A DNA stretch of 64,000 bases from an uncultured Clostridia bacterium (GTDB lineage Bacteria; Bacillota; Clostridia; Christensenellales; CAG-314): assembly GCA_947053925.1 (NCBI GenBank), contig CAMRUG010000002.1, positions 238,003-302,002 on the forward strand, read 5' to 3'. This document shows, one piece after another, positions 1 to 64,000 of this stretch. Below the pieces are notes generated by a model. That model was not told where the DNA came from, ran no database searches, and worked only from the letters and a program-made list of their open reading frames with translations. The position numbers and the translations under genes were made by a program. The number at the start of each line of letters is the position of its first letter. Position 1 is the stretch's first letter.

Positions 1-423
1 TTTTATAATTTCATATACTATTTGACAAGTGCTAGCATACGGTTTAAGACAATTATATTTAGAGAAAAATTCTCCGCCGTGATGGTCAATAGTCATCGTT
101 TCGCCAAAATCAAAATATTCTTGCGAAAACTCGCCGACACGGAATATATCACCGCAATCAACGGCAACCAACAAATCGTATTTACCGTTAAATGCTTGAG
201 ATACAGTTCTCGTCTCGTCAAAACAAGAAATTCGTCCGTCTAATTTGCTGTCGCAAAAGACATTAACAGTCTTGCCGATTTTCTCTAATGCAAGTTTTAA
301 ACTTATACTTGCTCCGATCGTATCTCCGTCAGGATTTGTATGCGCAAACAAAGCAATCTTGTTTTTATCGGACAGAATTTTTGCCGCTTGCTCAATTGTT
401 GTTGTCTGTTTTATTGATTTCAT
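1..423 (-). CDS. nrnA: DHH-family phosphoesterase, NrnA-like oligoribonuclease/pAp phosphatase (partial, C-terminus runs off window)
   Basis: Minus-strand translation from ATG at 423: [42 protein letters not shown]...VAVDCGD...TIDHHGG; DHH motifs; located after rbfA as in Bacillota. Confidence 0.88.
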   Translation of the reverse strand, partial: MKSIKQTTTIEQAAKILSDKNKIALFAHTNPDGDTIGASISLKLALEKIGKTVNVFCDSKLDGRISCFDETRTVSQAFNGKYDLLVAVDCGDIFRVGEFSQEYFDFGETMTIDHHGGEFFSKYNCLKPYASTCQIVYEIIK

Positions 424-751
424 TTAATATCTCGTCAATCTTCTGTCCGTACGCCATAGACGTATCTAGCATAAAAGAGAATTCGGGAACTTTGCGTATG
501 TGCATTTGTTTAGATATTTCACGGCGCAAATACGGTTCGCTTTCCCGTATTGCTAAAAAAGTTTGCGCCGCCCTATCGGTATTGGTAGAAAATATGCTAA
601 CATATACTTTTGCCGTAGCCAATTCTTTATCACAGTTTACTTCAAGAATAGTAAACATTTCGGTAATACGCGGATCTTTGACTTTTTTAGTCAGTATTTC
701 CGCAAGATATCTTTTAAACTCGGAATTTAATTTGTTTATTCTGTTTGTCAT
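392..751 (-). CDS. rbfA: 30S ribosome-binding factor RbfA
   Basis: [29 protein letters not shown]...; synteny infB-rbfA-nrnA. Confidence 0.93.
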
Positions 752-3375
752 TGTGCAATTTCTTCCATTTGATAAATTTCAAATATATCGCCAAGTTTGA
801 TATCGTTGTAATTTTCAACAGAAATACCGCATTCAAAACCGTATGCAACCTCTTTAACGTCGTCTTTAAATCTCTTTAAAGCAAGAATATTTCCTTCGTA
901 AACGCTTATATTATTGCGGTAAATACGCACCTTGCCGTTTCTGACAACTTTTCCATTGGTAACATAGCATCCTGCAACAGTACCCACACCGGATATTTTA
1001 AATACTTCGCGAACTTCGGCAGAACCGGTAATATTTTCAGTAAACTTAGGAGCCAACATACCCTTCATTGCTGCGGTAACGTCATCTACTGCGTCATAAA
1101 TTACGCTATACAAACGGATATCGACATTTTCTTTTTCTGCCAATGTTTTAGCATTATTGTCTGCTCTGACATTAAAGCCGATAACAATTGCCTCCGATGC
1201 TTTTGCAAGCATAATATCGGTTTCGTTTATTCCGCCTACACCTCCGTGTATTGCGCATACTTTAACTTCGTCATTGGATATTTTTTCCAAACTGGACTTC
1301 AATGCTTCCAAACTTCCCTGAACGTCGGTTTTTACAATAATGTTCAAAGTCTTTAATTGACCTTCGGAAATTCTGCCGAACAGATCTCCTAGATTGATTG
1401 AAGGTACCTGACGAGTATTTTCCAACTTAATCTTGTCTTTACGCTCTTCGGCGGCCTTTTTAACCAGTTTTTCATCAGCAACGTACATATAATCGCCCGC
1501 TTGCGGAACTTCCGAGAAACCTAGTACTTCCACAGGCGTTGACGGACCTGCCGACTTGACCTTTTTGCCTTTATCGTCAAACATAGCACGGATTTTACCC
1601 GTTGCCGCGCCTGCTATCAAACTGTCTCCGACGTTTAATGTTCCGTTGCTTACCAAAATAGTCGCAACCGGACCTCTGCCCTTGTCAAGTTTAGCTTCGA
1701 TGATAGTTCCTGTTGCACGTTTTTTAGGATTAGCTTTAAGTTCTTTTAGTTCCGTAACTAATAAAACGCTTTCCAACAGCTTATCAATTCCCATACCCGT
1801 TTTAGCAGACACGGGAACCATTATCGTATCTCCGCCCCATTCCTCGGGAACAAGTTCGTATTCGGTTAATTGTTGCTTTACCCTGTCAGGATCAATGTGT
1901 GTTTTGTCCATCTTGTTTATCGCAACAACAATGGATACTCCTGCCGCTTTAGCGTGGTTTATGGCTTCTATAGTTTGCGGCATAACACCGTCATCGGCGG
2001 CAACAACTATAATAGCAATGTCCGTTATCTTTGCGCCGCGTGCACGCATAGCGGTAAATGCCGCGTGTCCGGGAGTATCGATAAAGGTAATTTGTTCTCC
2101 GCAAGCGGTTACAGTGTACGCACCTATATGTTGCGTAATTCCGCCTGCCTCGCCGCTTGTTACGTTAGTATTGCGGATTGCGTCCAAAAGAGAAGTCTTA
2201 CCGTGGTCAACGTGTCCCATAACGGTAACTATAGGAGAACGCTTTGTATCGTTTTCCAAACCGTCGTCCGCTTCTGCATTTGAAATAATTTCTTCCGCTG
2301 TTTTCTCAACTTTCAACTCTAGCGTAACGTCATGCATACTTGCTATGTAAGCGGCATAATCGAAATCAACGGAATCGTTAATTGTCTTCATTATTCCTTC
2401 TTTAAAAAGTTGCTTTATAATTTCAGATGCAGATACACCGATTTTTTCACTCAACATTTTAATAGGAACTTCTTTTACGGTAATTACGGCGTTAGTAATT
2501 TTGGGCGCAACTACTGTACGCGAAGTATCCGACTTCTTACTGCGCGCACGGCGTACAACTTTGTCCTCGTCATAATCGGCAGAAAAATCACGCGTTAACA
2601 AACTTTTTTTAAAGCCTGTCTGACGTTTTTCTTCAGAATGTTCTTTTGTTTTATTTTTATTTCCGTGCGATTTTTGCGGACCGCTTTGAGGAATATCGAC
2701 AATGGGCGCCGCCGCAAAACGTTTCTGCGCGGTTTTTTGTGCGCTACCGCGTCTGTTATCAGACTGCTGATCTTTGTTTTGAAATTGCGTTTGCGAACCG
2801 TTCTGACGTCTTGCATCCTGCCGTTGCTGTCCGTTCCGCGCTACTCCGCCGTCAGTTTTTCTTGCTCCGTTTTGCGTTGTTGCGGAACGCTTAGCAGTAG
2901 CGTTAGATAAATCCAAAAACTTCCTTACTTTTACGTTTCCCTTATCGTCAGTGTAGGTTTTAACCTCTCTGCCGTTTTCAATGGTAGTAACTACTTGAGT
3001 CTTTGGCTTTTCTTCTTTAACAACGGGTTCGGATATATTTTTAAAATTTTCTAAAGGTTCAGTAACTTCCGCGCCATCGGAAGGCTGAATATCTTCTTTT
3101 TCATTTTCTATAACCGCTTGATTGTTTTCAACCGTTTTCGGCTGCTCTACAACTTCGGTTACATTGTCCAAAGAAACCGTTTCTTCTATTTCAGGCTCGG
3201 CCGCTTTGGCAAACTCAACTCTACGCTTGTTGATTGCATCGGACAGCGAAAAAGCGTGTCGTTTAATTTCAGCAATCCTTTGCTGTAAATCGCGCGAAAC
3301 GTCCAAAACGTTAGTCTTCAAATTTTTAACAGATTCTTGTCCTTTAATTTGTAGATTATTTGTCGTATTTGCCAT
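748..3375 (-). CDS. infB: translation initiation factor IF-2
   Basis: [34 protein letters not shown] motifs; start moved to internal ATG preceded by GGGAGG. Confidence 0.97.
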
Positions 3376-3376
3376 A

Positions 3377-3673
3377 TTACCTCCCAGCAACCAACGTTAT
3401 GTTTTCTATTATAGCGTTGGCAAGCGAACTGTCGCAAATTGCCAAAGCCTTACAATTTCTCTTTTTTAATAAATCGTAGTCATCTATTTCTGCAATTCGA
3501 CAACTGCGCTTTTTTGCAATATTTTCCAAAAATTTTACAGAATTTTCCGATAGAGACTTTGTGCGCAATATCAACTTGATTGTTTTACGACAAGTTTCTA
3601 TGCTATCGCAACCGAATACTACCGAACCTTTTTTTATTGCAAAACCGATGTAAGTTTCAATCTTACTGTTCAA
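3377..3673 (-). CDS. YlxQ-like L7Ae/L30e family ribosomal-associated protein
   Basis: 98-aa ORF between ylxR and infB; synteny and L7Ae-like pattern ([13 protein letters not shown]...). Confidence 0.75.
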
Positions 3674-3923
3674 TTATTTTCTCCAGTTCACTTGCGACCG
3701 TTTCTAACGAAAAGCCGTATGTTTTAGTGAATTTTTTATTTTTCAATGCCTTTTCAACGCAGGATTTGCTTTTGCAAATATACACGCCTCTGCCGTTTAC
3801 TTTGCCCGTCGTATCAACAATTACACTCTGTTCGTAATTTAATACGCGGATAAGCTCATTCTTGGGTTTCATTTGCCTACAAGAAATACACATTCTTTCG
3901 GGAATCTTTTTACCTGAACTCAC
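3663..3923 (-). CDS. YlxR/RnpM family protein
   Basis: PERMCISCRQMKPKNELIRV...GRGVYICKSKSCVEKALK. Confidence 0.9.
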   Translation of the reverse strand: MSSGKKIPERMCISCRQMKPKNELIRVLNYEQSVIVDTTGKVNGRGVYICKSKSCVEKALKNKKFTKTYGFSLETVASELEKIIEQ

Positions 3924-3927
3924 CGGA

Positions 3928-5016
3928 TTACTCCTCGTCAGAATTTTTCATTTCTTCAAACATTCCGCTTTGCATAGCGGCAGTATAAGATTTAACGTCA
4001 ATCTTCCAACCCGTAAGTTTCGCCGCTAAACGCGCATTCTGCCCTTCCTTACCGATTGCAAGCGAAAGTTTTTCATCGGGAACGACAACCTTAGCTTCCT
4101 TATTGTCTTCGTCGGCTTGTACAATCAAAACTTTAGCAGGAGACAACGCTCTTGCAATATAATCAAGTATATCGTTACTCCAAGGAATAATATCGATTTT
4201 TTCTCCGCCTATTTCAGAAACAATAGCATTAACTCTTACACCCTTGTTGCCTACGCATGCGCCCACGGCGTCTATATCGGGGTCGGTAGAATAAACTGCC
4301 ATTTTAGTACGGAAACCTGCTTCGCGCACAATACTTTTGATTTGCACTATATCTGCACGGATTTCGGGCACTTCGTTTTCAAACAGACGTTTGATAAACA
4401 TATAACTCGCGCGCGAAAGCATTACCTGAGTACCGCCGACGCTATCCCTTACACGCTTAACCAAAACTTTTATTCTATCACCAGCGTGATATTTTTCTCC
4501 GGGAATTTGTTCCTGAACTGTCAAAACTCCTTCCGTTTGGTTTTTGCCTATTTCAACGAAAATCGTACCGTCGTCTTTAACACGCGTAACTACGCCGATG
4601 AGCAATTCGTTTTCCTTATCCGAAAACTGATTAAAAGTAACGTCTTTTTCCGCTTGATGAAGACTGTTCATAATAACTTGTCTTGCATTCTGAGCGGCAA
4701 TACGTCCAAACGTACGGGGGTCGATTTCCGTCAAAACCTCGTCTCCGAGTTTATACGATTTCTTTATCAGCTTGGCGTCTTCCAAAGCAATTTCCTTTTC
4801 GGGCGTTTCAACGACTTCAACCACTACCTTGCAAATATATGCTCTGATAGTAAACTTGTCGGGATTTGTTTTAACGACAACATTAGAAGCTTCGCCGAAA
4901 TTCTTTTTACAAGCGATAGCTAGCGCCGTTTCCAAAGATTCGATTACCTTATCTTTGCTTATCCCTTTTTCTCTTTCCAATTCGTCTAACGCAAGGAAAA
5001 AATCTTTGCTGGTCAT
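3928..5016 (-). CDS. nusA: transcription termination/antitermination factor NusA
   Basis: N-terminal NusA, S1 and KH domains ([21 protein letters not shown]). Confidence 0.96.
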
Positions 5017-5029
5017 TTTTACGTTCCTC

Positions 5030-5488
5030 CTAAAACTCTATGATAGGCTCGACTTTTGCCGTATCTTTTTTTATAAATTTTATTGCCTCACCGGAATCAA
5101 CGGTTATACAAAAAGAATCGTCGTCATAACTGGACAACACCCCTTGATAAACTTTTTTTCCGTTAAAAGGCTTGTACAATTTAACTGATATTTTTTTATT
5201 TAAATTACGCTTATAGTCGCGCTCGACTTTTAAAGGTCTGTCTAATCCGGGAGAAGAAACATTTAGAGTATACGATTCTTCAATCGGGTCAAGTTCGTCC
5301 AACGGTCCGTCTATGGCTCGGTGGAGTTTTTCACAATCGTCGATTGTTACACCGCCGTCCTTATCTATTACCACAGTCAAATTCATACCGTCAAAACGTT
5401 TCTCGTATGTTACTTCCAATATCTCCAGACCGAATTCATCCGCAATAGGCTGAACAAGCGCAAATACTTGATCGGAAACTTTACCCAT
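5030..5488 (-). CDS. rimP: ribosome maturation factor RimP
   Basis: ELDPIEESYTLNVSSPGLDRPLK motif; upstream of nusA. Confidence 0.94.
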   Translation of the reverse strand: MGKVSDQVFALVQPIADEFGLEILEVTYEKRFDGMNLTVVIDKDGGVTIDDCEKLHRAIDGPLDELDPIEESYTLNVSSPGLDRPLKVERDYKRNLNKKISVKLYKPFNGKKVYQGVLSSYDDDSFCITVDSGEAIKFIKKDTAKVEPIIEF

Positions 5489-5508
5489 ATTTCCTCCACA
5501 TATTAAGT

Positions 5509-5536
5509 TGAGAGTGGAGAAAAGCCTCCACTCTCA
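5509..5536 (-). promoter_or_regulatory. 11-bp perfect hairpin in rimP leader carrying a copy of the rimP Shine-Dalgarno
   Basis: Minus strand TGAGAGTGGAG-gctttt-CTCCACTCTCA, directly upstream of GTGGAGG SD; no U-tract. Confidence 0.6.
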
Positions 5537-5624
5537 CCATAGCATACATTAACTTTGGCGAAAATTGCAACAAGGCTACAAATTACTCAAACACCTGTAA
5601 CGGGTTGCAATTTATTATGTACAA

Positions 5625-5653
5625 ATTATAACACAGGTAAAATGCTTTGACAA
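5625..5653 (-). promoter_or_regulatory. predicted sigma-A promoter of rimP-nusA operon
   Basis: Minus strand TTGTCA-N17-TATAAT with extended -10 (TGT-TATAAT). Confidence 0.7.
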
Positions 5654-5676
5654 GTATTTATATATAAATAATATAA

Positions 5677-7317
5677 TTACTTAACTCTACTTGCCAAAAC
5701 ACTCATAGAACGCGCCACGGTAACAGCAGTATCGAAGCACAATTTTGAACCGTCATAGTTAACCTTGCAAGTTTTAGCAACGTCTTCTAATTTGGTACAA
5801 TTCGGCTTTTTTACAAAAATACTGTTATCAAATAAATTTGAGAGTAACTCCGTTTGATTGACTTGTAAATTCGCAAATTGATACCCGATCGGCGCGGCAT
5901 AATAATTCAATAAGTCCAATGTTTGCGGCAAATTCATTCCTACGATTTCACAGCCGTTTAAAAATTTGTACAAATCGGAAATAATTTCTGTTATCGTAGG
6001 AAAGAACACTATTTTTTCAACAGAAGTTTTCGCCTTAGACAAAACTTCGTTGCTAATATCGGCTTCCGGATTAACATAGGTAAAAAATTGTTCGGATATG
6101 TGTCCGTCGGTAATTTTTACGCCGCATATTGCAAAAATTTTATCTTTTGCAATGTTATATCCTGTAGCATTGATATGCAAAACAACATACGTTTTGTCGG
6201 ATAAAATAGATTTGCCTATTATTTTATCTACAAAAGTAGTTTGTAAATATTCTTTATATATACTGGGTTTTATCAATACATACTCGTCGGCGACAGGTCG
6301 GGTAAATTCTGCCAACTTACTTATCGGCGAAATAATACACTTACATATGTCGTAAACGCACATTTCCAATTGTTCGCTATAACTGTTAAAAGACACTTTG
6401 CCGCGCACTATTACCGACATACTGTCGTAAATATCCATAACCTTTTTCATCTTTTTGTCATTTGCCAACGTTCTTGTACGCGATAACGTCAAGGCTTCCG
6501 AATCAGTCTTGCCCATTTTTTCTTTAATGGTCAAATAATCGGCAATTTCAAATTTAACAAAAACAACACAAGTAATCGAGCCGCCCGAAGCATCCGTAAG
6601 AGTAAATTTACATATATGCATATTAGGATTGCTTTTAGACGCTTTAAGAGACTTGTTTGAAACAGTACCGCAAATAACGCACGAATCCGTTGCCTTACGA
6701 ATATCGGAAATATACATAGGCGAACTCAAAATTACCTTTCCGATATGCTTTTCTACATTACTGACGGTAAAGTATCTCGATGGCTTTAATAACTCTCTGT
6801 TAACAGCAAAATGAACCAGTTTTTCCTGTTCGGCAAGATCTACTTTTATTGACGCAGAATCATCAATTAACGACGTTAATTTGATTTCATAACAAGTATA
6901 CTCTTTAAAAAATTTTTCTAATTGCCCGCATAAATCTGCCGTTTCTATGTTTTGATTCATTACGGAATTTACTTTAAATTCCACGTTAATTTCACGCCCG
7001 CTAATACTCACATACATATTGTTTTTTATAAGCGGAGCAAAAAGCGGATATTTATTTTTCAAAATATCGTTCAATAATTTTTTTAAACTTAGTTCCGTAA
7101 ATTGGTCATTAACAAAACTAACAGAACAAGAATATGTTGTCGGCACTAAACTTCTTGTATACTCGGTTATTGCTTTTCTCGTCTCAATGTTTAATTCACC
7201 AACATTTGGGTAAGAAAAAGTGCAAAAAACTTTTCGCAGTTGCTTATCAACCCGAATTTCTCTTGCACGCAAATCATTTAACTCTGAAAATTGTTGATGT
7301 ATCTTACTTATTATCAT
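5677..7317 (-). CDS. PolC-like protein lacking polymerase domain (N-terminal domain + OB + degenerate DEDD exonuclease-like domain)
   Basis: Sits at the conserved ispG-[polC]-rimP position; OB-like segment VICGTVSNKSLKASKSNPNMHICKFTLTDASGGSITCVVF; exo-like YVVLHINATGYNIAKDKIFAICGVKITDGHISEQF...; ORF ends after the exo region. Confidence 0.7.
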   Translation of the reverse strand: MIISKIHQQFSELNDLRAREIRVDKQLRKVFCTFSYPNVGELNIETRKAITEYTRSLVPTTYSCSVSFVNDQFTELSLKKLLNDILKNKYPLFAPLIKNNMYVSISGREINVEFKVNSVMNQNIETADLCGQLEKFFKEYTCYEIKLTSLIDDSASIKVDLAEQEKLVHFAVNRELLKPSRYFTVSNVEKHIGKVILSSPMYISDIRKATDSCVICGTVSNKSLKASKSNPNMHICKFTLTDASGGSITCVVFVKFEIADYLTIKEKMGKTDSEALTLSRTRTLANDKKMKKVMDIYDSMSVIVRGKVSFNSYSEQLEMCVYDICKCIISPISKLAEFTRPVADEYVLIKPSIYKEYLQTTFVDKIIGKSILSDKTYVVLHINATGYNIAKDKIFAICGVKITDGHISEQFFTYVNPEADISNEVLSKAKTSVEKIVFFPTITEIISDLYKFLNGCEIVGMNLPQTLDLLNYYAAPIGYQFANLQVNQTELLSNLFDNSIFVKKPNCTKLEDVAKTCKVNYDGSKLCFDTAVTVARSMSVLASRVK

Positions 7318-8351
7318 TTAGCAATTAAATCTATTTCCCTTTTGAACTCTTCTACAGCAACCGATTCGTCTACCGTTTTATAAATCTTTCCGTATTTAAA
7401 AAACACGCAACGCCCGTTAGCGCCTGCAATACCGACATCAGCGTCCAAACATTCTCCCGGACCGTTGACTTCGCACCCCATAACGGCAACTTTAATATTT
7501 TTGCGCATATCTTTTACATATTCGTAAATTTCCGTTGCGGCTTTTTCCAAATCATAACCGCATCTGCCGCATTTAGGACAAGATACAAATTTTACGCCGT
7601 CTCTTAAATTAAGAGACTTTAGTATTTCCTTTGCCGCACGGACTTCTTCAACAGGATTAGCCGTTAGAGAAACCCTGATAGTATCTCCTATTCCGTCAAG
7701 CAGCAATGTCCCTATTCCTACAGAATTTTTTACCAACCCCTGATATGCCGGTCCCGCTTCGGTTACGCCCAAATGGATAGGATAATCGAATGACGCGGCA
7801 ATACTTCTGTTTACCCTTACCATTTCGGAAACGTCGCTGCTTTTTACGGACAATACTATTTTGTCAAAACCTTTATCTTCAAAATACGTTATATATTGAC
7901 GTAAATTTGCTTCAATTGCTAAAACTTTATCGCCGTTGTGCTTTTTAAGCAAGTCTCGGTTAACAGAACCGCCGTTAACTCCAAGCCTTATAGGAATGCC
8001 GTTAGACTTAGCGCAATCGATTACGGAATCGAGTTGTTTAAAAGACATATTACCGGGGTTTATACGGATTTTGTCCGCCCCTGCCTCAATTGCCGCAACC
8101 GCAAGTCTGCCGTCAAAATGAATATCGGCAACGAGAGGCATATCTGTATTTTTTCTAACAATCGAAAACGCTTCTGCCGCTTTATTATCAGGCAACGCTA
8201 TCCGCACTATATCGCAATCGGAATTTTGCAAGTCGTTTATCTGCCGTAAAGTACTGTCTACATCGCAGACGGAGACATTCGTCATTGACTGCACAGATAT
8301 AGGTGCACCTCCGCCGATTGGTAAGTTTTTGATTCTTATTTTTTTCGTCAT
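7314..8351 (-). CDS. ispG: 4-hydroxy-3-methylbut-2-enyl diphosphate synthase IspG
   Basis: PISVQSMTNVSVCDVDSTLRQI..., CPKCGRCGYDLE, GCEVNGPGE. Confidence 0.96.
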   Translation of the reverse strand: MTKKIRIKNLPIGGGAPISVQSMTNVSVCDVDSTLRQINDLQNSDCDIVRIALPDNKAAEAFSIVRKNTDMPLVADIHFDGRLAVAAIEAGADKIRINPGNMSFKQLDSVIDCAKSNGIPIRLGVNGGSVNRDLLKKHNGDKVLAIEANLRQYITYFEDKGFDKIVLSVKSSDVSEMVRVNRSIAASFDYPIHLGVTEAGPAYQGLVKNSVGIGTLLLDGIGDTIRVSLTANPVEEVRAAKEILKSLNLRDGVKFVSCPKCGRCGYDLEKAATEIYEYVKDMRKNIKVAVMGCEVNGPGECLDADVGIAGANGRCVFFKYGKIYKTVDESVAVEEFKREIDLIAK

Positions 8352-8354
8352 ATC

Positions 8355-9668
8355 TTATAGTTTAAGTATATCTATCAATAGCATCAGTCCTATTAACACT
8401 ATTAAACCTATACCGTTTATATATGCCTGCACTTTGCGGTTAATAGGTTTGCGCGCTATCCATTCGATGATAACAAAAATCATCTGACATCCGTCAAGAG
8501 CGGGCACAGGTAGCAAATTAAACACAGCAAGATTAACTGATATCAACACTATCAATCTAAGTATATTACCAAAACCTGTTGCAACAATTTGACTTGTTAT
8601 ACCTATAGTCGAAATAGGTCCGCCGATATCGTTTACGCCGACCATACCGGTAAATAAACCGCCAAGCGTTCGCAAAACAAGCATCGCTACTTCGCCGCAA
8701 TAAGGCACAACGCGTACTAAGGCCTCGCCGAATCCGATTTTTTGGTTGACATAATCTACGCCCATTCCTATTCCGCTATATTCGTTTTCGGCGAATTTGA
8801 CACTGCTGCCGAGCATAGACTTGTCGATTGTATAATCGTAAAACTTATTGCCTACCCTGACCGTCAAAGTTATTTCACCGGTTAGGTTTTGAACTGCATT
8901 AGAAAAATCGCCTTTTTTGAATAAAACGTTGCCGTTATTAACTTTATAAATCCAATCGCCTTTTTGTAAAATACGCTTTTCTTCGTCATTAGACTTTATT
9001 TCAGTTATAATTTCATCAACATTACAATTTACAAAATCGCTTTTAGTAAGTCCTGTTATAGTAACTTCTTCAAACGTTACCGTATCTGTTTCCTTGTCAA
9101 GAGTAGGTCTTAGCACGGTAAAAGTCATCTCATCGCTCTTCATATATCTGCTTATGTTATCCAAAACAAACACACGTTTGCCGTTTATTTTGTATATCAA
9201 ATCTCCGCCCTGCAACTGTTGATTAACGGACGGTGCAAATTCATATACGTCGCTCACTTGTGCAAAAGTATCTCCGTAACAGGAAAAGGCAATTATTCCT
9301 ATGAGAATAGCAGAAATAAAATTGAAAAATGCGCCGCTGAACAATACAATTAGTCTTTTCCACGGTTTTTGTTTGTTAAATGCTTTCGGATTTTCCTCTC
9401 CGTCCTCATTCTCGCCTTCAAAAGCGCAAAATCCGCCCAAAGGCAGTAATCGTAACGAAATAACTTCTCCGTTTTTCTTCTTTCTGGAAAAGATTTTCGG
9501 TCCCATCCCGATTGCGAATTCGTTTATTTGAAATCCCAATATCTTACCTGCGGTATAATGCCCTGTTTCGTGAATCAGCACCATAAACATCAGTATTACA
9601 AGTGCTAACAGTATCCTACCGATAGTAGACATAACCGAAGCAAAATTAGCCAACAATAAATTTAACAT
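8355..9668 (-). CDS. rseP: site-2 metalloprotease RseP/RasP-like (M50, PDZ)
   Basis: HETGH zinc motif, PLGGFCAF, NLLPVPALDG; start at internal ATG overlapping dxr end. Confidence 0.93.
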   Translation of the reverse strand: MLNLLLANFASVMSTIGRILLALVILMFMVLIHETGHYTAGKILGFQINEFAIGMGPKIFSRKKKNGEVISLRLLPLGGFCAFEGENEDGEENPKAFNKQKPWKRLIVLFSGAFFNFISAILIGIIAFSCYGDTFAQVSDVYEFAPSVNQQLQGGDLIYKINGKRVFVLDNISRYMKSDEMTFTVLRPTLDKETDTVTFEEVTITGLTKSDFVNCNVDEIITEIKSNDEEKRILQKGDWIYKVNNGNVLFKKGDFSNAVQNLTGEITLTVRVGNKFYDYTIDKSMLGSSVKFAENEYSGIGMGVDYVNQKIGFGEALVRVVPYCGEVAMLVLRTLGGLFTGMVGVNDIGGPISTIGITSQIVATGFGNILRLIVLISVNLAVFNLLPVPALDGCQMIFVIIEWIARKPINRKVQAYINGIGLIVLIGLMLLIDILKL

Positions 9669-10765
9669 AATTCTCCGTCTATTATCTTCTCCGCATATTT
9701 TCTTGCACAACTGTCGTAAATTTTTATACTGTCAATATCAAGAGATTTACCGCTAACTTCTTTTGCAAAATAATTAACGATACGGATTATTATATTGTAA
9801 AAATCATTAAAAGATAATTGACTTTTTAAAAATTTCTCTACGCAAACATCGTTAGCAGCATTCATTACTGTTGCGCATAATGGCGGATACTGCTTTATTT
9901 CATATCCTAATTTTGCACAAGGAAAATTCTCGAAATTACATTTTTCAAATGTCAGTGTCAGCATATCTGACATATTTACACCGCCCGCATACGCCTTACA
10001 AGGCTTATCGAGTAAAGCAGATTGAATAGGTAAACGCATATCGGGGTTTGCCAATTGCGCTATAATACTTCCGTCGGAAAACTCTACCATAGAATGAACT
10101 ATGCTTTGTCTATGTACTACTATTTGAATTGCATCGCTATTAACGCCGAACAGATAAGACGCTTCTATCACCTCTAAAGCCTTATTCATCATTGTTGCGC
10201 TGTCAATAGTAATTTTGGAGCCCATATTCCAGTTAGGATGTTTTAACGCCTGTTCAGGAGTTACATTTGAAAGTTCTTTTTTAGAAAAATTCCAAAACGG
10301 GCCGCCGCTTGCAGTCAAAAGAATCTTGTTTACATCCAATCTGTTATTCAGCAAACACTGACTTATGGCATAATGTTCGCTGTCAATCGGAATCAGTTTA
10401 GCCGAACTTTTTGATAAAGCGTCAAAGATAATCTCTCCGGCGCATACCAAGGCTTCCTTGTTTGCAATAGCAACATCTATATTACGGTTTAAACAGTATA
10501 GTATGCTCTCTATGGCGCAAATACCGCGAGTTGCAACTACTGCCAAATCGCAATTCTGTACGGCCTTAATCAGGCATTCGTCGCCCCCTACGCTAATCAA
10601 AGCATAATATTCAGGCTTAAACTCGGACACTTGCTCTGATAACTTTGCGGCGTTAGAATAAGCGACAAGGGAAACGACCTTTAAACTTTCTGTATTATCC
10701 CGTATAATGTCTAGCGTTTGCGTACCTATAGATCCGGTACTGCCGAGTATGGCAATTTTTCTCAT
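9662..10765 (-). CDS. dxr: 1-deoxy-D-xylulose 5-phosphate reductoisomerase
   Basis: MRKIAILGSTGSIGTQTLDII, ASGGPFWNFSKKEL. Confidence 0.96.
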   Translation of the reverse strand: MRKIAILGSTGSIGTQTLDIIRDNTESLKVVSLVAYSNAAKLSEQVSEFKPEYYALISVGGDECLIKAVQNCDLAVVATRGICAIESILYCLNRNIDVAIANKEALVCAGEIIFDALSKSSAKLIPIDSEHYAISQCLLNNRLDVNKILLTASGGPFWNFSKKELSNVTPEQALKHPNWNMGSKITIDSATMMNKALEVIEASYLFGVNSDAIQIVVHRQSIVHSMVEFSDGSIIAQLANPDMRLPIQSALLDKPCKAYAGGVNMSDMLTLTFEKCNFENFPCAKLGYEIKQYPPLCATVMNAANDVCVEKFLKSQLSFNDFYNIIIRIVNYFAKEVSGKSLDIDSIKIYDSCARKYAEKIIDGELC

Positions 10766-10784
10766 AACAATATTTCCACACCGA

Positions 10785-11792
10785 CTAATATATAAACATA
10801 AAGACAAAAGCGACTAAAACAGATGTCAACATTATTCCGTCGAACCTATCCATAATACCGCCGTGCTCGCCCAAAATACGACTGTAATCTTTTATTCCGC
10901 AATAACGTTTTACCTGACTGGCAATCAAATCTCCTATTTGGGTCGTAATCGAACCTGCTAAACCTATAATCACATATGTTAATACGATTTGTACGGTAGG
11001 CAAACCGTATCCTGCAAATGTTAAGCCCATCTGTTCTCCGAATATTTTAAAATAATCAAACAGGAAAAATACTAATGCCGAGCCGAATATTCCGCCGAAT
11101 ATTCCGCCAATCGACCCCTCAATAGTTTTCTTAGGACTTATTTCGGGACAGAGCTTATGTTTACCGAACAAACTTCCTACGAAAAAAGCAAATACGTCAG
11201 TAAAAGAAGCAACTGCAAATATCAATGCCAAACCGATAGCGTTTAACGGCAATAAATTATGCGAACGGTTCGTATCAGGAAAAACCGCCCAAATATCATT
11301 CTCTAAAAACGGCAATAATTCCGGAGAAATAATTGCTTGCGTGGACGCCGAACGGTTAATATATAACATAGTTGACATAAATAAGCCCGGATAAACAAGC
11401 ATAAAACCTATGTATATCAAACTGTCAACTCGGTTTTTAACTAAGGACGTTACAATAGCGGCAATAAACACTACTAATGTAAAAAATATAATTCCGGTAA
11501 ATCCGAACAAACTGTACATCATAGCAACGCCAAAGCCGTACAGCCAAATAAGCCAACTGAAACAGTCCGGTACGCGTTCCTTACCGAATGCACGACGCAT
11601 TTCTATTACCGACAGCAATATCAATACGGCTAAAATAACAGAGTTAATTGCTCTTCCGCTTACAAACGTGTTCTTGCTCTCGTTGTTTGCATAGTTCGGA
11701 AAATATATATTGAGCATAACCATACCTATCATGACGATAAATATGATTGCACCAACCCATATTCTGTTAAATAATGATTTTTTATTAATCAT
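10785..11792 (-). CDS. cdsA: phosphatidate cytidylyltransferase
   Basis: Multi-TM protein with SPKKTIEGSIGG and D-G-GGIMDRFDG signature. Confidence 0.93.
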   Translation of the reverse strand: MINKKSLFNRIWVGAIIFIVMIGMVMLNIYFPNYANNESKNTFVSGRAINSVILAVLILLSVIEMRRAFGKERVPDCFSWLIWLYGFGVAMMYSLFGFTGIIFFTLVVFIAAIVTSLVKNRVDSLIYIGFMLVYPGLFMSTMLYINRSASTQAIISPELLPFLENDIWAVFPDTNRSHNLLPLNAIGLALIFAVASFTDVFAFFVGSLFGKHKLCPEISPKKTIEGSIGGIFGGIFGSALVFFLFDYFKIFGEQMGLTFAGYGLPTVQIVLTYVIIGLAGSITTQIGDLIASQVKRYCGIKDYSRILGEHGGIMDRFDGIMLTSVLVAFVFMFIY

Positions 11793-12468
11793 TAACAATT
11801 CCTCCATAAGTGCGAATGCGTAGTTGATACTCTTTGATTATATTATCATACTCTTTCAAACTGAAATCCGGCCAAAGAGTATCCGAAAAATACAATTCGG
11901 AATACGCGCTTTGATACAATAGAAAGTTAGATAACCGTTTCTGCCCGCCTGTACGGATAATCAAATCAGGCTTAGGAATAAACGAATTATATAAAAACTC
12001 AGACAAACTTTCAACAGTAATTTCACTGTTAGATTTTGCCAAAGCATTCGCCGCCTTTACTATTTCATTTTGTCCGCCGTAATTTATACATAAATTTACG
12101 CAAATTCCGTCGAAATTTTTAGTTGCTTGCTCAATTTTTTTGATTTTGCTAACTAATTTCTCAGGAAGACCTTTTCTTTCTCCCGATACAACAATGCGGA
12201 CGCGGTTTTTGCAAAATTTTTCCAAGCGACTGAGATATTTATCCGCCAAGGAAAAAAGAGAATCCACCTCTGCTTTGGGACGTTTCCAGTTTTCAGTCGA
12301 AAATACATATAAGGACAAGTACTTTATGCCTAAAGTTTGCGAAAAATCTATTATTTCTTCCGCCACTTCCAAACCTTTTTTATGTCCGTACATTCGTATC
12401 AGTCCCTTAGCTTTAGCCCAACGACCGTTACCGTCCATAATTATTCCGATGTGCGTAGGAATACTCAT
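11785..12468 (-). CDS. uppS: isoprenyl transferase (UPP synthase)
   Basis: HIGIIMDGNGRWAKAKGL, LYVFSTENWKRP, DLIIRTGGQKRLSNFLLYQSAYSELYF. Confidence 0.96.
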   Translation of the reverse strand: MSIPTHIGIIMDGNGRWAKAKGLIRMYGHKKGLEVAEEIIDFSQTLGIKYLSLYVFSTENWKRPKAEVDSLFSLADKYLSRLEKFCKNRVRIVVSGERKGLPEKLVSKIKKIEQATKNFDGICVNLCINYGGQNEIVKAANALAKSNSEITVESLSEFLYNSFIPKPDLIIRTGGQKRLSNFLLYQSAYSELYFSDTLWPDFSLKEYDNIIKEYQLRIRTYGGIVND

Positions 12469-12665
12469 TTAACCGCAAATAAATAACGGCAAACTATCAG
12501 TTCCAAAATATCTTGTTTTTGTCTGACAGCCGTTACAATCTCCTTATCATATTCTTTTTGCTTTCTATCTACATAATAAACAAACTTGAAGTTTGTTATA
12601 CCTAATTCCTGCATTTTGTTTTCGGCTTCACAAACTTCAAGTCCAATTAAATCAGTCAAATTCAT
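12465..12665 (-). CDS. small PASTA-like protein
   Basis: 66-aa ORF abutting uppS and frr; DLIGLEVCEAENKMQELGI...VTAVRQKQDILELIVCR resembles a PASTA repeat. Confidence 0.6.
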   Translation of the reverse strand: MNLTDLIGLEVCEAENKMQELGITNFKFVYYVDRKQKEYDKEIVTAVRQKQDILELIVCRYLFAVK

Positions 12666-12667
12666 TT

Positions 12668-13243
12668 CTAAACAGACATTACGTCATTTTCTTTTTCTTT
12701 AGAAAGTTTATCCACCGTTTCTATCAACTTAGATAAAGATTTATCAACTTCCGCTTCGTAATCGGAAATCAAATCCTCCGAAACCGTTTTAGCGTTCTTC
12801 TCTTTCTTTAGCGAATCCATTGCGTCTCTACGCGCATTTCTCAATACAACTTTTGTATCTTCGGCAAGTTTCTTCACTTGCTTAACTAATTCCTTACGGC
12901 GTTCTTCTGTTAACACAGGGAATGTTAATCTGATAACCGTACCGTCATTTTGCGGCGTTATGCCTATGTTAGCGGCAAGGATTGCTTTCTCTACCAATTT
13001 TAAAGCCGATTTATCCCAAAGCGTTATTACTAAACATCTCGGTTCGGGAATAGAAATATTACCCATTTGATTTATGGGAGTCAGCGCTCCGTAGTAGTCT
13101 ACCTTGATACTCTCTACAAGTTTAGGATTAGCTCTGCCTGCGCGCATAAGATTATATTCGCTTTTCATATAAGAAATAGCTTTGTCGCATTCCATTTCAA
13201 AAGTGAGAAACAGTTCTTCGATTTGTGGGTTAGCGTAATTCAT
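12668..13243 (-). CDS. frr: ribosome recycling factor
   Basis: LMRAGRANPKLVESIKVDYYGALTPINQ. Confidence 0.96.
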   Translation of the reverse strand: MNYANPQIEELFLTFEMECDKAISYMKSEYNLMRAGRANPKLVESIKVDYYGALTPINQMGNISIPEPRCLVITLWDKSALKLVEKAILAANIGITPQNDGTVIRLTFPVLTEERRKELVKQVKKLAEDTKVVLRNARRDAMDSLKKEKNAKTVSEDLISDYEAEVDKSLSKLIETVDKLSKEKENDVMSV

Positions 13244-13302
13244 AATACTCTCCTATAATTTAATAAATGTATTGTACAACAATTCCCGTCTAATTTCAAC
13301 AG

Positions 13303-14001
13303 TTATTTTATGGTTGTTCCAAGTTTTTCGCCGTTCAAAACCCGCAACACACCGTCGGGCTCGTCTTTGCTTAAAGCAACGACTTTCAACCCGTATTCCC
13401 TGCACATAGCCATAGCGGTCAAATCCATAGCTTTCAAATTATCCGATATAACTTTATCGAATGTTATTTCATCGTATTTTTTTGCTTTCGGATTTGTTTT
13501 GGGATCACTGTCATAAATACCGTCTATATTTTTAAGATAGAAAACTGCATCCGCATGCGTTTCGCAAGCGCGTAAAGATAATGCCGTGTCTGTAGAAAAA
13601 TACGGTAAACCCGTTCCGCCAACAAAGATAACGACTTTGCCCGAAGTCATATACTCCAAAACTTTTGGCAAATAATACGGCTCGCATATTTTATCTATCG
13701 TAAATGAGGATACTACACGACAATCTACACCGCAAGCTTTAAGCGCTTCCGAAAGAGCAAGTCCGTTCATAACCGTAGCCAACATACCTATATGGTCGGC
13801 AACAGATCTATCCATCTGCTCGCTGCTCCTGCCGCGCCACAAATTTCCGCCGCCGACAACTATTCCTAGTTCTACGCCTGTTTCGGTAATGCGTTTTATT
13901 TGTTCGGCTACGGCGCTTACGCCCTCATTGTTAATTCCGCTTCCGCTAACCGACAATGCTTCGCCGCTTATTTTCAACAAAATACGCTTGTATCTAGTCA
14001 T
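13303..14001 (-). CDS. pyrH: UMP kinase
   Basis: RILLKISGEALS...GGGNLWRG...ADHIGMLATVMNGLAL. Confidence 0.96.
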   Translation of the reverse strand: MTRYKRILLKISGEALSVSGSGINNEGVSAVAEQIKRITETGVELGIVVGGGNLWRGRSSEQMDRSVADHIGMLATVMNGLALSEALKACGVDCRVVSSFTIDKICEPYYLPKVLEYMTSGKVVIFVGGTGLPYFSTDTALSLRACETHADAVFYLKNIDGIYDSDPKTNPKAKKYDEITFDKVISDNLKAMDLTAMAMCREYGLKVVALSKDEPDGVLRVLNGEKLGTTIK

Positions 14002-14070
14002 AACACACCTTCTATTTTTTGTTTGAAAAAGGGAACAATCAAATATTGTTCCCTAAACAATAAATACAAA

Positions 14071-15003
14071 TTACTTAATGTTCTTCATTTGTTCTGCAAT
14101 TTCGTCGACAAAATTATCTACGCGTTTTTCAATGCCTTCGCCCATTTCGTAACGCACAAATTTCGCAACAGTGATTTCCGCTCCTGCTTTCTTTGCTACG
14201 TCAGCAATTACTTGTTTTACAGACATAGCCGAATCGCGCACATATTCTTGTTCAAGCAAACAAACTTCCTTGTAGTACTTGTGAATACGTCCTTCAACCA
14301 TTTTAGAAATAACAGCTTCGGGTTTGCCCTCATTTCTGGCTTGTACGGTAAGAATTTCTCTTTCCGAATCAAGTTGAGCAGCATCAACATCGGCAATCGA
14401 AATAACCTGCGGTCTGCTAGCGGCAATTTGCATACAAACGTTAAATGCAAGTTCCTGCAAATCGGCTTGGCTAGCCGTACTGTTTATTTGAGTCAACACG
14501 CCTATTTTTCCGCCCATATGGATATAACTTGCAACAATGCCGTTTCCGTTTACAACAAACTTTGTAAATCTACGGAAAGAAATTTTTTCTCCGATAGCCG
14601 CCGTTGCTTCGGCAATGAGTACGTTAAGCGTTTTAGACTTGTCTAAATAATAATTCTCTGCCAAAACTTCTTCGATTGTATGAGCGTTAGAATGTAAAAT
14701 ATGATTGGCAATATTGTCTACAAGAGCAATAAATTGATCGCTTCTTGCAACGAAGTCCGTTTCGCAGTTGATTTCTACTGCCACACCGGTTTTCTTGTCA
14801 TCGGAGATAACACACTTTACAAGGCCTTCAGCCGCAATACGGTCGGCTTTTTTAGCGGCAGAAGCCATACCCTTTTCACGGAGATATTTAACCGCTTCGT
14901 CAAAATTACCGTCAGTTTCAACAAGGGCCTTTTTGCAGTCCATCATACCTACGCCTGTTTGCTCGCGCAGTTTCATTACGTCTTTATTAGTAAAATTAGC
15001 CAT
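14071..15003 (-). CDS. tsf: elongation factor Ts
   Basis: [21 protein letters not shown]; start at internal ATG. Confidence 0.96.
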
Positions 15004-15751
15004 TGGTAACCTCCTCATCGGCAACTTTAACTTCTTCTTTGTCATCGTCTTCGGGAGCAGTCATAACAACGCCTTCCTTAGCTTCGATAACAGCGCCTGC
15101 AATAATAGAAGCAATAACTTTAATAGCGCCTATTGCGTCGTCGTTTGCAGGTATTACTACGTCTACTTGGTCGGGATCGCAGTTAGTATCTACGATAGCG
15201 ACAATAGGAATATTCAAAGCGTGCGCTTCCGCAACGGCAATAGATTCTTTCTTGGGGTCTACGATAAAAATACATCCGGGCATACCCTTCATATCTTTGA
15301 TACCGCCGAGATTGGCTTCGAGTTTATCGCGTTCTTCCAAAAGTTTTGCAACTTCTTTCTTGGGCAATACGTCAAGTTCGCCCAACTTTTCCATTTGATT
15401 TATATGGTTAAGTCTTTCGATACGGGACTTAATCGTCTTGTAATTTGTAAGCGTTCCGCCGAGCCAACGGTTATTAACGTAGTACATTCCGCAGCGTTCA
15501 GCTTCCGTTTTGATAGCCTCTTGCGCTTGTTTTTTCGTTCCTACAAACAATACGGGCTTGCCTTCTGCCGCAATATCGCGAACAAAAGTATACGCGATTT
15601 CAGCTTGCGCTACCGTTTGTTGAAGGTCGATAATATGTATATCGTTACGTTCTGCGTAGATATACTTCTTCATTTTGGGATTCCATCTTCTGGTTTGGTG
15701 TCCGAAGTGAACGCCGCTTTCCAAAAGCTGTTTCATTGATACAACTGCCAT
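14996..15751 (-). CDS. rpsB: 30S ribosomal protein S2
   Basis: [27 protein letters not shown]. Confidence 0.97.
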
Positions 15752-15875
15752 TTTTCTTTTCTCCTTATTTTTTATCGTTTTTTAACCTCTTTACGCCGTC
15801 AACTCTATACGCCACCAAGCGGCAAAACTTGGCACAACGGATAAATCTTGCGTAAATGCGAATTAAACCTAATAG

Positions 15876-15904
15876 ATTATAGCACACTCAATACTAATTT
15901 GCAA
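15876..15904 (-). promoter_or_regulatory. predicted sigma-A promoter of rpsB-tsf
   Basis: Minus strand TTGCAA-N17-TATAAT with extended -10 TGC. Confidence 0.65.
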
Positions 15905-16539
15905 CAAATTTTATCTTACTTTTCATTCAACTTTAAACAACGAAAATTTTTGTAAATTTACAAATTAACTTATGGCAAGCCGTTATTTTCAATATCGACA
16001 AACTTCCAAATACATACTGTGCATTTTTAAGAATAATAAACTTGTAAATATCAAAATATCCGTAAAAGTAAAAGAATAGTACTTTAATAATGATTTTCTT
16101 CTTTTTTTCTCAAAATCCATAACAACGCAGCATTCAATTATTTTTAAGAATTGCTCAATATAATATTAGTAAATCAAAGGCGAAAAGCAATAAAAGTTAT
16201 CGGGTTTGCATTATAATTATGTAACATACAACTGCATTAGTTATTTGCATAAATTGCAACGGTTACAGCATTTGATTTGAACTGCTTATATCAATTACAA
16301 AATATTGTAAAGGAATGTTATTTTACACAAACTATTGCATTGTTACGCAATACAATGTAATAGCAGTTAGTTATTTGTGGCAAAACGTCGTTAGATATTG
16401 TTCATACACTTAGAATAATCAAAAAAAACGTCGCTATCGGTTCAATAACTACGAAATAACAAAATTAAAAACATTTTGCTTAAGCGGATTGGAATACTAA
16501 TACATTTCTTACAGTATAACTTGAACAAAAGGAGACATT

Positions 16540-17853
16540 ATGAAAAATAGCGTCAAAAGATTACTCTTAGTAATTTTATCAGTTATAATGATTTTTGCTT
16601 TATGTGCTTGCAGCGAAGACAACAGCGGATTATCTGCATACGAAATCGCGGTTAAAAACGGTTTTGAAGGGACTGAAGCCGAATGGCTCAAATCCTTGCA
16701 CACTACTAACACTATCAAAGAAACAACAAATAATTACAACGTTAACGTACAAAACGTTCACGATATTTCTCTTGCAACAAACATAGGTCTAAAATCGGCA
16801 GTTTCGGTTTACTGCAAGCATACGATTACCGAACGCGTATATGTAGGTATGTATCCGTTCGGTCAATACCAAACGCAAGAAAAGCAAGTACAGTCGGCAG
16901 GCTCGGGAGTTATATACAGGTTAGAAGATGACGGTTCGGCATATATAATAACCAACCATCACGTTGTATACGAAAATGACAGTATTGCCTCCGACCGCAT
17001 AAGTAACGATATCAGCATATTTCTGTACGGAATGGAAAGCGCTCAGTACGCCATTCCCGCAACATATATCGGCGGATCGCTTAACTACGACATTGCCGTT
17101 CTGCGTATCGAAAAAAGCCAAATACTCAAATCTTCCATCGAAAACAATACAGTTGCTAACGTTACCTTTGCCGATTCTAACGAAATACGCACGGGACAGA
17201 CTTCTATTGCAATAGGTAACCCCGAGGCGGAAGGAATATCTGCAACTTGCGGCATTGTAAGCGTTGATTCCGAATACATTACTATGAAAGCCGTTGACGA
17301 ACAAACAAGCATTACTCTGCGCGTCATCCGTACAGATACGGCGGTAAACAGCGGAAACTCGGGCGGCGGATTATTTGACGACACAGGCAAACTTATTGGC
17401 ATAGTAAACGCAAAAGTAAGCGACAGTTCCGTCGAAAATATTGCTTACGCCATACCCTGCAACGTCGCCAAAGCAATTGCGGAAAATATAATCGACTACA
17501 ACAAACTTTACAATAAAAACTGTGTTATGCGCCCCATTCTCGGAATAACTATCCAAACGGTAGAAATGTACACGGAACTAGACAATAACGGCTTTTTAAA
17601 TAAAGTAGAAAAAATAGCCGTTAATGACATTAACAGCAACAGCATAGTAAAAGATATTCTGCAAAAAGACGATATACTTTTGAGTATTCAAATCGGCAGT
17701 AATGACGCAATAAACATTACGCGCAATTATCAATTTACCGACGCTTTGCTTAACGCGCGCGTAAACGATGAAATCGTCATAGAATATCTGCGCGGCAACG
17801 TTAAAGAAAAGGCAACCGTAACCATAACGGAAAGTTGCCTGACAGAATACTAG
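16540..17853 (+). CDS. HtrA/DegP-like S1C serine protease lipoprotein with PDZ-like C-terminus
   Basis: Lipobox LCAC; His ITNHHVV, Asp YDIAVLRIE, Ser NSGNSGGGLFD. Confidence 0.88.
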   Translation: MKNSVKRLLLVILSVIMIFALCACSEDNSGLSAYEIAVKNGFEGTEAEWLKSLHTTNTIKETTNNYNVNVQNVHDISLATNIGLKSAVSVYCKHTITERVYVGMYPFGQYQTQEKQVQSAGSGVIYRLEDDGSAYIITNHHVVYENDSIASDRISNDISIFLYGMESAQYAIPATYIGGSLNYDIAVLRIEKSQILKSSIENNTVANVTFADSNEIRTGQTSIAIGNPEAEGISATCGIVSVDSEYITMKAVDEQTSITLRVIRTDTAVNSGNSGGGLFDDTGKLIGIVNAKVSDSSVENIAYAIPCNVAKAIAENIIDYNKLYNKNCVMRPILGITIQTVEMYTELDNNGFLNKVEKIAVNDINSNSIVKDILQKDDILLSIQIGSNDAINITRNYQFTDALLNARVNDEIVIEYLRGNVKEKATVTITESCLTEY

Positions 17854-17888
17854 TATCAAACAATTAAACAGAATTTTGCTGAATTGAA

Positions 17889-17916
17889 AAAGCAGACGGG
17901 ATATACCGTCTGCTTT
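17889..17916. terminator. bidirectional Rho-independent terminator
   Basis: AAAGCAGACGG-gatata-CCGTCTGCTTT between convergent genes. Confidence 0.8.
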
Positions 17917-17922
17917 AAATTA

Positions 17923-18288
17923 TTATTCGTGATGATGACATTCGCAATCGGGGTCGTCGCAACCGTCGCCCATTGCGGCAACTTCCGCTTCTAACTTTTT
18001 GTAAAGAATTTCATACAAATCGTCGTCTATTGGCAAGAAATTATAGTACGGCTCTCCGTCTTCTTCTACTTCTTCCAATTCAAATATTTCTATTACGGGG
18101 TCTTCGTCGTCAGCCTGTTGCAAACAAGCGTACTCTTTACCCTCGTGCTCAAGAGTAGCGATATGATAGAAAGGAATCTCGTTTCCGTCTTCGTCCTCTA
18201 ACATTACAACGTCTTCGTCAACCTCACAACCGCAATCGCAATTGTGTTCGTGTTCGCAATCACACACGTTCTTTTTTTCTTCAGACAT
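17923..18288 (-). CDS. DUF1292-family protein with Cys/His-rich termini
   Basis: VVMLEDEDGNEIPFYHIATLEHEGKEYACLQ core; CDCEHEHNCDCGC N-term, CDDPDCECHHHE C-term. Confidence 0.85.
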   Translation of the reverse strand: MSEEKKNVCDCEHEHNCDCGCEVDEDVVMLEDEDGNEIPFYHIATLEHEGKEYACLQQADDEDPVIEIFELEEVEEDGEPYYNFLPIDDDLYEILYKKLEAEVAAMGDGCDDPDCECHHHE

Positions 18289-18303
18289 ATTATACCTCCA
18301 ATT

Positions 18304-18720
18304 TTATCTTTTACTGTCTAAATAATTTTGCAAAATAATGGTCGCAGCAACTTTATCTATAACTTTTTTTCTGTCCTCTCTCCGAACATTGCCTTGTATT
18401 AACACACGTTCAGCAGATAAAGTCGTAAAGCGCTCATCTAAATAATCAACGGGAATATCGCATATTTCGTTGATAGCGGCAATAAACTCCCGTGTTTTAA
18501 GCGTTTGTTCGTTTTCTTTTCCGTTTAAACCTAACGGCAAGCCCGAAACAAATCTCGTTACTTCCTTTTCTTTTGCCAAATCAACTATATACTTCGCGTC
18601 TCTTTCACGGTTGCCCGTACGCGTGTACGTTTCCAAAGGATTGGCTATTATTCCCGTTAAATCGGAAACAGCAATACCTATTCTGACATCCCCTACGTCC
18701 AACGCCATTATTCTACCCAT
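18304..18720 (-). CDS. ruvX: Holliday junction resolvase-like RuvX/YqgF
   Basis: RIMALDVGDVRIGIAVSD, VSGLPLGLNG, DERFTT. Confidence 0.93.
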   Translation of the reverse strand: MGRIMALDVGDVRIGIAVSDLTGIIANPLETYTRTGNRERDAKYIVDLAKEKEVTRFVSGLPLGLNGKENEQTLKTREFIAAINEICDIPVDYLDERFTTLSAERVLIQGNVRREDRKKVIDKVAATIILQNYLDSKR

Positions 18721-18805
18721 AGTATTAACATTGTAACACATTCATTATAAAAAAGACAGTATATTTACATATTTTCTTAATTTTTAGAAATAATATTTAA
18801 ATAAA

Positions 18806-18839
18806 AATTTCGTCGCATCACTCATTGAAGGACGAAATT
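18806..18839 (-). terminator. terminator after the 40-aa ORF / isc operon
   Basis: Perfect 9-bp stem AATTTCGTC...GACGAAATT followed on minus strand by TTTATTT. Confidence 0.65.
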
Positions 18840-18860
18840 AGTTTAAAATATACTAAAAAA

Positions 18861-18983
18861 TTACTCTACAAAACTTTTAATTTTTTGCTTTCCCTTTTTT
18901 AAAGCATTTTTCACAGCAGGAATTTGGCTTATCATAACGCCTGCTACCGCGCCTACCGCCATCACAAAAATCGCTTTTTTCAT
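18861..18983 (-). CDS. 40-aa small membrane-associated protein
   Basis: Not in ORF track (<60 aa): MKKAIFVMAVGAVAGVMISQIPAVKNALKKGKQKIKSFVE*; SD GGAGG 6 nt upstream; terminator downstream. Confidence 0.6.
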   Translation of the reverse strand: MKKAIFVMAVGAVAGVMISQIPAVKNALKKGKQKIKSFVE

Positions 18984-19047
18984 AATTTCCTCCAAAAGTA
19001 TTTGTTAGTAATAGTTTGGTCGGTAAATGCTAATATTATTCACAAAT

Positions 19048-19452
19048 CTAAACGTATTCGATACTTGTTTTATCTACGCTCTTATTTTGCTGTTTTGCAC
19101 GGTAATCTTCTATAGCCTTTTTAATCGCTTCTTCGGCAAGCACAGAACAGTGAATCTTTTGCGGAGGAAGTCCTTCCAGATATTCCACTACTTTTGCGTT
19201 AGTAACCTGCAAGGCTTCGTCCACAGTCATACCTATTATCATTTGAGTAGCAGTCGAACTTGTAGCGATTGCCGCAGCGCATCCGAATGTCTGAAATTTG
19301 GCGTCGACAATTTTGTCATTTTCTATTTTCAATGTAATTTTCATTATATCTCCGCAAGTGGCGTTACCAACGGTGCCTTCTCCGTCGGCATTTTCGATAA
19401 CTCCTACATTTTGCGGATTGGCAAATGCGTCCAAAACCTTTTGATTATACAT
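19048..19452 (-). CDS. Fe-S cluster scaffold NifU/IscU-like
   Basis: NVGVIENADGEGTVGNATCGDIM...TFGCAAAIATSS...PPQKIHCS. Confidence 0.93.
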   Translation of the reverse strand: MYNQKVLDAFANPQNVGVIENADGEGTVGNATCGDIMKITLKIENDKIVDAKFQTFGCAAAIATSSTATQMIIGMTVDEALQVTNAKVVEYLEGLPPQKIHCSVLAEEAIKKAIEDYRAKQQNKSVDKTSIEYV

Positions 19453-20626
19453 TATACGTTCCCCCTGTTTTCAAATTAAATAGCGGCGACATTTCTCTTA
19501 GTTTTGCTATTGTTTCTTTAAGTTTCTCCACGGTATAGTCAACTTCTTCCATTGTGTTATCTTTACCGAAAGAGAATCTGATAGAGCCGTGCGATACTTC
19601 GATAGGCACTCCCATTGCTAAAAGGACGTGAGACGGATCCAGACTGCCGCTGCTGCACGCAGAACCGCTTGATACGGCTATGCCGTTAAAGTCCATTAGC
19701 ATCAGTATGCCTTCGCCCTCTACAAATTCAAAACTGAAATTGGCAACGCTAGGCACTCGGTGTTCTTTGTTACCGTTAAACCTGACATACGGTATTTCCG
19801 CCAACACCCTATCGACAAAGCGGTCGCGCAATTTGGCAATGCGGCTGTTGTTTTCTTCCATTTCAGTAACGGCGTATTCTAATGCCTTAGCCATTCCTAC
19901 AACCAACGGCGTATTTGTTGTTCCTCCGCGTTGCGAGCGTTCCTGCCCGCCGCCGCAAATAAGTTTATCTAACTTGACGCCGTTGCGGATATACAAGGCG
20001 CCTACTCCCTTAGGACCGTAAAACTTATGCGCTGACATTGACAGCAGGTCTACGCCCAATTCTTTGACGTCAATTTTAATATACGGCATTGCCTGAACGC
20101 AATCGCTATGAAACAGCGCGCCGTGTTTATGCGCTATATCTGCAAGTTCGCGTATCGGCTCTATTGTTCCCACTTCGTTATTGACATACATAACGGATAC
20201 TAACGTTGTTTGGTCGTCAATAGCGTTTTCCAAGTCCTTTGGCGAAACCCTGCCCGTACTGTCCACGGGCAAGCGCGTTACCCTAAAACCGTTGTTCTCC
20301 AGCCAATCTGCGGAAGTCAATATTGCGTGATGCTCTATTGCAGAAATAATAATATGATTGCCTTTGTGCCTGTTGTGCAAAGCAACGCCTTTCAGCGCCC
20401 AGTTGTCCGCCTCCGTACCGCTGGACGTAAAATACAATTCGTTAGGTTTGCAACCTATCAAACCTGCAACGGTCTCGCGGGCGTCGGCAACTGCCTTTGC
20501 CGTATCTCTGCCGAAGTAATGCTGACTGTCGGCATTGCCGTATTCATCTGTAAAATAAGGAAGCATCGCTTCGACAACCCTTTTGTCGCAGGGCGTTGTC
20601 GCCGCGTGGTCAATATAAATTCTCAT
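19445..20626 (-). CDS. cysteine desulfurase NifS/IscS-like
   Basis: YIDHAATTPCDKRV, SAHKFYGPKGVGALYIR, SSGSACSSGS. Confidence 0.95.
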   Translation of the reverse strand: MRIYIDHAATTPCDKRVVEAMLPYFTDEYGNADSQHYFGRDTAKAVADARETVAGLIGCKPNELYFTSSGTEADNWALKGVALHNRHKGNHIIISAIEHHAILTSADWLENNGFRVTRLPVDSTGRVSPKDLENAIDDQTTLVSVMYVNNEVGTIEPIRELADIAHKHGALFHSDCVQAMPYIKIDVKELGVDLLSMSAHKFYGPKGVGALYIRNGVKLDKLICGGGQERSQRGGTTNTPLVVGMAKALEYAVTEMEENNSRIAKLRDRFVDRVLAEIPYVRFNGNKEHRVPSVANFSFEFVEGEGILMLMDFNGIAVSSGSACSSGSLDPSHVLLAMGVPIEVSHGSIRFSFGKDNTMEEVDYTVEKLKETIAKLREMSPLFNLKTGGTYNV

Positions 20627-20643
20627 TTAAGCAAACTCCTAAA

Positions 20644-21048
20644 TTATAAGTCGTCATCGGCAAGTTGCTGCAATGAAATTGTATCCAAGTAGGTGTTTAT
20701 ATTTTCATACAATTTTGCCCACAAATTGCGTGATACGCAATGACATTTATTGTCGCATCCGTTATGGATACAATCGACTATTTCAAGATTATCCTCGACG
20801 GCGCGCAAAACTTGCCCTACCGTAATGTTTTGCGGAGAATCGAGCAATTTATAACCGCCGTTTGCGCCTCGTAAAGCAACGACAATATTTGCTTTTTTCA
20901 TCAATGCAATTATTTGTTCAAGATACTTTTCCGTAACTCCCGTAGATTGTGCCAGCGCCGACACTGTTGCTACTTCGCCCTGCGCATACTTCTTTGCCAA
21001 CTCTACCGCCACATACAAGCCGTACCTTGCTTTAGATGACATTTTCAT
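20644..21048 (-). CDS. Rrf2/IscR-family transcriptional regulator
   Basis: MKMSSKARYGLYVAVELAKKY...; Cys cluster CIHNGCDNKCHC; upstream of nifS/nifU. Confidence 0.93.
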   Translation of the reverse strand: MKMSSKARYGLYVAVELAKKYAQGEVATVSALAQSTGVTEKYLEQIIALMKKANIVVALRGANGGYKLLDSPQNITVGQVLRAVEDNLEIVDCIHNGCDNKCHCVSRNLWAKLYENINTYLDTISLQQLADDDL

Positions 21049-21069
21049 AATTTAAATTCCTACTAATTT

Positions 21070-21107
21070 ACTAGGATTAGTTTACTATAATTATATCCGT
21101 AAGTCAA
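21070..21107 (-). promoter_or_regulatory. predicted isc operon promoter with overlapping palindromic operator
   Basis: Minus strand TTGACT-N17-TAAACT; ACTAATCCTAGT palindrome overlaps the -10. Confidence 0.5.
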
Positions 21108-21198
21108 ATATTTTAGTGCTGTTTTTTTATACAGAATAAAAATTGTCTTCGATTTAAGCGGCTGGGAAATTTTTGTTACAAATGTCGACAATATAAAA

Positions 21199-21223
21199 AG
21201 CGCAGAACATTTAATTCTGCGCT
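21199..21223 (-). terminator. Rho-independent terminator of GDPD gene
   Basis: AGCGCAGAA...TTCTGCGCT then TTTTTAT on minus strand. Confidence 0.8.
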
Positions 21224-21241
21224 CCAAATATCCGATTGATT

Positions 21242-22072
21242 TTATAGTGTTGCAAACAATTTTTCCGCGTCGATATAGTTGCTGGTAATACCCGAAATAT
21301 ACGGGTTGATATTTGCAATTTTACTTTCGCTGTCCATTGTCCACACTTCCAAGGGCATATTGTACTTTTTGCAAGTATTTATTTGCGGAATAGTTACAAG
21401 CATATAAAAAATATCCATAAAACAAACATTGCGTCCGTTATCTATTTTAACCATTGCTTTGACGTCTTTTGCCGTCAAGATATTTGCAATTAGACCCAGT
21501 CTGTCATTAGGACGGATTTGAGCAAGTTGTGATAGAAAGTTAATATCTCGCGCTATCCATGTAACCGTTGCAAGATTAGAATTGTCTATCACTTCTGCAA
21601 GGTAAGCGACCTGCTCTGCCGTAGCGCCGTTTTTAATTTCTATATACGGATATAAATCGAGTTCTTCGCACAAATCTACAAACTCCTCGTAAGTTGGTAT
21701 CTGTTCGCCTGCAAATTTCTCATCTTTCCAACTGCCGAAATCGAGTTTTCTTACTTCTTCCAAAGTAATCTCGTTTATTTTAACTTCCTTTTTACTGTCG
21801 ACATTTGAAGTACGGTTTATTGTATCGTCGTGTAACAATACCGCTTTGTTATCTTTTGTAAAGCTAACGTCGCACTCAACCATTTTAAATCCCTTTTCCG
21901 CAGACATTCTGTATGCGCTCAAAGTATTTTCCGGCGCGTCGCCGTAACCTCTGTGATTAACCGAATTGATTTTCCTGTTTCTGTTAGCGTCGACGTTTTG
22001 ACTGCAACCGCACAATACCAGAGTAAGCGCCAACAATAAACAAAGCGCAACCGCAACTAATCTTTTTTTCAT
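21242..22072 (-). CDS. glycerophosphodiester phosphodiesterase lipoprotein
   Basis: Lipobox LCGCS; NHRGYGDAPENTLSAYRMSAEKGFKMVECDV...LLHDDTINRTSN. Confidence 0.92.
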   Translation of the reverse strand: MKKRLVAVALCLLLALTLVLCGCSQNVDANRNRKINSVNHRGYGDAPENTLSAYRMSAEKGFKMVECDVSFTKDNKAVLLHDDTINRTSNVDSKKEVKINEITLEEVRKLDFGSWKDEKFAGEQIPTYEEFVDLCEELDLYPYIEIKNGATAEQVAYLAEVIDNSNLATVTWIARDINFLSQLAQIRPNDRLGLIANILTAKDVKAMVKIDNGRNVCFMDIFYMLVTIPQINTCKKYNMPLEVWTMDSESKIANINPYISGITSNYIDAEKLFATL

Positions 22073-22176
22073 AATGTACTCCTAAGATATCCTATGTTTA
22101 ATATCGCAAGTATATCAAATAAAACAATTAAATGCAATACGCAATTTTAAATTTACATTGAAAAATAAGACAAAAA

Positions 22177-22208
22177 GGCATAACCGTCAAAATTTTGACA
22201 GATATGCC
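22177..22208 (-). terminator. terminator downstream of trxA
   Basis: GGCATA-acc-GTCAAAATTTTGAC-aga-TATGCC hairpin, T-rich on minus-strand 3' side. Confidence 0.65.
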
Positions 22209-22349
22209 CGTAAATAAATTTAATACACAAATAATTATGCGCTTGTTACTCAAAGCGACAAATAATAATCCGTTTAATGCAAAATGACAGGCAACCGTTC
22301 TTATAATTGCTGTAAGCAATTTGCTGTCAAACACTTATTATTAAACAGA

Positions 22350-22661
22350 TTACAAATGCTTTTTAATAGTCTCCGTCAATTCGTCTTCATCGCAAAGTCC
22401 TATTATTCTGTCGACCAACTCGCCGTTTTTAAAAATACAAACATTAGGTATAGACATTACGTTGTAACGTTTTGCCAACGCCGCCGCTTGGTCAACATCC
22501 ACTTTACCGAACTTTACGTTAGTAAGTTTGTCTGCAACTTCGTCAATTATGGGTGATAACATTCTGCACGGCCCGCACCAGTTTGCCCAAAAATCCACAA
22601 CGGCAACGTCGTCTTTAATAAAACTGTCAAATGAATTTGCAATATCGTTAATTTTGCTCAT
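22350..22661 (-). CDS. trxA: thioredoxin
   Basis: VVDFWANWCGPCRMLSPIIDE. Confidence 0.94.
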   Translation of the reverse strand: MSKINDIANSFDSFIKDDVAVVDFWANWCGPCRMLSPIIDEVADKLTNVKFGKVDVDQAAALAKRYNVMSIPNVCIFKNGELVDRIIGLCDEDELTETIKKHL

Positions 22662-23106
22662 TTTTATTTTCTCCTTCTATTTTATTATTATTTATTTTCT
22701 CGTTATTTACAATGGCTTTAAGCGTAGGCGATTCTGCCCATTTATGTTTACTTAATTTGTCTATAAGTGCAACAATAACAAACCCCACCGCAAGTCCTAC
22801 AAAAAAAAGCAATATAGTAAGCCATTCTTTCCATTTAAGACCTATCGAAATGCCCAGTAAAATCAATGCGGGGATTATCGGCAAAATATATGCCACAAAA
22901 GCCAGTCTTGCCGTGTTTGCTTCGGGAATGTCAATTTCGACAATGTCTCCCAAGCGGGCATTCAAAGAATTTTCAACAAAAAAATCTGCGTGTCTTTGTT
23001 TTTCTGTCATTCCGCATTTTCCGCAGGAACCGCAAGCAGAATGACGCTCTATTCTGACTTGGGCAAACTTACCTTTGTCTTTTATTACTACACCTCTTTC
23101 AACCAT
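22648..23106 (-). CDS. RseC/MucC family SoxR-reducing system protein
   Basis: RIERHSACGSCGKCGMTEK and two TM helices. Confidence 0.85.
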   Translation of the reverse strand: MVERGVVIKDKGKFAQVRIERHSACGSCGKCGMTEKQRHADFFVENSLNARLGDIVEIDIPEANTARLAFVAYILPIIPALILLGISIGLKWKEWLTILLFFVGLAVGFVIVALIDKLSKHKWAESPTLKAIVNNEKINNNKIEGENKNEQN

Positions 23107-24895
23107 TGTCTTCCTCACAAACAATACGCAAATCGCGGAGTTGCTTGTCATCCACTCTTGCAGGCGCTTCCGTCATCATACAACTGGCATTCTGCATTTT
23201 AGGGAAGGCTATGACGTCCTTGATATTAGATGTATCGGTAAGCACCATTACAAGTCTGTCAAGCCCCAACGCCAAACCGCCGTGCGGAGGCGTGCCGTAC
23301 TTAAATGCGTCAACAAAGAAACCAAATCTGTCCGCAATTTGTTCGTCGGTAAAACCAAGCGCTTCAAACATTGTTTTTTGGACGTCGCGGTTATAAATAC
23401 GCATACTGCCGCCGCCCATTTCGTCGCCGTTTATTACAACGTCGTATGCTTTTGCCCGTACGCGTGCCGGGTCTGTAAGCATATACTGTAAATCTTCGTT
23501 TTTGGGATGCGTAAACGGATGATGCATAGCGACAAAGCGTTTTTCCTCTTCGGAGTACTCAAATAACGGAAAGTCGACTACCCATAAGCAAGCAAAGTCT
23601 CCCGACTTACATAAGCCGAATTTTGCCGCCAAATGACAACGCAATGCACCCAAAGCAACAACGGTTGTTTTCCAATTGCCGTTTGCAACTAACAGCGCTA
23701 TATCGCCCTGTTCCATACTAAGCGCAGATTTAATTGCCGAAAGTTCTTGTTCGTCAACGGCTTTTGCAAAACTGCATTTCACTCCGTCTGCGCCGAGTCC
23801 GTACCACGCAAGTCCGCCTACACCGTAAGTTTTTACAAATTCTACAAGTTTATCCAACTCTTTACGCGACAGCTTGTCCGCACCGTTTTTTAAAACTATT
23901 GCACGGACAGTTCCTCCTGCGTTTAAAGCATTTTGAAATACTACAAATTTACTGTTTTTAACAGTTTCGTCAAGATTTTGTATTTCCATTCCGAAACGCA
24001 AATCGGGTTTGTCGGAACCGTATCTGTTCATACATTCAACCCAAGGCATACGCACAAAATGTTCGGGCAAATCGACATTGCGGACTTCTTTAAATATTTT
24101 GCAAAGCAAGCCTTCGGTAAGTTGCATTACTTCCTCTTCCTGATCCACAAAACTCATTTCCAAGTCTATCTGAGTAAACTCTGGCTGACGGTTTGCACGC
24201 AAATCCTCATCGCGGAAACAACGGGCAATTTGGTAATATCTGTCCATTCCGCCAATCATAAGCAACTGTTTGTACAGTTGCGGAGATTGCGGCAAAGCGT
24301 AAAAAGTTCCGCTATGTACACGGCTGGGCACAAGATAATCTCTTGCTCCCTCCGGCGTAGATTTACCAAGCATAGGAGTTTCTATTTCCACAAATCCGTT
24401 ATCCGAAAGATAATTGCGGGTAATTTGACATATTTTGTTACGCGCAATCAAATTTTGCTGTAATTTTTCGCGTCTTATATCCAAATACCTGTATTTTAGA
24501 CGCAATGCCTCGTTTGCGCCGTCGTCGCCTACTGAGAATGGTGTCGTATCCGCCTCGGACAGTATTTTTAACTCTTCCGCGACAACTTCGATTTCTCCGG
24601 TTTTCATATTAGGATTTATGTTATTGCCGACACGTCTGCGTACCTTACCCACTACAGATATAACGTATTCCAACTTAATTGTAGACGCTTTTTCCAAAAG
24701 CTCGCGAGAACAAACGTCAGTATCGAAAACCACTTGCGAAATTCCGCTTCTGTCGCGCAACTGCAAAAATATAAGTCCGCCCAAATCACGTCTGCGGTGC
24801 ACCCACCCCATAATCGTTATCTTTTTACCGATATAATCTGTTGTAATTTCTCCGCACATAACCGTGCGTTTTTGACCGTTTAACAATTCTGCCAT
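23099..24895 (-). CDS. aspS: aspartyl-tRNA synthetase
   Basis: GWVHRRRDLGGLIFLQLRDRSG, FRDEDLRANRQPEFTQIDLEMSF, GLALGLDRLVM. Confidence 0.97.
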   Translation of the reverse strand: MAELLNGQKRTVMCGEITTDYIGKKITIMGWVHRRRDLGGLIFLQLRDRSGISQVVFDTDVCSRELLEKASTIKLEYVISVVGKVRRRVGNNINPNMKTGEIEVVAEELKILSEADTTPFSVGDDGANEALRLKYRYLDIRREKLQQNLIARNKICQITRNYLSDNGFVEIETPMLGKSTPEGARDYLVPSRVHSGTFYALPQSPQLYKQLLMIGGMDRYYQIARCFRDEDLRANRQPEFTQIDLEMSFVDQEEEVMQLTEGLLCKIFKEVRNVDLPEHFVRMPWVECMNRYGSDKPDLRFGMEIQNLDETVKNSKFVVFQNALNAGGTVRAIVLKNGADKLSRKELDKLVEFVKTYGVGGLAWYGLGADGVKCSFAKAVDEQELSAIKSALSMEQGDIALLVANGNWKTTVVALGALRCHLAAKFGLCKSGDFACLWVVDFPLFEYSEEEKRFVAMHHPFTHPKNEDLQYMLTDPARVRAKAYDVVINGDEMGGGSMRIYNRDVQKTMFEALGFTDEQIADRFGFFVDAFKYGTPPHGGLALGLDRLVMVLTDTSNIKDVIAFPKMQNASCMMTEAPARVDDKQLRDLRIVCEEDNG

Positions 24896-24913
24896 TATAC
24901 TGTCTCCTGTATA

Positions 24914-26197
24914 CTACAAAACGTATTTTTTAAGATTTCTCGATTCTGTACGGAAATTATTTTCTACATAAGTCTTATCTATAACAACTTTTTTAGTTTG
25001 ACCTTCTTCGTCGATATCGTACGAAATATCTTCTACTATATGTTCCATAATACTCTGAAGCCGTCTTGCGCCGATATCTTCCAAAGTATTGTTTTGGTCA
25101 AATGCCACGTTGGCAATTTCTCTTATACCGTCATCGGCAAATTGCAAATCTATGTTGTCTACCGCTAATAATTTTTTATATTGGTCTGTGATAGCATTGG
25201 CAGGAACCGTCAAAATTTTAACAAAATCGTCAATACCTAGACTGTCTAATTCTACCAACACGGGAAAACGTCCTTGAAGTTCGGGAATAAGGTCGGAAAC
25301 CTTACTGACGTGAAACGCACCGCTTGCAATAAACAAAATGTAGTCGGTTTTAACGTTTCCGTATTTTGTATTGACAGTACATCCCTCAACGATGGGGAGA
25401 ATATCTCTCTGTACGCCCTCTCTCGATACGTCAGGACCGTTTTGAGAAGATTTACCTGCTATCTTATCCATTTCGTCAATGAATATAATTCCGTCATTTT
25501 CAGCGCGGCGCACTGCTTCGATTTCAACGCTGTCAAGGTCAATCAGTTTTTCGCTTTCTTCCCCTGCAAATATCTTCAACGCTTCAGCAACGGTAACGGT
25601 ACGTTTTTTTGTCTTTTTAGGAAGAATATCGCCGAAGATGCTTCCCAAATTTATTTCGCCCGCACCGGGTTGAATTTCTACAGGTTTAGGATTATCTGCA
25701 ACTGAAATTTCCACTTGCATTTGATCCAAATTATGCTTAGACAATTCGTTTTCTAAGTCTATTTTGCTAATTCCCTCGGGAAGTCCCACGGGTTGTTTTA
25801 ACATTATTTCTGCAAGTCTTTCTACGGCTTTATCAAATGCACGGGCTTCAACCTCTTTATAACGTTCGTCTTTAACCAAACGTATAGATACTTCTACAAG
25901 GTCGCGAATCATACTTTCTACATCGCGTCCGACATAACCCACTTCCGTATACTTAGTAGCCTCTACTTTCAAAAATGGCGCTTTTACCAGTTTTGCAAGT
26001 CTACGGGCAATTTCCGTTTTACCTACGCCCGTAGGCCCTTTCAAAATTATATTTTTAGGAGTAATCTCTTCGCGGTCGGCAAGTGATAACTTGCTTCTGC
26101 GGTATCTGTTTCGCAAAGCGATTGCAACAGCCTTTTTAGCTTGAAATTGACCTATTATATAACGATCCAATTCGTTTACTATTTGCTTTGGCGTCAT
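24914..26197 (-). CDS. hslU: ATP-dependent protease ATPase subunit HslU
   Basis: MTPKQIVNELDRYIIGQ, GPTGVGKTEIARRLAKL, GIIFIDEMDKI. Confidence 0.96.
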   Translation of the reverse strand: MTPKQIVNELDRYIIGQFQAKKAVAIALRNRYRRSKLSLADREEITPKNIILKGPTGVGKTEIARRLAKLVKAPFLKVEATKYTEVGYVGRDVESMIRDLVEVSIRLVKDERYKEVEARAFDKAVERLAEIMLKQPVGLPEGISKIDLENELSKHNLDQMQVEISVADNPKPVEIQPGAGEINLGSIFGDILPKKTKKRTVTVAEALKIFAGEESEKLIDLDSVEIEAVRRAENDGIIFIDEMDKIAGKSSQNGPDVSREGVQRDILPIVEGCTVNTKYGNVKTDYILFIASGAFHVSKVSDLIPELQGRFPVLVELDSLGIDDFVKILTVPANAITDQYKKLLAVDNIDLQFADDGIREIANVAFDQNNTLEDIGARRLQSIMEHIVEDISYDIDEEGQTKKVVIDKTYVENNFRTESRNLKKYVL

Positions 26198-26200
26198 TTT

Positions 26201-26752
26201 TTATGCCTCCTCAACTGTTATGTGTCCGTTTGTAAACACACAAATTTCACTTGCAATTTGCAACGCTTCTTTTGCTATTTCTTTAGCAGACAATTTGGTA
26301 TTGCGGTATAACGCTTTTGCCGCAGCCAAAGCATAATTGCCGCCGCTGCCTATTGCACATACGCCGTCATCCGGTTCTATTACGTCTCCCGTTCCCGAAA
26401 GCAACAATATATTTTCCTTATCGGCGACAATCATCATTGCTTCTAATTTGCGCATAACGTTATCACGACGCCAAAGTTGTGCTACTTCCACTGCGGAGCG
26501 CAATAGATTTCCGCTGAATTTTTGCAACATCTCCTCAAATTTTTCCGACAAAGTAAACGCGTCGGCAACAGAACCTGCAAAACCCGTTATAATTTTTCCG
26601 TCATAAATACGTCTGACTTTAACGGCATTTCCTTTCATAATAACATTTTGTCCCTGCGTAACTTGCCCGTCGCCAGCAACGGCTATCTGTCCGTTGCGTT
26701 TGACGGCACATATCGTTGTACCTTTTATAGAATCGGCAAAAACTTCTGCCAT
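26201..26752 (-). CDS. hslV: ATP-dependent protease subunit HslV
   Basis: [24 protein letters not shown]. Confidence 0.95.
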
Positions 26753-26756
26753 AATA

Positions 26757-28067
26757 TCATACCTCCTGATTGATAGTTAACAATTCTTTCATTTTATCAA
26801 GTGCGCGCACGCTGTACGCCGCTTTTCTTTGCGATTTATCCCTTATATTGTCTTTTAATGGAGTAAGTATACCGAAATTACTGTTCATCGGAGAATATTC
26901 GCCGAATTCCGTAGAAATATGCTTACACAAAGCGCCTGTCATTGTTTCCTGTGTGAACTCTATTGGATTTTGTCCGTTGATTATACGGTATCCCTGCAAC
27001 GCCGCTATGAGCCCGCTCAAAGTAGACTCCATATAACCTTCTACGCCCGTTATCTGTCCTGCAAAGAATATCTTTCCATCACCTTTAAGTTGAAAATATT
27101 CGTTAAGAAACTTAGGCGCATTCAAGTATGTATTTCTGTGCATTACTCCGTAACGTACAAATTCGGCGTCCTTTAAAGCAGGTATCAATGAAAATACACG
27201 TTTTTGTTCCGAAAACTTTAAATTGGTTTGAAATCCGACCAAGTTATACAATGTTCCGTCAAGGTTTTCCTTGCGTAACTGCAACACTGCATAAGGTCTG
27301 ATATCGGTTCTTTCGTCTCTTAAGCCTACGGGCTTTAACGGTCCGAATCTGATAGTATCCGCTCCGCGCTTTGCCATTATTTCGATAGGCATACAGCCTT
27401 CAAATACGTTAATCTCAAAATCGTGCAGTTGCACTGTTTCCGCATTCACAAGATTATCGTAAAATTTCAAATATTCGTCCTTAGTCATAGGACAATTTAA
27501 ATAATCCGCGCTACCTTTGCCGTATCTCGAAGCAGTAAATGCGCTGTTGTAATCGATGCTTTCTGCCGTAACGATAGGCGCAACCGCATCAAAAAAATAA
27601 AGAAAATCTTTGCCGAACAAATCGGTTAATGCGGGAATTAGCGCGTCATCAGTTAACGGTCCTGTTGCAACAATAACAAAATCGTAGCCGTAGGTATTTA
27701 AAGAAGTTTCAACCTTGTTGACAATATGAAAATTTTCAAACTTTAACAATTCTTCCGTTACGGTTTGAGAAAACTTATTTCTATCTACCGCTAATGCGTT
27801 GCCTGCAGGCACTTTAGTCTGTTCTGCTATCCGCAAAATAAGACTGTCTAATAAACGCATTTCCGCCTTCAAAAGTCCGCTCGAAGTGTTGACGTCATCG
27901 CTTTTAAAGGAATTGGAACATACTACTTCGCACAAGGTATCGAGATTATGCGCGGGCGATTTTTTGTCAGGCTTCATTTCAACGAGCGTTACGTCTGCTC
28001 CGCGTTTAAGAAGTTGATAGCACGCCTCGCACCCTGCAAAACCGCCGCCGATAACTTTTACTTTCAC
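26757..28067 (-). CDS. trmFO: tRNA methyltransferase TrmFO
   Basis: [19 protein letters not shown]...; synteny topA-trmFO-hslVU. Confidence 0.95.
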
Positions 28068-30274
28068 TTACTCTCACCGCCGTCGTAATTGCATTCTTTA
28101 TTAGAACAACGTACAACCCCGTCGCTGCCTTTTTTATAAACCAAATGAGAGCCGCAAATAGGACACATCTTACCTGTCGGCACATCCCACGAAACGAAAT
28201 CGCAATCCGGATACCCGGTACAGCCGTAAAAAACAGTTCCTTTTTTAGATATACGCTTAATTACGTCTTTGCCGCATTTAGGGCATTGCGCGACAACTTC
28301 CGTTATAGGCTTAGTGTTTTTACAATTGGGATAATTACTGCACGCGAGATACTTTCCGTATCTGCCTTGCCGTTCAAGCATCTTTGCGCCGCAAATTTCA
28401 CATTCTATGTCTGTTTCTTTAGGTGGCGCTTTTTCTTTTAAACTCTTCATATTAGAACAGTTTGGATAATTACTGCAAGCAAGATATTTTCCGTACCTGC
28501 CGGTTCTAATAACCATCGGCGAACCGCACTTTTCGCAAATCTCATCAGATACTTCGTCTTGCAAAACAATTTTTTCTCCGTGCATAGCGACTTTAACTTC
28601 GTCAAGCATTGGCTGATAAAACTCGTCTACAATTTTATACCATTGTTCTCCGTTGTCCTCTATTGCGTCAAGTTTATCTTCCATTTCAGCAGTAAACTGA
28701 ACGTCTACGATTTTACCGAAGTACTGTTGGAGATAATCTGTAACCTGAATTCCCAAAGTGCTTGGAGCAAGCGCTTTTCCGTCTTTAGTTATATACTCTC
28801 GTTTATAAAGAGTTTGCATAGTTGCCGCGTAAGTACTGGGACGTCCTATGCCTTTTTCTTCCATAGTTTTAATAATACTTGCTTCGGTAAACCTTGCAGG
28901 CGGCTTTGTAAACTTCTGCTCGTGTTTTAACTTGATTAGTTCTAACTTATCGCCTATTTCCAAAGGCGGAATAACGGCATTTTCGCCTTCTTCGTTTTCT
29001 TTACTTTTCGTTTCGCCGTAAATTGCCAAATAACCTTCAAATATCAGTGTCTTACCTGTCGCGGTAAGTCCGTACTCTCCGCACGAAACGTTTACGTTTA
29101 CGCTGTTATATGTTGCATTCGCCGCTTGACTTGCCAAAAATCTCTGATAAATCAGCTTGTACAATAGATATTGATTGCGTTGAACTTTATCTTTTATAGA
29201 TTCGGGAGTAATATCCAAATTGATAGGACGGATAGCCTCGTGCGCGTCCTGAGCTTGTTTTTTAGAAGCATAAAAATTGGGTTTTTCCGGCAAATATTCC
29301 TGACCGTATTTAACAGCAATCGTTTCTCTTGCGCTTGCCACCGCGTCTGTAGACACTCTTACAGAGTCTGTACGGATATAGGTAACCAATGCAACGTGTC
29401 CCATTCCTGCAATATCAAACCCTTCGTAAAGCTGCTGTGCTACCGACATAGCTACTGCGCTGGTCATTTTGAGTTTATTGACGGCGTCCTGTTGCATTGT
29501 GCTGGTCGTAAAGGGCGGCAATGGCTTACTTTGCGTTACGGCTTTTTTAACGTTTGTAACCGTAAATTCGCCGTTATTTAATACAGACAATGCATCTTCG
29601 CACTGCTCTTTATTTTGAATTTTGTATTTTTTTCCGTCCTTTTCGGTCAGATTTGCAGTGAAACTCGGCTTTGCATTTGGCTTGTCCAAAGTTGCGGCAA
29701 CCGTCCAGTATTCTTCCGGTTTAAAAGATTGAATTTCTTTTTCACGGTCAACTATCAAACGCAACGCCGCAGACTGTACTCTACCCGCAGAAAGTTTATT
29801 GCGTATTTTTTTACACAATACAGGAGACAGCGTATAACCGACAAGTCTGTCTAAAACCCTGCGGGCTTGCTGAGCATCGACTAAACCTTTATTGATATAT
29901 TTAGGATTTTGTATTGCTGCATTAACGGCTTTCTTAGAAATTTCGTTAAACATAATACGGTTTTTTTCGTTAGGGTCCAGATTAAGCGCACATTGCAAAT
30001 GGTACGAAATTGCTTCGCCTTCGCGGTCAGGGTCGGTTGCCAAATAAACTTGTTCGGCTTTGGCAACTTCTTGCCGTAAACGTGCAATTGTTTCCTTTTG
30101 TTCAGGCTTGCGGGCTTCGAGTTCGGGTTTATAATTATTTTTAAAATCCACACCCATCGTCTTTTCGGGTAAGTCCCATATATGCCCGCGAGAAGCGTCA
30201 ACCTTGTACCCTTCCCCTAAATATTTGCCTATTGTTTTTGCTTTTGCCGGCGATTCGACAATTACAAGTTTCAT
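28064..30274 (-). CDS. topA: DNA topoisomerase I
   Basis: MKLVIVESPAKAKTIGKYLG, C-terminal C4 zinc fingers. Confidence 0.97.
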   Translation of the reverse strand: MKLVIVESPAKAKTIGKYLGEGYKVDASRGHIWDLPEKTMGVDFKNNYKPELEARKPEQKETIARLRQEVAKAEQVYLATDPDREGEAISYHLQCALNLDPNEKNRIMFNEISKKAVNAAIQNPKYINKGLVDAQQARRVLDRLVGYTLSPVLCKKIRNKLSAGRVQSAALRLIVDREKEIQSFKPEEYWTVAATLDKPNAKPSFTANLTEKDGKKYKIQNKEQCEDALSVLNNGEFTVTNVKKAVTQSKPLPPFTTSTMQQDAVNKLKMTSAVAMSVAQQLYEGFDIAGMGHVALVTYIRTDSVRVSTDAVASARETIAVKYGQEYLPEKPNFYASKKQAQDAHEAIRPINLDITPESIKDKVQRNQYLLYKLIYQRFLASQAANATYNSVNVNVSCGEYGLTATGKTLIFEGYLAIYGETKSKENEEGENAVIPPLEIGDKLELIKLKHEQKFTKPPARFTEASIIKTMEEKGIGRPSTYAATMQTLYKREYITKDGKALAPSTLGIQVTDYLQQYFGKIVDVQFTAEMEDKLDAIEDNGEQWYKIVDEFYQPMLDEVKVAMHGEKIVLQDEVSDEICEKCGSPMVIRTGRYGKYLACSNYPNCSNMKSLKEKAPPKETDIECEICGAKMLERQGRYGKYLACSNYPNCKNTKPITEVVAQCPKCGKDVIKRISKKGTVFYGCTGYPDCDFVSWDVPTGKMCPICGSHLVYKKGSDGVVRCSNKECNYDGGESK

Positions 30275-31359
30275 TCAGTTCCTCCATATATCCGATAAGA
30301 ATTACCGGGTAGCCTCGCAATTATACTCCTTAATTCCAAATTTGCCAACAAAAAATTTAAGTCGGACGGACTAAATCCTGTTTCGCAAACTAACTGATCG
30401 AACGATTTTTGTCCGACAGTCAAAACGTCGACAATTTTTTGTTCTTCAAAATTTAGTTGAATTATTTTATTTTCAACTTGTTTGCTCTCCAAGTTGTAAA
30501 AATCAATTATATCTCTCGGCGTAGTTACACACGCGCCTTGCATACTCTTAATAAGCGCGTTACTGCCGCTAAAACCCGAGTCGTATATTTCTCCGGGAAC
30601 GACAAAAACGTCCTTTCCCTGTTCTAAAGCAAGCTCTACTGTAGAATTTGTTCCGCTCTTTAATGGTGCCTGACAAACGAGCAATCCGCGTGATAACCCT
30701 GCAACTATGCGGTTACGGTGCGGAAAATGATATGCTAACGGCGAAGCCCTTAAACCGTATTCCGAAATAATGAGTCCTCCGCCCTTTAAAATTCTGTCAG
30801 CCAAATTTTCGTTAGTCGGCGGATATATATTCAAAATACCCGACCCCAACACTGCAATGGTCAAACCGCTTTCGGTGAGAGTCGTTTCGTGCGCAATGCT
30901 GTCAACGCCGTAAGCAAGACCGCTTACAATTACAAAATGTTCGGCGAGCAATCTGGTAAAGTCTGTTGCTATCCGTCTGCCGTAAGAAGATACTTTTCGC
31001 GTGCCTACGACGGACAGGCAGTTTTTACTTAATAAAGTAATATCTCCTTTACAGAACAAAATGTAAGGCGGCTCATCGATATCGCGCAAACAGCGCGGAT
31101 ACTTTTCAGAATACCAAGTAACTGCTTCGATACGGTTTTGTTCCATATCGAAAATAATTCTCTCAGCGTCATTTTTCTTGATAGCAGATTTCAGTACACC
31201 GTAACTGTTACCCAATATAGAACGTATCCTATCATCACAGTCAAAATTTCTTACCAACTCATCGGCAGTGTCATACAGTTCGGAAAGTTGAAAAAACTTT
31301 TTAACCGTCAACCCGTTTTCGCCGAATAATATACACAATTTATCTTTTAAAGTATACAT
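30271..31359 (-). CDS. dprA: DNA-processing protein DprA
   Basis: VVGTRKVSSYGRRIA, VSGLAYGVDSIAHE. Confidence 0.94.
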   Translation of the reverse strand: MYTLKDKLCILFGENGLTVKKFFQLSELYDTADELVRNFDCDDRIRSILGNSYGVLKSAIKKNDAERIIFDMEQNRIEAVTWYSEKYPRCLRDIDEPPYILFCKGDITLLSKNCLSVVGTRKVSSYGRRIATDFTRLLAEHFVIVSGLAYGVDSIAHETTLTESGLTIAVLGSGILNIYPPTNENLADRILKGGGLIISEYGLRASPLAYHFPHRNRIVAGLSRGLLVCQAPLKSGTNSTVELALEQGKDVFVVPGEIYDSGFSGSNALIKSMQGACVTTPRDIIDFYNLESKQVENKIIQLNFEEQKIVDVLTVGQKSFDQLVCETGFSPSDLNFLLANLELRSIIARLPGNSYRIYGGTE

Positions 31360-31363
31360 CTTC

Positions 31364-32890
31364 TCACACTCGGTATTTTCTGTCTAATGACCTGTATTGT
31401 ATAGACTCGGCGATATGCTTAACAGAAATATTATCCGCTCCGTCTAAATCGGCTATTGTTCTTGCAACTTTTAAAATTCGGTTATATGCACGGGCAGATA
31501 AATTCAATCTGTCAAAAGAATCTTCCATCAAAGTAAGGCTTTCTTTATCTAATTTACAATACTTTTTAATATCGACTGTGGTCATTTGCGCATTACAACG
31601 CTTTCCGCTACCGCTCAAACGGCTAAGCTGTTTTTCACGCGCGATATTAACGCGTTTGCGTATTGTCTCGGACGGTTCAGCCAATGTATCGCTTTGTATA
31701 TCGTAATATGTTACATTATCAACTTCTATATGAATATCTATTCTGTCGAGCAACGGACCCGAAAGCTTGCCCAAGTATCTATGTATTTGCGAAGCAGAGC
31801 AAGTGCATTCTGCCGTTGCGCTGCCGTAATTTCCGCACGGGCAAGGATTCATACTGGCAATCAACATAAAATCCGCAGGATACGTTACCGATACCGCATT
31901 ACGGGCAACCGTTATTACTCCGTCTTCTAACGGTTGGCGTAAAGTTTCAAGAGTTTGACGGCTGTATTCGGGCAACTCGTCTAAAAACAAAACTCCGTTG
32001 TGCGCAAGACTGATTTCTCCCGGACGGGCTTTATTTCCGCCGCCTGTCAAAGCAACCATCGTGGCTGAGTGATGCGGCGTTCTGAACGGTCTTTCATATA
32101 TAAAGCCTCCGTCAAGTTGACCGGAAATACTGTGAATTTTGGCAACTTCCAACGCTTCGTCAAAAGTTAAGTTCGGCATAATAGACGGCACAGCACGGGC
32201 AAGCATTGTTTTTCCCGCCCCCGGAGGGCCTACCATAAGAATATTATGTCCGCCTGCAACGGCTATTTCCATAGCGCGCTTTGCAGCAAATTGACCTTTT
32301 ATATATTTAAAATCGTTATCGCCGCGTCTATACTCAACGTCGTTTTGCCAACTTCTGGTAGTCAACGGCTGTAATTCCGTTTGTCCTGTCAAAAATGCCA
32401 CCGCTTCGCTAAGAGTGGCAACGGCGTATATTTCCGTACCTTCTATAAACACAGCTTCTTCGGCATTATCACGCGGTATAACAAAAACTCGTTCGCCTTG
32501 TTGTTTGGCAGAAATTATCATAGGCAACAAGCCGTTGATTTTTCGGACTTCGCCGTTTAAAGACAACTCCCCGAGAATTACTGCCTTTTTTAATGTATCA
32601 TAAGGAATTTGTTTACTTGCGGCAAGCATACCGATTGCGATAGGTAAATCGTATAATGTGCCTTCCTTTTTTATATCTGCAGGAGCAAGGTTTATAACAA
32701 CTGAAGCTACGGGATAGGAATAACCACTGTTTTTTACGGCAGAACGTATGCGCTCTTTAGATTCCTTTACAGCCGTATCTGCAAGTCCTACTATATCGTA
32801 GGTGGGCATACCGGAGTGCATATCTATTTCTGCTTGGACAGAAAAACCGTCTAATCCTTTTAAACCGTAGCTTTTGACGAGAGCGAGCAT
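31364..32890 (-). CDS. YifB/ComM Mg-chelatase-like AAA ATPase
   Basis: MVGPPGAGKTMLARAVPSIMP, FRTPHHSATMVALTGGG, ASMNPCPCGN. Confidence 0.94.
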   Translation of the reverse strand: MLALVKSYGLKGLDGFSVQAEIDMHSGMPTYDIVGLADTAVKESKERIRSAVKNSGYSYPVASVVINLAPADIKKEGTLYDLPIAIGMLAASKQIPYDTLKKAVILGELSLNGEVRKINGLLPMIISAKQQGERVFVIPRDNAEEAVFIEGTEIYAVATLSEAVAFLTGQTELQPLTTRSWQNDVEYRRGDNDFKYIKGQFAAKRAMEIAVAGGHNILMVGPPGAGKTMLARAVPSIMPNLTFDEALEVAKIHSISGQLDGGFIYERPFRTPHHSATMVALTGGGNKARPGEISLAHNGVLFLDELPEYSRQTLETLRQPLEDGVITVARNAVSVTYPADFMLIASMNPCPCGNYGSATAECTCSASQIHRYLGKLSGPLLDRIDIHIEVDNVTYYDIQSDTLAEPSETIRKRVNIAREKQLSRLSGSGKRCNAQMTTVDIKKYCKLDKESLTLMEDSFDRLNLSARAYNRILKVARTIADLDGADNISVKHIAESIQYRSLDRKYRV

Positions 32891-33160
32891 TAACTTTCTC
32901 CTTTGCTGAAAACACTTTCCTATTTTATTAGTATAACTGCCAAACTTAAAACAAACAAGTCTTTTAACAAAAAATAATTTAATAAATTTTTTTGAAAACT
33001 ATTTAAATCTCATATTCGCTACAATAAAAAACAGCAAATCGTCTTAAAAGTAAAAAATTACAGCAAAACTGCTACTTACTAATTGGAAAACTTAGAAAAA
33101 AATGTACGAAATAAAGCAGACATAACAATGAGAACAAAAAACGCCGCTATAATTATGCTG

Positions 33161-33814
33161 TTAATTTAGTTTGTTAATTTTACAACCGAATATTGTTCCG
33201 TCTTTTAATAATGATTGTCGAATTGTATCAGACAAATCAGCCAAATTCATATTCCAATCAGCAATATGTTTACCTTGTCTGATATAAACTTGATTAGATA
33301 AATACTTGTCTGTAATAAACAAATCATAATCTTGCCGCTGAACTAAATTTAGTACATTAATGCAAATATCGTTATTATAAATGCTATGCGCGTATACAGG
33401 ACCGTAGAAAAAGAACCTCCCCTCGGCGTCGTAAGCGTCGCCGAGATTAGTTTTAATATAAGTAAATCCGTATTCGTTAAAAAGATAAGCAAACGCTTGT
33501 TTAATTATTTTTTCATCATCGCTAAGAGAGTTTATATACATTCTTTCTAAAATACTAATTTCTTTTAAATACTCTTTGCTTAAAGAAAATACATCGTAAC
33601 TGTTTTTGTTCTTACGCGCACCAAAATAAATTTGTTTTTCCGTTAAATCAATTTTATACATTTGAATGCCGTCCGTTACTATTTTGCCATAACCCACAAA
33701 ACGTTTTTTTAAACAGGGCTGCCAATTATATTTAAAAATATTTACTCCTTCGATTTCGCACAAATCGTTACCGTCAAACTTTCCCAATAAAAGCAAGCCA
33801 CTGTTTTTATTCAT
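33161..33814 (-). CDS. hypothetical protein
   Basis: 217-218 aa ORF with SD (GGAGAA); no family recognised. Confidence 0.6.
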   Translation of the reverse strand: MNKNSGLLLLGKFDGNDLCEIEGVNIFKYNWQPCLKKRFVGYGKIVTDGIQMYKIDLTEKQIYFGARKNKNSYDVFSLSKEYLKEISILERMYINSLSDDEKIIKQAFAYLFNEYGFTYIKTNLGDAYDAEGRFFFYGPVYAHSIYNNDICINVLNLVQRQDYDLFITDKYLSNQVYIRQGKHIADWNMNLADLSDTIRQSLLKDGTIFGCKINKLN

Positions 33815-33890
33815 TATTCTTTTCTCCAATTTACATTCAAATTAAAATAAATTATAGATATAGCGAGAAGATTTGTCAAATATTAAATAA

Positions 33891-33917
33891 AAGCAACCCC
33901 GTTTGACGAGATTGCTT
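33891..33917 (-). terminator. terminator of rplS
   Basis: AAGCAA...TTGCTT with T-rich minus-strand tail. Confidence 0.6.
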
Positions 33918-33931
33918 ATCAGAATAAAGAT

Positions 33932-34270
33932 TTAGTTAGAACTCTTAACTTTAGCCGCTTTACCTGTACGGGAACGCAAATAATAAAGCTTAGCTCTGCG
34001 TACATGTCCTTTGCGTACAACTACAATGCTGTCGATTTTAGGACTGTGAACAGGGAATATACGTTCAACGCCGATACCCGACGAAATACGTCTAACTGTA
34101 AAAGTTTCGCGAAGTCCGCCGTGTTTACGCGCAATAACAATTCCTTCGTAAGCTTGAATTCTTTCTTTGTTACCTTCTATAACTTTGAAATTAACGCGTA
34201 CCGTATCGCCTACGTTAAAAGGAGTTACTTCTCTTAAAGATTCCGTTTCAATTTGCTTAATGATATCCAT
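33932..34270 (-). CDS. rplS: 50S ribosomal protein L19
   Basis: [35 protein letters not shown]. Confidence 0.97.
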
Positions 34271-34350
34271 TTGACTTTTCCTCCAAAATATTTTTGTTAA
34301 CTAAGCGTTCATAAACTATTAGCCAGAGGACCGCCCGAAGCCACTGATAT

Positions 34351-34379
34351 ATTTTAGCATACAGAAGGTTGAAACGCAA
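34351..34379 (-). promoter_or_regulatory. predicted sigma-A promoter of rplS
   Basis: Minus strand TTGCGT-N17-TAAAAT with extended -10 TGC. Confidence 0.6.
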
Positions 34380-34790
34380 GCGTTTTTACACTACTTTTAT
34401 TATTGAGTTTCAGATTTTTAATATAAATCCATTGTTAAATAAATTGCATTATACCGAATACAAATCAAATAAAATATATGGTGCTCATCTAAACCGCATT
34501 TTAATATAGTAACGGTTGTTAATTGCAAATAATTGTAAGGGTAATTAAAGATATATAACGCTAAACAGAGTTAAATAATCGACAAAGAAAAAAACGAACT
34601 AACTCTCTATACTTTAAATAGTTATTATTAAAAAAGCAGTATAAATTTCAATAACAACTTATCCAAAATAGAGATACAAATTTTGTACTGTCGCAAGTCA
34701 TCTTCTCCTAAATATTGTTTTTGTCAAAATTACATATACTATGTCTAAGATAGTATTATCTAATTTAGCATATTTGACTGCAATTTAACG

Positions 34791-35135
34791 CTAATTACGA
34801 AAAGCGTCTTTTAAAACTGTAACTTCTTCGCACATCACTTCTACAACGTCAAAACGCGTAGGTGCGCCTGTATTCTTATTCAAATACAGCCAATACTTAG
34901 CCGCGCCTATTATTCTTTGACGTTTATAAGGCGTTACAGCTTCTCTCGGAAGACCGAACTTATCGCTTGCGCGGCTTTTAACTTCTACAAAAACGACAAA
35001 GCCGTCATTAACGGCAACGATGTCTATTTCGCCGAATCGGCATTTAAAATTACGTTCCAGTATTTTATATTTATGTTTAACAAGATAATCAGCAGCAATA
35101 TCTTCGCCTTTTACGCCTTTAATATGAGTATTCAT
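34791..35135 (-). CDS. UPF0102 YraN-family endonuclease-like protein
   Basis: GEDIAADYLVKHKYKILERNFKCRFGEIDIVAV...FVEVKSR. Confidence 0.93.
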   Translation of the reverse strand: MNTHIKGVKGEDIAADYLVKHKYKILERNFKCRFGEIDIVAVNDGFVVFVEVKSRASDKFGLPREAVTPYKRQRIIGAAKYWLYLNKNTGAPTRFDVVEVMCEEVTVLKDAFRN

Positions 35136-35138
35136 AAT

Positions 35139-35729
35139 TTATGCTTCAACAAAATTTTTAATAAAACTGCGTCTATGTATTTCACAAGGACCGTATTCTT
35201 TAAGCAAACGTATATGTTCTGCGGTGCCATATCCTTTGTGCTTTGCAAAATTGTACTGCGGATATTGTTTATCGTATTCCATCATAAGCCTGTCTCTGGT
35301 AACTTTTGCAATTATACTTGCCGCCGCAATACTGTAACTTAACGAATCGCCGTGTATGATAGAAACGGTAGGTACTTTCGCCTCCAACTTTACCGCGTCA
35401 ATCAATACCGTATCTACCTTTGACAGTCCGTTAATACATTGTAACATTCCTTGCTTTGTGGCATTGAGAATATTTATTGTATCAATTGTATTGTGCGAAA
35501 CAACCGCTACTTGTACGTCCACTGCCTTTGACATAATTATATCAAAAAGCAACTCGCGCTTTTTTGCCGACAATTTCTTGCTATCGTTAATTCCTTCTAC
35601 AATATCGTCTAACGGCATAATTACCGCCGCCACCACTACAGGTCCTGCAAGCGGTCCTCTGCCTGCCTCATCAACTCCTGCAATATATTGTTTTCCCTGC
35701 TCAACAAGTTGTCTTTCGTATTCCAGCAT
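35139..35729 (-). CDS. rnhB: ribonuclease HII
   Basis: IAGVDEAGRGPLAGPVVVAAVIM. Confidence 0.96.
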   Translation of the reverse strand: MLEYERQLVEQGKQYIAGVDEAGRGPLAGPVVVAAVIMPLDDIVEGINDSKKLSAKKRELLFDIIMSKAVDVQVAVVSHNTIDTINILNATKQGMLQCINGLSKVDTVLIDAVKLEAKVPTVSIIHGDSLSYSIAAASIIAKVTRDRLMMEYDKQYPQYNFAKHKGYGTAEHIRLLKEYGPCEIHRRSFIKNFVEA

Positions 35730-36580
35730 TATATTATATCCTTTGGCAAATCTAATGTAATTTTGCCCAATTTTCCTTTACGGAAGTCATCCAGTATCGC
35801 TTTGGCGCAACGTTCGTAATCGATTTCTCCGCCCCGAAGCAAAAAGCCTCTTTTGACTGCTATATTTTCAAAAATTTCTGCAACGTCTTTATTCTCTAAT
35901 GAAATCTTGTACCTCTGCGTTAAATATTGCGGATATTGATTACTCAATTCTGACAGGAGTAAATTAGAAACTTCGTACAAGTCTACAACATCGTCTTTAA
36001 TACTACCGATAAAACACAATCGCGAAGCGATTTGCTCGTTTTCAAACTTGGGCCACAGCGTTCCGGGAGTGTCAAGAAGTTCCAGTCCCGACTGCAATCT
36101 AACCCACTGTTTTCCTTTGGTAACTCCCGGCTTGTCGCCCGTTATAACGGTCTTTCTGCCTGACAAACAGTTTATCAGCGTAGATTTACCGCAATTAGGA
36201 ACGCCGATTATAAGGCATCTGACGGGCTTAAAAACACCTTTACTCTTGTATCTTTCACGTAAGTCAGACGTTATTTCAGCAAAAGCACTTGATATTTTTG
36301 CCGCTTCCGACGATGCTGTAGCCGTAACTTTTATAAAATGTAAATTGTTTAAACGGAAGTACTTACACCATTCTTCGATTTTTGCGGCGTCTGCCAAATC
36401 GCATTTATTCAAAATAAATACACAAGGTTTATTCCCTACTATTTTATTAAAACTCGGATTGAAACAAGATGCAGGCGCGCGCGCATCTAGAACGTATCCG
36501 ATAGCGTCGACGATTTTTACATTTTCTTCCATCATTCGTAGGGCTTTTGTCATATGCCCCGGAAACCATTGTATTGTCAT
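35729..36580 (-). CDS. rbgA: ribosome biogenesis GTPase RbgA/YlqF
   Basis: WFPGHMTKALRMM, circularly permuted GTPase NKCD...GVPNCGKSTLIN. Confidence 0.95.
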   Translation of the reverse strand: MTIQWFPGHMTKALRMMEENVKIVDAIGYVLDARAPASCFNPSFNKIVGNKPCVFILNKCDLADAAKIEEWCKYFRLNNLHFIKVTATASSEAAKISSAFAEITSDLRERYKSKGVFKPVRCLIIGVPNCGKSTLINCLSGRKTVITGDKPGVTKGKQWVRLQSGLELLDTPGTLWPKFENEQIASRLCFIGSIKDDVVDLYEVSNLLLSELSNQYPQYLTQRYKISLENKDVAEIFENIAVKRGFLLRGGEIDYERCAKAILDDFRKGKLGKITLDLPKDII

Positions 36581-37251
36581 TTTTTCTCCAATAAATCCGG
36601 ACGGTTAGTTTTTGTAATCATCAAAGATTGTTCTTTTCTCCACCGCTCGATATTCTTGTGATTGCCGCTGATTAAAACTTCGGGAACGGTTAAACCGTTG
36701 AAATCTTGCGGTCTTGTATACTGTGGATACTCTAACAGCGAATCGGAAAAAGATTCGTCTGCAGTCGATTGACTGTTGCCCAGCACGTTAGGAACATAAC
36801 GCAAAATAGAGTCTATCAAAACCATTGCAGGAAGTTCGCCTCCGGACAAAACATAATCGCCTATGGACAATTCCATATCTATGTCCATATCTATTATCCG
36901 TTGATCAACCCCCTCATAATGCCCGCACAAAATAAGAATGTTATTCTGCTCAGATAATTCCCTGACAATTTTTTGTTCTAAACGCTTGCCGCGCGGAGAC
37001 ATAAAAATTCTCAAAGATTTGTGTTCGGGGTCGACAGAACTTATACAATCGTGAATCGGCTGAGGAGTCATAACCATACCCGCTCCTCCGCCAAACGGCG
37101 TGTCATCACATTTTTTATGCTTATCAGTCGAATAATCTCGGATATTATGACAGTTTAATTCATATATACCGTTTTCCTTTGCCTTGCCCATAAGGGAACT
37201 GTCAAGCGCGGCAAACATTTCGGGAAAAAGAGTTAAAACTTCAATCTTCAT
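36577..37251 (-). CDS. trmD: tRNA (guanine-N1)-methyltransferase
   Basis: MKIEVLTLFPEMF, DDTPFGGGAGMVM, LCGHYEGVDQR. Confidence 0.96.
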   Translation of the reverse strand: MKIEVLTLFPEMFAALDSSLMGKAKENGIYELNCHNIRDYSTDKHKKCDDTPFGGGAGMVMTPQPIHDCISSVDPEHKSLRIFMSPRGKRLEQKIVRELSEQNNILILCGHYEGVDQRIIDMDIDMELSIGDYVLSGGELPAMVLIDSILRYVPNVLGNSQSTADESFSDSLLEYPQYTRPQDFNGLTVPEVLISGNHKNIERWRKEQSLMITKTNRPDLLEKK

Positions 37252-37741
37252 AAACCGCCACCTCGTAAAAGCGTTTAGTTGCAAGAGCAATAGTTTTGTT
37301 ATCGACATTTACCGAAAGCACTAAATCGTTTAAAAATGGAAAAAAAACGGTTTTTCCGTCTTTGTCGCATACAAAAACGTCAGCCGCACCATACTGCAGT
37401 ACGTCTTTTACAGTACCTATAATATCGCCGTTTTCCAACGTAACTTTACAGCCGATGAGATCGGTTATAAAATATCTGTCTTTTTTTAACGCCAAACACT
37501 CTTTGTCTGCATACACCGACCAATTACGCAACCCTTCCGCCGTATTTCTATCGGCAATGCCGTCCAGTAAAACATAGCAAAATTCACCGTCAAAACGTAT
37601 TTTTTCGATAGTATAAGTTTTAGTACCGATATACAACTGTTTTACATTCTTGAGCATCGTCGAATCATCGAGGTAACTTACAAGCTTAATTTCACCCTTA
37701 ATCCCCTGCGCTTTAAGTACTTTACCGATTTCAATTTTCAT
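37241..37741 (-). CDS. rimM: 16S rRNA processing protein RimM
   Basis: IGKVLKAQGIKGEIKLVSYLDD; start at internal ATG. Confidence 0.92.
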   Translation of the reverse strand: MKIEIGKVLKAQGIKGEIKLVSYLDDSTMLKNVKQLYIGTKTYTIEKIRFDGEFCYVLLDGIADRNTAEGLRNWSVYADKECLALKKDRYFITDLIGCKVTLENGDIIGTVKDVLQYGAADVFVCDKDGKTVFFPFLNDLVLSVNVDNKTIALATKRFYEVAVYED

Positions 37742-37814
37742 ATCAATTACTTTGTATTTAAATATATTTAAATTTGTTTCTAAAATATTGCAGATATATC
37801 TTTTTATAAGAAAA

Positions 37815-37838
37815 GCCACAAGATATAATACTTGTGGC
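37815..37838 (-). terminator. terminator between khpA and rimM
   Basis: GCCACAAG-N8-CTTGTGGC followed by TTTTCTTAT on minus strand. Confidence 0.65.
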
Positions 37839-37845
37839 AAATAAT

Positions 37846-38076
37846 CTAATCGGCAATATCGATACTGTATCTTTTACCGTTTTTAATTCCTACCGCCTTG
37901 GCTAATGTGCGAATAGCCATTGCAATTTTGCCTTGTTTACCGATAACTTTTCCTATATCGTTCTCTGCAACGTGTATAGTAACAACCTCAACCCCGTTTT
38001 CTTCAGCCGAAGTAACATTAACTGCAGACTTGTCGTCAACAAGTTGCTCAACTATATAAGTAACTAATTCTACCAT
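37846..38076 (-). CDS. khpA: KH-domain RNA-binding protein KhpA
   Basis: DIGKVIGKQGKIAMAIRTLAKAV; downstream of rpsP. Confidence 0.93.
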   Translation of the reverse strand: MVELVTYIVEQLVDDKSAVNVTSAEENGVEVVTIHVAENDIGKVIGKQGKIAMAIRTLAKAVGIKNGKRYSIDIAD

Positions 38077-38089
38077 ATTTTACCTCAAA

Positions 38090-38350
38090 TTACGCTTTAG
38101 GCGCTTTTCTGGGCTCAAGCACATTTTCGCGAACAAGCAGTGTTCTTACTGTTTCGGTAGGTTGTACTCCGTTAGCAATCCATTTCTTTGCCTTATCTAC
38201 GTCAAGATGAAGTTCTTCGTTTAACGGATTGTAAGTTCCGACCAAATCAACATATTGTCCGTCGCGTGCCTTGTGAGAATCGATTACTACTACACGGTAA
38301 AACGGGCTTTTTTTGTCTCCCATTCTTGTCAATCTCATTTTTACTGCCAT
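38090..38350 (-). CDS. rpsP: 30S ribosomal protein S16
   Basis: MAVKMRLTRMGDKKSPFYRVVVIDS. Confidence 0.96.
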   Translation of the reverse strand: MAVKMRLTRMGDKKSPFYRVVVIDSHKARDGQYVDLVGTYNPLNEELHLDVDKAKKWIANGVQPTETVRTLLVRENVLEPRKAPKA

Positions 38351-38392
38351 TGTTTTTTCCTCCAAAAGTATTTATAATTTATATTTTATTTA

Positions 38393-39703
38393 TTAAAAAG
38401 GTAAGCGTTTTGACTTAGCCATTTTTTTCATCATATCGCGAGACTGTTCAAACTGCTTAATAAGCCTGTTTACGTCTTGCACTTCAAGCCCGCAACCTGC
38501 GGCAATTCTCTTGCGTCTAGAATAATTGAGAATTTTAGGGTTACTGCGTTCTTCTTTTGTCATAGATTGTATAATCGCTTTGTTACGTTTAATCTGCGCT
38601 TCGTCAACTTTCTTGTCTCCCAATTTGAGTCTACCCGCACCGGGGATCATTCCGACAAGCGAATCGAGATCTCCCATTTTTGCAACTTGTTCAAACTGCT
38701 CTAAAAAGTCATTCAAATCAAAAGACGCTTCTTTTAACTTCTTAGCCATTTTCATAGCTTGTTCTTCGTCTATAGCTGTCTGAGCCTTTTCGATAAGAGT
38801 CAGCACATCGCCCATACCTAATATTCTGGACGCCATTCTGTCGGGATAAAACGGCTCTAAATCTTCGGGCTTTTCGCCTGTGCCGACAAATTTAATCGGT
38901 TTGCCTGTAACCGCTTTAATAGAAAGCGTTGCTCCGCCGCGTGTGTCGCCGTCCAATTTAGTCATTATAACGCCGCTGATATTCAATGCTTCGTCAAAAG
39001 TCTTAGCTACGTTTACAGCATCCTGACCTGTCATAGAATCGACAACCAAGAGAGTTTCGTAAACGTTTACCGCTTTCTTAATAGACTTTAATTCGTCCAT
39101 CAATTCCTGATTTATATGCAAACGTCCCGCCGTATCTATAATGACTGTATCGAAACCGTTCTTCTCCGCATATTTTACAGCGCTTTCGGCAATTTTCGTC
39201 GGATTGCCCTGCCCCATTTCAAAAAAGCCCGATTTTACTTTGTTTGCAACAATCTCTAATTGCTTTATTGCCGCAGGTCTGTATACGTCGTCGGCGCAAA
39301 GAAGCACGCGCTTGCCTTGCTTCTGCAAATGCAATGCCAACTTTCCGCACATTGTTGTTTTACCAGCGCCTTGCAGTCCGCACATCATAATGATAGTAGG
39401 CAATTTAGGCGACACGCCCAACTTGCTTTGAGTTGAACCAAGCAATTCAATCAATTGTTCGTTGACGATTTTGATTACTTGCTGACCGGGAGTAAGACTT
39501 TTTAACACCTCTTCCCCTACGGCGAGTTCGGAAACTTTGCTAATAAAGTCCTTTGCAACGGTAAAATTAACGTCGGCTTCCAACAATGCAACGCGGACTT
39601 CGCGCATTGCTTGCTTTATTTCCAACTCAGTCAATGCGCCTCGGTTTTTCAATTTAGAAAAAACATGGTTAATTCTATCTGTTAAATTAGAAAAAGCAGC
39701 CAA
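38393..39703 (-). CDS. ffh: signal recognition particle protein Ffh
   Basis: CGLQGAGKTTMCGKLA, DTAGRLHINQELM, M domain. Confidence 0.97.
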   Translation of the reverse strand: MAAFSNLTDRINHVFSKLKNRGALTELEIKQAMREVRVALLEADVNFTVAKDFISKVSELAVGEEVLKSLTPGQQVIKIVNEQLIELLGSTQSKLGVSPKLPTIIMMCGLQGAGKTTMCGKLALHLQKQGKRVLLCADDVYRPAAIKQLEIVANKVKSGFFEMGQGNPTKIAESAVKYAEKNGFDTVIIDTAGRLHINQELMDELKSIKKAVNVYETLLVVDSMTGQDAVNVAKTFDEALNISGVIMTKLDGDTRGGATLSIKAVTGKPIKFVGTGEKPEDLEPFYPDRMASRILGMGDVLTLIEKAQTAIDEEQAMKMAKKLKEASFDLNDFLEQFEQVAKMGDLDSLVGMIPGAGRLKLGDKKVDEAQIKRNKAIIQSMTKEERSNPKILNYSRRKRIAAGCGLEVQDVNRLIKQFEQSRDMMKKMAKSKRLPF

Positions 39704-39706
39704 TTT

Positions 39707-40012
39707 TTACTCCTTTGAAATAAACTTTATAGCAATTTCCTTTAATTCTTTGTCATCATCACTACTTATTGCTTTAGACAAATCCTTTATCAACCGCGCT
39801 AAATGTATTGTGCTTTCAAACTTTACAAGCGCAGCCTCACTATTTATAATTGCGTCGCGAACACCTTGGCGGGAAATACCCGTTTCATTTGCAATTTCAG
39901 CCAATGAACAATCGCAATCGCAATACATAGAAACAGCCTCTCTTTGCTTACCTGTAAGTAAGTCGCCGTATATAGACAATAACTCCGATAACTGCAATTT
40001 AGATAATGCCAT
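39707..40012 (-). CDS. ylxM: YlxM-family helix-turn-helix SRP-associated protein
   Basis: LTGKQREAVSMYCDCDCSLAEIANETGISRQGVRDAI. Confidence 0.92.
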   Translation of the reverse strand: MALSKLQLSELLSIYGDLLTGKQREAVSMYCDCDCSLAEIANETGISRQGVRDAIINSEAALVKFESTIHLARLIKDLSKAISSDDDKELKEIAIKFISKE

Positions 40013-40052
40013 TTGTGTACCTATATGTAAAGCAAATTTACTTTACAAGCAT

Positions 40053-40081
40053 ATTCTATCTTAAATTTTACCCCTTGTCAA
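40053..40081 (-). promoter_or_regulatory. predicted sigma-A promoter of ylxM-ffh operon
   Basis: Minus strand TTGACA-N17-TAGAAT. Confidence 0.7.
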
Positions 40082-40105
40082 GCAATATATTCAAACATTT
40101 TAAAA

Positions 40106-40131
40106 TACGGCATTCAATTATGAATGCCGTA
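40106..40131 (-). terminator. terminator of the TIR/RyR-like operon
   Basis: Perfect 11-bp stem TACGGCATTCA-atta-TGAATGCCGTA, TTTT on minus-strand 3' side. Confidence 0.75.
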
Positions 40132-40142
40132 AACAGTATTTA

Positions 40143-42317
40143 TTATTTACTCTCGTTTTCATCTACAACAAGCAGTCCTATCGTAAGCAATCTATCGTAC
40201 AAAGCGTCCAATGTCATATAATCGTAATTATAAATTGCACTCAAAGCCAATAAACGGCCATCGCTGTTTAATTCTCTTATTGTCTTTTGTTCGTCAGGAT
40301 ATAATTTTGAGAACAAGAATAGAATAATTTCGTTAAGCCCGTGATAAGTTGTTAAACAAGCATGGAGTTTTTGACTGCAGTCTCTTCTTTTAAAATCAGT
40401 TTGACCGTATTCATTAACATACTGACGACTCAAAAGCGTGTTTTTGCTCATCTGAGAATAATCGGACAACAAATAGTAAGCGTTCCATCTCGCATGCTCG
40501 ATAAAGGCAAGTACATTGCTGGAATAGGTTTCAAAATAAAACGAATAATTGTTATATCCGCTATTTATGCAGGGATTTACATATTTGTCAAAATACTCTT
40601 CCTTAGTTATTACGCGCGTACAGTTTTCGTCTTGCTTACTCAGCCCAAAACCCAACAATCCAAGTTTAAACGGTATATTCAAAGCATGATAGATATTTGA
40701 AAACTGCTGATCCACATCCAGTTTGCCCCACTCTTCAACCATAATTTTACGGTTTTGCGCTTCTTTAAATCTCTCTAAAATTGCCTTTCGCTTTGATTCC
40801 GATTGTACTGTTCCGCTTGACCAGTTTGCAGATTCTGTAGTATCGTTATATAACAAGTTTATGCGCATAGCAAGTTCTGTTAAATGCTCGTTCACTATCG
40901 AATCTCTTGAATATGCGTCTTTCTCGTCCCCGAAATAAACAATACCGTCATTAGACTCATTAAGTTTAGAGCAATTCCCGTTCTTAGTACGCACAAAAAT
41001 TTGGTAATTTTCTTCGTCCGCAAGCAATTTTCTTATAGTTTGCGCATAAGCAGAATCTACCAAGTCGTCATCCAGAGATATGATAAAATAAGTATAACTG
41101 TCTTCATTGACTATTTTTTTGAAAACTTCTTTAGCTTCAACTGAATTTGCATCTATTTTCTTAGGAGTAATTAAATCGCAAATTTTGTCAGGTTTCTCAA
41201 AGTCGCATCCTTTAAATTTTTCGTTTATTTCGTATAAAATTTTAGAAAAATTCTCATTATGCATTGAATTTTCGTTATTATCAATTACATAATAATGCAC
41301 GGGCTTTGATGACAATCTGCCGTCGGCACATTCGGCAAACTGAAACTGCATTGCCGTCATACAAAATAGCCGATAATTGACTTTGCCGAATCCGACAAAT
41401 ACGACATTTAACTGTTTTGACTCTTTTATTGCACAATTATCCAAATAAAACGAACGAGGCAAATACTTACTCATAGGATATTCAAAAACAAATTTACGCG
41501 CCAAAAGTTCGTATTTATTAAAACAAGTTATATAAGCGCCTACGCTCTGCTCTGTTTTGGCAATAAACTTTTCGTTAATTACTTTTATTTCGTCAGTCTG
41601 CACTTCCAGATGAATAAAAAGCGTACCATCATATTTCTTTTTTATTAACGAAAAGAAATTTATCAACTCCAAATAAGACTGATTAGAGTCGCAAAAAGCT
41701 ATTATATGATATTCTTTGCTTTTTTTTAGCTTATGCAATAAATATTTAGCGTCCAACCTAGAACGGAAAACAACGGTTCCGCTTTTAATTAGATCGGCAT
41801 ATTCGCTTTTGCCGATATTAGTTCCCCAAAGTATGCTGTTAGAATTTGTACGGACATATTTTAATCCCATAGGAGAAACACCGACAACTATATCGCAACT
41901 ATGTCGAAAAAGTTTTTTTTGAGAAACAAAGTTCTTTAGCCTTTGACTGAAGAAGCTTACAAAACTCAGAATTGCCGTTGCAGAGCACAGTATTTCAACA
42001 ATTATAAAATCAGCATAAAATATTGGATACTGTTTTGCAATTCCTAAAATCAAATTTGTTTCGGGTTTAAACACGAATAAATCCAATGCTTTGTTAATTA
42101 GCGACAAACAATAAAAGAAATCTAAATTTATGCCACTGCTCACAGCCGCTATAATATACAACGAATATCCCAACAAAAACGAAGGAATAAGATACAATAA
42201 ATTTTTCTTAGAAACAAGCTCTTTATCTACAATTATTGTACGGATAAACAAATACGTCATCAAACCCAGTACAATTAAGGACAAAACTAAAAAAATTATT
42301 CCCAACGCCAAATACAT
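40143..42317 (-). CDS. membrane protein: N-terminal TM helices, two TrkA-N/RCK-like Rossmann segments, C-terminal RyR-like motif
   Basis: Hydrophobic N-terminus; LNVVFVGFGKVNYRLF...VHYYVIDNNE; LAFIEHARWNAYYLLSDY ... KLHACLTTYHGLNEI. Confidence 0.65.
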   Translation of the reverse strand: MYLALGIIFLVLSLIVLGLMTYLFIRTIIVDKELVSKKNLLYLIPSFLLGYSLYIIAAVSSGINLDFFYCLSLINKALDLFVFKPETNLILGIAKQYPIFYADFIIVEILCSATAILSFVSFFSQRLKNFVSQKKLFRHSCDIVVGVSPMGLKYVRTNSNSILWGTNIGKSEYADLIKSGTVVFRSRLDAKYLLHKLKKSKEYHIIAFCDSNQSYLELINFFSLIKKKYDGTLFIHLEVQTDEIKVINEKFIAKTEQSVGAYITCFNKYELLARKFVFEYPMSKYLPRSFYLDNCAIKESKQLNVVFVGFGKVNYRLFCMTAMQFQFAECADGRLSSKPVHYYVIDNNENSMHNENFSKILYEINEKFKGCDFEKPDKICDLITPKKIDANSVEAKEVFKKIVNEDSYTYFIISLDDDLVDSAYAQTIRKLLADEENYQIFVRTKNGNCSKLNESNDGIVYFGDEKDAYSRDSIVNEHLTELAMRINLLYNDTTESANWSSGTVQSESKRKAILERFKEAQNRKIMVEEWGKLDVDQQFSNIYHALNIPFKLGLLGFGLSKQDENCTRVITKEEYFDKYVNPCINSGYNNYSFYFETYSSNVLAFIEHARWNAYYLLSDYSQMSKNTLLSRQYVNEYGQTDFKRRDCSQKLHACLTTYHGLNEIILFLFSKLYPDEQKTIRELNSDGRLLALSAIYNYDYMTLDALYDRLLTIGLLVVDENESK

Positions 42318-42335
42318 TGCGCAATTCTCCTTTGT

Positions 42336-42968
42336 TTAAATATCGCAAAGCGGTTTATTTCTTATCATTTTATAACTCTTAACAGCAGGCAAATTGTATC
42401 CGCCATAATCGTCAAATGCATCGCCCACTATTTTGAATCCCAACTTTTCATAAAGCCTAATGGCCGCGATATTGTTTTCCAAAACCGTCAATTCTATAAT
42501 CTCTGCATCGCTTGAACTCAATAGGCTATCAAGCATATAAAAACCGACACCACGCCTGCGAAAAGATTCCTTTACGGAAATATTACACATTGACGAACCC
42601 AACTTACGATAATTATAGGTTTTTTCCATATACTCTGATGCGCCAAAAAACGATCGAGGCGGAACAACTCCGCTATTGGCAAAATCCCTAAGCATACTGT
42701 CTTCATTCCACTTAAAATCGTTAGAATGACACAGAGCTACCGAAACTACTTCGTCCGTAGGCCTGTACTTTACAATGTATACTGCTTTTTTATAAAATAC
42801 GCTATCTGCATTTTCAAACGAGCGTATCAATACTTTCTTCGCATTATTCATATCGCCGAAAATATCACTGTAAATAAACGGGTCGGTATTATAAATCAAT
42901 TCCGCTGTTTCACAATAATCGGTTTGAAATGACAATAGCGACAATTCATAATTCTCAATCATATTCAT
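42336..42968 (-). CDS. GNAT-family N-acetyltransferase
   Basis: ISVKESFRRRGVGFYMLDSLL...LTVLENNIAAIRLYEKLGFKIVG. Confidence 0.88.
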   Translation of the reverse strand: MNMIENYELSLLSFQTDYCETAELIYNTDPFIYSDIFGDMNNAKKVLIRSFENADSVFYKKAVYIVKYRPTDEVVSVALCHSNDFKWNEDSMLRDFANSGVVPPRSFFGASEYMEKTYNYRKLGSSMCNISVKESFRRRGVGFYMLDSLLSSSDAEIIELTVLENNIAAIRLYEKLGFKIVGDAFDDYGGYNLPAVKSYKMIRNKPLCDI

Positions 42969-45261
42969 CTATCATAACAAAGTTTTTGTATGCTATAATT
43001 GTAGGTTCTATCCACAATTTAATTTCGTTACTACCGCACATTTTATTTGGCAGACAATAATATTTAGAGTTTATTAAATACCTGAATTCCGACAATACTT
43101 CCACATCGATATTCTCATCGCGTGAAGGTGTAGAAATAGAAAAGTGCGCAATTCGATATCCGTCGCGAGTTTCGTGAGTATACTCATAAGTTCCGACATA
43201 GGGATAAATACCGTCTAAACCGCTTTCCTTATCACTGCCGTTTTGCAGATATCCGTAAACATAGATTATTTTTTTAATGGCTTCGTCCATTTGAGATTTT
43301 TCGTTGACGTTTTCAAATTTCAGCAATTCCTTTAATGGTCCTATTTGATTGAAATCAAGAAAATAATGGCGTCCTAAAAACGTGCGTAAAATCTCGTTTT
43401 TGGTCTTAGGTCCTTTTACAAAGACACACTCGTCATTCAACTTTTTAATTTCGTCTAAAACTTTTTCTACCGCGGTTATACTAGAACCGAATGTTTTTAA
43501 ACGCTTTAACTGACTGGCAACCTCTGTCCTAAATGCGATATTTGCACTGTTTTGGAATTCGTCTATCTCCTTACCGGAAAAAATATAAAAACTGGAACGC
43601 TCCCTAAAATCGTTTTTAACTTCGGCATATTTAAAAAATCCGCAATAAAACACATACAGTGCTTTCAGCGTATTAAGTACAATAGACGTTGCCCGTTCCT
43701 TTTTACGCTCAATAGACAAATCGGCTCTCGTAAGCCATTCTAACATTTGTATGTGAGAATTGATATTGAGAGGATATTTGCTTTTGTATTTATTGTCTTG
43801 CGATTCGTTGATTTTAAGTAATTCAGACAAATAGTCTATAAGTTTCAATGCTCTGATTTCTGACGTAATAGACAAACGCTGCGCGTCGATTACTCTATTG
43901 CTTCCGTCTGTAACCGTGTGATTTTCGCCGAAATACCTGCTTACCCATCTCTCAAATGCAAGGGCTGTTTCTTTCTTTGTATCCTCTTTAAGTTTTTCGG
44001 CGTCGAATACGTTTGATCCAAATCGCATTTGAATATTGTAAAGCAATTTATCGTATGTATTATTGTCAACAGAAAATAAGAATTGCAGTACGCTTGTAGC
44101 ACTCTCTTTGACAAATAAAATTGCAATAATCGTATCCCACACATGATGAAATAAATCCGGATATTTCAACTGATAATTATTGCGCAAGGCAAGCTTGTTT
44201 TCCGCCGTTAAAATATCGGAAACAGACATCGTCAATTGTTTGATATAACGGTAATTGATAGCATAAAAATCTTTGATGTAAATTTTTTTATTACTATCCC
44301 TTGTACTGCTAATATGCAAATCTCGCAAAACAGTAATATACGCCGTTGGCGAAACAATAATAAACTCTCCGTTGCGAGCAGTATAGTTTTCGTCGGCAGT
44401 CAGGTTTATTCTGACATAGCTGTTATCGCTACCGACACGGGCATAGTTTAAATATGCTACTTCGCGCCTATCCTTACCTACTTTATCGCGGACTACTTCT
44501 TCCAGATAGTAGAACTCGTTCCCGATATTTATCAGAGTCAAATTAGTACTTAAAATCTCGTCGGTTATATCGTCTTTAATTACGATTCTGTTTATACGGT
44601 CGAACGGTATTTTGTTGAGTCTAGAAGGAATAGTTCCGTCATCTGACTTATTCTCAAAATCCGGCAGCTCCAATACGGCATAAATATTCTTAAATTCATT
44701 TTTTAACGGTTCAAATTCCAAATCAATTTTGCGTAAATACGGAAAAAGCCGTAAAAATTCTATCAATTCGTCATACTTTGAATTAAGATTCTCTTTTCCT
44801 ATTAGTCCGCGTGAAGAATTCCTAGCAATCTTGGCTTTTTGCACAAAATACGCGAATCTGTTGCTCGAATCCGGATTAAGCATCTCTGACAAATCCAATC
44901 TTTGACACAAAACTCCTCTTGAATGTATGTCCAACTGCACATCCATTATGGTGGGCTCTATAACAGAATAATTTAAATTCTTTTCAGTATATAATTCGGA
45001 AAATGTCTTGTTGACGCGCATATATGAATTGTAAATTTCGGAATCGTCTATATCTATATTACCGTCATTTTCTTTCCAGTTTCTAAACTTTGCATATATC
45101 AAAGCGAACGTCAAATTCAAAACATTAGAAAAATACTGATTGATTTCCTCTGTAGTAGTCAAAAAATCCGAATTGCCGTATTTATTATTAAAAATAATTT
45201 TCCGTACTTCGTTGTCCGCAACTAACAAGGAAACTTTTTTCAAACAATCGTTTCTATCCAT
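42955..45261 (-). CDS. uncharacterised 768-aa protein of the TIR operon
   Basis: Long intact ORF in a tight operon; no family recognised. Confidence 0.75.
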   Translation of the reverse strand: MDRNDCLKKVSLLVADNEVRKIIFNNKYGNSDFLTTTEEINQYFSNVLNLTFALIYAKFRNWKENDGNIDIDDSEIYNSYMRVNKTFSELYTEKNLNYSVIEPTIMDVQLDIHSRGVLCQRLDLSEMLNPDSSNRFAYFVQKAKIARNSSRGLIGKENLNSKYDELIEFLRLFPYLRKIDLEFEPLKNEFKNIYAVLELPDFENKSDDGTIPSRLNKIPFDRINRIVIKDDITDEILSTNLTLINIGNEFYYLEEVVRDKVGKDRREVAYLNYARVGSDNSYVRINLTADENYTARNGEFIIVSPTAYITVLRDLHISSTRDSNKKIYIKDFYAINYRYIKQLTMSVSDILTAENKLALRNNYQLKYPDLFHHVWDTIIAILFVKESATSVLQFLFSVDNNTYDKLLYNIQMRFGSNVFDAEKLKEDTKKETALAFERWVSRYFGENHTVTDGSNRVIDAQRLSITSEIRALKLIDYLSELLKINESQDNKYKSKYPLNINSHIQMLEWLTRADLSIERKKERATSIVLNTLKALYVFYCGFFKYAEVKNDFRERSSFYIFSGKEIDEFQNSANIAFRTEVASQLKRLKTFGSSITAVEKVLDEIKKLNDECVFVKGPKTKNEILRTFLGRHYFLDFNQIGPLKELLKFENVNEKSQMDEAIKKIIYVYGYLQNGSDKESGLDGIYPYVGTYEYTHETRDGYRIAHFSISTPSRDENIDVEVLSEFRYLINSKYYCLPNKMCGSNEIKLWIEPTIIAYKNFVMIDEYD

Positions 45262-45264
45262 AAA

Positions 45265-46185
45265 TCAGTCTCCCAAAAGACATTTAACAACCTTTTTGTA
45301 TGCTTCAATCGCTTTAATTTCATCTTCTGCAAGTAAGTCTTCCGATAATTTAAACAAAACGTCTTCCTGTATTTTAAAACGTTTCACTTCGTTCACTCCG
45401 AAAAAGTCTTCGCCTTTACCTACCATATCTAGACATATTTGATTGCCATGCGTATCTAAACTACCGAAAATTTCCATAATATCGCGTTTGATGTTCTCGT
45501 AACTTACAATCAAACAGTCAACAACTATGTCATCCGTCGGCACTGCATTAGGTACAAGTACAAACTTTTTATTGCAATAACGCGGTAAAATCCGTTGCAT
45601 AAAGTCAAGTGTGCCGTATCTGAATTGATATGTAATTCTCATACAAGTCGCTATAGTATCGGAATACTCTATCGCCCAATTGGCTGTTAATTGATCTCCT
45701 GCCGGAGTATCAAAAATTACAGCAGAGCAATCGTACAGTTCGCAAGAATCTATAAGATCTTTAAACTTCTCTTTTACGCTGTTTCCGACATCGTAATTAT
45801 TATTGCTTTCTTTATTCAACGGCTTACCCGTGTCGGCAGGTATAAACAAAACTGACGCATTGCTTTCGTTGTCTAAACCGAAATATTTACCGACAGGGAT
45901 ACATCTTCCGAAAATAGGATGACTTGACAGCGGGATAAAGTCAGGCGAATACAGACCTTTTGCAACACAGGTATTAAGCGCTTCCTGCACTGAATAAGAC
46001 TTTGTATTTGCCCCTTTCTTTTTGAGTAAAAAAGTTAGTCCTGCGCTGTCTAAATCCAAATCCATCAAAATAATCGGATGTTTTGGAGAAGCATTTAATT
46101 GCTTAACAATATACGGTAAAGTGTTGTAAGCCAGTGAACTGCGCCCTGCGCCGCCCTTATAAGAAAAATACGATAATTTAATCAT
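45265..46185 (-). CDS. ParA/MinD-like (SIMIBI) ATPase, KGGxGR-variant Walker A
   Basis: SYFSYKGGAGRSSLAYNTLPYI...ILMDLDLDSAGLTFLL...VIFDTPAGDQLTA. Confidence 0.85.
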   Translation of the reverse strand: MIKLSYFSYKGGAGRSSLAYNTLPYIVKQLNASPKHPIILMDLDLDSAGLTFLLKKKGANTKSYSVQEALNTCVAKGLYSPDFIPLSSHPIFGRCIPVGKYFGLDNESNASVLFIPADTGKPLNKESNNNYDVGNSVKEKFKDLIDSCELYDCSAVIFDTPAGDQLTANWAIEYSDTIATCMRITYQFRYGTLDFMQRILPRYCNKKFVLVPNAVPTDDIVVDCLIVSYENIKRDIMEIFGSLDTHGNQICLDMVGKGEDFFGVNEVKRFKIQEDVLFKLSEDLLAEDEIKAIEAYKKVVKCLLGD

Positions 46186-46196
46186 TTTATACCTCT

Positions 46197-48350
46197 TTAA
46201 AATTTATCTCTAATACATCTTTGCAAAGCATCAAATATTTGCTTTTCGGCATAGTCGTCCATATCTTTATATATCTTGTTAAAATTCTCGCGTTGAGCCT
46301 CGTTTATCCTCTCAAAATCTCCGATTTTCAGTTTGAATAAATCGGCAAAATTACTTAAAATTACACGTTTTAACAATACCGTCAAATTTTCTTCTTCGCG
46401 CACTATTCTGCCGTTTTCTGTAAGCAAATCGTTAAAAATGCTTTTTAAGAATGTACCCAATTCTTTGTTCAAATAGTTTTCAATAATATTTTCTATTTCC
46501 TGAACAACCGGCGCTTTTTTATTTGCAAGTTCGTTTTTTTCACCGACTAAAGTAATTATTTTTTCTTCGTAATCAGACTTAATTGATGCCAACTCTATTT
46601 CTGCGGCTTGTTCCTGTTCGGACAAACGGCGCAATATTTCTTTGTCTTTGGCAGCCAGAGCTTTATCCTTATCGGCAAGTTCTTTATCTTTTTTTGCTAT
46701 ATATTCTTCTTTAAGTAAAGCAAACGGCTCCTCGTACTTTTCGTAATAGTCATAAAAACTACGGAGCGCAAAAACGTAATTATAGTTATTGATGAGCTGA
46801 TATCCGTCCCTATCCCATAACCATTCGTTTTCCATTTTGTTGCTCATAATGTTATCCTTGAAAAGACGCATCTCGTATTGCGGATACGGTGTAAGATACA
46901 TAGATAAAACGTTATACGTTTTAATGATAACCGGTAACAAATTTAATGCGACTATGTTTTGTTTACGCACAAAACGCGCTTGAAGCGTTATGGAATTTTG
47001 CGCAACACTGTCATCAGGTAAATTTTCGTTTAATTTGACAAGATATTGCTCGCAAATGTATTCTTTTCTCAATCTGGCAAGTTTTTTATAAAGCCTTTGT
47101 ACATTAGGTATTGTGTACTGTAAACTGTCGTAAAACTCTACTTCCTTATTTTTAGATTTATAATCCAAATCAACGCCTGCCGCCATCATAATATTTATAG
47201 CAAACAATACGTTAAATAAAGCATCGCTGGTACTGGCGGTTTCTATACTTTGTGCAGTAACTAGGTTAAAGTTATAACTGAAAAAGTCCTTAGTAGTATC
47301 AACCTTAGAAAAATATGTGTCTACATAATGCCCAGCGTCCATCATTACTTTATTAAACAGCGAAAAATGGCGCCTATATATTCTTTTAATAAAATCAAAA
47401 TCACGTTTTTGGTATGCTTGTAGCGAATCCAAATCCATCCCGTATTGTTTTTCATCGGCATTTTCAATCGTTACGTCGTCGCCGCTGTCTTTTATATTAT
47501 TGCGTAATTTTCTAACAAGGCTTATGGAATTTGAAAATGTTTCATAAAATGCCAAATATGCGTCGCTTACAACATAAGTATAATACAATGAAATATCGGT
47601 ATCTTTATGATAATCTGACGGAATATCGGTAAATGTCCACCCCTTATAACGCATATTAACACCGTTGTTGTCAAGCAACGGTTGGTCGTCGCCGTTCAAA
47701 ATATAATCAACACCCAAATCGCCGTTGATTTTTAAAGCCGATTTCGACAATTTATCTAAACATTTTGCAATAATGCTTTCAACAAACGACAATTCCTTTC
47801 TCGTTCTCTCATTTTGCGAAATCCTCTTCTGTGCTTGAATAAAACAATTGTCAATTTCTATCGTGTTCCTGTTCGCATCTAAATCATTAGCAAGTAACCG
47901 TCTTATTTCAATTGCAACACGCAGCACTAATGCAATTGACTCTGTATAGCAAATTATATTTGATTCTTCCGATACATAGGGCGAAGCGTCAAATACCAGC
48001 TCTTCCGTATCAGCATGAATACGTCGCAAAACATCGTTAAAAGCAATATTGATTTTTTCGGAAACGTCGGGATATTTACCTAAATCCAAATTAAATTTAG
48101 CGTATTCCGCAAGCGTTATAATGCCGTAACACTGCGAAATCAGCCCCACACGGTTATCGCTTTTCTTCATTACAAAGCCTTGCGAATTGTTATTGACATC
48201 TAAATTCATAAAACTTTCAATCATCTTTTTACCGACTTCTTCTTTATCGATATACAAATTGAAAATTTCCTGCGCCCTGTTTGCAAGCGTATCTGCAGAT
48301 TTGGCAGACGGTTTAAGCAACAGATCAATTCTTTGGTTGTTGGTCTCCAT
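46197..48350 (-). CDS. uncharacterised 717-aa protein with coiled-coil segment
   Basis: KKDKELADKDKALAAKDKEILRRLSEQEQAAEIELASIKSDYEEKI. Confidence 0.75.
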   Translation of the reverse strand: METNNQRIDLLLKPSAKSADTLANRAQEIFNLYIDKEEVGKKMIESFMNLDVNNNSQGFVMKKSDNRVGLISQCYGIITLAEYAKFNLDLGKYPDVSEKINIAFNDVLRRIHADTEELVFDASPYVSEESNIICYTESIALVLRVAIEIRRLLANDLDANRNTIEIDNCFIQAQKRISQNERTRKELSFVESIIAKCLDKLSKSALKINGDLGVDYILNGDDQPLLDNNGVNMRYKGWTFTDIPSDYHKDTDISLYYTYVVSDAYLAFYETFSNSISLVRKLRNNIKDSGDDVTIENADEKQYGMDLDSLQAYQKRDFDFIKRIYRRHFSLFNKVMMDAGHYVDTYFSKVDTTKDFFSYNFNLVTAQSIETASTSDALFNVLFAINIMMAAGVDLDYKSKNKEVEFYDSLQYTIPNVQRLYKKLARLRKEYICEQYLVKLNENLPDDSVAQNSITLQARFVRKQNIVALNLLPVIIKTYNVLSMYLTPYPQYEMRLFKDNIMSNKMENEWLWDRDGYQLINNYNYVFALRSFYDYYEKYEEPFALLKEEYIAKKDKELADKDKALAAKDKEILRRLSEQEQAAEIELASIKSDYEEKIITLVGEKNELANKKAPVVQEIENIIENYLNKELGTFLKSIFNDLLTENGRIVREEENLTVLLKRVILSNFADLFKLKIGDFERINEAQRENFNKIYKDMDDYAEKQIFDALQRCIRDKF

Positions 48351-48363
48351 TTGTTTCTCTCCC

Positions 48364-49545
48364 CTAGTTGTTTAGTTTTATTTTTATGGCAGGCATTATG
48401 CCGCCGTATGCATCTGTAAAATTATAGTCTATATACGCTACGCTACCGTTGAAACCGCAAAACGTTTTCCGCTTTCTGACCGTCTCCATATCAGATAGCC
48501 AAGCAAATTTATAAGGTAATTCATTTGATTTTTCTGCAAATTCTGTTTCGGAAATTTTATCTATTTTACCTTCTGTCTTTTTCACGTCCTCTACACTAGG
48601 CAAATACGGCATACCGCTAACTATTTGTTTTTCTTCTTGCGTAAAAGCGATGTCGTAAAATTTAGTCAGCCATTGTGTTAAAACAGAATTATCCCCCTCA
48701 CAAACATCAATTATATTTTTGGCAACAAAATCAGCCGTATCGTCATTAACGTTCGTCAGCATCCATTTAATCGGCTTAAACGCATACAGCGTATTTGAAG
48801 ATTTAACAATTCTGTCGCCGTTACCGAATTGGTATATATCGTTTACCATTACAAAATCTCGTATGCCTTCATACTCTGTTGAAGGATACGTTCCAAATAG
48901 TAATTCATATCTGTCGTCCACGCGGCATAGTTTATCGGCAAATTTTTCTTTCAGTTTGCTTAAATTGTTTTTTGCATCAGAAATTGCATCGGGATTTTGC
49001 TTCCTGACGTCTTCAATAATTTCTTGTATGTAATTTCCGGTGCGCAGTTTGTAAATTTTATCTTGATTAAACGCTTTTAAAACCGTCAAAACTCTGCTTT
49101 CGGGTAAAGCGTTTTGTAACTGTTTGGTATTAAAATCAGAACACAATAAAAAAGAATTTCTAACAATAGAATAAACCGATTCGTCGTTCGGCGAAATGAC
49201 ACAAAAAGAAAATAAATTTTTTCGTATACGATTATATTTTTCAAATAATTCTATCTCTTTCTCGATAGCACCCCCCCCCATCAGGCAATTTATATCGAAA
49301 AAGAAAATAACTCCGCAACAGTTTTCGTCCGCCAAGCAGCGTTCGACCTTTTCGTACCAAATATCTCCGTTACACAGTTCTTTATCATACCAAAAATTCA
49401 AACCGGCATCAAACAGCTTATTCAAATCTTGATATACAATTTCACTGCTTTTATGAGAATACGAAACAAACAAATATTTAGCGCCAGACGGCAGTCCCTT
49501 TCTATCTAAATATGTATTTGGCATAAATGCAACTTCGTTAGACAT
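48364..49545 (-). CDS. TIR-domain protein fused to DUF6273-like C-terminal domain
   Basis: KYLFVSYSHKSSEIVYQDLNKLFDAGLNFWYDKELCNGDIWYEKVERCL (TIR_2-like); C-term LLFGTYP...PIKWMLTN...LTQWLTKFYDIAFTQEEKQIV...FAWLSDMETV...GGIMPAIKIKL. Confidence 0.78.
   Translation of the reverse strand: MSNEVAFMPNTYLDRKGLPSGAKYLFVSYSHKSSEIVYQDLNKLFDAGLNFWYDKELCNGDIWYEKVERCLADENCCGVIFFFDINCLMGGGAIEKEIELFEKYNRIRKNLFSFCVISPNDESVYSIVRNSFLLCSDFNTKQLQNALPESRVLTVLKAFNQDKIYKLRTGNYIQEIIEDVRKQNPDAISDAKNNLSKLKEKFADKLCRVDDRYELLFGTYPSTEYEGIRDFVMVNDIYQFGNGDRIVKSSNTLYAFKPIKWMLTNVNDDTADFVAKNIIDVCEGDNSVLTQWLTKFYDIAFTQEEKQIVSGMPYLPSVEDVKKTEGKIDKISETEFAEKSNELPYKFAWLSDMETVRKRKTFCGFNGSVAYIDYNFTDAYGGIMPAIKIKLNN
49271..49279 (-). 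repeat. G9 homopolymer inside TIR coding sequence (candidate phase-variation tract)
   Basis: C9 on plus strand; encodes M89-G90-G91-G92. Confidence 0.9.
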
Positions 49546-49600
49546 ATTTTTCCTACTCCGAAATGATATACTGTTACAAATAATTTAAAATAATCGGCAA

Positions 49601-49651
49601 ATGTAAATTTTTACATATTCTTGATTTTGCAAAATTCGCAAACAAAATCAA
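49601..49651. promoter_or_regulatory. two perfect inverted repeats in the TIR-operon leader
   Basis: ATGTAAA-tt-TTTACAT (49601-49616) and TTGATTTTG-N13-CAAAATCAA (49621-49651). Confidence 0.5.
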
Positions 49652-49688
49652 ATTTACCTAAAATTCGACACTATTCAATTTAATAAGT

Positions 49689-49717
49689 ATTATATATGTT
49701 ATACGCAAAATTGTCAA
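49689..49717 (-). promoter_or_regulatory. consensus sigma-A promoter of TIR operon
   Basis: Minus strand TTGACA-N17-TATAAT. Confidence 0.78.
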
Positions 49718-49827
49718 CACCAACATTAAAATATGTAGACAAGCTATCAAACAAACATTTATCAACTTATATTTATTGTTCAATACCACTATATTGAATA
49801 ACACAGCATAAATCACATTGAATTTGA

Positions 49828-49856
49828 TTGACAGAGAATGATTTATAAATTATAAT
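49828..49856 (+). promoter_or_regulatory. consensus sigma-A promoter of tetR-ABC operon
   Basis: TTGACA-N17-TATAAT. Confidence 0.78.
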
Positions 49857-49901
49857 AAAACAAACGTTGCAAAACAACTGTTTTATAAAGGAGATGACAT
49901 T

Positions 49902-50480
49902 ATGCCGCCAAAAGCAAAATTTACAAAGCAGGAGATTATTGATGCCGCATTAGAAATAATAGAAACCGACGGCATAGAATTGCTTACAGCCCGCAGTCTA
50001 GGAGAACGGCTTGGAAGTTCTGCTAGACCTATTTTTACGACTTTTAACAGTATGGAAGAAGTCATTTCGGACACAACCGCTTACGCAAACGAAATTTATA
50101 CCAAATATGTCGAAAAAGGATTAAAAGAAGCACTACCCTTTAAAGGCGCAGGAGAAAACTATATAAAATTTGCAAGCGAACGTCCAAAACTGTTTCAGCT
50201 ACTGTTTATGAAAGAAAGTAACAACATACCGGATATGCGCACGGTACTTCAAGGGATAGAATCAAGTTATAATAAAATACTCAATTCAATCGTTTCAAGT
50301 TACAATGTTGACCACGAACAGGCAAAGAAGCTCTATTTACATATATGGATATACTCTCACGGAATAGCCGTTTTAACGGCAACTAAAGTCTGCGAGTTCA
50401 CAACCGAGCAAGTCTCGGAAATGCTTAGTGATGTATTTATAAGTATACTAAAAAGGATAAAAAGCGGAGAAATAAAATGA
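49902..50480 (+). CDS. TetR/AcrR family transcriptional regulator
   Basis: FTKQEIIDAALEIIETDGIELLTARSLGERLGSSARPIFTTFNSMEEV. Confidence 0.93.
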   Translation: MPPKAKFTKQEIIDAALEIIETDGIELLTARSLGERLGSSARPIFTTFNSMEEVISDTTAYANEIYTKYVEKGLKEALPFKGAGENYIKFASERPKLFQLLFMKESNNIPDMRTVLQGIESSYNKILNSIVSSYNVDHEQAKKLYLHIWIYSHGIAVLTATKVCEFTTEQVSEMLSDVFISILKRIKSGEIK

Positions 50481-51163
50481 TAAAAGCGGAACATATTTTT
50501 AAATCCTTCAACAACGGGATAACCGAAGTATTAAAAGACATTTCTTTGAATATTTCGGACGGAGATTTTGTTGTGATTCTCGGCGCATCCGGCTCGGGAA
50601 AATCTACGCTAATGAATGTGCTTTCAGGATTAGAACAAGCCGACAAAGGTAAAATTACCGTTAACGAACAAGAATTGACCACCTTAAACGACAAGCAACT
50701 AACCGAATTCCGCAAAAACAATATAGGATTTGTTTTTCAGCAATACTATTTGCTGCCGCACTTAAACGTAGAAAGCAACATTAAACTCGGTGCAGATTTG
50801 GTCAAAAACCACAACTATGCAGAGATAATCGAGTCGCTAGGATTGACCGACAAAATAAAAAAGCACCCAAGCGAACTGTCGGGAGGCGAACAGCAACGGG
50901 TGTGTATAGCAAGAGCATTGGCAAAAAAACCATCCGTACTTTTCTTAGATGAACCTACCGGCGCATTAGACGAAGCCACGGGACGCGATGTTTTGGATTA
51001 CATTATTAAAGAAAAAGAGCGGCACGGTTTTACTATGATTATGGTAACGCACAACCAAAATATTGCCGAGACAGCGCATACCGTCATAAAGATGAATAGC
51101 GGTAAAATAGTAGAAATCCATACAAACAATAAACAAAAAACAGCAAGAGAAATTGGGTGGTAA
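50477..51163 (+). CDS. ABC transporter ATP-binding protein (LolD/MacB-type)
   Basis: LGASGSGKSTLMNVLSGLE, LSGGEQQRVCIARAL, LFLDEPTGALD. Confidence 0.95.
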   Translation: MIKAEHIFKSFNNGITEVLKDISLNISDGDFVVILGASGSGKSTLMNVLSGLEQADKGKITVNEQELTTLNDKQLTEFRKNNIGFVFQQYYLLPHLNVESNIKLGADLVKNHNYAEIIESLGLTDKIKKHPSELSGGEQQRVCIARALAKKPSVLFLDEPTGALDEATGRDVLDYIIKEKERHGFTMIMVTHNQNIAETAHTVIKMNSGKIVEIHTNNKQKTAREIGW

Positions 51164-51164
51164 A

Positions 51165-52304
51165 ATGATAATATCGTTTAAAAGCGCATTAAAACTCGTG
51201 GGCATTGCAATCGTACTTTTTTGCGCAGCGTTCGTTTGCACGTTCTTTCTCAATTTTTACTTGGACGTACTGCCCTTGCGCGACGAAGTTACAGAGCAAA
51301 TGTTACCTTTGTACGAAGCGCAACTTGCAACGGCACAAATGTGCTGTGCAATAACGGGCGGAGTATTAACTTTCATTGCCTGCATAATGGCGCTGTTTTA
51401 TGTTAAGTTGTATATTGATGAGCATTACAAAGAACTGGGTACATTCAAAGCTTTGGGATACTCGGCAAATAGACTTGCGGCAAGTTTTATGCTGTTTGGT
51501 CTAAGTGCGTTTGTTGGCTGTGCATTGGGATACGGGTTAGGACACGCTATGATGCCATCGATTTACAAATGGCTGACCATTGACGGATTGAATGTGGAAA
51601 TTCACTACCACACAGGTTTACTGTTTGGTATAGTTATTACGCCTACGATATTTCTTGGCGCAGTAGCATATCTTTGCGCCTACTTGCAGTTAAAAAAGCC
51701 CGCGCTTGCAATATTAAAAGGACAACGCAAGCAACGCAAAATCAAGTCAAATAACGGCTCAAAGCAAAACAACAACAGTTTTTTAAAGGAAATGTGCTTT
51801 AAAACAATAACGGACAATAAACTTCTTACCTTTTTTGTTACTTTTTCAGCATTTTGCTTTTCAGCAATGATACAAATGGGCGCGTCTATGGAGAGTTTGG
51901 TTGACGGCACTATGGGTTGGATGATACTTGCAATAGGTTTGGTTTTAGCAGGCACGTCGGCTTTTATGGCGTTGACTTCGCTTGTTAAAAACACATCTCA
52001 AAGTATCGCAATGATGAAAACATTCGGTTACTCCCTTAGAGAGCGTGTAACAAGCATATTTGCGGGGTTCATTCCCTTTGCGATACTCGGCTTTGTTATC
52101 GGAACCGTTTATCAATACGGCTTACTGACACTTATGATTAACCTCATTTTTAAAGATGTCGGAGAAGTGCCCGACTACTCTTTCAATGTAAAAATAATGT
52201 TTATTACTTTGGCGGCATTTATTGTAACCTACACCGCCATTACAGCGATATACGTGGCAAAAGTTAACAAAGTTTCTGTTAAGCAAATTATGTTGGAAAA
52301 TTGA
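51165..52304 (+). CDS. FtsX-like ABC transporter permease
   Basis: Multi-TM with KELGTFKALGYSANRLAASFM and MMKTFGYSLRERVTSIF FtsX-type signatures. Confidence 0.88.
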   Translation: MIISFKSALKLVGIAIVLFCAAFVCTFFLNFYLDVLPLRDEVTEQMLPLYEAQLATAQMCCAITGGVLTFIACIMALFYVKLYIDEHYKELGTFKALGYSANRLAASFMLFGLSAFVGCALGYGLGHAMMPSIYKWLTIDGLNVEIHYHTGLLFGIVITPTIFLGAVAYLCAYLQLKKPALAILKGQRKQRKIKSNNGSKQNNNSFLKEMCFKTITDNKLLTFFVTFSAFCFSAMIQMGASMESLVDGTMGWMILAIGLVLAGTSAFMALTSLVKNTSQSIAMMKTFGYSLRERVTSIFAGFIPFAILGFVIGTVYQYGLLTLMINLIFKDVGEVPDYSFNVKIMFITLAAFIVTYTAITAIYVAKVNKVSVKQIMLEN

Positions 52305-52338
52305 ATAACCTGAATTCAAAATAAATAAGAATTAAAAA

Positions 52339-52370
52339 AAAAGCGAAGAACGTACAAATTCTTCGCTTTT
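52339..52370. terminator. bidirectional Rho-independent terminator
   Basis: AAAAGCGAAGAA...TTCTTCGCTTTTT between convergent genes. Confidence 0.85.
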
Positions 52371-52416
52371 TGTAATTTACCCTAAACAAAACTATTGTAT
52401 GAACAAAATTATTATT

Positions 52417-53169
52417 TTAAGTCAACCGCTCAACAAGTTCCATAAATTTCTTTTCGTTTTGTATTTCGTTTGTAACATAATTTCCGTTATAGAAAACGGC
52501 ATAATTCGTCCACGCCATAGGCGCATTTTGCGCTTTTTCTTTACTGTCTATAAATACGCTCTCAAAAGGTATGCCTTTCTCTTTGGCAAAACTTTCTACG
52601 ACAGGAACATATTTTGCCGTAAAAGGACAGCCGTGCGTGTAATAGATTACAAAACCGCTTTTATCTGTTTTCGGAGTTTTGACACAAGCCTTGAATTGCG
52701 GAACGGGTGTATTATCGTCAAACGGCAAATACAGTAACGTAAAATTCGGGTCGGCTTTATCTGCAACCTTAAACCCTTTATATGCAAGATATTTCGGGTC
52801 GGACAAAAACGGCATTTTCTTTGGCGAAGATATTACGGTTATGCCGTGTTTGCCTTGCGCTTTTGCATCGGCAATACAAGCGTTCAATAAATCGTTAGCA
52901 TAGCCGTGTCCCTTAAATGAACCCGAAACCCAAAAGCAATTTATATGCATATAGCCGCTTGCTTCGATAGGACACCAAGCATTTTCGGCAGGGATATACT
53001 CTATAAAACATTTGCCGCGCTCGACAGATTTCAAAAAAACCAAACCGTCGTTTAACCTGTCTTTGAGCCACGCTTTTTTGCTTGCTACTTGCACGTCCTT
53101 ATTGTTAGATATGGCACAGCAAATATGTTCTTTTTCCAAATTATCAAGTGTGAGTTTTATGTATTCCAT
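52417..53169 (-). CDS. GNAT acetyltransferase with C-terminal YoaP/thioredoxin-like domain
   Basis: GSFKGHGYANDLLNACIADAKAQGKHGITVISS; C-term VIYYTHGCPFTAKYVPVVESFAKEKGI. Confidence 0.83.
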   Translation of the reverse strand: MEYIKLTLDNLEKEHICCAISNNKDVQVASKKAWLKDRLNDGLVFLKSVERGKCFIEYIPAENAWCPIEASGYMHINCFWVSGSFKGHGYANDLLNACIADAKAQGKHGITVISSPKKMPFLSDPKYLAYKGFKVADKADPNFTLLYLPFDDNTPVPQFKACVKTPKTDKSGFVIYYTHGCPFTAKYVPVVESFAKEKGIPFESVFIDSKEKAQNAPMAWTNYAVFYNGNYVTNEIQNEKKFMELVERLT

Positions 53170-53238
53170 TTTAACTGTTTCCTGTTTATCTTTCGATTAT
53201 TATGTCGCTATGGTATATTTTGGACTTTCATATAAAGC

Positions 53239-54132
53239 CTAAATTATCCCCTCGACGTAACTTTCGGAGTCGAATTCCAGTAAATCGTCTATGCCTTCGC
53301 CCACTCCAACAAAATAAACGGGAATATCCATATCGTGCTTTATTGCAAGTACTACTCCGCCCTTTGCAGTTCCGTCCAACTTAGTCAAGACAATGCCGTC
53401 AATGTCAATTGCCTCGTTAAATACGTCCACTTGCTGTATTGCGTTTTGCCCTGTTGTAGCGTCAAGCACTATCAGATTTCTACGATCGGCATCAGGAAAC
53501 TCCCTGTCCACCACGCGGTTAATTTTAGAAAGCTCATCCATCAAATTTTTCTTATTGTGAAGGCGCCCCGCCGTATCGACAAGTACTATATCTGTACCGC
53601 GGCTCTTTGCAGACGCAACGGCATCGTAAACTACGGCGGCAGGATCACTGCCTTCCTCGTGTTTGATAATGCGGACTTTTGCTCTGTTTGCCCAAACTTC
53701 CAACTGCTCGCTCGCGGCAGCGCGGAATGTATCGGCAGCGGCAATCACGACAGATTTGCCCTGTTTTACAAAAATATTTGCAAGCTTACCTATCGTAGTG
53801 GTTTTACCTACGCCGTTCACTCCTGCTACCATTATTACGCAAGGAGTATTAAATTCAAATTTTTCATCACCAAGAATATCGCACATAACGTTTTTCAGAT
53901 ACTGATTAGCTTGTTTCGCATCTGAAATACGGTCTTGACGCATTCTTTCGCGCAATTCTTCTATTATGTCTGTCGTAGTATCTTCGCCTATGTCGCTTCC
54001 GAGCAATATAAACTCTAATTCTTCGTAGAAATCTTCGTCAAATATTCCACGCTTAAACAGCTCGTTTAATTTAAATCCTATTTGCTGTTTTGTTTTACGC
54101 AAACCGTCAATTATTTTTTGAAAAAACCCCAT
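53239..54132 (-). CDS. ftsY: SRP receptor FtsY
   Basis: VMVAGVNGVGKTTTIGKLANIF, DTAGRLHNKKNLMDEL. Confidence 0.97.
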   Translation of the reverse strand: MGFFQKIIDGLRKTKQQIGFKLNELFKRGIFDEDFYEELEFILLGSDIGEDTTTDIIEELRERMRQDRISDAKQANQYLKNVMCDILGDEKFEFNTPCVIMVAGVNGVGKTTTIGKLANIFVKQGKSVVIAAADTFRAAASEQLEVWANRAKVRIIKHEEGSDPAAVVYDAVASAKSRGTDIVLVDTAGRLHNKKNLMDELSKINRVVDREFPDADRRNLIVLDATTGQNAIQQVDVFNEAIDIDGIVLTKLDGTAKGGVVLAIKHDMDIPVYFVGVGEGIDDLLEFDSESYVEGII

Positions 54133-54283
54133 ATCTCACTCTACCTTTTTTAAGGCTATACTTGCCGTATTCAATCTTTCATCAAGGTTATAATTCTTTT
54201 AAGTTTACATTCCAACGGCAAAAAAGCATAACTATCAATAAATATACTTTATCGTACCGTTCCGAAAACCTTTCAAATTTACC

Positions 54284-57200
54284 TTACATAGCCTGTTTGA
54301 TTGCTTCCGTAAGTTTTACGGATACAATCTTAGATACGCCCTTTTCTTCCATTGTAACGCCGTAAAGCACATCGGCGTTTTCCATAGTAGGCTTTTTGTG
54401 CGTAATAACCACAAATTGCGTAGATGAAGAAAACTTACGCAAATATTTTGCAATTCTTTCGGCATTTGCATCATCGAGAGCGGCTTCAATTTCGTCCAGA
54501 ACACAGAAAGGCATCGGATTAAACTTCAATATTGAAAACAATATTGCCGCCGCCGTCATAGTACGTTCTCCGCCTGACAGCAATGAAATATTCTGCAATT
54601 TCTTTCCGGGCGGCTGAGCTTCTATTTCTACGCCCTGATCGAGAGAAGCCTTGTTAGGATCGTTTTCTACATACAAACGCGCATTACCGCCGTTAAACAA
54701 TTCGCGGAAGATAATCTTAAAGTTATCGTTAATTTTATTCATACCTTCTTCAAAGCGCGCTTCAATATCAGTGGTCAACCCCTTTAAAGCACCTTTCAAA
54801 TCATTTTCCGCTTTCTTCAAGTCTTCTATTTGACTCAACAAATCGTCATATCTGTTTTGCGTTTCTTCCAAGTCCTGAATAGCGTTTACGTTCACGCTAC
54901 CCAACTTTAATAATGCTTGCTTGCACTCGGAAATCCGTTCTTTACCCGCTTCCTTATCGTAGTTTTCGTCTTTGTACTGCATTGCGGCAGAATAAGTAAT
55001 GCCGTATTCTTCTTGTACCTTTTGTTGTAATTGCAACAAATCGTCGTCTATCTTGCTGAGAATGTATTCTTCTTTATCGATTGTTCCGCGCAAACTTTCA
55101 ATTTCGTTAGACAACCGCATACGCTCATCTGTTAATCTTTGAAAATCCGCGTCTAATTGGTTTTTCAAATTGCCCGAGGAAGCAATCTGCTCTGTTAATT
55201 GCGTCATTTCTTCCTGCAATGCGGCATCGACTATGCTTTCATTCATTGTCTGATACATTCCGTCAATCGCTACGCGAACTTGCTCTATATAAGCTTCGGC
55301 AGATTTATTGCTTTCTGCCAATGCCTCCGACTGCGCTTGATTCGATTTTATTTCTTTCTCTGCAGATTCGATATTTGCAATCAGTACAGCTAAACGATAG
55401 CGCTTATCGGAAAGAGATGCAGAAATCCCGTCCTTTGCCACAATCTCAGTTTGCGACATTTCTTTTAAATGCTCCATTTTTGAACGGAGTTGTTTTTCCT
55501 GAGACGACAATTCTACTAAACGCTTTTCGTTTTTATCGACTAACTGGTCTATTACTATAAGCCTATTGTCAATCTTATTCTTTTCACCTGAAAGTCCCAA
55601 TATATTTTTCTTGTCGGAATTACTCAAAGTGTTAGATGTTTCGATTTTTTCTTTAACTGTAGCAATTTCGATATTAAGCACGTTAATATTATCCAACAAT
55701 TTATTCTGAGTTAGACGCGACTCTTCCAACAAACTGTCCAACTTACTTTTTTCTTCTTCGGATTGCTGTAAATCTTTCTCCAGTAATTTCAGTTTTTCGC
55801 TGCGTTCAGCAATCTGCGTTTCGTAAGAGAGCAAATTGCCTGTAGATTGTTTACGCAGACTACCGCCTTCGAGTGAACCGTCGTTAGAAATACGTTCGCC
55901 TGTAAGCGTTACCATACGGTGCGTATAACGGTATTTACGGCTCAATTTAACGGCATTATCAAAGTTGTCTACAATAACGATACCGCCCAGCAACGATTCA
56001 AAGACGTTAGAATAATGCTTGTCAAACTGTACCAAATCGCTTGCAACTCCCAGCACTCCTTGCTCTGACAGTACTTCTGCACGTTCAATACCGTGCGGTT
56101 TCATAGACGAAACCGGCAAGAAAGTCGCCTTGCCGTAATCGTTTATTTTTAGGTAGTTTATAAGGTACTTTACATCATCTTCGTTTTCTGTAACGATATT
56201 CTGCAATCTGCCGCCCAAAGCAGTTTCGATTGCAAGCTGTAATTTAGGCTCAACCTTTATTAAATTTGCAACAACACCCGCAATGTGTGAAGCCAACTCT
56301 CTGTCGCGCTTTGCATCTTGCATTAAGTATTGCACACTGGCTTGGTAACCTTTGTAATTGTTAGCGAAATCTTTAAGCATTTCAATTCCGCCCTGCTCGC
56401 CAGAGTATGCCTGATGTTTACGCTGCAATTCTTTGTTTAAATTGAATTGCTTAAACTCCATATCTTTGATTTGCTGTTTTAATTGATTTGATTTTATTAC
56501 AAGTTGGTCTTTTTCTTTTTTCAACGAATCAAATCTTGTCATCAAATCGCCCTCTTCTCCCGAAGACGCTTTAAGCTTCAACGCCAATTCTTCCTCGCGC
56601 GCGGCTATTTGTTCCAGACGTTCGCGCAAAGTACTTTTTTCTGTTTGACAAGCGGCCAATTTACTATTACATTCCGATGTTGACAAAATGACTTCATCTA
56701 ACTTTTTACGCAGCGATTCCGTTTGATTATTTATTTCTTCTACTTTAGTGCCCACTTCAGCATACTGCTTATTTATATCGGTAATATCTTTTTCTAATTC
56801 GCAACGTTCTTCGTTACGACGTAGCAATATAGTCCCTATTTTAGTATTAGCATCAAGTATATTGTCTATTTCCTGCTTATTTGCGGTAATCTGCTCTTCT
56901 TTTGATTGAATATCACGGAGACAACCGTTAATTCTCTCCTGAATAAGATTCTTCGCACCTTCTTTTTTCTCGGATTCGACTGCAAGAGCCAACTGTCTGT
57001 CTCGTAGCGCGGCTATCTCGTCGTCAATGCCGTTGCGCCTATGGAACATATCGTCATATTGCTCGTTGACGTCAACATACTGAGATTCTTTAAGCGAATA
57101 CTCTTCACGTAAGCCGTCTAAGCGTTTTTTGCCGTTTTCCTTGTCTTGACTGGCATGGTCATATCCGTAAATATACGCATTGATTTCACAAAGTCTCAGT

Positions 57201-57880
57201 TCATCGTAAATTGTAAGGTATTTTTTTGCATTCGTTGATTGACGTTTTAATTCCGGCAGACGGTGTTTCAACTCTTCTACCAAAATCATTATATTTTGCA
57301 TATTACCGCGCGTTTTTTCCAATTTGCGTTCAGTATCGACTTTCTTGATACGGAAAGTCGAAATACCCAATGCCTCTTCAAAAATAGCGCGTCTGTCTTC
57401 GGGACGGGCATTCAATACGGCATCCATACGCCCCTGTCCGACGATGGAGTACCCCTCTTTTCCAAGTCCGACGCCGCGTAGCAATTCTAAAATATCTCTC
57501 AAACGTACAACATTACGGTTAAGAAGATATTCGCTTTCGTTACTGCGGTAAAGTTTACGGCTAATAATGATTTCATCCATAGCGATAGGAAAGATACGCG
57601 TTGTATTGTCAAAATACAAGGATACTTCACAATAGCTCATAGATTTTCTGGTATCGGTACCGTTAAAAATTAAGTCCTGCATCAATTTACCGCGCAGATT
57701 TTTAGTACTTTGTTCTCCCAATACCCATCTTATTGAGTCGGAAATATTACTTTTTCCGCAACCGTTAGGTCCGACAATACCGGTAATAGGCTGATCGAAC
57801 TTCAATTCAACTTTATCGGCAAAACTTTTAAAGCCGTACATTTCTATTTTTTTAAGATAAAGCACTACTCTATTCTCCAT
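54284..57880 (-). CDS. smc: chromosome segregation protein SMC
   Basis: GIVGPNGCGKSNISDSIRWVLGEQ; C-term LSGGERTMTAAAILFSI...CVLDEIEAALDDAN. Confidence 0.97.
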   Translation of the reverse strand: MENRVVLYLKKIEMYGFKSFADKVELKFDQPITGIVGPNGCGKSNISDSIRWVLGEQSTKNLRGKLMQDLIFNGTDTRKSMSYCEVSLYFDNTTRIFPIAMDEIIISRKLYRSNESEYLLNRNVVRLRDILELLRGVGLGKEGYSIVGQGRMDAVLNARPEDRRAIFEEALGISTFRIKKVDTERKLEKTRGNMQNIMILVEELKHRLPELKRQSTNAKKYLTIYDELRLCEINAYIYGYDHASQDKENGKKRLDGLREEYSLKESQYVDVNEQYDDMFHRRNGIDDEIAALRDRQLALAVESEKKEGAKNLIQERINGCLRDIQSKEEQITANKQEIDNILDANTKIGTILLRRNEERCELEKDITDINKQYAEVGTKVEEINNQTESLRKKLDEVILSTSECNSKLAACQTEKSTLRERLEQIAAREEELALKLKASSGEEGDLMTRFDSLKKEKDQLVIKSNQLKQQIKDMEFKQFNLNKELQRKHQAYSGEQGGIEMLKDFANNYKGYQASVQYLMQDAKRDRELASHIAGVVANLIKVEPKLQLAIETALGGRLQNIVTENEDDVKYLINYLKINDYGKATFLPVSSMKPHGIERAEVLSEQGVLGVASDLVQFDKHYSNVFESLLGGIVIVDNFDNAVKLSRKYRYTHRMVTLTGERISNDGSLEGGSLRKQSTGNLLSYETQIAERSEKLKLLEKDLQQSEEEKSKLDSLLEESRLTQNKLLDNINVLNIEIATVKEKIETSNTLSNSDKKNILGLSGEKNKIDNRLIVIDQLVDKNEKRLVELSSQEKQLRSKMEHLKEMSQTEIVAKDGISASLSDKRYRLAVLIANIESAEKEIKSNQAQSEALAESNKSAEAYIEQVRVAIDGMYQTMNESIVDAALQEEMTQLTEQIASSGNLKNQLDADFQRLTDERMRLSNEIESLRGTIDKEEYILSKIDDDLLQLQQKVQEEYGITYSAAMQYKDENYDKEAGKERISECKQALLKLGSVNVNAIQDLEETQNRYDDLLSQIEDLKKAENDLKGALKGLTTDIEARFEEGMNKINDNFKIIFRELFNGGNARLYVENDPNKASLDQGVEIEAQPPGKKLQNISLLSGGERTMTAAAILFSILKFNPMPFCVLDEIEAALDDANAERIAKYLRKFSSSTQFVVITHKKPTMENADVLYGVTMEEKGVSKIVSVKLTEAIKQAM

Positions 57881-58563
57881 TTAGTTACAATTTTTTTTGC
57901 AGCGGCTTGTTCGGCAATCTTCCTGCTTGCTCCGACTCCTGAACACAAGCATTTACCGTCGATATATAAGCCGTACTTATATTGCGGCGAATTGTCCGCA
58001 CCCGTTCTCTCAATTAACTTATATACAGGCGTCGGTAATTTATTGTGTTGGCAATATTCTTGTAATTTTGTTTTGCAATCCTTATTTAAAGCACCGTGCG
58101 CATTAACAAGTTTGTCTTTTAACGAATGTAAAATAAAACTTCTTGCCGCTTCAATTCCGCCGTCTAAATATATCGCCGATACTATCGCCTCGTACAAATT
58201 CGATTCTATTTTTTTAGATGCGCTTTTTATTCTTTTTGCACCGCTGGCAACTTGCAAATATTGCATTATTTCTAATTTATCAACAATAGGTCTTAAAGCG
58301 TCGGCAGAAACGATATTCGAGCGCATTGTAGACAATTGCCCTACTTGACATTCAACGTAATTAGCAAATAAATACTCCGACACAATACAGTCTAAAATTG
58401 CGTCTCCGAAAAATTCCATTTTTTCGTTGTCTTCTAAAGATTGGACATTTGCATACGAAGAATGGGTAAATGCCTGTATAAGCAGTTTTTTATTTTTAAA
58501 TTTGTATTGTAATTTTAATTCAATAGCATTTATAACCTTGTCTGTCATTATGTTTACAAGCAA
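57865..58563 (-). CDS. rnc: ribonuclease III
   Basis: NEKMEFFGDAILDCIVSEYLF; C-terminal dsRBD. Confidence 0.95.
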   Translation of the reverse strand: MLVNIMTDKVINAIELKLQYKFKNKKLLIQAFTHSSYANVQSLEDNEKMEFFGDAILDCIVSEYLFANYVECQVGQLSTMRSNIVSADALRPIVDKLEIMQYLQVASGAKRIKSASKKIESNLYEAIVSAIYLDGGIEAARSFILHSLKDKLVNAHGALNKDCKTKLQEYCQHNKLPTPVYKLIERTGADNSPQYKYGLYIDGKCLCSGVGASRKIAEQAAAKKIVTKWRIE

Positions 58564-58696
58564 TTATGCCTACTTTTCCAGTTTATTTGTGTTTTAATTA
58601 TACTATATAACCGCCTGTTTGGCAATGAAATTATCAAAAATAGGAATATGTTTCACGATTTATAACACTAATATCCGTTTGTTTCACAGAATAAAA

Positions 58697-58722
58697 AACC
58701 ATCGACAAAACTGCCGATGGTT
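58697..58722 (-). terminator. terminator downstream of rpmF
   Basis: AACCATCG...CGATGGTT with TTTTTTATT on minus strand. Confidence 0.8.
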
Positions 58723-58743
58723 CAAATTTAAACAAAATAAAAA

Positions 58744-58932
58744 CTATTTATTGTCAGCCGAAACTTCTACAACTTGTTTTCCGTCATAATATCCGCAAGC
58801 GTCGCAAACTTTATGAGAAACCTTCAATTCGTGGCATTGAGGACATTCTACCAAAACAGGAGCCGTTGCCGTCCAGTTAGCTGCTCTCTTGTGTTTTCTT
58901 TGTTTTGATACTTTTCTCTTGGGTACTGCCAT
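58744..58932 (-). CDS. rpmF: 50S ribosomal protein L32
   Basis: MAVPKRKVSKQRKHKRAANWTA...CPQCHELKVSHKVCDACGYY. Confidence 0.97.
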   Translation of the reverse strand: MAVPKRKVSKQRKHKRAANWTATAPVLVECPQCHELKVSHKVCDACGYYDGKQVVEVSADNK

Positions 58933-58947
58933 AGTAATGCACCTCCG

Positions 58948-59460
58948 TTAGAATTTTAAATTTTTAAGTACCGAAAAGGGATTGTCGTGCGTCGTATCGC
59001 AATCGCACTGCTTTTCGTTTAGGTTTGTTCCGCACTTAGGGCACAAGCCTTTGCAATCGTCTTGACACAAAAACAAACTCGGCATTGACAGAATTATTTC
59101 GTCGCTAACCGCTTTTGTTGCGTCAAGCATACTTGTTGAGTAAATATAACCGTCATCGTTTGCCGATATGTCTTTGTAAAACATCTGTTCAAAATGTAAT
59201 TTCACTACTTTGTCAAGGTTTGTCAAACATCTGTCGCAATTACCTTTTACATAGCATATAATATTACCGCTGACGCTGACATTGGGATTTAAAAAGGTTA
59301 CGTCAAAATTAACTTTTACTTTTTCCAAAACAGCGTTCGGATAAGCAAGCAAGTCATTGTCTAGAACAAATTCGCCCGTAAACGGCAAAGTTTTACCGAC
59401 ATTAGCGATATTATCAGTCAAATCAATTACAATTCTTTCAGACACTAGTCTATTATACAA
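58948..59460 (-). CDS. DUF177/YceD family protein
   Basis: CDRCLTNLDKVVKLHFEQMFY...CPKCGTNLNEKQCDC; adjacent to rpmF. Confidence 0.92.
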   Translation of the reverse strand: MYNRLVSERIVIDLTDNIANVGKTLPFTGEFVLDNDLLAYPNAVLEKVKVNFDVTFLNPNVSVSGNIICYVKGNCDRCLTNLDKVVKLHFEQMFYKDISANDDGYIYSTSMLDATKAVSDEIILSMPSLFLCQDDCKGLCPKCGTNLNEKQCDCDTTHDNPFSVLKNLKF

Positions 59461-59484
59461 AGTTAGTAACGTTTTGTCAACGGT

Positions 59485-60687
59485 TTAACCCAACTTTGCT
59501 TCAAGCATTGTTTCGCGGGCAATAACTAGTTCCTCGTTAGTAGGCACAACAAGTATTTTTACTTTCGAATCTTTTGCTTGAATTTCGGCTATAACTCCGC
59601 GCGGACAACTAGCGTTTTTCTTCTCATCGAGTTTTACGCCTAAATAGTCCATTCCTTGCAACGATTTACTACGAACGACATCGTCGTTTTCGCCTATTCC
59701 TGCAGTAAATACAATTACGTCTACACCGTTTAAAGCAGCAGCATAAGCGCCGATATATTTTTTAACTCCGTAAGTAAACATATTTAATGCGAGTTCCGCA
59801 CGACGGTTACCGTTATTTGCCGCATTAGACAAATCTCTGAAATCAGACGAAACTCCAGAAACACCCAAAACTCCGCACTTCTTGTTAAGATAATTAAGCA
59901 TTTCCGAAACGCTTAAACCTTCCTTTTTAGCAAGATACTCTGCCGCCGAATAATCGATATCTCCGCTTCGAGTTCCCATAGGCACTCCTGCAAGCGGAGT
60001 AAATCCCATTGACGTATCTATACATTCGCCGCCGTTAACAGCCGTAATCGAAGAACCGTTGCCTAAATGACAAGTAATAATTTTTAAACTCTTTAAATCT
60101 TTTTTAAGATACTTTGCCGCTTCCTGCGCTACAAACTTATGACTTGTTCCGTGAGCGCCGTAACGGCGAATCTTGTATTTTTCGTAGTGAGCGTAATCTA
60201 TTGCATACATATACGCGTAGTCAGGCATAGTAAAATGGAATCCCGTATCAAATACCAAAACCATCGGCGTATCAGGCATTTCCAAAAGGCACGCTTTAAT
60301 TCCCACTATCGCCGCAGGATTATGCAAAGGTGCAAGATCCTTTATTTCTTCCATCAATTCCATAGATTCGGGAGTTACAAGCGTCGGTTTTTTAAACGCC
60401 TCACCCGAGGCAACAACGCGGTGTCCAACTCCGTCAATTTCGGACATAGAAGAAATAACGCCAACATCCTTGTCCATTAACTTTTTAAGCACCAACTGAA
60501 CGGCAACGTTATGGTTCGGCATATCTACTTGTTGTTCAATCGTTTTTCCGTGCGCTTTGTAAATAAAGTTTGAATTTTCTATACCTATACGCTCGCAGTT
60601 GCCTTTTGCAAGCACGCTTTCCGTTTCCATATCTATAAGTTGATACTTCAACGAAGAACTTCCCGAGTTAATAACTAATATTTTCAT
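59485..60687 (-). CDS. ackA: acetate kinase
   Basis: MKILVINSGSSSLKYQLIDM, CHLGNGSSITAV, FTAGIGEN. Confidence 0.97.
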   Translation of the reverse strand: MKILVINSGSSSLKYQLIDMETESVLAKGNCERIGIENSNFIYKAHGKTIEQQVDMPNHNVAVQLVLKKLMDKDVGVISSMSEIDGVGHRVVASGEAFKKPTLVTPESMELMEEIKDLAPLHNPAAIVGIKACLLEMPDTPMVLVFDTGFHFTMPDYAYMYAIDYAHYEKYKIRRYGAHGTSHKFVAQEAAKYLKKDLKSLKIITCHLGNGSSITAVNGGECIDTSMGFTPLAGVPMGTRSGDIDYSAAEYLAKKEGLSVSEMLNYLNKKCGVLGVSGVSSDFRDLSNAANNGNRRAELALNMFTYGVKKYIGAYAAALNGVDVIVFTAGIGENDDVVRSKSLQGMDYLGVKLDEKKNASCPRGVIAEIQAKDSKVKILVVPTNEELVIARETMLEAKLG

Positions 60688-60703
60688 TACATTCTACCTC
60701 TAA

Positions 60704-61699
60704 TTATAATTGCGTTTGCAATACCGTTATTGCCACAGCGCCCACTATATCTTCCGCCTTGCAGCCGCGGGACAAGTCGTTTAACGGCTTTGCAAATCCT
60801 TGACAAATAGGGCCTACCGCCATAAAACCGCCAAGACGTTCCGCTATCTTGTACCCGATATTTCCCGCTTGCAAATCGGGGAATATAAATACGTTAGCGT
60901 GTCCGGCAACGGAACTTCCCTTTGCTTTCATTTCGCCGACTGACGGAACTATTGCCGCATCGAACTGAAGTTCGCCGTCCAATTTAATGTCGGGAGCTTT
61001 TTCTTTGGCAATACGCGTCGCTTCCTGAACGAGCGTAACGTTATCGTGTTTTGCACTGCCCTTAGACGAGAAAGACAGCATTGCAACACGGGGTTCGATT
61101 CCCGCTATTGCTTGCGCAGACTTTGCCGTAGCAATTGCGCAATCGGCAAGGCCCTCTGCAGTATATGTCGGGTTAAGACCGCAATCGGCAAACACAACCA
61201 AGCCGTCAGGACAATACTGATTGCCTTGCGGCGGACAAATCATAAGGTTAAAACTGGATACCGCCGAAACTCCTTTTGCTGTTTTAATGATTTGAAGTCC
61301 CGGACGAAGCGTATTAGCAGTAGAATGGCACGCGCCCGAAACGAGTCCGTCGACATCGCCCATTTTCAACATCATCGCACCAAAATACGTTCCGTCTTTT
61401 AAAAGTTCAGCCGCCTGTTCGCTCGTCATACCTTTAGACGCACGTAACTCACATAACTTTGCATTGTACTCGGGCAATTTATCGCTAGTTAAATGGTTTA
61501 CAATTTCTACACCCGAAAGATCAACTTGCGGATTGCTTGCTTTTATTGCATCGGGATTTCCAAGCAATATAATTCTTGCAATGCCCTCTTTCGTTGCCAT
61601 AGCCGCCGCCGCAACAACTCTGCTGTCTTCGCCTTCGCACAAAACGATAGTTTTATTTAGAGTTGCGGCTTTTGCCTTGATTTGTTCCAAAACGTTCAT
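60704..61699 (-). CDS. pta: phosphate acetyltransferase
   Basis: MNVLEQIKAKAATLNKTIVLCEGEDSRVVAAA; adjacent to ackA. Confidence 0.95.
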   Translation of the reverse strand: MNVLEQIKAKAATLNKTIVLCEGEDSRVVAAAAMATKEGIARIILLGNPDAIKASNPQVDLSGVEIVNHLTSDKLPEYNAKLCELRASKGMTSEQAAELLKDGTYFGAMMLKMGDVDGLVSGACHSTANTLRPGLQIIKTAKGVSAVSSFNLMICPPQGNQYCPDGLVVFADCGLNPTYTAEGLADCAIATAKSAQAIAGIEPRVAMLSFSSKGSAKHDNVTLVQEATRIAKEKAPDIKLDGELQFDAAIVPSVGEMKAKGSSVAGHANVFIFPDLQAGNIGYKIAERLGGFMAVGPICQGFAKPLNDLSRGCKAEDIVGAVAITVLQTQL

Positions 61700-61771
61700 A
61701 ATATTCTCCTTATAAAACACTTTATTTATCATTAAATTTTGTGTATAATATCAGTGTCGTTTTACCGATAA

Positions 61772-61800
61772 ATTATAGCATATTGCTTTTACAATGTAAA
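61772..61800 (-). promoter_or_regulatory. predicted sigma-A promoter of pta-ackA-DUF177-rpmF
   Basis: Minus strand TTTACA-N17-TATAAT with extended -10 TGC. Confidence 0.65.
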
Positions 61801-61826
61801 GAAAATTACTAGACTAGGATACAAAA

Positions 61827-62876
61827 ATGACAACAACTGCAATTATCTGTGAATTTAATCCGTTACACTCCGGACATAAAAAACTTATTGATTATGCAAA
61901 AACTTTTTCCGACAGAATCGTTTGCATTATGAGCGGTAATTTTACGCAAAGAGGAATGCCTGCCTGCGCAGATAAATACTCGCGGGCAAAACACGCCGTT
62001 TTATCGGGAGCCGACCTTGTAGTTGAACTTCCGACAATTTACGCTATTGCCTCTGCAGAAAACTTTGCATTGGGCGGAGTGCAAATTGCAAACATTTTAA
62101 AAGTTAACAATCTTCTTTTCGGCAGCGAATGCGGCGACATATCTCAACTACAGGAATGTGCCGTCTTACTTGACGATTCTAATATAAACCGACAAATCGC
62201 ATCCGAGTTATCAAAGGGTGTCAGTTACCCAAAAGCCGTAGCAACGGCATTAGACTCGCATATACTTGAAAGTCCAAATAATATTTTGGCAATAGAATAT
62301 TTACGAGCAATCAAGAAGACTCGATCGAACATTGTTCCCGTAACCGTTAAAAGAGAAAATAATTACAACGGAACGCCGCAACAGTTTGCATCATCCGCCG
62401 CTCTCAGAAATGATAAGGCATTAAGAAATTTATATTCTTATGATTTCGTATCAAAAGACATTGACGACAGCATCGAATTACAGTACAAAGGCTTTGCAAC
62501 CGGCATTTTGGCTTTATACGAAAAAACGCAACTTTCTGAAATAGAAGGAGTTATCGAAGGACTGGAAAACCGAATTTTTAATGCAGATAAAACTTGCGGC
62601 TACGACAAAATGATAGAAGAAATCAAATCGAAACGCTATACCAGACTAAAATTACAACGGATAATTCTAAATGCGATATTAAACATAACTAAAGAAACAG
62701 CCGAACAAAGCAAACAGCAAAAGCCCGAGATAAAAGTTTTGGCAGTAAAAAGCGACAAAGTAAATTTGCTGGCAGGAATAGAAAACAAAAGCGACAAGCT
62801 TACTCTCAAAGCCGACCGACTCTACTATTCATTATCAAATAAAGTACCTCCCACAAAACTAATCAAAATTGATTAA
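61827..62876 (+). CDS. tmcAL: tRNA(Met) cytidine acetate ligase-like nucleotidyltransferase (TmcAL/YlbM)
   Basis: AIICEFNPLHSGHKKLIDYAK...IMSGNFTQRGMPACADKYSRAKHAVLSGADLVVELP. Confidence 0.93.
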   Translation: MTTTAIICEFNPLHSGHKKLIDYAKTFSDRIVCIMSGNFTQRGMPACADKYSRAKHAVLSGADLVVELPTIYAIASAENFALGGVQIANILKVNNLLFGSECGDISQLQECAVLLDDSNINRQIASELSKGVSYPKAVATALDSHILESPNNILAIEYLRAIKKTRSNIVPVTVKRENNYNGTPQQFASSAALRNDKALRNLYSYDFVSKDIDDSIELQYKGFATGILALYEKTQLSEIEGVIEGLENRIFNADKTCGYDKMIEEIKSKRYTRLKLQRIILNAILNITKETAEQSKQQKPEIKVLAVKSDKVNLLAGIENKSDKLTLKADRLYYSLSNKVPPTKLIKID

Positions 62877-63019
62877 CTAAGTTAAATATACTAATTTTGC
62901 TATGAATACCACTATTATGTTAAACATAGTAGTTTAAATTTTGCCCATTATTGATATAAAATCCAGATTTTAGACAAAATACTCTTTATTTTTTTTAAAT
63001 AAGCACAATAGATTTTATT

Positions 63020-63907
63020 GTGAAATATTTAAAAGTTTTTGCAACAGCAATATTTATCTGTATAATAACAATATTTATATCTGCACCGTCAAAGTATATG
63101 CAGAGCTTTTTTGACGGCATAACCATTTGGGCTTATAACGTATTACCCGCAATATTTCCATTTACCGTCATAACTACAGTCACATTAAAATTGCAATCTG
63201 AAAACAGATATTCTTTTACAAAGTGCTTATTCAATATTGACTGCGACAAAATCCTGCTATCGAGTATTATTTGCGGATACCCTATCGGCGCAAAATGCAT
63301 AGCTGACAGTAACGCAGATACAAATACGTCCACAAAAATGTGTGCGTTTTGTTCCACGGCAGGGCCTATATTTATGATTGCAACCGTAGGAGCAAAACTG
63401 TTACAAAGCACTACGGCTACCGTCATAATAATAATCGTGCATATATGTTCGGCAATAATTAACGGTTTAATTTTCAAAACAAAAAAAACTTCTCAAATAT
63501 CCAATGTAAGCCTTAGCGATAGAAAAGAAAATCTCGGAGATATAGTTACGAATTCGGCTTTGTCGATTATTTCAGTCGGCGGATTGATAGCATTGTTCTA
63601 TATGTTTACCGATATGATAAAATGTTTGTTGCCGGAATATATTACCGATAATTTAGTATTCGGTTTTGCAATAGGATTATTTGAAATGACAAACGGACTT
63701 TTTGCAATATGTAAACTTGCAGATATTACTACCGCAACCGTGTTATGCAGTGCATTGCTGTCTTTTGGCGGACTGTGCGTTTTTTTGCAGTGTTTTGCTT
63801 TTTTAAGCAATAAAAACGTTAAACCGTTAGATATTATCAAAATGAAACTTATACAATCTTCTATAGCTACTATTTTGAGCTTTATTTTGGTAAAAATATT
63901 TATGTGA
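63020..63907 (+). CDS. YlbJ-like integral membrane protein (GTG start)
   Basis: Multi-TM, NVLPAIFPFTVIT...GYPIGAKCIAD...CSTAGPIFMIATVG; adjacent to ylbM homologue. Confidence 0.75.
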   Translation: MKYLKVFATAIFICIITIFISAPSKYMQSFFDGITIWAYNVLPAIFPFTVITTVTLKLQSENRYSFTKCLFNIDCDKILLSSIICGYPIGAKCIADSNADTNTSTKMCAFCSTAGPIFMIATVGAKLLQSTTATVIIIIVHICSAIINGLIFKTKKTSQISNVSLSDRKENLGDIVTNSALSIISVGGLIALFYMFTDMIKCLLPEYITDNLVFGFAIGLFEMTNGLFAICKLADITTATVLCSALLSFGGLCVFLQCFAFLSNKNVKPLDIIKMKLIQSSIATILSFILVKIFM

Positions 63908-64000
63908 GCATCTACTACAACGCTCTACGCTCACATTACGTCAATTAGCCTAGATTTAATATAAAGCATATCAAAAAGAAATTTGAAATTTTAGAAAAAA

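What the first reader, a model, noticed from the sequence alone, without database searches (positions are those of the whole stretch)
49271..49279. G9 homopolymer in the TIR coding sequence: predicted phase-variable ON/OFF switch
Seen: a C9/G9 tract, the only long G/C run I noticed in this AT-rich window. It encodes M89-GGG before AIEKEIELF. As given, the frame is ON. Gain of one G reads GGG-CYRERDRII-stop and loss of one G reads GG-VLSRKR-stop, so either slip truncates the protein at about 100 aa. Established: poly-G tracts of about 8 or more are classic slipped-strand contingency loci, and the TIR catalytic Glu lies in the helix after the position matching this tract. Inference: slippage would toggle the effector and could exert polarity on the five downstream genes.
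Basis: partly seen in the sequence, partly recalled or inferred. Interest (0 to 1): 0.86.

Follow-up and report, generated by a model that had tools for sequence, protein, structure and literature searches.

The report
Poly-G switch in a TIR gene
A run of nine Gs inside the lead gene of a probable bacterial immune operon is one of 37 such runs in this gut bacterium's genome, several of which already sit in the gene-off state, so it is very likely one of many on/off switches worked by DNA slippage, though switching of this particular gene has not been seen.

Summary
The C9/G9 tract is real (49271-49279), in frame, and the only G/C run of 7 or more in the window. The decisive evidence lies outside the window. 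The host genome (uncultured Clostridia, near Candidatus Fimimonas) holds 37 G-runs of 8 or more: three of 8, thirty-two of 9, two of 10; about 0.6 of 9 or more expected by chance. Runs of 6 and 7 are rarer than expected. Congeners share the excess. Ten tracts lie in clear coding sequence: all seven G9 tracts are in frame, all three G8 tracts (lipoprotein, restriction-modification protein, DNA methyltransferase) are frame-broken and would read through at G9. Many others fill promoter spacers, which are 18-19 bp where tract-free promoters have 17. TIR homologues have ordinary codons in place of the glycines. In another family, the second gene of the same operon carries its own C11 tract that breaks its frame. 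I judge phase variation likely (0.75). Length variation at this exact tract was not observable. The mechanism is known (Neisseria, Campylobacter, Helicobacter, Streptomyces Pgl); the TIR target and the host lineage appear new.

The parts
49271..49279 (-). G9 tract (C9 on + strand) inside the TIR coding sequence, CDS bases 267-275
48364..49545 (-). TIR-domain protein, 393 aa, in frame (ON) at G9; 97 or 101 aa at G8 or G10
   Evidence: Pfam TIR_2, E=0.0002, below curated cut-off; fold matches TIR domains of SPARTA and plant TIR proteins
49255..49257 (-). codon of E97, the invariant Glu in the helix straight after the tract, at the position of the TIR catalytic Glu
   Evidence: catalytic role by family knowledge only
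46197..48350 (-). P717, conserved second gene of the operon, no Pfam or PADLOC match; its homologue in genome G220 carries its own frame-breaking C11 tract
45265..46185 (-). KGGVGR-type AAA/ParA-like ATPase, conserved third gene
   Evidence: (NF047398, E=2e-9, below curated cut-off)
42955..45261 (-). P768, conserved fourth gene, no Pfam or PADLOC match
42336..42968 (-). GNAT acetyltransferase, present in some homologous operons
40143..42317 (-). P724, predicted membrane protein at the end of the operon; found alone at the same site in a relative (L097)

Best explanation
The G9 run is a slipped-strand (contingency) tract. At nine Gs the TIR gene is in frame and the protein is full length; at 8 or 10 Gs it stops at about 100 aa, losing the catalytic-type Glu helix and the whole C-terminal part. 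Polymerase slippage would therefore split the population into cells with and without this TIR protein, and possibly with and without the five close-packed genes behind it. The tract is one member of a genome-wide set of about 37, some acting by reading frame and others by changing the length of promoter spacers. Shown: the tract, its frame, the genome-wide excess at 9, the frame-broken G8 tracts in other genes, the 18-19 bp spacers, and the independent C11 tract in the sister operon. Inferred: that this tract slips in living cells, that the operon is anti-phage, and polarity.
For: Genome-wide: 37 G-runs of 8 or more, 32 of them exactly 9; runs of 6-7 depleted. Same excess in congeners, not in other families sampled, apart from one. 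Ten clear coding tracts: 7/7 at G9 in frame; 3/3 at G8 out of frame and open at G9 (lipoprotein L027, 63 aa against an open frame of over 1050 codons; restriction-modification protein L030, second specificity domain cut off; DNA methyltransferase L048). Target classes are those typical of contingency loci: lipoproteins, glycosyltransferases, DNA methyltransferases, restriction-modification. Length differs between orthologous or near-identical tracts: L048 G8 against L194 G9; L021/L183 G9 against L207 G8; promoter twins L177 G10 and L182 G9 in one genome. TIR homologues have no G-run and no glycines there. In G220, with only two runs of 8 or more in 1.7 Mb, one is the C11 tract 61 nt into the second gene of the homologous operon, leaving a 26-aa product.
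Against: No strain or read data for this species were available, so length variation at this exact tract is not shown. The length distribution in this genome is very narrow (32 of 37 are 9); known poly-G phasomes are usually broader. 31 of 37 tracts are followed by TA, including several coding ones, which slippage does not explain; the TIR tract is the one followed by TG. MutS is present in all congeners, so slippage would have to occur with a MutS homologue in place. Of 20 homologous operon loci examined, only one other has a tract inside the operon.
Confidence: 0.75

Rival explanations
1. G9 (often C/T-G9-TA) is a sequence element bound by a protein, for example a promoter element or regulator site, kept at exactly nine for recognition; coding copies such as the one in TIR are by-products and do not switch.
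For: Very narrow length peak at 9, TA after 31 of 37 tracts, conserved layout TTGAC-N10-G9-TATAMT in many promoters, tract kept at orthologous promoters in related species.
Against: Tracts also lie inside genes of unrelated function, three of them frame-broken at G8; lengths of 8, 10, 11 and 12 occur in congeners; distance from -35 to tract varies from -1 to 10 nt; the TIR tract lacks the TA.
Confidence: 0.12
2. The tract is a neutral or accidental glycine stretch in a loop, fixed in the species and with no switching role.
For: The loop varies in length and sequence among homologues, and GGG is tolerable there. No variation at this tract was observed.
Against: Runs of 9 or more are about 50 times over expectation, with 6- and 7-runs depleted; GGG is only 10% of glycine codons in this window's minus-strand genes; other coding tracts in the genome sit in the off frame.
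Confidence: 0.09
3. Transcriptional or ribosomal slippage on the tract makes a mixture of full-length and truncated protein in every cell, so the tract sets a protein ratio rather than an inherited switch.
For: Long homopolymers can cause slippage of RNA polymerase or ribosomes (general knowledge).
Against: Does not explain promoter tracts or off-frame G8 genes; transcriptional slippage is best known on A/T runs.
Confidence: 0.04

Closest known systems
Streptomyces coelicolor Pgl phage-growth-limitation system (G-tract in pglX)
   Same: A poly-G tract inside a coding gene of an anti-phage system; contraction from 8 to 7 Gs inactivates it and the system phase-varies at 10^-2 to 10^-4 (PMC4365076).
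   Different: Pgl uses a DNA methyltransferase, kinase, phosphatase-like protein and ATPase; no TIR protein. None of the window operon's proteins matches Pgl/BREX models in PADLOC.
Neisseria fetA and porA promoter-spacer tracts
   Same: Poly-C or poly-G tract between -35 and -10 alters spacing and transcription (PMC5320596); many tracts of this genome have that layout.
   Different: The TIR tract itself is coding, not promoter. The host is an uncultured gut Clostridia bacterium.
Helicobacter canadensis and Campylobacter poly-G phasomes
   Same: About 30 poly-G tracts per small AT-rich genome, in promoters and in coding sequence of surface and methyltransferase genes (PMC2823697; Campylobacter from general knowledge).
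   Different: Those tracts run from about 8 to 20 with broad population ranges; here 32 of 37 are exactly 9.
TIR-domain defence proteins (ThsB, TIR-SAVED, SPARTA TIR-APAZ)
   Same: TIR fold and the conserved Glu; model matches SPARTA and plant TIR structures; a homologue weakly matches ThsB and TIR-SAVED models.
   Different: Different C-terminal part and different partners: P717, KGGVGR-type ATPase, P768, GNAT; no Argonaute, SAVED or ThsA was identified.

Membership tests
Poly-G phase-variable (contingency) locus | Homopolymer of 8 or more, beyond chance | tested here: met
   G9; 34 runs of 9 or more against about 0.6 expected genome-wide
Poly-G phase-variable (contingency) locus | One-unit change alters expression | tested here: met
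   G8 and G10 truncate at 97 and 101 aa (computed)
Poly-G phase-variable (contingency) locus | Tract not explained by need for those residues | tested here: met
   Homologues have other residues and codons there
Poly-G phase-variable (contingency) locus | Off-state alleles among like tracts in the genome or genus | tested here: met
   L027, L030, L048 at G8; G220 second operon gene at C11
Poly-G phase-variable (contingency) locus | Length variation at this tract among strains or reads | not testable with these tools
   one genome per species held, no reads; the operon was not found in any congener searched
Poly-G phase-variable (contingency) locus | Reversible switching of expression | not testable with these tools
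   needs live cells or a reporter
TIR-domain protein | TIR fold | tested here: met
   Pfam TIR_2 E=0.0002 below cut-off; model matches TIR structures, Foldseek E from 1e-5
TIR-domain protein | Conserved Glu of the NAD-cleaving TIRs | tested here: met
   E97 invariant in 6 homologues, in the helix after the tract
TIR-domain protein | NADase activity | not testable with these tools
   biochemistry needed
Named anti-phage system in PADLOC 2.0.0 | Operon proteins match system models | tested here: not met
   only weak TIR-level or ATPase-level matches; nothing for P717 or P768

The most novel reading that the evidence does not exclude
A lineage of uncultured gut Clostridia runs a genome-wide set of G9 switches held at exactly nine. 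Coding tracts are set so that nine is ON, and promoter tracts are set so that nine gives an 18-19 bp spacer, 1-2 bp off the optimum. A TIR-centred immune operon is among the switched targets, and the same operon family has been put under slippage control independently in two families through two different genes.
Probability: 0.5. Interest if true: 0.75.

Novelty: new member of a known kind. Interest (0 to 1): 0.62.

Why it matters
If true, a TIR-type immune operon would be a bet-hedged defence, present in only part of a clonal population, as proposed for Pgl. It would also add a Gram-positive gut lineage to the list of bacteria with a large poly-G phasome, with tract length readable directly from existing metagenome reads.

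Tried and rejected
Loss of mismatch repair as the cause of long tracts: rejected for MutS, which is present in all congeners; MutL not tested. Direct length polymorphism from virus contigs: scans with two tract-bearing methyltransferases gave no close relative of the first and a 60%-identical relative of the second without a G-run at that site; a promoter-type pattern gave one virus contig, L260, not examined. Two near-identical virus contigs L242/L243 differ at a G-run by substitutions, not length, and say nothing on slippage. Close relatives of the TIR protein in genome contigs: none, so strain comparison at this tract was impossible. A codon-score test of reading frames was too weak to classify tracts by itself, so open frames, Pfam domains and simulated tract lengths were used. 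The G003 orthologue of the L048 methyltransferase is in frame across its G9 but has another frameshift further upstream, so it shows tract-length difference, not an intact ON gene. Literature searches found no report of phase-variable TIR proteins or of poly-G phasomes in Clostridia, in an open-access library only.

Full report
OBSERVATION. The tract is as described: C9 at 49271-49279 on the + strand, in the minus-strand ORF 48364-49545. It reads ATG GGG GGG GGT, giving M89-GGG before AIEKEIELF. No other G/C run of 7 or more exists in the window, and apart from this tract none exceeds 5.

GENOME CONTEXT. The window lies in a 1.65 Mb, 34-contig genome. A search for eight Gs gives 37 separate tracts: three G8, thirty-two G9 and two G10. 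Only one exact G7 and seven exact G6 exist. A first-order Markov model of the window predicts about 0.6 runs of 9 or more, 14 of exactly 7 and 76 of exactly 6. So long runs are strongly enriched and medium runs are avoided. Eighteen congeners were searched: most show 10-40 G-runs of 7 or more per genome, many of length 9, though a few (G007, G011) have hardly any. Genomes of other families in the order mostly have fewer, mainly of length 7 or 8. One genome of another family, G276, shows the same kind of excess. FtsY matches place the genome among uncultured Clostridia from animal guts, near Candidatus Fimimonas merdipullorum (86% FtsY identity; nearest relative 94%).

WHAT THE OTHER TRACTS DO. 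Ten of the 37 fall inside clear coding sequence. Seven are G9 and in frame: the TIR gene, two adjacent DNA methyltransferases, a Glt symporter C-terminus, a glycosyltransferase/CofD-like protein, a HGSNAT-like acyltransferase and a membrane protein. Three are G8 and all three are broken: a lipoprotein with Big_3 domains (63 aa instead of an open frame of more than 1050 codons), a restriction-modification protein whose second specificity domain is cut off, and a DNA methyltransferase cut before its DPFAGSGTT motif. All three read through at G9. Many of the rest lie upstream of lipoproteins, ABC transporters, a LacI regulator and glycosyltransferases.

PROMOTER TRACTS. In 36 of 102 tracts from five genomes of the genus, the tract sits between a TTGAC-type -35 and a -10, often directly before the -10. 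Tract-free promoters in the same sequences peak sharply at a 17-bp spacer (103 of 213 pairs). Those with a tract are at 18 (14) and 19 (11), with one at 17. Loss of one or two Gs would restore 17. An alternative is that G-tract DNA, being wound differently, has its optimum at 18-19; a reporter series would decide.

LENGTH DIFFERENCES. Orthologous or twin tracts differ in length: methyltransferase L048 (G8) and L194 (G9, in another species, with a further frameshift upstream); promoters L021/L183 (G9) and L207 (G8); and two near-identical promoters in one genome, L177 (G10) and L182 (G9). These are differences between loci or species, not observed switching.

THE TIR GENE AND OPERON. The protein has a weak but clear TIR match, and an AlphaFold model (mean pLDDT 73) matches SPARTA TIR-APAZ and plant TIR structures. 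Residues 90-92 form the loop before helix 93-108, which carries E97, invariant in six homologues. Homologues have residues such as K-S-A-A or S-S-E-A there, coded without G-runs, and a loop one residue shorter. The gene heads a tight operon (spacing 13, 11, 3, -14 and 18 nt): P717, a KGGVGR-type ATPase, P768, a GNAT protein and the membrane protein P724. The TIR-P717-ATPase-P768 core recurs in other families at 22-40% identity and matches no named PADLOC system. In relatives the ftsY-ylxM-ffh site lacks it; L093 has the neighbouring TetR-ABC genes but no TIR operon, so it is an acquired island. Some homologous operons sit near a TIR-methyltransferase protein or a RyR-domain protein. Anti-phage function is inferred from this content, not shown.

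AN INDEPENDENT TRACT IN THE SAME OPERON. In genome G220 (family f6, TIR 28% identical) the second gene starts at L233:8985 behind a GGAG site and has a C11 tract at 9046-9056. At C11 the product is 26 aa; at C9 or C12 it is 736-737 aa. G220 has only two runs of 8 or more in 1.7 Mb, so one falling in this 7-kb operon, in a frame-breaking place, is unlikely by chance (roughly 1%, own estimate). Eighteen other loci with parts of this operon, from 17 genomes (two loci overlap), showed no tract inside the operon.

JUDGEMENT. What is missing is the direct one: length mixtures at this tract. I also could not explain why 31 of 37 tracts are followed by TA, coding ones included, nor why the length peak is so narrow. 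These leave room for a sequence-motif reading of the promoter tracts.

KNOWN KIND. Poly-G switching is established in Neisseria (PMC5320596), Helicobacter (PMC2823697) and, for an anti-phage gene, Streptomyces pglX (PMC4365076). This is a new member: new host lineage, new target gene.

Noticed in passing
G000 genome, 37 places; loci L021-L052: A genome-wide set of G9 tracts in promoters and genes, far over chance and shared by the genus; larger in scope than the finding itself.
   Followed up: yes
L021-L052, L173-L231: Promoters with a G-tract have 18-19 bp spacers where tract-free promoters have 17 bp.
   Followed up: partly
37 tracts of G000: 31 of 37 tracts are followed by TA, including coding ones; no explanation found.
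   Followed up: partly
L233:9046-9056: C11 tract near the start of the P717 homologue in G220 breaks its frame: a second, independent tract in the same operon family.
   Followed up: yes
40143-49545: TIR-P717-KGGVGR ATPase-P768-GNAT-P724 operon without a name in PADLOC; core conserved across several families of the order.
   Followed up: partly
L097:4547-6649: P724 homologue (55% identical) stands alone between TetR and ylxM in a relative that lacks the rest of the operon.
   Followed up: no
L025:3061-3573: A tract promoter precedes a 170-aa ORF with a lipoprotein-like signal joined to an IS200-like Y1 transposase domain.
   Followed up: no
L032:3001-3010: G10 tract in the gap between two type II topoisomerase subunit-like genes, 180 nt before the second.
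   Followed up: no
G276 genome: A genome of another family (f3) has about 30 G-runs of 7 or more, including the C-G9-TAT type, suggesting the feature is not limited to one genus.
   Followed up: no
L194: The G003 methyltransferase orthologue has a second frameshift upstream of its tract.
   Followed up: no
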